A stretch of 21,177 bases of DNA, from positions 1-21,177 of IMG/VR virus record IMGVR_UViG_3300036770_000601, one strand, 5' to 3'. The position numbers were made by a program, and so were the translations under genes. This stretch comes from a virus. The notes beneath the pieces are model-generated. The model was not told where the DNA came from. It ran no database searches and saw only the letters and a list, made by a program, of their open reading frames with translations. Positions 1 through 21,177 of this stretch are shown piece after piece; position 1 is the stretch's first letter, and each line of letters starts with the position of its first letter.

Positions 1-231
1 CGTAAAAAAACTAATACTGATTACGAACAAGTTTTAGTAGAAGATTTCTTAAAAGCCCGTGAAGGTAATGATAAAAATTTATTACTAAAGTATCATCAAC
101 TGATTCTCGCTAAAGTCATGAACAACTTAAACCGTGTAGAAATTGTTGACAATGGCGAGAATGTAAAACAAAAAGAAGAAGCATTTATTAAGGCACTACA
201 GCATATGATTGTTTCTAAACAAAGTGAATAA
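1..231 (+). CDS. C-terminal part of an unidentified protein
   Basis: Frame 1 is open from the window edge to a TAA at 229-231 and gives 76 residues ending in MIVSKQSE. The start lies outside the window. The visible part is hydrophilic, rich in Lys, Glu and Asn, and probably mostly helical (for example LLLKYHQLILAKVMNNLNRV). I recognise no domain. It runs in the same direction as the small-gene cluster that follows, 8 nt upstream of the next start, and its stop codon forms part of a TAAATAC motif (229-235). The coding call rests on the open frame and codon use like that of its neighbours. Confidence 0.7.
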   Translation, partial: RKKTNTDYEQVLVEDFLKAREGNDKNLLLKYHQLILAKVMNNLNRVEIVDNGENVKQKEEAFIKALQHMIVSKQSE

Positions 232-235
232 ATAC
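229..235 (+). promoter_or_regulatory. TAAATAC motif, candidate phage promoter element
   Basis: TAAATAC spans the stop codon of the preceding gene and ends 4 nt before the ATG at 240, which has no Shine-Dalgarno sequence. The same heptamer, or TAAATAA, recurs in nearly every longer gap of the window. It resembles the T4-type late core TATAAATA. If it acts as a -10-like element here, transcription would start close to the ATG. Its role is inferred. Confidence 0.35.
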
Positions 236-239
236 AATT

Positions 240-392
240 ATGCCACTAACAAAGTCATCAAGTAAGAAAGCATTTAAGGAAAACATCAGCAAAGAAGTTC
301 GTGCTGGTAAACCTGTTAAAGTTGCAGTTGCTATTGCTTATGATGTCAAGCGTAAGGCACAAGGAAAGAAAGTTGGCAAAAGTAAATCTTAG
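240..392 (+). CDS. Small basic phage protein (MPLTKSSSKKAF type)
   Basis: This is a 50-residue ORF with an ATG at 240 and a TAG at 390-392. The pattern MPLTKS..KKAF..N...E..AGKP..QAVAIAY..KRKA is a small basic protein type I recall from many marine and environmental phages, usually annotated as DUF6496-like or hypothetical. Here it reads KKAFKENISKEVRAGKPVKV followed by AVAIAYDVKRKA. The function is unknown. High Lys/Arg content would allow nucleic-acid binding, but nothing shows it. There is no clear ribosome binding site; a TAAATAC motif lies 4 nt upstream. The next gene's start (TTG at 373) lies inside this gene's 3' end, so the two are probably translationally coupled. Confidence 0.75.
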   Translation: MPLTKSSSKKAFKENISKEVRAGKPVKVAVAIAYDVKRKAQGKKVGKSKS

Positions 393-600
393 TGTTGGGC
401 GTGGTGAGAAATTACCAGCGAGTAAAGGAGCAGGACTTACAGCCAAAGGTCGTGCGAAATACAATCGTGCTACTGGTAGTGATTTGAAAGCACCAACAAA
501 AGATAAGAGTAGTGGTAGACATAAAAGTTTTTGTGCTCGTTCAAGTGGATGGACGGGAGAAAGAGGTAAGGCAGCAAGAAAGCGTTGGGGATGTTCATGA
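373..600 (+). CDS. Small basic phage protein (SVGRGEKL / DUF6321-like), TTG start
   Basis: The product of 75 residues begins MAKVNLSVGRGEKLPASK if the TTG at 373 is the start. It carries the conserved run GAGLTAKGRAKYN.ATGS.LKAP, then KSFCARSSGW and a C-terminal KRW.C, a pattern I recall from phage proteins called DUF6321. I chose TTG because AAGGAAAG at 361-368 is the best ribosome binding site nearby, and because relatives usually have only a few residues before the LSVGRGEK block. A GTG at 301 would add 24 hydrophobic residues unlike the family. The gene overlaps its upstream neighbour by 20 nt, and its TGA overlaps the next ATG (ATGA at 597-600). Two cysteines suggest a possible metal site. 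The function is unknown. Confidence 0.78.
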   Translation: MAKVNLSVGRGEKLPASKGAGLTAKGRAKYNRATGSDLKAPTKDKSSGRHKSFCARSSGWTGERGKAARKRWGCS

Positions 601-749
601 AACCAGGACTATATGCTAACATTCACGCCAAGCGTGAAAGAATTAAAGAAGGATCAGGCGAGAAGATGCGTAAGCCTGGATCTAAAGGTGCTCCTACTGC
701 TAAAGCATTCAAACAAGCAGCAAAAACAGCAAAGAAGGTAAAAAAATGA
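597..749 (+). CDS. Small basic phage protein (GLYANIHAKRERI type)
   Basis: This 50-residue product begins MKPGLYANIHAKRERI and continues GSGEKMRKPGSKGAPTAKAF before a Lys/Ala-rich tail. The pattern is highly recognisable as a conserved small protein of environmental tailed phages; to my knowledge it has no established function. It starts in the ATGA that ends the previous gene and its own TGA (747-749) overlaps the next ATG at 746, so 373-904 reads as a translationally coupled run. The protein is strongly basic. Position before the terminase genes fits a virion or packaging accessory role, which is inference from context only. Confidence 0.8.
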   Translation: MKPGLYANIHAKRERIKEGSGEKMRKPGSKGAPTAKAFKQAAKTAKKVKK

Positions 750-904
750 AACACAAGAATACCAGTAGAATGAATCGTTTAGAAGAACTAGGTCGTGTTG
801 ATGCTGAAGTGGCAAAAACAAAAACTGGTAAGAAAAACTTATCACAAGAGAAAAAGCGTATTGTGAAAGAACTTAAAAATCCTAAAATGGGTAAAGGAAA
901 GTAA
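746..904 (+). CDS. Small basic hypothetical protein
   Basis: This 52-residue ORF starts at the ATG in the ATGA overlap (746-749) and ends with TAA at 902-904. The sequence (MKHKNTSRMNRLEELGRVDA, then a Lys-rich C-terminus ending KMGKGK) is predicted helical and very basic. I do not recognise a family. The evidence that it is real is the tight coupling with the genes on both sides, its unbroken frame, and the ribosome binding site of the previous frame (AAGAAGG at 731-737) at a workable distance. It could be a DNA- or RNA-binding peptide; nothing in the sequence proves this. Confidence 0.62.
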   Translation: MKHKNTSRMNRLEELGRVDAEVAKTKTGKKNLSQEKKRIVKELKNPKMGKGK

Positions 905-905
905 A

Positions 906-1376
906 ATGAAAGATGATGGATTATTCTACGCAAAAGGCCCTGGCTTTAGTCGTGGTACAAACAAGTATGCCAAAAATCAATGGTCAGGACATAGTAACGA
1001 TGGTCGTGAAGTAGATTTCCCACGTGGCCCAACAGTTGGTAATGCTAGTTCAAGCCCTAAGGCAAAGAACGCAAGTGGCAACCCAACAAAAGACCCACAT
1101 CGTTTGACTGTAGCAACAGCAGGCCCTGCTAAAGTTGTTCGTGACATTGGTGGTGTTGATCGTGTTAAACCTAAGAACCTTGATTATATCAATGGTGGCG
1201 CACAATATCGTGGCGTAGGTGGCACAACTGCCAAAGGATATAAAAATCCTGACAGAATCAACATGAATGGCTATAGTATGGGTGATGGCCAAGTTGTTAA
1301 AGGCAGTCGTCCAGTAGCAGCAGGTCAAATGGACAATGTTAATTACGGTCCAAGTAAACAATATCCAGGAAAATAA
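906..1376 (+). CDS. Gly/Asn-rich hypothetical phage protein with RGPTxGNA motif
   Basis: This 156-residue protein starts at ATG 906, one base after the previous stop, behind a good ribosome binding site (AAAGGAAAG at 893-901). It is rich in Gly, Asn, Lys and Tyr and looks poorly structured. It opens MKDDGLFYAKGPGFSRGTNK and carries FPRGPTVGNA at about residues 38-47. The same RGPxxGNA motif occurs twice in the protein encoded at 2226-2528. There are no membrane segments or catalytic motifs. Low complexity, Gly-rich composition and its place among virion-type genes suggest a minor structural or DNA-associated protein, at low certainty. Confidence 0.72.
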   Translation: MKDDGLFYAKGPGFSRGTNKYAKNQWSGHSNDGREVDFPRGPTVGNASSSPKAKNASGNPTKDPHRLTVATAGPAKVVRDIGGVDRVKPKNLDYINGGAQYRGVGGTTAKGYKNPDRINMNGYSMGDGQVVKGSRPVAAGQMDNVNYGPSKQYPGK

Positions 1377-1378
1377 TC

Positions 1379-2221
1379 ATGACAGTATATACAGTGTCAG
1401 GACCTACACTAACATTACTAGGTGATGGAACTGATCAAACAGGTAATTTATTAGTTAGTGATTGTCATAATCCAATCACTGGCGCAACAGGTCCAGTAAC
1501 TATTAAAGTTATGAATAGTAGCAATGCTGATGTAGCGTTTTTACAATGGGGCGATGGCACAGTTCCAACTTATTATTTTAATGGTGTAAGTGGAACAGCA
1601 AGTGGTAGTGGTGCTAATGCTACATTTGATTTTACAGTAACAGCCACAGGATATAGTGCTACAATTGATGTTGCTGGCGAAGGATATATTCCTACAGAAA
1701 CAATAACAATACTTGGAACTGATTTAGGTGGCGCAACTCCTGCCAATGACGCAACAGTAACAGTAGCAACAGCAAATGTATTAAATGCTGTAGACACATT
1801 GGATAATAGTAGTTTAGTACCAGGTACAGGATATAGCAATGGTACAGGTGTTGCTACTACAGCAAGTGCTTCTGGTACAGGTCTAACAGTTGATATTACA
1901 CAAACTGCTGGTATTATTGATACTGTTGTTGTTAATGCTGCTGGACAAGATTATGTAGTTGGAGAAGTTATTACAATTACTGGTGGTAATGGTGATGCTA
2001 CAATTGAAGTATTAACAGTTACATTAGGTGGTGAAATACTTACAATTACTGTAGCAGGTACAGAACTTTATCCACAGCCAAGCCCTGAATCAGAAATATA
2101 TATACTACCAAATAGCACAGAGTTTATACAAATTAATGGTCCAACAGCAGTCGATAGTTTCTTTTTAGCAAATTGTGCTTCAGGTAATGTGTTCGTAACA
2201 CCAGTTCAAATAGTGAGTTAA
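1379..2221 (+). CDS. Beta-rich virion-type protein with GYxxGExITI repeats
   Basis: This 280-residue protein has ATG 1379 behind CCAGGAAAATAATC. It is dominated by Thr, Val, Gly and Ala with almost no Lys or Arg, typical of beta-sandwich or beta-solenoid phage surface proteins. Two related segments are visible: GEGYIPTETITILGTDLGG (about residues 100-118, followed by ATVTV) and GQDYVVGEVITITGGNGDAT (about 188-207, followed by IEVLTV). The GYxxGDxITI..LGG..PxND pattern occurs in phage fibre, whisker and baseplate proteins. The C-terminal 50 residues (PESEIYILPNSTEF onward) look like a separate small beta domain. It is probably a decoration, whisker or fibre-associated protein. It is surrounded by small basic genes rather than tail genes. 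Confidence 0.72.
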   Translation: MTVYTVSGPTLTLLGDGTDQTGNLLVSDCHNPITGATGPVTIKVMNSSNADVAFLQWGDGTVPTYYFNGVSGTASGSGANATFDFTVTATGYSATIDVAGEGYIPTETITILGTDLGGATPANDATVTVATANVLNAVDTLDNSSLVPGTGYSNGTGVATTASASGTGLTVDITQTAGIIDTVVVNAAGQDYVVGEVITITGGNGDATIEVLTVTLGGEILTITVAGTELYPQPSPESEIYILPNSTEFIQINGPTAVDSFFLANCASGNVFVTPVQIVS

Positions 2222-2225
2222 TAAT

Positions 2226-2528
2226 ATGGAAAAAATGACATTTAATTCAGGTCGTGGCCCACAAACAGGCAATGCAGGCAATGCTGAAAAACGCAAAACT
2301 TTTATGAGTGAAAAAGATAAGCGTAGTAGTGAAAAGGCACAACTTGCCAATATGATTACAGACGCATTAGAAATGCGTGGTAAGTTTACAAGTGAGAAAA
2401 TTAATCCTGGATTAGAAGGATTACATGAAAATACTAATGTAGGTCGTGGCCCAACAAAAGGTAACGCAGGAAAGGTTAAGTCAGGTGCGGCTCGTAAGGG
2501 AGCATTGGGCGCAACTTCAGGCTATTAA
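2226..2528 (+). CDS. Small basic hypothetical protein with two RGPxxGNA motifs
   Basis: This 100-residue protein starts at ATG 2226, 4 nt after the previous stop. It contains GRGPQTGNAGNA near the N-terminus (about residues 9-20) and GRGPTKGNAGK near the C-terminus (about 73-83), flanking a charged helical middle (KDKRSSEKAQLANMITDALE). The C-terminus is Gly/Ala/Ser-rich and ends in Tyr. The motif is shared with the product of 906-1376, so the two probably bind the same partner or surface. No known domain is recognised. The gene is the last before the hairpin at 2541-2576 and likely ends that transcription unit. Confidence 0.7.
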   Translation: MEKMTFNSGRGPQTGNAGNAEKRKTFMSEKDKRSSEKAQLANMITDALEMRGKFTSEKINPGLEGLHENTNVGRGPTKGNAGKVKSGAARKGALGATSGY

Positions 2529-2540
2529 TTAGTAGTACAT

Positions 2541-2576
2541 GTACATGGGTATATAAATACCCATGTATACTTTTTT
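2541..2576 (+). terminator. Hairpin plus T run; also contains TATAAATA
   Basis: TACATGGGTAT (2542-2552) is perfectly complementary to ATACCCATGTA (2557-2567), giving an 11-bp stem around a 4-nt loop. TAC and six Ts (2571-2576) follow. This is consistent with a Rho-independent terminator after 2226-2528. The loop and right arm contain TATAAATA (2552-2559), an exact match to the T4-type late promoter core, directly upstream of the next block. The element may therefore terminate one unit and start the next, or be an operator around the promoter. Confidence 0.6.
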
Positions 2577-2587
2577 AAGGAAATGAA

Positions 2588-3367
2588 ATGAGTAGAAAAC
2601 AAAATAATCCTGTAGCAGATTCAGTATGGGACAACGATAAAATTGATATTGATGAACAACTTCAATACGTAGAACCAAAAAAACCCACAACAATTTCATA
2701 TGAACCTGATTATGATTTAGAAGGTTTGATGAATGACTTTCCAACAGCAAAAGAACTTGAACGATTTGTTTATGACCAAATGGGTATTGTACTAAATCTA
2801 AAAGGTCGTGCTAACAAATTAAAATATCAAGTTGCTATGGATGTTCTCAATGGTAAAACTGTTGATGAAAAGTTTTTAGGTGGTGAAAATCCATATATTG
2901 ACAAGAACGATTTAGTTCCAATTGATCCAATCAAGCCTACGCCAGATCGTGATCCAAGTCTTCCTCCACATAGTCAAGTACAAAATACTTTTTATGTAGG
3001 TACTTTCCCACATCCTGATGAAATAGCAAGAGCGAAGGATATGAAATGTCATATGTTGTTTAGAAAATATAAAAATGGTGTCATTACATATGAAATCTTA
3101 GGCCCACTTAGTCAGAATCCAGTTGGCGAGAAAATGGATAAGTTTGGTCGCACTAGACCTGAAGTAATTAAATGGTTTGATCCAAGAACTGGCGAACAAT
3201 TACTACAACGTGAAGATGGAACACTTACACCTGTTGGTCGTAGATTGCGTGCTACCATGTTAACTTATAAAATTAATAATGGTAATCAATGGGATATTTT
3301 TATTGACAGAGAATTTGTCACACTTAATGATAAAGTTAAAGAAAATCCATGGGACCTTGCTAACTAA
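2588..3367 (+). CDS. Hypothetical protein upstream of the terminase genes
   Basis: This 259-residue protein has ATG 2588 behind TTTTTTAAGGAA; an earlier ATG at 2583 meets a stop at once. The N-terminal 50 residues are acidic and probably disordered. A helical segment follows (FPTAKELERFVYDQMGIVLN, about residues 51-70, then KYQVAMDVLNGK), then a Pro-rich linker (IDPIKPTPDRDPSLPPHSQ, about 112-130) and a mixed alpha/beta C-terminal domain with FYVGTFPHPDEIARAK and WDIFIDREFVTLND. I do not recognise the family. Its stop overlaps the next start by one base (TAATG at 3365-3369), so it belongs to the packaging unit and may assist DNA recognition or terminase assembly. That role is inference from position. 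Confidence 0.72.
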   Translation: MSRKQNNPVADSVWDNDKIDIDEQLQYVEPKKPTTISYEPDYDLEGLMNDFPTAKELERFVYDQMGIVLNLKGRANKLKYQVAMDVLNGKTVDEKFLGGENPYIDKNDLVPIDPIKPTPDRDPSLPPHSQVQNTFYVGTFPHPDEIARAKDMKCHMLFRKYKNGVITYEILGPLSQNPVGEKMDKFGRTRPEVIKWFDPRTGEQLLQREDGTLTPVGRRLRATMLTYKINNGNQWDIFIDREFVTLNDKVKENPWDLAN

Positions 3368-3687
3368 TGAGCACAGCCACACAGAAAGAAATAACTAAGG
3401 CACAAGAGCGTGCCTTAATACATGACACATTAATATTACAAAAGGTTAATGCTAGTCATCGTATTGCCTTTACTGAAAAATATCCAGGCACAATTGAACA
3501 TATATTACGCTTACTGACAGAGCGATTACAATTGGGACTAGACAAGCGTGATAACGTAGATATAGCAGATGTTCATACTTGGAAATTATTACCAAGTGAA
3601 ATACATGATTTAGCAGATGCCATATATAAAATACACGAAGTGCGTAAGGATTTGTTGAGTGTTAAGCCAAGAAATCTTAATGAATAG
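3367..3687 (+). CDS. Possible small terminase subunit
   Basis: This 106-residue, almost entirely helical protein begins MSTATQKEITKAQERALIHD and includes a heptad-like stretch TIEHILRLLTERLQLGL and a C-terminal helix IHDLADAIYKIHEVRKDLLS. It sits directly before the large terminase and overlaps it by 8 nt (ATG 3680, TAG 3685-3687). Size, helical make-up and position match small terminase subunits, which bind packaging sites and stimulate the large subunit. These proteins are too divergent for a call from sequence alone, and no helix-turn-helix is obvious. There is no ribosome binding site, so translation is probably coupled to the preceding gene. Confidence 0.62.
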   Translation: MSTATQKEITKAQERALIHDTLILQKVNASHRIAFTEKYPGTIEHILRLLTERLQLGLDKRDNVDIADVHTWKLLPSEIHDLADAIYKIHEVRKDLLSVKPRNLNE

Positions 3688-5272
3688 AGCGTTAAGATAT
3701 GTTGTTGACGAACATAACTTAACAGTAGACGCATTAAAATATATAGATGGCTTTACTAAGAGCAAATTACAGGCACTTAGTATTGCTGTCTGTGATGACA
3801 TGCGTTATCATCAATTAAAATACTTTCGTCCATTCAAACATCAATTAGATTTCTTTCGTACAGGTACTAGTGATCGTCGTGGTATATTGGCAGCAAATCG
3901 TATTGGTAAAACAACAAGCACATGTTATGAAGTAGCATATCATTTAACTGGATTATATCCTGATTGGTGGGAAGGCTACAAATATGATGGTCCTATCACA
4001 TGTATGGTCGCTGGTGAAGGATGGACACAGGTCGCACTGGTATTACAAAATGAATTACTTGGTACTCAAGATGTAAAGATTAATGAGAATTTAGGCACAG
4101 GCGCAATACCTCGTGATTGTATTGTTTTTGAAACAATGCGTAACGATGGTGCTAATTGTATAGGCTGTGAAATAAAACATATTTCAGGACAGAAGTCCTA
4201 CTTACTATTTGCTAACTACACACAAGAAGTTAGACAACTTCAAGGTTTCAAACTTAATTTAGCAGTGTTTGATGAGCAACCACCAGATGATTTTTTTAGT
4301 GAAGTAGTTACTCGTACAGCAACTACACAAGGTAAGGTGTTATGTTCATTTACGCCATTAAAAGGTCTTAATGGTCTTGTTAGTAAGTTTTGGAACAAAG
4401 AAGATGGATATGAATATATTCGTGTAAGTTGGAACGATGTTCCTGAAATGGATCCATGGGGTCTTCCATTTTTACTTATGGAAACTCGCAAACAACTTGA
4501 GCGTGATTACTTACCACATGAGCGTGAAGCAAGAATTGCTGGTAAACCTGTATTAGGGCGTGGAGCAGTGTTCCAAATTGCTAATTGGCCTACTTATAAA
4601 TCTGGCGATTATAATTTTTCAATTATGCCAAATATTCAAAGAATTATAGCACTTGACTTAGGACTTGTAAATGACAAAACAGTTATCACGCTCATGTATT
4701 GGGACCCATACGAACGAATTGCTTACCTTCACAAACAAATTGTCGTTAAAGGAGTGGATGAAGCAGTTCCAACGCAGTATATTAACCATCTCCTTAGACC
4801 AGAAGTCTTTGGAACACCAATTGTTTTACCCTCAGATGCTAACTCGCCTGGAAGGTATACCATGTCCAGTAGTAGTATACGTGAGTTATTCGAACAGTAC
4901 GAACTCAATGTTCTGTCAAATCCAATTATGAATCCACCTGATAGTCAAGGTCGTGTAACTAATCATAAAAGTTATGGGGTAAATGTTATGAGACAAATGT
5001 TGGAAGTTGGGAGTTTAATGATTAACGAAAATTGTACTGATTTTCTTAACGAAGCAAGAAATTACTATATTGACGAAAAAGGTAGATTTAATGACCCGGA
5101 TGATTGTATTGATTCAGCAAGATATGCTATACTAGGTTGTGTACAGGGATTGGCAGAAAATTGGGATAATCGTACACCACAAGAGCGTATGCGAGCACAA
5201 AGAGATAGATATGTGTCAACAAATCTTGAGAACAAACCTAAATGGAAACAAGTATATAACCCACAAGGGTAA
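3680..5272 (+). CDS. terL: Terminase large subunit (packaging ATPase/nuclease)
   Basis: This 530-residue motor cuts and pumps DNA into the prohead. The ATPase domain shows a Walker A motif, AANRIGKTT (about residues 71-79), and a Walker B LAVFDEQ (about 194-200) with the catalytic Glu at 199. A coupling motif is likely at LCSFTPLKG (about 221-229). The RNase H-like nuclease domain shows the first Asp in ALDLG (about 324-328), a second acidic site in LPSDAN (about 383-388), and the last in DPDDCIDSARYA (about 472-483). The length is normal for TerL. I chose ATG 3680 because a GTG at 3659 adds only seven residues and increases the overlap with the previous gene. It precedes the portal, with an HNH gene inserted between them. 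Confidence 0.95.
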   Translation: MNRALRYVVDEHNLTVDALKYIDGFTKSKLQALSIAVCDDMRYHQLKYFRPFKHQLDFFRTGTSDRRGILAANRIGKTTSTCYEVAYHLTGLYPDWWEGYKYDGPITCMVAGEGWTQVALVLQNELLGTQDVKINENLGTGAIPRDCIVFETMRNDGANCIGCEIKHISGQKSYLLFANYTQEVRQLQGFKLNLAVFDEQPPDDFFSEVVTRTATTQGKVLCSFTPLKGLNGLVSKFWNKEDGYEYIRVSWNDVPEMDPWGLPFLLMETRKQLERDYLPHEREARIAGKPVLGRGAVFQIANWPTYKSGDYNFSIMPNIQRIIALDLGLVNDKTVITLMYWDPYERIAYLHKQIVVKGVDEAVPTQYINHLLRPEVFGTPIVLPSDANSPGRYTMSSSSIRELFEQYELNVLSNPIMNPPDSQGRVTNHKSYGVNVMRQMLEVGSLMINENCTDFLNEARNYYIDEKGRFNDPDDCIDSARYAILGCVQGLAENWDNRTPQERMRAQRDRYVSTNLENKPKWKQVYNPQG

Positions 5273-5288
5273 AAAGGTATAACATGTT

Positions 5289-5765
5289 ATGACTTATTAC
5301 AAATACGATGAACACACAATAAAAGCCGCAGACCGATTCGCTGGTTATTATACTAAAAACGAATCTGGTTGTTGGGAATGGAATCTTTATAAAGATGCTG
5401 ATGGGTATGGTCAATTTACCATCAATATTAACAAAAAGAAAAAAGTTTTAAGAGCGCATAGATTCAGTTGGTTAATTGCTAATCAACAGGATTGGCCTGA
5501 TAATAAACCTGTGGCGAGACATATATGTAATAATCCTTGTTGTGTAAATCCTGATCATATTTTGCCGGGAACAGTTAAGGAAAACGCAGAAGATGCTATT
5601 AAAGCAGGCACTCAATATAATGGAACTAATTCAAGAAAACGCCCTATTAAAACTCCGTTTGGAAGTTTTGAAAGTGGAGCAGCGGCAAGTAGGGCGTTAA
5701 AGATAAGGCACAGCCTATTAATAGGTTGGCTAAAACATAAGGATTCGGGTTATGAATACCTTTAA
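5289..5765 (+). CDS. HNH homing-type endonuclease
   Basis: This 158-residue protein has CWEW (28-31), RAHRFSW (55-61) and the zinc-linked HNH core ARHICNNPCCVNPDH (76-90), where His78, Asn87 and His90 fit the catalytic triad and the cysteines fit metal binding. The N-terminal DGYGQF.I....K..RAHR pattern is typical of phage HNH_3-type nucleases. The C-terminal 40 residues (TPFGSFESGAAASRALKI, then a basic helix) resemble a NUMOD-like DNA-binding tail. It is a free-standing gene 16 nt after the terminase and 38 nt before the portal, a favoured site for homing endonucleases. Codon choice (more AAA/AAG runs, fewer AGT serines) looks different from its neighbours, consistent with separate acquisition. 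An alternative is a nuclease helping packaging, as reported for some HNH proteins beside terminases. Confidence 0.9.
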   Translation: MTYYKYDEHTIKAADRFAGYYTKNESGCWEWNLYKDADGYGQFTININKKKKVLRAHRFSWLIANQQDWPDNKPVARHICNNPCCVNPDHILPGTVKENAEDAIKAGTQYNGTNSRKRPIKTPFGSFESGAAASRALKIRHSLLIGWLKHKDSGYEYL

Positions 5766-5768
5766 TTA

Positions 5769-5790
5769 GAGACTAAATACTAAATGTCTC
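5769..5790 (+). promoter_or_regulatory. TAAATAC motif inside an inverted repeat upstream of portal
   Basis: GAGAC (5769-5773) and GTCTC (5786-5790) form a perfect inverted repeat around TAAATACTAAAT. The 12-mer GACTAAATACTA (5771-5782) occurs again at 10916-10927, upstream of the first gene after the capsid terminator. This is a candidate promoter or operator for the portal-to-capsid block. The portal start has its own ribosome binding site (CAGGAAA at 5790-5796). Confidence 0.4.
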
Positions 5791-5803
5791 AGGAAAATAC
5801 ATA

Positions 5804-8083
5804 ATGCTGAATATAAACAATATTCCACTAACAAACATTAATCAAAACAAAAAGATTAACGCTAGATTTGTTAGATTAAAGAATCTTATGGATGTTAAAA
5901 TGGCTAGTTATTTACGCTATCTTGGCACCAAAAACGCCGTAAATCGTGCCGCCGACTATCACTATCTATGTCTTGCTGTTACAGATAGTACAGCACCAGT
6001 TAATGGTATTGATTACATACATCCTAGTGTAAAACCTGTAGTAGATTATGCTACAGCAGTTATTGCTAAAGGTCTTATGCCAAATGGCGAAATCAATTTT
6101 GATTTTGTTGCTGATGGCGAATACGATGAAGAAGCAGCAAGACAAGCAACTAACATGGTTAGTAAAGTAGTCAATCAAATGAATGATCCACACTTTATAT
6201 TAGAGCGTTGGATTATGGACGCAAACATGCATAAGAATGGCATGATGATGATTAAACCTGTGCGTGAACTTATTACACGATATGTTGAAACACAAGGTAC
6301 AACTGAACAACTTAAGGCATTTGAACAACAGGCATATGAAAGTGGATTAACTCCATTAAGACAAAGTAAAAGAAAGGTAAGTGTAGACCTACAAAAAGTC
6401 ACACTAGAAGTACAAACAAGATTACAAGGTTTACAACAAGATAATTTAGATGAACAACTTGATACATTTATTGGTACTTTACAAAATGTAGAAGATGTTG
6501 ATGAAGAAGAAGTTACAGAAACACAATATAATTTTGCTGACATGGCAGATGATCAGCAAGAAATATTAAACGAAGCAATTAATCGTAATACAATTTATAG
6601 TGCCAAATACAAATTAACTGGATATAACTTAAACATAAAGTTTCATCCTATAGCACAACACTTTTGGATATGTGATCCTACAGTACCAGAAATGCGTGAT
6701 CAACCATTCTGTGGTTTTTATGATCCAATGACAATACAAGAAGCAGTTGAGTTATATCCTGGTATTAATTTAGAAGAATTTGAACGCTATGCTGAATATA
6801 ACATGAATGGTGCCTACCAAGCAGGTAGTGTATTAAACAATTTAGCGATTCACGCAAGAGATAGTGTACCTATTATGGGTATTCCTGTTGATAGCGCAGC
6901 AAGTGCTGATCCTGATAGTAGACAGGTATCAGTTGTCACTGTATGGAACAAATACGATATCGATGGTGATGGTGAGTTAGAATTAATTGAAATAGTATAC
7001 AGTGGCAGTTATATTATTAGTGCTAAAGAAGTTGAGTTTATTCCAGTGGCAAATATGTGTCCTAAACCATTACCAGGCAACTTCTATGGTATGAGTATTG
7101 CTGAAAGTGTTATACCCATGCAGGAATATAATACATCAGCAGCAAGAGCAGAAATACAACTTGGATTATTAACAGCAACCCCTCGTATTGGCGTAAAACC
7201 AGACAGATTAGATTTTGAAATGCTACAAGATGGCGAAGCAGCAATCTTTATCTTAGATAGCAAGTTTGATCCAAGCAAAGACATTTATCCAATGCCACCT
7301 CCAGCAGGCAACTTACAATTCTTAGAAGTTGCTATGAATCGTATTCAACAAGATACAATGGCAATGGTTGGTATGACCACACCACAGGATGTGTTTAATC
7401 CTGAAGTTATGAGTGCTGGTAATAGTGGTATCAAACTACAACTTGCCCTTACTCCAAATCAAATCATACAAGATAATACTGTTAGAAATTCAGCAGAAGG
7501 ATTACGTGAGGCATTATATTTGATATGGCGTACTCTCATACAATATGGTGATGATTATGGTGTTAAGAAATTAGCACAACAATTTCATCCTTACAACGAA
7601 CCAGTGTTTATTGACTATAAAAATTGGGACGATATGAATTTCTTTGATAGAAAGAATATTCACTTAGAACTTGCCTTAGGTATGATGAGTCAAGAAAATA
7701 GTTTAGGCAGATTACAAATTATACAAAAATGTCAAAGTGATTTATATAATACTGTAACTGGTATGGTTGCTCAAGGTACACTAACTGAACAAGTATTTCA
7801 AAAAGTTAAAAAGCCATTCGCAGATACATTATATGTGTTAGGTGTAAAAGACGCAGATACATATCTACCAAGCGACGATGAAGTAAAACAAATGATCAGT
7901 CAGGCTGAACAAGCAAAACAAAACCAACAACCTAGTCCTGATGATCAAGTTAAAGTCGCTAAGGCACAACTTGATACAATTAAGGCAAAACAAATAGAAT
8001 TAGAAGTCACTGGTCAAGACGCACAAAGCGAAAAAGATTACATGGCATTGGCTATGGGCAAAGCAACTAATTATGGTCAGTAG
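5804..8083 (+). CDS. Portal protein
   Basis: This 759-residue protein lies downstream of the terminase and upstream of the scaffold and capsid genes. Its size fits the large portal proteins of P22-like and SU10/phiEco32-like podoviruses. Visible features are the N-terminal MASYLRYLGTKNAVNRAADY helix region, a long helical, charged insertion (about residues 165-265, with many Gln and a DVDEEEVTET stretch), the beta-rich wing/stem region (VSVVTVWNKYDIDGDGELEL, about 380-399), and the segment PLPGNFYGMSIAESVIPMQE (about 420-440), typical of SU10-type portals. The last 60 residues are Gln/Lys-rich and probably coiled coil or disordered. It forms the dodecameric DNA channel at one capsid vertex and docks terminase and adaptor. 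Confidence 0.88.
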   Translation: MLNINNIPLTNINQNKKINARFVRLKNLMDVKMASYLRYLGTKNAVNRAADYHYLCLAVTDSTAPVNGIDYIHPSVKPVVDYATAVIAKGLMPNGEINFDFVADGEYDEEAARQATNMVSKVVNQMNDPHFILERWIMDANMHKNGMMMIKPVRELITRYVETQGTTEQLKAFEQQAYESGLTPLRQSKRKVSVDLQKVTLEVQTRLQGLQQDNLDEQLDTFIGTLQNVEDVDEEEVTETQYNFADMADDQQEILNEAINRNTIYSAKYKLTGYNLNIKFHPIAQHFWICDPTVPEMRDQPFCGFYDPMTIQEAVELYPGINLEEFERYAEYNMNGAYQAGSVLNNLAIHARDSVPIMGIPVDSAASADPDSRQVSVVTVWNKYDIDGDGELELIEIVYSGSYIISAKEVEFIPVANMCPKPLPGNFYGMSIAESVIPMQEYNTSAARAEIQLGLLTATPRIGVKPDRLDFEMLQDGEAAIFILDSKFDPSKDIYPMPPPAGNLQFLEVAMNRIQQDTMAMVGMTTPQDVFNPEVMSAGNSGIKLQLALTPNQIIQDNTVRNSAEGLREALYLIWRTLIQYGDDYGVKKLAQQFHPYNEPVFIDYKNWDDMNFFDRKNIHLELALGMMSQENSLGRLQIIQKCQSDLYNTVTGMVAQGTLTEQVFQKVKKPFADTLYVLGVKDADTYLPSDDEVKQMISQAEQAKQNQQPSPDDQVKVAKAQLDTIKAKQIELEVTGQDAQSEKDYMALAMGKATNYGQ

Positions 8084-8108
8084 TGTGTAATTAATAAGTA
8101 TATTTTGA

Positions 8109-8115
8109 TAAATAA
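8109..8115 (+). promoter_or_regulatory. TAAATAA motif
   Basis: TAAATAA follows TTTTGA in the 41-nt gap after the portal gene and precedes the ribosome binding site AAGGATAAG of the next gene. It is one base different from the TAAATAC motif of the other long gaps. It is a candidate minor promoter; a chance AT-rich match cannot be excluded. Confidence 0.2.
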
Positions 8116-8124
8116 GGATAAGAA

Positions 8125-8463
8125 ATGATCAATGATGATGTAGTAGAAAGTTATAATAGTAGATTAAACTTTGATTATAGTAATACTAGTAAATTAAACA
8201 ATACGCAAAAAGACAGGATAAGACATTATGGTAGTTTAGCAGAAGCATTACTTAAGCATCGTGATTTAGCAATGTTTATACATCATTATAAGTTTGAAAT
8301 TGCTGATCAACTTAGTGGATTGCGTGGACATAGTAGTGAAGACAATAATCAAAGAATAGCATTAGCAAATGAATTAGTTGGTATAGATGGATTTGTGAAC
8401 AGCCTCAAAAGGGCTGTGTATTACAAAGAAAAACTTGGTAAAGTTGAATTAACTCCCGAGTAA
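8125..8463 (+). CDS. Small helical protein between portal and scaffold
   Basis: This 112-residue protein has ATG 8125 behind AAGGATAAG. It is mostly helical: an N-terminal polar stretch, then RIRHYGSLAEALLKHRDLAM, MFIHHYKFEIADQLSGLRG and a C-terminal helix GFVNSLKRAVYYKEKLGK. I recognise no family and see no catalytic motifs. The position between portal and scaffold genes suggests a head-assembly accessory or minor virion protein. The ribosome binding site and codon use (AGT, TTA and ACA rich, like its neighbours) support a real gene. Confidence 0.7.
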   Translation: MINDDVVESYNSRLNFDYSNTSKLNNTQKDRIRHYGSLAEALLKHRDLAMFIHHYKFEIADQLSGLRGHSSEDNNQRIALANELVGIDGFVNSLKRAVYYKEKLGKVELTPE

Positions 8464-8480
8464 TTATAAAGGAAATATAA

Positions 8481-9644
8481 ATGGAAGTAGATGTCAAACC
8501 TAACACTCCTATGAGTGCGGTCCCTGAACAAAATGGTGTTCCAAGTTTAGACTCAATAGCCAGTAAGATGGCCGCAATGCGTGAACAAACATTGCGTAAC
8601 CAATTACGAACTACTGAACAGAACACGACAGGTGTTAAAAACGAGGCAGAAAATGTTGAAGCATCTGTGGCACCAAACAGTGAAGTGCCAGAAGTTGTTG
8701 ATAATGAAACTGAAGTTACTGATGCCGATCAAGAAGTTGTTGCCCAGGAAGAATCTGTAAGCAATAATAATTCTGATAGTACTAGTGATGAATTGATTGA
8801 CTTTTTAGAATTCGCAGAGTCGAACCCAAACGCTAAGTTTAAGTTCATGCGAAATGGTAAAGAAGTTGTCATTGACGCTAAAAAGGCAGCAAGTATATTA
8901 GGTCAAGGATCAGCAATACACGAAGAAGCAAGAACGTTAAAAATTCAGAAAGCGGAATTTGAGGAGTATTTAAAAACTAGTCAACAACGCACTGAAGGTT
9001 TAGCACTAGCAATGGAATTTACGATTGAACCACGATTACAGCAAGCGTATGAAGAAATTGTTAAAACGCAAGGTTATCAAACAACCTTTAATCAACAATT
9101 ACATCAGACGAATGATCCTGCTGTGAAGGCACGCATACAAGCAAGTATGCAACAGAATGAGCAATACATTCGCCAACAACAGCAAGTAATTGGTCAACTG
9201 AAACCACAGATTGATCAATTTAGGCAGATTCGTAGTCAACAAGTAAATGAAAGGCTAACAGAAGCAAGGAAAAGTTTTCAGGACAAAGATTTGAAAAATG
9301 AATATGTTTTCAAAGAGGTTCGTGAGAAGATTGCTAAAATTTGGCCACATGCTAAACAGGAAGTAATTCCTGGTGTACCTAATATTGATTTGATTAGCAG
9401 TGATGAAAATTTACTAAGTTTAATCAGAGACGGATTAAGGTATCGTGATAAACCTACAGCAAAGAATGCTGGTAACAGCATGGCAGCGTTATTAACTAGA
9501 AAAGGTAATACTCAATCAAATCGTAGTTCTGATGATAATGTTAGCAAACTTCGTGAACAAGCCAAGAGCGGTGATAAAAAAGCCGCAGACAATTTACTAG
9601 TAGCACGACTACAACAAATTCGTGCTGGTAGAAATGGTCGCTAA
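8481..9644 (+). CDS. Scaffolding-like head protein
   Basis: This 387-residue protein is encoded 29 nt before the major capsid gene. The layout is typical of phage scaffolds: an acidic, disordered N-terminal third (about residues 50-105, with repeated Glu, Val and Asp, ending in a Ser/Asn-rich linker), a central region starting LIDFLEFAESNPNAKFKFMR, a long Gln-rich coiled coil (about 145-260; QQRTEGLALAMEF through NEQYIRQQQQVIGQLKP and QIRSQQVNERLTEARKSF), and a basic C-terminal tail ending RLQQIRAGRNGR. Scaffold C-termini commonly bind the capsid shell. Start ATG 8481 has AAAGGAA upstream. A permanently retained inner head protein is an alternative. Confidence 0.75.
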   Translation: MEVDVKPNTPMSAVPEQNGVPSLDSIASKMAAMREQTLRNQLRTTEQNTTGVKNEAENVEASVAPNSEVPEVVDNETEVTDADQEVVAQEESVSNNNSDSTSDELIDFLEFAESNPNAKFKFMRNGKEVVIDAKKAASILGQGSAIHEEARTLKIQKAEFEEYLKTSQQRTEGLALAMEFTIEPRLQQAYEEIVKTQGYQTTFNQQLHQTNDPAVKARIQASMQQNEQYIRQQQQVIGQLKPQIDQFRQIRSQQVNERLTEARKSFQDKDLKNEYVFKEVREKIAKIWPHAKQEVIPGVPNIDLISSDENLLSLIRDGLRYRDKPTAKNAGNSMAALLTRKGNTQSNRSSDDNVSKLREQAKSGDKKAADNLLVARLQQIRAGRNGR

Positions 9645-9673
9645 AAGGCACATTATTCATAAAGGAGAAAATT

Positions 9674-10846
9674 ATGGCCGAAATCACGACATCGCAAATA
9701 GGAAATGGTACCACTGCTTATGGTAGTGATATCGTAGTCAAGGACTTAGACCTTGACGTAAGTAATCGTGTTAAGGACGACACACCTGTTCTTAACATGT
9801 GTATGACAAAAAAGCGCAAAGTTAATTCAACATTGCCACTTTGGACTGATGACATTTATCGTGCTCCAGCAGTTCAGGCACAAGTTGAAGGCGCTACAGT
9901 TGCTACAAGTCAAGCAGAAAGCAATAGTCGTTACAACTTAGGTAACTATACTCAAATTTTTAGTACAGTTATCGCAGCAAGTGGTACTGCTCGTGCTGTT
10001 ATGCAAGCCGGTGGTGATCCACAAGCATATCAAGAAGTTAAACAATTAATTGAACTCATGTTTGATGTTGAGTTACAATTAGTTCGTAATGACCAAATTG
10101 GTACAAAGTATGCTGGTCAAACAGGTACAGCAAGTGGTCTACCAAGCGGTCAAACAGGTCGTCGTATGGGATCATTAGCAAGTTTTGCTGGTACATGGAG
10201 TTTTAATACAACTTCAGGTACATTGAGTGGTCTAGATACTTTCTATAACAACGAAAGTACTGACAGTGCTACTCAAATCAGTAACGCATTGCGTATCTAT
10301 GCTAATGGTAGTTACTACTATGCTGGTACATTCACAAACCAGTATTTTAGTCCAGCACTATATAAGCAGTTAGTTACTGTTGCTGAACAGCGTTATAATG
10401 CTAAGATTCGCACAGTTGTTGCTCCAACAAGTTTGCGTACTTCAATTAGTGACAATATGCCACAATCAAGAGGTCTAAATCGTGTAGATTCAGCACGTGG
10501 TGATACTATACAAACATATGAAGGTGACTTTAACTATACATATGAAATCTTTGATAGTTGGATTATGGATCAAACAGTTCCTAACTTAATGTACTTCTTA
10601 AACGAAGATGTAGTTCAGTGGGGAGCATTGCGTGATCTAGGACCTAACAATGAAGTGTTTAGTAATGCTGACGCATCATTAGACCAGTTCATCATGGAAG
10701 GTACATTGATCGTTCGTAACCCAGCAGGTGTTGGTGTACTAAACAACATTGAAGCAGGTACAACTGCTCAATCAAGTTTGCCAGGCCCAAGAGCAGCAGT
10801 GCTTGTAAGTCGTACAAACTTCGGTCCAGGCGACGTTACACCTTAA
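9674..10846 (+). CDS. Major capsid protein (SU10/phiEco32 major head family)
   Basis: This 390-residue shell protein has the best ribosome binding site in the head block (AAAGGAG at 9661-9667, ATG 9674). It shows the signature I associate with SU10-type major head proteins: an N-terminal TPVLNMCMTKKRKVNSTLPLW, then AQVEGATVATSQAESNSRYNL, NYTQIFSTVIAASGTARAVMQAGG and a helix QEVKQLIELMFDVELQLVRN, matching the N-arm and spine helix of an HK97-type fold. Later blocks include the central LVTVAEQRYNAKIRTVVAPTS and the C-terminal GTLIVRNPAGVGVLNN. A strong terminator follows the gene, as expected for a very highly expressed protein. Confidence 0.9.
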   Translation: MAEITTSQIGNGTTAYGSDIVVKDLDLDVSNRVKDDTPVLNMCMTKKRKVNSTLPLWTDDIYRAPAVQAQVEGATVATSQAESNSRYNLGNYTQIFSTVIAASGTARAVMQAGGDPQAYQEVKQLIELMFDVELQLVRNDQIGTKYAGQTGTASGLPSGQTGRRMGSLASFAGTWSFNTTSGTLSGLDTFYNNESTDSATQISNALRIYANGSYYYAGTFTNQYFSPALYKQLVTVAEQRYNAKIRTVVAPTSLRTSISDNMPQSRGLNRVDSARGDTIQTYEGDFNYTYEIFDSWIMDQTVPNLMYFLNEDVVQWGALRDLGPNNEVFSNADASLDQFIMEGTLIVRNPAGVGVLNNIEAGTTAQSSLPGPRAAVLVSRTNFGPGDVTP

Positions 10847-10869
10847 TCAAGTTAAGTATTGTAACAATA

Positions 10870-10894
10870 ACAAAAGGGGCTTTGCCCCTTTTGT
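10870..10894 (+). terminator. Intrinsic terminator after the capsid gene
   Basis: CAAAAGGGGC (10871-10880) and GCCCCTTTTG (10884-10893) form a perfect 10-bp stem around a TTT loop, extended by an A-T pair. The CCCCTTTT arm and its mirror give a GC-rich stem with an adjacent T tract, so it could work in both directions. It lies 23 nt after the capsid stop and separates the head unit from the head-tail/fibre unit. Confidence 0.85.
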
Positions 10895-10915
10895 GTTATG
10901 TATACTATCAATGTT

Positions 10916-10927
10916 GACTAAATACTA
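10916..10927 (+). promoter_or_regulatory. GACTAAATACTA, candidate promoter for the tail block
   Basis: This 12-mer is identical to 5771-5782 and lies just after the terminator at 10870-10894, where a new transcript must begin unless termination is partial. The TAAATAC core (10919-10925) ends 4 nt before the ATG at 10930, which lacks a ribosome binding site. A -10-like role would therefore give an almost leaderless mRNA. TTGACT (10914-10919) overlaps the motif, but no sensible -10 box lies 17 nt downstream. Confidence 0.45.
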
Positions 10928-10929
10928 TC

Positions 10930-11514
10930 ATGGATAAAGATATTAATAACCCCGAATACTTACAAGGTGATCCTGAGAAAAACTTAGATTACTATAGACA
11001 AGATCATGGTGGCATGATTACAAATCACAATGGCGTTGCTGATAAACTATTACAAAATGATAAGTTATACAACAACATGAAAGGTGATTGGAGTAGAACT
11101 GACACTAACAAAAGTAAAAACATCATAGTGACCACTGGTCGTGAAGATGGAAAGTTTTACATTAAGCGTGAGCAAAAGAATGTAAAGGCAATTGCGAAAG
11201 CAGCACAAGCATATCGTAAGGCCGCAGAACAAGGTATTCCTGATCCATTAGCACCAATTATGCCAGATGGAAAACTTGGATACAAATGGATGGACTTGCC
11301 TAATGTTATTGCTATACGAATTAGTGATGAATACTTTGGTGGTATGCCATGGCAAGTTATAAAACATGATAAAACATTAAAAGCGCAATTCTACAAAGTA
11401 GTAGAGCGTGAATACAATCAATTTGTTACATATCCTGGTGGCAAATTACCAATACCAATAGATGTTCCTTATCCAACTAAAAAGGGACAGGAGCGTTTCT
11501 TTCAAGGAATATAA
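10930..11514 (+). CDS. Hypothetical head-tail region protein
   Basis: This 194-residue protein lies between the capsid gene and the adaptor-like gene. It starts MDKDINNPEYLQGDPEKNLD, has a hydrophilic middle (NNMKGDWSRTDTNKSKNIIV), a Lys/Ala helix (KAIAKAAQAYRKAAEQG, about residues 96-112) and a compact C-terminal part with YKWMDLPNVIAIRISDEYFG and PWQVIKHDKTLKAQFYKVVE. I do not recognise the family. Genes at this position in related phages often encode head-tail connector or virion-stability proteins, which is the most I can infer. There is no ribosome binding site; the ATG is chosen because it opens the frame directly downstream of the motif at 10916. Confidence 0.68.
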   Translation: MDKDINNPEYLQGDPEKNLDYYRQDHGGMITNHNGVADKLLQNDKLYNNMKGDWSRTDTNKSKNIIVTTGREDGKFYIKREQKNVKAIAKAAQAYRKAAEQGIPDPLAPIMPDGKLGYKWMDLPNVIAIRISDEYFGGMPWQVIKHDKTLKAQFYKVVEREYNQFVTYPGGKLPIPIDVPYPTKKGQERFFQGI

Positions 11515-11517
11515 AAC

Positions 11518-12726
11518 ATGTTCGTATTACCCTCAGCAGATAGTTTAGTAACATTTATTAAGGACTTTACAGGAAGTCGTGATGATGACGAAATAAAGCA
11601 ATGTATATTCTTGGCTGAGTTGTCAATGCGTAATATTGAATTACCAGCATTGCGTTGTGATCCATATAGTCCTGAAAACATAGGTATTGTTAATAGTGAA
11701 GGTAGTATACCTATTCCTGGTGACATGAACAAACCAATATTGTTCTTCAAACAAGGTAGTCAGTATATTACTACAGCAACAGCAACAGGAACATCAGGAC
11801 AAAACACAATTGTATTAACTAGTCAACCAGCACAGGTATTAACTGTAGGTATGTTAGTAACAGGTACAGGTATTGCTATTGGTGCTACTATACAAGCAGT
11901 TGGTGGTGGAGGTATTGGCGATACAGTAACATTGGATACAAACAACACAGGCACAGTAAGTGGAACACTAACATTTACAACACCACCAGCAGGTAGTCAA
12001 AGTAGTCAAACTGGTCCTTGGATTGTATATGATAGAATTGGTGATCGTGATATTATTACACAAGGCATGATCGCACAACTTTACTTACAACCAGTTAATG
12101 TACCAGCAGTAATTCGTGGTAAGTTTAGTGAAGTAGCAAGTGGATATAAGTTTTTACCTTACGCAGCAGAAGGTGACTTAATTAACATGTATTACTATAA
12201 AGCATGGCCATTATTGTTTAGTCCAATTGATGATTATCTAATCAGCACAACTGGTACTGTTAGTAGTATTAGTGGAGCAGGTCCTTGGTCAGCAACATTA
12301 ACTGTAACAGATACAAGTAATCTTGGTATAGGTGATTATATCACAGCAACAGATGGAACTGGTAGTTTAGGATCAAATGGTGTATATGTAATTACTAATG
12401 TAGTCAATTCAACTGATGTAACATTTAGTGCTACTGGTGGTACTACTCCAATCGCTGGTAATGTCACAGATGTTAAACTAACAAATTTAGATGTACAAAA
12501 CAATGCTGTATTAAGCACATGGCCTGAAGGTTATGTTTATGGTACATTGCGTGAATATTATATTAAAAGACATAATCCAGATGACGCATTAGTATATGCT
12601 ACAAAATTTGATAATGCCACAAATACAGTAGAAGATCAAAACAATTTAGGTAAATGGAGTGGTGGACACACTCGTTTAACAAGTGTATGGCAACCAAGGC
12701 AATATCGCCAATACAATATTAAGTAA
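11518..12726 (+). CDS. Phage adaptor-like (head-tail connector) protein with two beta insertions
   Basis: This 402-residue protein has ATG 11518 behind CAAGGAA. The outer parts look like the adaptor family of SU10-like podoviruses: an N-terminal helical segment (SADSLVTFIKDFTGSRDDDEI, then CIFLAELSMRNI), later GPWIVYDRIGDRDIITQG (166-183) and EGDLINMYYYKAWPLLFSP (218-236), and a C-terminal part NNAVLSTWPEGYVYGTLREYY, consistent with subunits docking on the portal. Two Thr/Gly/Val-rich segments interrupt it: about 83-157 (NTIVLTSQPAQVLTVGMLVTG) and about 243-322 (TLTVTDTSNLGIGDYITATD). These resemble small beta modules found in phage fibres, and the first shares GMLVTG with the adhesin encoded at 16705-19170. 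The role is high confidence by position and moderate by sequence. Confidence 0.7.
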   Translation: MFVLPSADSLVTFIKDFTGSRDDDEIKQCIFLAELSMRNIELPALRCDPYSPENIGIVNSEGSIPIPGDMNKPILFFKQGSQYITTATATGTSGQNTIVLTSQPAQVLTVGMLVTGTGIAIGATIQAVGGGGIGDTVTLDTNNTGTVSGTLTFTTPPAGSQSSQTGPWIVYDRIGDRDIITQGMIAQLYLQPVNVPAVIRGKFSEVASGYKFLPYAAEGDLINMYYYKAWPLLFSPIDDYLISTTGTVSSISGAGPWSATLTVTDTSNLGIGDYITATDGTGSLGSNGVYVITNVVNSTDVTFSATGGTTPIAGNVTDVKLTNLDVQNNAVLSTWPEGYVYGTLREYYIKRHNPDDALVYATKFDNATNTVEDQNNLGKWSGGHTRLTSVWQPRQYRQYNIK

Positions 12727-12735
12727 GGATACAAT

Positions 12736-15700
12736 ATGCCATTACCAAGTAATGCTAATATCAGTAGCAGTAATTTTACGACATTATATAGTGGTAGTCC
12801 TACTGATGTTGTTGCTACAGGTACAAGTCCAAATATAGTTGGCAATTTAAGTAGTAGCAATTTTACTACATTGTATAGTCGTGGGGCAACTGAAGTTGAT
12901 CCAGACATCACTGTAGGTGAGCGTGGTATACAGGGTATACAAGGCATACAAGGTGTACAAGGATTAGATGGTTCTTTCGCAGCACAAGGTATACAAGGTC
13001 CGCAAGGAGTACAAGGTGTACAAGGAACTTTTGGTAATCAAGGTTTACAAGGCTTACAAGGCTTACAAGGCGTACAAGGAATTATAGGTCTTACCGGTGC
13101 TGGTGGTACAATTGGTAATTGGGGTAGTTTTTGGTCTACTGATGATCAATATGCTAATAGTAATACATCAAGTTATCTTGTAAGTTTTAATAATACAGAT
13201 CCAGATAGTTTTGGTGTTAGTGTAGTTAGTAATAGCCAAGTTACATTTACTGAGTCTGGAACTTATAGTATTACATATAGTGCCCAATTTAAAAATGCTG
13301 TAAACAATGTTATACATACAGCAGAAGTTTGGCTTAAAAAGAATGGTAGTGATGTAGCAGATACAAATAGCATTTTTGATGTACCAGGTACACATAGTGG
13401 TGTAGATGGTCGTACAGTTGGAACAGTTAATTATGTATTAGAATTACTCGCTAATGATTATATTGAATTAGCATGGCATACTGATAATGCTAATGTTACA
13501 TTAGAAACTATTCCTGCTGGTGTAAGCCCAACAAGACCACAAACTCCTAGTGTTATATTAACAGCAACACAAGTAACTTATACATTACAAGGTCTACAAG
13601 GTATTCAGGGACTACAAGGATTTCAAGGTATACAAGGAACTACATTAGCAATTGGTGGCGCTAATACTGAAGTACAATATAATGATAATAATGTATTAAA
13701 TGGCGATAGTAGTTTTACATTTAATAATACAAACGATACAATTACAATGAGTAATGTTGCTAACATTGGCAATGTCAATGTTGGTTATGTATCAGGTAGT
13801 AATTTACGAACAAGTTTATTTGGTGATACACCAGGTAATTTTAACACAGCAAATACAAATTATCAAAACAATGTAGCAATACTATTAAATGATAGTAGAG
13901 ATCAAACAGCATCAATAAGACAAGTTGTTGCTAGAAGTCGTGGTGGTAATGTTGATAGTCCTACAACTGTAGTTGCTGGTGATACTGTAAGTTCAGTTGT
14001 ATACTCAGCATATACTGGTAATACATATGTTCAAGCAGGTCGTTTTAATGTAACTATAGATGGCACAGCAAATATAGCAAATTACAGTGCTAGTGATGCG
14101 AATTTTGTTCCTGCTAATATAGCATTTACTGTTGGTTCAGCAAATAGTGATGTATTAGGTAATATTGCTAATGGCGTAGGAGCCAATCAAACATTATCTT
14201 TATTCAGTAGTGGTCTAGTATTTTTGAATACAAATGACACAAGCACTACCGGTGCTAGTGGAACTCAACCAGGATTTGCTCATGTCAACCATAGCGATTA
14301 TGCTAATCGTGATGCATACTGGTATATTGAAAGACGCAGAGGACAAGTAGGAAACAGTCAACCTGTACAAGCAGGAGATGAATTAGGAAGCATCAATTTT
14401 AATGCGTATAATGGAAGTAATGCTAGAGCAGGAAGTCAAATACAATCTACTATTAGAAGTAATGCTACCATAACTAGTGGTCAAACTGTATTAACAGATT
14501 TATATGTAAAAACATTAGGAAATGTGTATTTAGGCACACAATATGCTAATTTTGCACAAAGCAATACAAATGTAGTTATTGGTATAAGTGATGGTAATAC
14601 AGGTAACATATTAGCCAATGTATATTATGGAACTAATGCTAACATTAGTAATACATTAACAGTTAATACTGTGCAACTTACCAACAATAGGGCAATTTTT
14701 GGCAACAACGCAGGCAATACAGCAAATGTAAGTAACAATTATCAAGTAGCAATAGGCACATTAGCAGGTAGTGATAATCCAGCAGATGGCGCAATTGCTA
14801 TTGGTCAAAACGCAGGAATAAAAGACGCATTATTTCAGAGTATAGCAATTGGTGTTAGTGCAGGTGGTAATGGATTAGGCAATCATAGTATTGCTATAGG
14901 TAGTTTAAGTGGCATAAATCCTTCAGGTAATGGTACAATTGCTATTGGTAATTACGTAGCAGCAACAGGTGGGCAAAATATTGGTGCTATTGCTATTGGT
15001 AATTACTCAGCAAGTAATAATCAAGGTAATTATGCTATCAGCATAGGTAGTCAGAGTGGTAATAATCAAGGTGCTAATAGTATAGCAATTGGCAGACTTG
15101 CTGGTGCTAATGCTCAAGGCTTAGTTAGCATAGCGATTGGTAATAGTGCTGGTAATACAACTCAAGCAAATGGAAGTATTGCTATTGGTAATAGTGCTGG
15201 ATTAACAAATCAAGGTAATGGTAATGTACTTGGAAGCGGTATTGCTATTGGTAATCGTGCTGGACAGACAAATCAAGGCTTTCGTAGTGTAGCAATTGGC
15301 GCAAGTGCTGGTATTACAAGTCAGGGCAATATTAGTGTAGCAATTGGTTATCTTGCTGGACAAACAAATCAAAGTGATAGTGCATTAGCAATTGGAAGTA
15401 GTGCTGGTTCTAGTAATCAAGGCACAGAAAGCACAGCAATAGGAAGTGTTGCTGGACAAAATAATCAAGGCATACAAAGTTTAGCAATTGGTAGTAGTGC
15501 TGGTGCTAATGTTCAAGGTAATAATAGTGTTGCTATTGGTTATGCTGCTGGTACGGAAACTCAAGGTAGTAATAGTGTAGCAATTGGATCACTAGCAGGA
15601 ACTACAAATCAAGCAAACAATAGTATTGTTATCAATGCAACTGGAGCAAATTTAGAAAATACTACTGCTAATAGTTTTGTTATTAAGCCAGTTAGAAACG

Positions 15701-16377
15701 CAAATACAGCAAATGTTTTATTTTATAATAATACATCAGGTGAAGTTACATATGATATTGTTTCAGGTTTACAAGGTATACAAGGAATTCAAGGAATTCA
15801 AGGCATTCAAGGTCTTAGTGGATCTAATGGTACTCAAGGTACACAAGGACTTCAAGGCACTCAAGGACTTCAAGGCACTCAAGGACTTCAAGGTATAACA
15901 GGAAGTCAAGGTACACAAGGCACACAAGGTATACAAGGATTACAGGGTATCACAGGAAATCAAGGATTACAAGGTACACAAGGTATACAAGGACTACAAG
16001 GTATAACAGGTAGTCAAGGTACACAAGGACTTCAAGGAATAACAGGAAGTCAAGGTACACAAGGTTTACAAGGTATACAAGGATTACAGGGTATTACAGG
16101 AAGTCAAGGTACACAAGGTATACAAGGATTACAGGGTATTACAGGAAGTCAAGGTACACAAGGACTACAAGGATTACAGGGCATAATTGGTAGTCAAGGC
16201 ACGCAAGGACTTCAAGGTATACTTGGTCTTCAAGGTATTCAAGGTATACAAAGTGTTCAAGGCGTACAAGGATTACAGGGTCCAAGCATACAAGGACTAC
16301 AAGGACTTCAGGGACCATCAGGCGGTGGAGGCGGTGGTGGTGAAACATTTAATGTATTTTTATTAGCAGGAATGTAA
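12736..16377 (+). CDS. Collagen/C1q/YadA-like trimeric tail fibre
   Basis: This 1213-residue mosaic fibre has ATG 12736 behind AAGGATACA. Order of parts: (a) an N-terminal region with a duplicated [10 protein letters not shown] (residues 10-19 and 39-48), probably for virion attachment; (b) a first collagen-like run (about 62-120; [13 protein letters not shown]); (c) a C1q/TNF-like beta domain (about 127-283; [28 protein letters not shown]); (d) a short collagen run (about 285-302); (e) a beta-rich shaft; (f) about 20 YadA-head-like repeats of about 16 residues with AIGxxAGxxxQG (about 645-965); (g) a long Gly-X-Gln collagen run (about 1011-1200); (h) seven Gly and the tail [11 protein letters not shown]. 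All of these fold as trimers. No Pro-rich stabilisation or C-terminal chaperone domain is seen. It is the likely host-recognition fibre. Confidence 0.85.
14684..15621 (+). repeat. YadA-head-like 16-residue repeats within the fibre gene
   Basis: The coding DNA repeats every 48 nt near the end of this tract, with the core GCAATTGG(T/C/A) or GCTATTGGT for AIG and GGT/GCT for AG. Consecutive protein units from about residue 850 include [48 protein letters not shown] and [16 protein letters not shown]. Earlier units vary in length (13-20 residues). Bounds are approximate. Confidence 0.8.
15766..16320 (+). repeat. Collagen-coding tandem repeat (9-, 18- and 45-nt periods)
   Basis: The tract encodes near-uninterrupted Gly-X-Gln triplets (X is mostly Leu, Ile, Thr or Ser). 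At DNA level GGACTTCAAGGCACTCAA repeats as an 18-mer near 15847-15890. A 45-nt unit repeats with 38 identical leading bases at 16081 and 16126 (GGATTACAGGGTATTACAGG start). Such direct repeats can change copy number by slippage or recombination and are also hard to assemble, so the true length may differ. Confidence 0.85.
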
Positions 16378-16378
16378 A

Positions 16379-16708
16379 ATGGCAACAACATATAAAGTAT
16401 TAGGACAAAGTGCTCCAGCAGCAGCAACACCAAGTGATTTATACACAGTACCAGCATTAACTAGTGCTGTGTGTAGTACATTGGTAGCAGCAAATCGTGG
16501 AGCAGCAAGTGGAACAATAAGAATAAGTGTAAGACCTGCGGGAGCAACTCAGGCAAATCAACATTACATTGCCTATGATGTCCCTGTAGCAGCAAACAAT
16601 AGTTTATTTTTAACATTAGGTATTAGTTTAGCAACAACTGATGTTGTTACAGTTTATGCTAGTAGTGCCAATTTTAGTTTTAATCTATTTGGATCAGAAT
16701 TAACATGA
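16379..16708 (+). CDS. Small fibre-associated or decoration protein
   Basis: This 109-residue, beta-rich protein starts MATTYKVLGQSAPAAATPSD and ends NFSFNLFGSELT, with IRISVRPAGATQANQHYIAY in the middle. The pattern (LYTVPALTSAVCSTL..ANRG..GTIRISV) is one I associate with small phage proteins encoded next to collagen-like fibres. Their exact role is unknown; a fibre-tip, decoration or trimerisation partner is plausible. ATG 16379 follows the fibre stop by one base, with the ribosome binding site AGCAGGAA inside the fibre gene's 3' end. Its stop overlaps the next start (ATGA at 16705-16708), so fibre, this protein and the adhesin are co-translated. Confidence 0.75.
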   Translation: MATTYKVLGQSAPAAATPSDLYTVPALTSAVCSTLVAANRGAASGTIRISVRPAGATQANQHYIAYDVPVAANNSLFLTLGISLATTDVVTVYASSANFSFNLFGSELT

Positions 16709-19170
16709 CAGTAAGCGTATTAGAATTTAATGGATTTGATACAACTAGAGATAGAGTTGTTCCTAGTCCACAGCCACCAGTTATAACAAATATTGGTAGT
16801 GATTGGGTCAGACCAAGTGAATGGCCTGCTGAAACAAGTATTAGTGTAAGTGATCAAAAAGCAGCATTATTAGTTGCTGTATATGATGACAATAACAATT
16901 GGTATAGATTTACAGCAACTTGTAGTAGTGGTAACTATGTTGTTGATTGGGGTGATGGCGTAACTGATACAATTGCCAGTGGTGGCACAGCAAGTCATAC
17001 TTATGATTATGCTACATTAAGTGGTAGTGTTACTAGTTATGGTTATAAAACAGCAACCATTATTGTTACTCCACAAACAGCAAACTTAACTCAATTAAAT
17101 TTAAATATTAATGCTGCTGGAGTAACCCCTATCGAAACAGTTTATCGTAGATATTTAGAAGTATTAATCGGTAGTCCAAATTTGACCCTTTTAGTGTTAC
17201 AACGAAGTACAACTAATCAACAGAATGCATTTTTACCATTAATTCAACATGTAAAAATTGTTAGTATGAGTAATAGTTATACTAACTTTAGTAATTTGTT
17301 TTATGGAATGGAAAACTTACAAAGTATAGAGTTACCTGATCTGAGTAATGTTACATCCATGAGTGCTACATTTGGAGCACTTCCATTTATAACTAAATTC
17401 CCAGATTTAACTGCTACATCATGTACAACAATGGCCAACCTTTTTATTGATAATTTTAATATGAAAAGTGTTGGTAATTTAGATTTTAACACAGGAAGTA
17501 ATTGTAATGTATTTGGACTGTTTGCCAATTGTAGAAATTTAGAAATTATAGGCAATGTCTCTGGTAGGTTAGTGACTACTGGTAATATGTTTGTTAATTG
17601 TCACCAATTAAAAAGCGTAGGGTATGTACAAGCAGAATACATGACAACTATGCCTAATTTCATTAATTGCTACAGTTTAGAAACATTACCCTATTGGAAC
17701 ACAGTAAACATTGCCAACATGAATAGCAGTTTTCAATTTTGTACAAGTTTAAACAGTATACCAAGTTGGGATTTTAGTAATGTTACTAATATGGGCAACA
17801 CATTTAATGCGTGTCAAAGTTTAGTTGAAATTGATTTAAATTTACCTAAAGTTACAAATTTAACTACTACATTTAGTAATTGCCAAAGTTTAAAATATGT
17901 TACATTAAACACGACTGGAAATTTATTAACAACTAATGAGTTATTTGCTGGCGATTTAGCATTAGAAAAAGTTAATATTAGTAATGTTAGTAATGTTACA
18001 AATGCTAGTTTTATGTATAGTTTTACAGTAAGTCTAAATGAAATTAATGACCAAAGTTATGCGAACTGTACAAATACTCGTGGTATGTTTAGTAATAGTG
18101 CTATTAATTATTTACCAAATCAAAACTTTGCCATGTCAGCAAATATTGATTATATGTTTGCTAATACACGAGGTAATTTGAGTTTAGGTAATTTTGTTAC
18201 TGACGCTAGTACTAGTGTTTTTACATTTGCTAATAGTTCACTTAAAAATATTAAATGGACTCCAAGAGCAAATGTAACAACTATGGCTATTAATGGTACA
18301 TGTGCAAATAGTTTTTATTTAAAAGAATTTGAAATAGTGAGTGGTAATTTAACTACATTTAGCAACGCAAGTTTATTGTTTAATGGATGCACAAGTTTAG
18401 AAAAGGTTATATTTCCAACTACAATTAATCTTAATACAACAGCCAGTATCATGTATCGCAATAATCCTTATTTACGAGAAATACCAGCGATAAATGTTAA
18501 TGCTGCTTTTACAGCAGATACTAATATGAATAGTTTAGCAGTTGCTAATTTACAAAACATAGAAGCAAATGTTGTTATAAATGTTGGTGGATTAACTAAG
18601 TCAGCAATAGAAACTGTATTTGGTAATTTAGTAGCAGGCAACAGCACATTACGAAATATTAATATTAATAATAATCCAGGTGATGATACTGTAGTTACCA
18701 AATCAAGTAATACCACAAGTGGTAGCAATGTTGTTGTTATAGCAAATACTGTTGGATTGTCTACTGGTATGTTGGTAACTGGAAACAATATTAGTAATGG
18801 TCGCAGTGTAACTTTCCAAGATACTGGCGATACAGTAACATTGACAAGTCATGGTATAAGCAATAACAACATAGTTAGTTTTAGTACAATCACAAGTACA
18901 ACTGGTATCAGTGTTTATACACCCTATTATGTTGTTAACTCAGCAACAGACACTTTCCAAGTAGCAAGTACACAAGGTGGATCAGCATTACCTTTAACTA
19001 CAGATGGAAGTGGTACACTACTTTATGGTACTTTTGTTGATACTATTAATGCTAATGCTAATGTTATTGTAAGTATTCCAGCAAGTGGTACTGCTACTGG
19101 ACAAACACTTACATTTAGTGTATTGGATACAAGCATAGCAACATTAAAGAATTGGAGTGTCACACGATGA
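16705..19170 (+). CDS. BspA-like leucine-rich-repeat adhesin, probable receptor-binding protein
   Basis: This 821-residue protein has three visible regions. The N-terminal 160 residues include a PKD-like module (VVDWGDGVTDTIASGGTASH then TYDY). The centre (about 185-600) is a leucine-rich solenoid of the BspA/DUF285 kind with the unit C.SL..IP...FSNVTNM..TF..C, for example CTSLNSIPSWDFSNVTNMGN then TFNACQSLVEI, and regularly placed Cys and Asn ladders. The C-terminal 170 residues carry beta modules common in phage proteins: VVIANTVGLSTGMLVTGNNI and YTPYYVVNSATDTFQVAST then GSALPLTTDGSGTL. BspA-type repeats mediate surface binding in bacteria and protists. After the fibre genes the natural reading is a host-binding tip or side protein. 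No signal peptide is present, as expected for a virion protein. Confidence 0.85.
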   Translation: MTVSVLEFNGFDTTRDRVVPSPQPPVITNIGSDWVRPSEWPAETSISVSDQKAALLVAVYDDNNNWYRFTATCSSGNYVVDWGDGVTDTIASGGTASHTYDYATLSGSVTSYGYKTATIIVTPQTANLTQLNLNINAAGVTPIETVYRRYLEVLIGSPNLTLLVLQRSTTNQQNAFLPLIQHVKIVSMSNSYTNFSNLFYGMENLQSIELPDLSNVTSMSATFGALPFITKFPDLTATSCTTMANLFIDNFNMKSVGNLDFNTGSNCNVFGLFANCRNLEIIGNVSGRLVTTGNMFVNCHQLKSVGYVQAEYMTTMPNFINCYSLETLPYWNTVNIANMNSSFQFCTSLNSIPSWDFSNVTNMGNTFNACQSLVEIDLNLPKVTNLTTTFSNCQSLKYVTLNTTGNLLTTNELFAGDLALEKVNISNVSNVTNASFMYSFTVSLNEINDQSYANCTNTRGMFSNSAINYLPNQNFAMSANIDYMFANTRGNLSLGNFVTDASTSVFTFANSSLKNIKWTPRANVTTMAINGTCANSFYLKEFEIVSGNLTTFSNASLLFNGCTSLEKVIFPTTINLNTTASIMYRNNPYLREIPAINVNAAFTADTNMNSLAVANLQNIEANVVINVGGLTKSAIETVFGNLVAGNSTLRNININNNPGDDTVVTKSSNTTSGSNVVVIANTVGLSTGMLVTGNNISNGRSVTFQDTGDTVTLTSHGISNNNIVSFSTITSTTGISVYTPYYVVNSATDTFQVASTQGGSALPLTTDGSGTLLYGTFVDTINANANVIVSIPASGTATGQTLTFSVLDTSIATLKNWSVTR

Positions 19171-19370
19171 TCGAAATAGTAGACACAAGTGGTTTTTACG
19201 CATACTTTGACAATTATCTACAATACAGCAACAACGCAGTATATTTTCCAGATGGTACAGTTTTAGTTGAAACATTACACGATACCTATACCTATCCAAT
19301 TAATGGTTGGTATTATTTTCAATTTCGTGAGGAAGCAGAACTTTTCTTTGGAATAACACCAGATGCTTGA
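19167..19370 (+). CDS. Small acidic, aromatic-rich hypothetical protein
   Basis: This 67-residue protein, MIEIVDTSGFYAYFDNYLQY onward, starts at the ATG overlapping the adhesin stop (ATGA, 19167-19170). A TTG further upstream at 19152 is less likely. It is rich in Tyr, Phe and Asp and ends ELFFGITPDA. It has no membrane segment or known motif. Tight coupling on both sides (8-nt overlap with the next gene) supports a real gene. It may be an accessory of the adhesin or part of the lysis region; the sequence does not decide. Confidence 0.66.
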   Translation: MIEIVDTSGFYAYFDNYLQYSNNAVYFPDGTVLVETLHDTYTYPINGWYYFQFREEAELFFGITPDA

Positions 19371-19578
19371 ATCACTAATCGCTTTTCTTAAAACATTACC
19401 AAGTTGGTTACATCAAGTTGCTGAAGTATTGATTGTGGCAACTGTGTTTCTTACAATCATGACTTTCTTGTTTGGTGTGTGGTGTGGATTAAAGATAATT
19501 GGTCGTCGTGCTAATCAAATACAAAGCATACAATTTTTACCACCTAAAATTACATTTATTGATAACAATGATAAATAG
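19363..19578 (+). CDS. Small one-helix membrane protein, possible holin
   Basis: This 71-residue protein begins MLESLIAFLKTLPSWLHQVA, has one strong transmembrane helix (about residues 21-45; VLIVATVFLTIMTFLFGVWC) followed by positive residues KIIGRRANQ, and a polar C-terminus ending FIDNNDK. The N-terminal amphipathic segment plus one membrane helix at the end of the late operon fits a small holin or other lysis-region protein, but no endolysin gene is visible beside it. It is the last rightward late gene before a hairpin-rich gap; its TAG lies within TAAATAG. Confidence 0.68.
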   Translation: MLESLIAFLKTLPSWLHQVAEVLIVATVFLTIMTFLFGVWCGLKIIGRRANQIQSIQFLPPKITFIDNNDK

Positions 19579-19581
19579 TAT

Positions 19582-19671
19582 TGTAGGAGATACAAACAAC
19601 TGGACCGCATATCTAGTTGACATATAATGTAGCCATTATCCTTTAAATCTCCGTGTCTCCTACACTTTTCT
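19582..19671 (+). terminator. Long 12-bp stem with two inner hairpins, then T-rich tract
   Basis: TGTAGGAGATAC (19582-19593) pairs with GTGTCTCCTACA (19653-19664) over 12 bp with one G-U. Inside are CAACTGGA/TCTAGTTG (19597-19604 with 19612-19619; one G-U, 7-nt loop) and ATAATG/CATTAT (19624-19629 with 19634-19639; 4-nt loop). CTTTTCT follows. It sits 3 nt after the last late gene, so it probably ends or protects the late transcript. It is tRNA-like in outline but has no T-loop or anticodon arm. Confidence 0.6.
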
Positions 19672-19802
19672 GATAGTAAAACGGCCCTTATCAAGTCCCA
19701 GACGCAATGTCTGGGCAACCATTTAAGTATTGGGGCTACTGATAACCCTTCCCCCAGGGTAACGGAGTTCTGTTAGTAGTCAGAGTAATGGATAATCATT
19801 AC
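19672..19802 (+). other. Hairpin-rich, GC-richer convergent intergenic segment
   Basis: There is no ORF. Inverted repeats: CCCAGAC/GTCTGGG (19697-19703 with 19709-19715), enclosed by AGTA...GCCC (19675-19678, 19684-19687) pairing with GGGCTACT (19733-19740); ACCCT/AGGGT (19745-19749 with 19756-19760, C-rich loop); and GTAATG/CATTAC (19785-19790 with 19797-19802), which ends in the stop codon of the leftward gene. With 19582-19664 this makes about 220 nt of structured sequence between converging genes: a bidirectional terminator region, an antisense or structured RNA, or a packaging/replication site. No promoter of its own is convincing. Confidence 0.45.
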
Positions 19803-19978
19803 CTATCGTACATATAACTATTAAGTTTTTCTTCCCAGTAAAACTGAGTGCCATCAACACAACCCATAACTTTTTTGAGTTCTAAGACCTTACCCATATA
19901 TGACTTGTTGAGTTTTGCTAACTCAAGTTGCTCAATGAGTTTGTCAATGTCGTTGTTCATTGCTTGATCTAATGTCAT
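19799..19978 (-). CDS. Small leftward hypothetical protein
   Basis: This 59-residue protein begins MTLDQAMNNDIDKLIEQLEL. It is helical and coiled-coil-like up to LELKKVMG (about residue 38), then shorter and aromatic (GTQFYWEEKLNSYMYDR). I chose the ATG at 19978 because it lies 6 nt from CGGAG (minus strand, 19989-19985); a GTG three bases upstream is the alternative. A consensus sigma70 promoter (20008-20036) lies directly upstream, which is the strongest evidence that it is expressed. It is probably an early or host-takeover type gene; no family is recognised. Confidence 0.7.
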   Translation of the reverse strand: MTLDQAMNNDIDKLIEQLELAKLNKSYMGKVLELKKVMGCVDGTQFYWEEKLNSYMYDR

Positions 19979-19984
19979 CACTAT

Positions 19985-20038
19985 CTCCGTACTGTTAATG
20001 TAAAGTCATTATAACACAGTTGCCATTTATTGTCAAAT
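19985..20038 (-). repeat. Promoter/leader cassette, copy 1
   Basis: This 54-nt segment aligns without gaps to 20227-20280 with about 8 mismatches by eye. It includes the -35, spacer ends, -10, the leader TGACTTTACA.TAACA and the ribosome binding site ACGGAG. Most differences are in the middle of the spacer. Confidence 0.85.
20008..20036 (-). promoter_or_regulatory. Consensus sigma70 promoter (leftward, copy 1)
   Basis: On the minus strand TTGACA (20036-20031), a 17-nt spacer and TATAAT (20013-20008) are exact matches to both consensus boxes at ideal spacing. The -35 overlaps the stop codon of the gene at 20033-20221. Host RNA polymerase should use it strongly, as for phage early genes. Confidence 0.9.
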
Positions 20039-20221
20039 TACATTCCAACGAATATTTTTTATAGGTTTTGTTGCCAGTCCTAATGATCTTAATTCTTTTT
20101 TTATAGAAGATTCTTTAGGTGTATCGCCATAATGTTTAACCTGAATTGTAGCGGAATGATCAAAAGTTTTATAATCTGCTAATCTACATATCCATTCAAC
20201 TTCAACTAAACATGTTTTCAT
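20033..20221 (-). CDS. Small leftward hypothetical protein
   Basis: This 62-residue protein, MKTCLVEVEWICRLADYKTF onward, has a beta-like N-terminal part, HSATIQVKHYGDTPKESSIK in the middle and a C-terminal GLATKPIKNIRWNVI. I recognise no family. The start ATG is 5 nt from CGGAG in the second promoter/leader cassette. The next leftward gene has its own copy of the same promoter, so the two are parallel single-gene units read one after the other. An early role is inferred from the host-type promoter. Confidence 0.72.
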   Translation of the reverse strand: MKTCLVEVEWICRLADYKTFDHSATIQVKHYGDTPKESSIKKELRSLGLATKPIKNIRWNVI

Positions 20222-20226
20222 ATTTG

Positions 20227-20280
20227 CTCCGTTTTGTTAGTGTAAAGTCATTATAGCACAGTCATGATTTATTGTCAAAT
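20227..20280 (-). repeat. Promoter/leader cassette, copy 2
   Basis: This is the second copy of the 54-nt cassette at 19985-20038 (offset 242 nt). The ribosome binding site, -10 region, -35 region and most of the leader are conserved, while the central spacer has diverged (CATG against TGCC on the + strand). Confidence 0.85.
20250..20278 (-). promoter_or_regulatory. Consensus sigma70 promoter (leftward, copy 2)
   Basis: On the minus strand TTGACA (20278-20273), a 17-nt spacer and TATAAT (20255-20250) give a perfect consensus. Its -35 is half of the palindrome TGTCAAATTGACA (20273-20285), whose other half is the -35 of a rightward promoter. Confidence 0.9.
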
Positions 20281-20309
20281 TGACATGAAAAAACCCATAT
20301 TTTCATAAA
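20280..20309 (+). promoter_or_regulatory. Rightward promoter with internal inverted repeat
   Basis: TTGACA (20280-20285), 18 nt, then CATAAA (20304-20309, a 4/6 match, running into TAAATAC at 20306-20312). The spacer region holds ATGAAAA/TTTTCAT (20285-20291 with 20300-20306), a 7-bp inverted repeat placed as an operator would be. It would serve the small membrane-protein gene at 20329. Confidence 0.6.
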
Positions 20310-20328
20310 TACATTAAGGAGAATGTCT

Positions 20329-20433
20329 ATGTTTATTACCCATTTTTTAATCTTTATTCTATTGTCATTATTATATTGGCCATTCGCTGTGTTCTATCTG
20401 TTTGTAATGATTGGGCTAAGTGAACCCAATTAA
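20329..20433 (+). CDS. Tiny one-helix membrane protein
   Basis: This 34-residue ORF begins MFITHFLIFILLSLLYWPFA and ends MIGLSEPN. Nearly all of it is one hydrophobic helix. The ATG at 20329 is chosen because AAGGAG (20316-20321) lies 7 nt upstream; an in-frame ATG at 20323 is too close. It has its own rightward promoter (20280-20309). The strong ribosome binding site and promoter argue for a real gene despite its size. Small hydrophobic early proteins in phages often act on the host membrane or on superinfection; no homology is recognised. Confidence 0.66.
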   Translation: MFITHFLIFILLSLLYWPFAVFYLFVMIGLSEPN

Positions 20434-20435
20434 AA

Positions 20436-20464
20436 TTGACAAATAATTCAATTTGTAGTATAAA
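20436..20464 (+). promoter_or_regulatory. Strong rightward sigma70 promoter
   Basis: TTGACA (20436-20441), an exact 17-nt spacer and TATAAA (20459-20464) match consensus in 11 of 12 positions. TATAAATAA also matches the T4-type late core. Expected transcription start is about 20470-20472, exactly where the first hairpin of the structured segment begins. Confidence 0.85.
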
Positions 20465-20470
20465 TAACTA

Positions 20471-20640
20471 TGTGTGCGATTGGTCTCGTCACACAGGTCT
20501 ATTATCAACATTTCTTTGATAAAAAACTTTTGACATAATTAGGAGCGAAACCCACATGCTGGTCATGTGGGGCTCTCATCGTAGACCAAGACGATGTTTA
20601 TGTATAGACCAATGAGAGCGAAATGTCAAACAATTTTTTT
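20471..20640 (+). ncRNA. Candidate structured RNA or leader with complementary loops
   Basis: Perfect or near-perfect helices in order: H1 TGTGTG+CGA with TCG+CACACA (20471-20479 with 20486-20495, one bulged T, loop TTGGTC); H2 TTATCAA/TTGATAA (20502-20508 with 20516-20522); an outer P1 TTTGACAT/ATGTCAAA (20529-20536 with 20623-20630) enclosing P2 CCCACATG/CATGTGGG (20551-20558 with 20564-20571) and P3 GCTCTCAT/ATGAGAGC (20572-20579 with 20612-20619); then T7 at 20634-20640. The P3 loop has two GACCAA copies (20584, 20607), complementary to the H1 loop TTGGTC and, over five bases, to TGGTC (20560-20564) at the P2 loop. A strong promoter starts it and a T run ends it. It could be a free RNA or a 5' leader/attenuator of the helicase gene. 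No known Rfam family is recognised. Confidence 0.6.
20556..20615 (+). CDS. Possible 19-residue mini-ORF inside the structured segment
   Basis: ATG 20556 follows AGGAG (20541-20545) by 10 nt and encodes MLVMWGSHRRPRRCLCIDQ with a TGA stop at 20613-20615. The peptide is basic with two Cys. It overlaps P2 and P3 exactly, so the pairing could be incidental to coding, or the ORF incidental to RNA structure. I favour RNA because the helices are perfect. This is a low-confidence alternative reading. Confidence 0.2.
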   Translation: MLVMWGSHRRPRRCLCIDQ

Positions 20641-20659
20641 ATTAAAGTGAGAAACAAAA

Positions 20660-21177
20660 ATGTTTATTATAGATCAGCGCAAATGTGGCGCAGGTAAAAC
20701 TACAAATGGCATATACAAGCGTATTGCCAATAACATAAAAAATAATATTAAAACATTAGTTGTTGTTCCAAGTATTAAATTACAAGAACAATATGTTGTT
20801 AATATAGATTATCCTATTACAATAATCAACAGCGAATTATATAATAAGAATAGTGTTGACTTTGTAACCACGATACAAGCAACATTACATCATATGAAAT
20901 TGGGTAGTAAAATAATTATTATTACCCATCAAGCGTTTGTTAAACTACCCACTACAACATATAGTAATAATTATGATTTAATTATTGATGAAGCATTAGA
21001 TGATATTATTCGTAAGACTAGTGTTACCATAGATAAAACAGATGTTTGGAACCCAGACTTAGATTTACATAACTTGTTTGAGTTTGTTGATAATACTGTT
21101 GAACAAATTGTTAATTTAGATGTTAATAATGATACAGATTGGTATCAATTGTATCAATATAGACAACCAACACAATC
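20660..21177 (+). CDS. P-loop NTPase / SF2-type helicase, N-terminal part
   Basis: The frame is open from ATG 20660 to the window edge (172 residues, incomplete). It begins MFIIDQRKCGAGKTTNGIYK: Walker A is KCGAGKTT at residues 8-15, unusually close to the N-terminus. TLVVVPSIKLQEQYV (about 33-47) fits helicase motif Ia, and YDLIIDEALD (about 105-114) is a Walker B with a DEAL box of the DEAD/DEAH type. IIIITHQAFVKL between them is like the region before motif II in SF2 proteins. It is likely an early DNA or RNA helicase for replication or recombination. AAAGTGAG (20644-20651) is a modest ribosome binding site. The structured segment and T run end 20 nt upstream, so its expression may depend on readthrough. 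Confidence 0.85.
   Translation, partial: MFIIDQRKCGAGKTTNGIYKRIANNIKNNIKTLVVVPSIKLQEQYVVNIDYPITIINSELYNKNSVDFVTTIQATLHHMKLGSKIIIITHQAFVKLPTTTYSNNYDLIIDEALDDIIRKTSVTIDKTDVWNPDLDLHNLFEFVDNTVEQIVNLDVNNDTDWYQLYQYRQPTQ

Follow-up and report, generated by a model that had tools for sequence, protein, structure and literature searches.

The initiation sites of the T4 genes e, soc, 49 and I-TevI are sequestered; in the case of gene e the long early transcripts carry the block, and unblocked mRNA is made from a late promoter (PMC3014915). The leader pseudoknot of T4 gene 32 is bound by the gene's own product and was, in 2010, perhaps the sole viral pseudoknot described for translational autoregulation (PMC3014915). 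In T4-type gene 32 leaders a small pseudoknot is the binding site from which the protein spreads over the unstructured initiation region (PMC3014915, PMC535899). Two further kinds of RNA are relevant here. Purine riboswitches consist of the joined helices P1, P2 and P3 with contacts between loops L2 and L3 (PMC5480868), and GOLLD and ROOL, large RNAs encoded by phages, have kissing loops, assemble into cages and are often located close to tRNA islands (PMC12286853).

We analyzed a virus record of 21,177 bases over its whole length (referred to as the window). Its genes include those for an SU10-type portal and major capsid protein and for the large subunit of the terminase, and it contains no tRNA gene. 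At its right end the structural genes are followed by two small leftward ORFs, a rightward promoter, a leader RNA of about 190 nt and a helicase-like gene (20660–21175, + strand). The product of this gene is DEAD/ResIII-like, with a score below the Pfam cut-off, and the gene is cut by the contig end. We consider it somewhat probable (roughly 60%) that the RNA acts in cis as a 5' leader to regulate how the helicase-like gene is translated, the transcript probably being an early one.

Further features of the window were noticed in passing. Two sigma-70 promoters, matching at 12 of 12 positions and having an extended -10 element (TG), accompany the short leftward ORFs at the right end (20008–20036 and 20250–20278, - strand). 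A predicted protein of 1213 residues (12736–16377), probably a tail or fibre protein, combines collagen-like repeats of the form QG(I/L/T)QG with AIG(N/S) motifs that also recur. A protein of 821 residues (16705–19170) contains DUF285 repeats; in record G026 a DUF285-like gene region, as judged by eye, likewise stops just before an early leader.

Promoter and fold of the leader

A sigma-70-type promoter (20436–20464, + strand) was read from the sequence, with TTGACA at 20436–20441, a 17-nt spacer and TATAAA at 20459–20464. It matches 11 of 12 positions and lacks the conserved last T, which is why it is missing from the list of the promoter scan. The near-consensus promoter of the original prediction, as well as a structured RNA beginning at the predicted transcription start, is borne out. 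Neither the promoter scan nor a census of leaders revealed a second promoter inside the leader of the window, of the type that would relieve a block as in T4 genes e and soc. In the two related records described below, L008 and L002, promoters occupy the matching place before the helicase gene. Within their leaders, at the start of P2, we also read promoter-like sequences (TTGACA-18-TAGAAT in L008, TTTACA-17-TAGAAT in L002); RNA starting from these sites would be devoid of the strand complementary to the Shine-Dalgarno (SD) sequence.

The folded structure of the leader is real. The segment 20471–20640 has a minimum free energy of -47.2 kcal/mol (z = -3.46), which was equaled by none of 200 dinucleotide shuffles. 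Perfect inverted repeats of 8 nt occur four times in it (P1, P2, P3 and a complement between a loop and a strand described below), with 0.29 expected (P = 0.004, 2000 mononucleotide shuffles). The helices H1, P1, P2 and P3, all on the + strand, mostly have pair probabilities above 0.9. Hairpin H1 (20471–20495) carries the loop L1 (TTGGTC, 20480–20485) on a stem whose six basal pairs reach probabilities of 0.81–1.0. P1 is formed by residues 20529–20536 and 20623–20630. The P2 hairpin (20551–20571) comprises a stem of 20551–20558 with 20564–20571 (0.98–1.0) and the loop L2 (CTGGT, 20559–20563), and the P3 arm (20572–20619) has a stem of 20572–20579 with 20612–20619 (0.82–0.98). All sequences and coordinates quoted in the original prediction were found in place on checking. 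The proposed switch between GGAGC (20542–20546) and GCTCT (20572–20576) exists on paper as a pairing, but P3 dominates at the probabilities given above and no sign of conservation was seen.

The P3 arm contains two copies of the motif AGACCAA, element 1 (20583–20589) and element 2 (20606–20612), each complementary to both L1 and L2. The longest match is an 8-nt complement between L1 and element 2, ATTGGTCT (20479–20486) with AGACCAAT (20606–20613), and the corresponding duplex was calculated at -10.7 kcal/mol. These complementarities of the H1 and P2 loops to the repeated GACCA(A) elements agree with the earlier description. Complementarity of 6-mers between loops and unpaired strands reaches the 1.3% level against shuffles, which alone is merely suggestive. 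It recurs with other letters in relatives: L1 is complementary to its element in the window (UUGGUC:GACCAA), in L008 the H1 loop UCGUCAC faces a downstream GUGACGA, and in L002 loops L2 and L3 are complementary (GUGGUA:UACCAC) with letters unrelated to those of the window. Kissing contacts of the leader loops, as had been proposed together with pseudoknots, are plausible candidates from the sequences.

Predicted pairing of the start codon and the competing hairpin H2

The leader strand 20496–20526 is an imperfect antisense of residues 20635–20675, which extend from a run of seven T residues through the AUG to codon 6. In the predicted fold this strand closes off the initiation region, while H1, P1, P2 and P3 form at high probability and a further hairpin, H2, competes with this block. 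The blocking helix consists of 20496–20513 and 20658–20675, the latter containing the AUG (20660–20662) and the first codons; it has 16 pairs and two mismatches. It is continued by P0, a helix of 13 bp between 20514–20526 and 20635–20647 with probabilities of 0.82–0.99 for residues 20515–20526. A weak SD-like GTGAG (20647–20651) lies in the internal loop beside P0. Together, the blocking helix, P0 and P1 join the leader to the initiation region by 37 pairs. The initiation region is thus predicted to be paired with sequence further 5' in its own transcript, as in T4 genes e and soc.

With 45 or 90 nt of coding sequence in the fold, the probability of the AUG being unpaired is 0.00–0.03. Opening the region from -16 to +3 of the helicase gene costs 11.9 kcal/mol as compared to 5.4 ± 1.3 kcal/mol for shuffled leaders (n = 300, initiation region kept), none of which reached 11.9 kcal/mol. 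This value lies within the top 2.4% of 166 control ORFs from related phages.

The T run (20634–20640) had been taken for the end of the RNA. The fold, however, runs on into the helicase start codon, and most of the run is part of the 3' strand of P0, where it pairs with A20521–A20526. Since the run forms the 3' side of a helix, is unlisted by the terminator scan and is absent in L008 and L002, its role as an RNA end is not supported.

The hairpin H2 (20502–20522, TTATCAA/TTGATAA) is the alternative to the blocking helix and P0. In a series of folds of increasing length it is complete for transcripts ending at 20633–20640 and is gone from 20645 on. The second hairpin of the original prediction therefore exists in folds ending near 20633–20640, but is only about 1% populated in the full leader, where forcing it weakens the fold by 9.8 kcal/mol (-59.3 versus -69.1 kcal/mol). 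This cost is close to the -10.7 kcal/mol of the duplex between L1 and element 2, a value that includes no loop penalty. H2 and the start-codon block are mutually exclusive because both use one strand. In addition, the long stacked helix would keep H1 far from P3, so that, from helix geometry, the L1 contact and the block may exclude each other as well.

Leaders of related helicase genes

A search with the helicase of the window yielded L002 and its near-copies L003 and L004, and a DNA pattern of the nucleotide-binding motif added L008 to the helicase relatives. The comparison of leaders thus comprises three distinct sequences: the window, L008 and L002. Both relatives have a promoter and a structured leader directly before the homologous helicase gene. 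Folding z-scores of the leaders up to the AUG are -3.8 (window), -4.9 (L008) and -6.6 (L002), and a census covering the promoter-led leaders of about 20 related contigs ranks all three among its most structured members.

The sequences suggest that the related viruses retain a similar leader layout with largely different letters. L008 and the window have in common the promoter region and the patches CTCGTCACA, ATTTCTTT and TTTTGACAT; their helices are otherwise different. The motif TTTTGAC (20528–20534 in the window) also occurs in L008 and L002, just 5' of P1. In the H1 stem, TAGATG/CATCTA of L008 corresponds to TGTGTG/CACACA of the window, and three of six aligned pairs are changed on both sides. 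The P2 sequence of L008 and L002 differs from that of the window; these two have the lower P2 stem GAATCCC/GGGATTC in common, with paired changes above it. The L002 leader contains H1, P2, P3 and a P1 of 10 bp with the SD sequence AGGA in its 3' strand, and in L008 the strand ATTTCTTTC pairs with the SD region GGAAAGAAAT. In both, virtually the whole SD core is predicted to be paired (AGGA in L002, the GGAAAG part in L008). MAFFT alignments of the leaders did not bring the helices into register, and no T run is found at the corresponding place in L008 or L002.

Several observations argue against a switch. The blocked element differs, being the AUG in the window and the SD sequence in L008 and L002, and the register of P1 is shifted between the window and L008. 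Opening energies of L002 and L008 are only moderately high, being reached by 8 and 21 of 300 shuffles, respectively, and are ordinary in that 27–29% of control ORFs reach them. In the window itself, the AUG appears open (P about 0.88) in folds without coding sequence, and an AU-rich long-range helix may form too slowly in vivo.

Helicase genes that are more distantly related are mostly internal to operons and have no leader. L099 and L103 are among the more distant helicases that do have one, but these two leaders show neither unusual folding energy nor unusual occlusion, and were dropped as candidates for the same class. In L099 (- strand, ~614–493) we noticed that a hairpin loop of the helicase leader, AACTCCTTA, is complementary to three copies of AAGGAGT, the last of which is the SD sequence of the gene; this exceeds shuffled sequences. 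Relatives of the terminase are abundant (338), and no helicase copy was detected in 49 of 50 terminase-relative records searched, many of which are fragments. As terminase relatives in the records searched are mostly without the helicase, the leader belongs with a small helicase-linked module and not with the phage group.

Database searches were in line with an undescribed RNA, as the original prediction had it. Rfam gave no credible match to the leader at gathering or lax thresholds; what the lax search returned, a microRNA and two snoRNA families, matched by chance. No match to the leaders of the window and L008 was found by blastn against phage records. With tblastn against the same kind of records, the helicase fragment of the window had no match and its longer relatives had remote matches only. 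Low-complexity patterns dominated the results of a helicase search by alignment, the exact leader pattern was absent from viral contigs, and a scan of bacterial genomes gave a single spurious match. A general search for a kissing architecture, P1[P2 x P3], ending near a start codon showed no overall excess (31 real versus 28 shuffled). At scores of 30 or more it gave five real hits versus none in shuffled sequences, and two of these five (L002 and G026) are promoter-led leaders with the SD sequence in P1.

Other structured leaders came to light in the same records. The most structured one in the census (z = -9.6) is a 242-nt leader before an ORF of 85 residues at L102:12483 (- strand), with a 5' hairpin of 22 bp and then a long stem, in the 3' strand of which the likely ribosome-binding site is enclosed. 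A 146-nt leader of a Prim-Pol replication operon (L116:7801–7947, G026:27801–27947; z = -5.2) has its SD sequence paired in the closing stem and a 7-bp loop-loop complement between P2 and P3 (TTGTCAG:CTGACAA); its opening energy is not unusual, and a search for relatives returned G026 alone. At L105:1587 (+) and L109:1573 (-) the SD sequence is paired, in long-range helices of 11–16 bp, with a strand that precedes an internal hairpin resembling a terminator. In L109 this strand also lies upstream of a second promoter, and the arrangement of both is reminiscent of T4 gene e control.

Proposed mechanism, alternatives and known systems

The fold and the competition between helices were computed; from these we infer the timing, the effector and the direction of control as follows. 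On the full-length transcript the default state would be OFF for translation. During transcription H2 would form first, and the start codon would be free as long as H2 persists, perhaps by virtue of L1 and L2 kissing to the AGACCAA elements or of a protein bound to the domain. Once H2 or these contacts are lost, the long helix would zip up and translation would cease. The outcome could either be a timed pulse of helicase or a protein-controlled, possibly autogenous, switch. An ambitious extension, which we regard as doubtful, is that the leader represents a new class of bistable phage translational switches. In such a class, kissing of loops to duplicated elements of a P1-P2-P3 domain would compete with a start-codon-blocking helix, a ligand, a protein or the phage helicase would set early expression, and relatives would keep the design with most letters replaced.

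The original prediction had named three candidates, of which a riboswitch or attenuator for the helicase gene is the best supported; no evidence was found for a decoy of a host factor. The start-codon block and the layout kept in relatives make a translation switch probable rather than a free-standing small RNA. Such an RNA, acting as a regulator, sponge or decoy and ending at the T run, would account for a structure that begins at the predicted transcription start and for the position of the run after P1. It is unlikely, however, because the helix before the run is AU-rich, closes a domain of about 86 nt and lies 3 nt off, and the terminator scan lists nothing at 20634–20640, where a GC-rich short hairpin is lacking. 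Moreover, L008 and L002 have no T run here, and in the window the run pairs with the leader in a fold that enters the gene with extreme statistics. The lack of a recognizable intrinsic terminator and of an equivalent in the relatives also makes us skeptical of a transcriptional attenuator, in which P1 and the T run would serve as a long-range terminator or pause while H2 exists and P0 or a ligand would decide on read-through. This reading would fit the completion of H2 exactly when RNA polymerase is at the T run, and leader and gene are on one transcript.

We are equally reserved about a role in mRNA protection or processing, e.g. as an RNase III substrate with its ~37 interrupted pairs, or in put-like antitermination, with the AUG block as a by-product. 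The long and imperfect pairing of the initiation region with a leader that sits right at the transcript start could serve these purposes, but the relatives place the SD sequence and not the AUG in the helix, as translation control predicts, and Rfam contains no known antiterminator RNA similar in sequence. That the structure arose by chance in AT-rich intergenic DNA and has no function is very unlikely. While the relatives are few, the power to detect covariation is low and loop complementarity alone reaches merely the 1–3% level, strong folding is seen independently in three diverged leaders, none of the 300 shuffles reproduced the blocking in the window, and the structures lie between a promoter and one gene family. 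The least credible alternative is a translated leader peptide (20556–20615, MLVMWGSHRRPRRCLCIDQ) that steers folding by attenuation. Its ATG is preceded by an SD-like AGGAG, and its frame crosses P2 and P3, both of which a translating ribosome would disrupt; yet nothing similar exists in any frame of L008, L002, L099 or L103. Homologues conserving a peptide had been named beforehand as speaking against a structured RNA, and no conserved peptide was found in the relatives.

Returning to translational control as the preferred reading, the nearest known kinds appear to be the start-site blocks of T4 genes e and soc and the pseudoknot operator of T4 gene 32, by analogy and not by any shown membership. 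As in T4 e, soc, 49 and I-TevI, an upstream strand of a phage mRNA is predicted to cover the SD sequence and/or the AUG, which in the T4 cases lowers 30S binding. Unlike in gene e, the main promoter here makes the blocked RNA with no second promoter in the leader of the window, and the block bridges a P1-P2-P3 domain whose loops are complementary. The likeness to T4-type gene 32 lies in the leader of a replication-type gene with candidate pseudoknot-like contacts located 5' of an initiation region rich in A+U; here, in contrast, the initiation region itself is paired in the predicted fold.

The arrangement of P1, P2 and P3 with possible L2-L3 contacts, and with P1 joined to the expression platform, resembles a purine-type riboswitch most clearly in L002. 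It differs in having no Rfam match, in its unequal helix lengths and in the loop contact of the window, which comes mainly from H1 outside P1. With GOLLD and ROOL the leader would share its nature as a phage-encoded structured RNA with (here predicted) kissing loops, whereas those RNAs are far larger than its ~190 nt and it has neither an Rfam match nor a tRNA gene in the window. The leader offers a putative switch that is compact and open to testing, its arms and its compensatory mutations both being defined. As a second design, from phages known from metagenomes only, it would show one way in which such phages use translation to time a replication-type gene.
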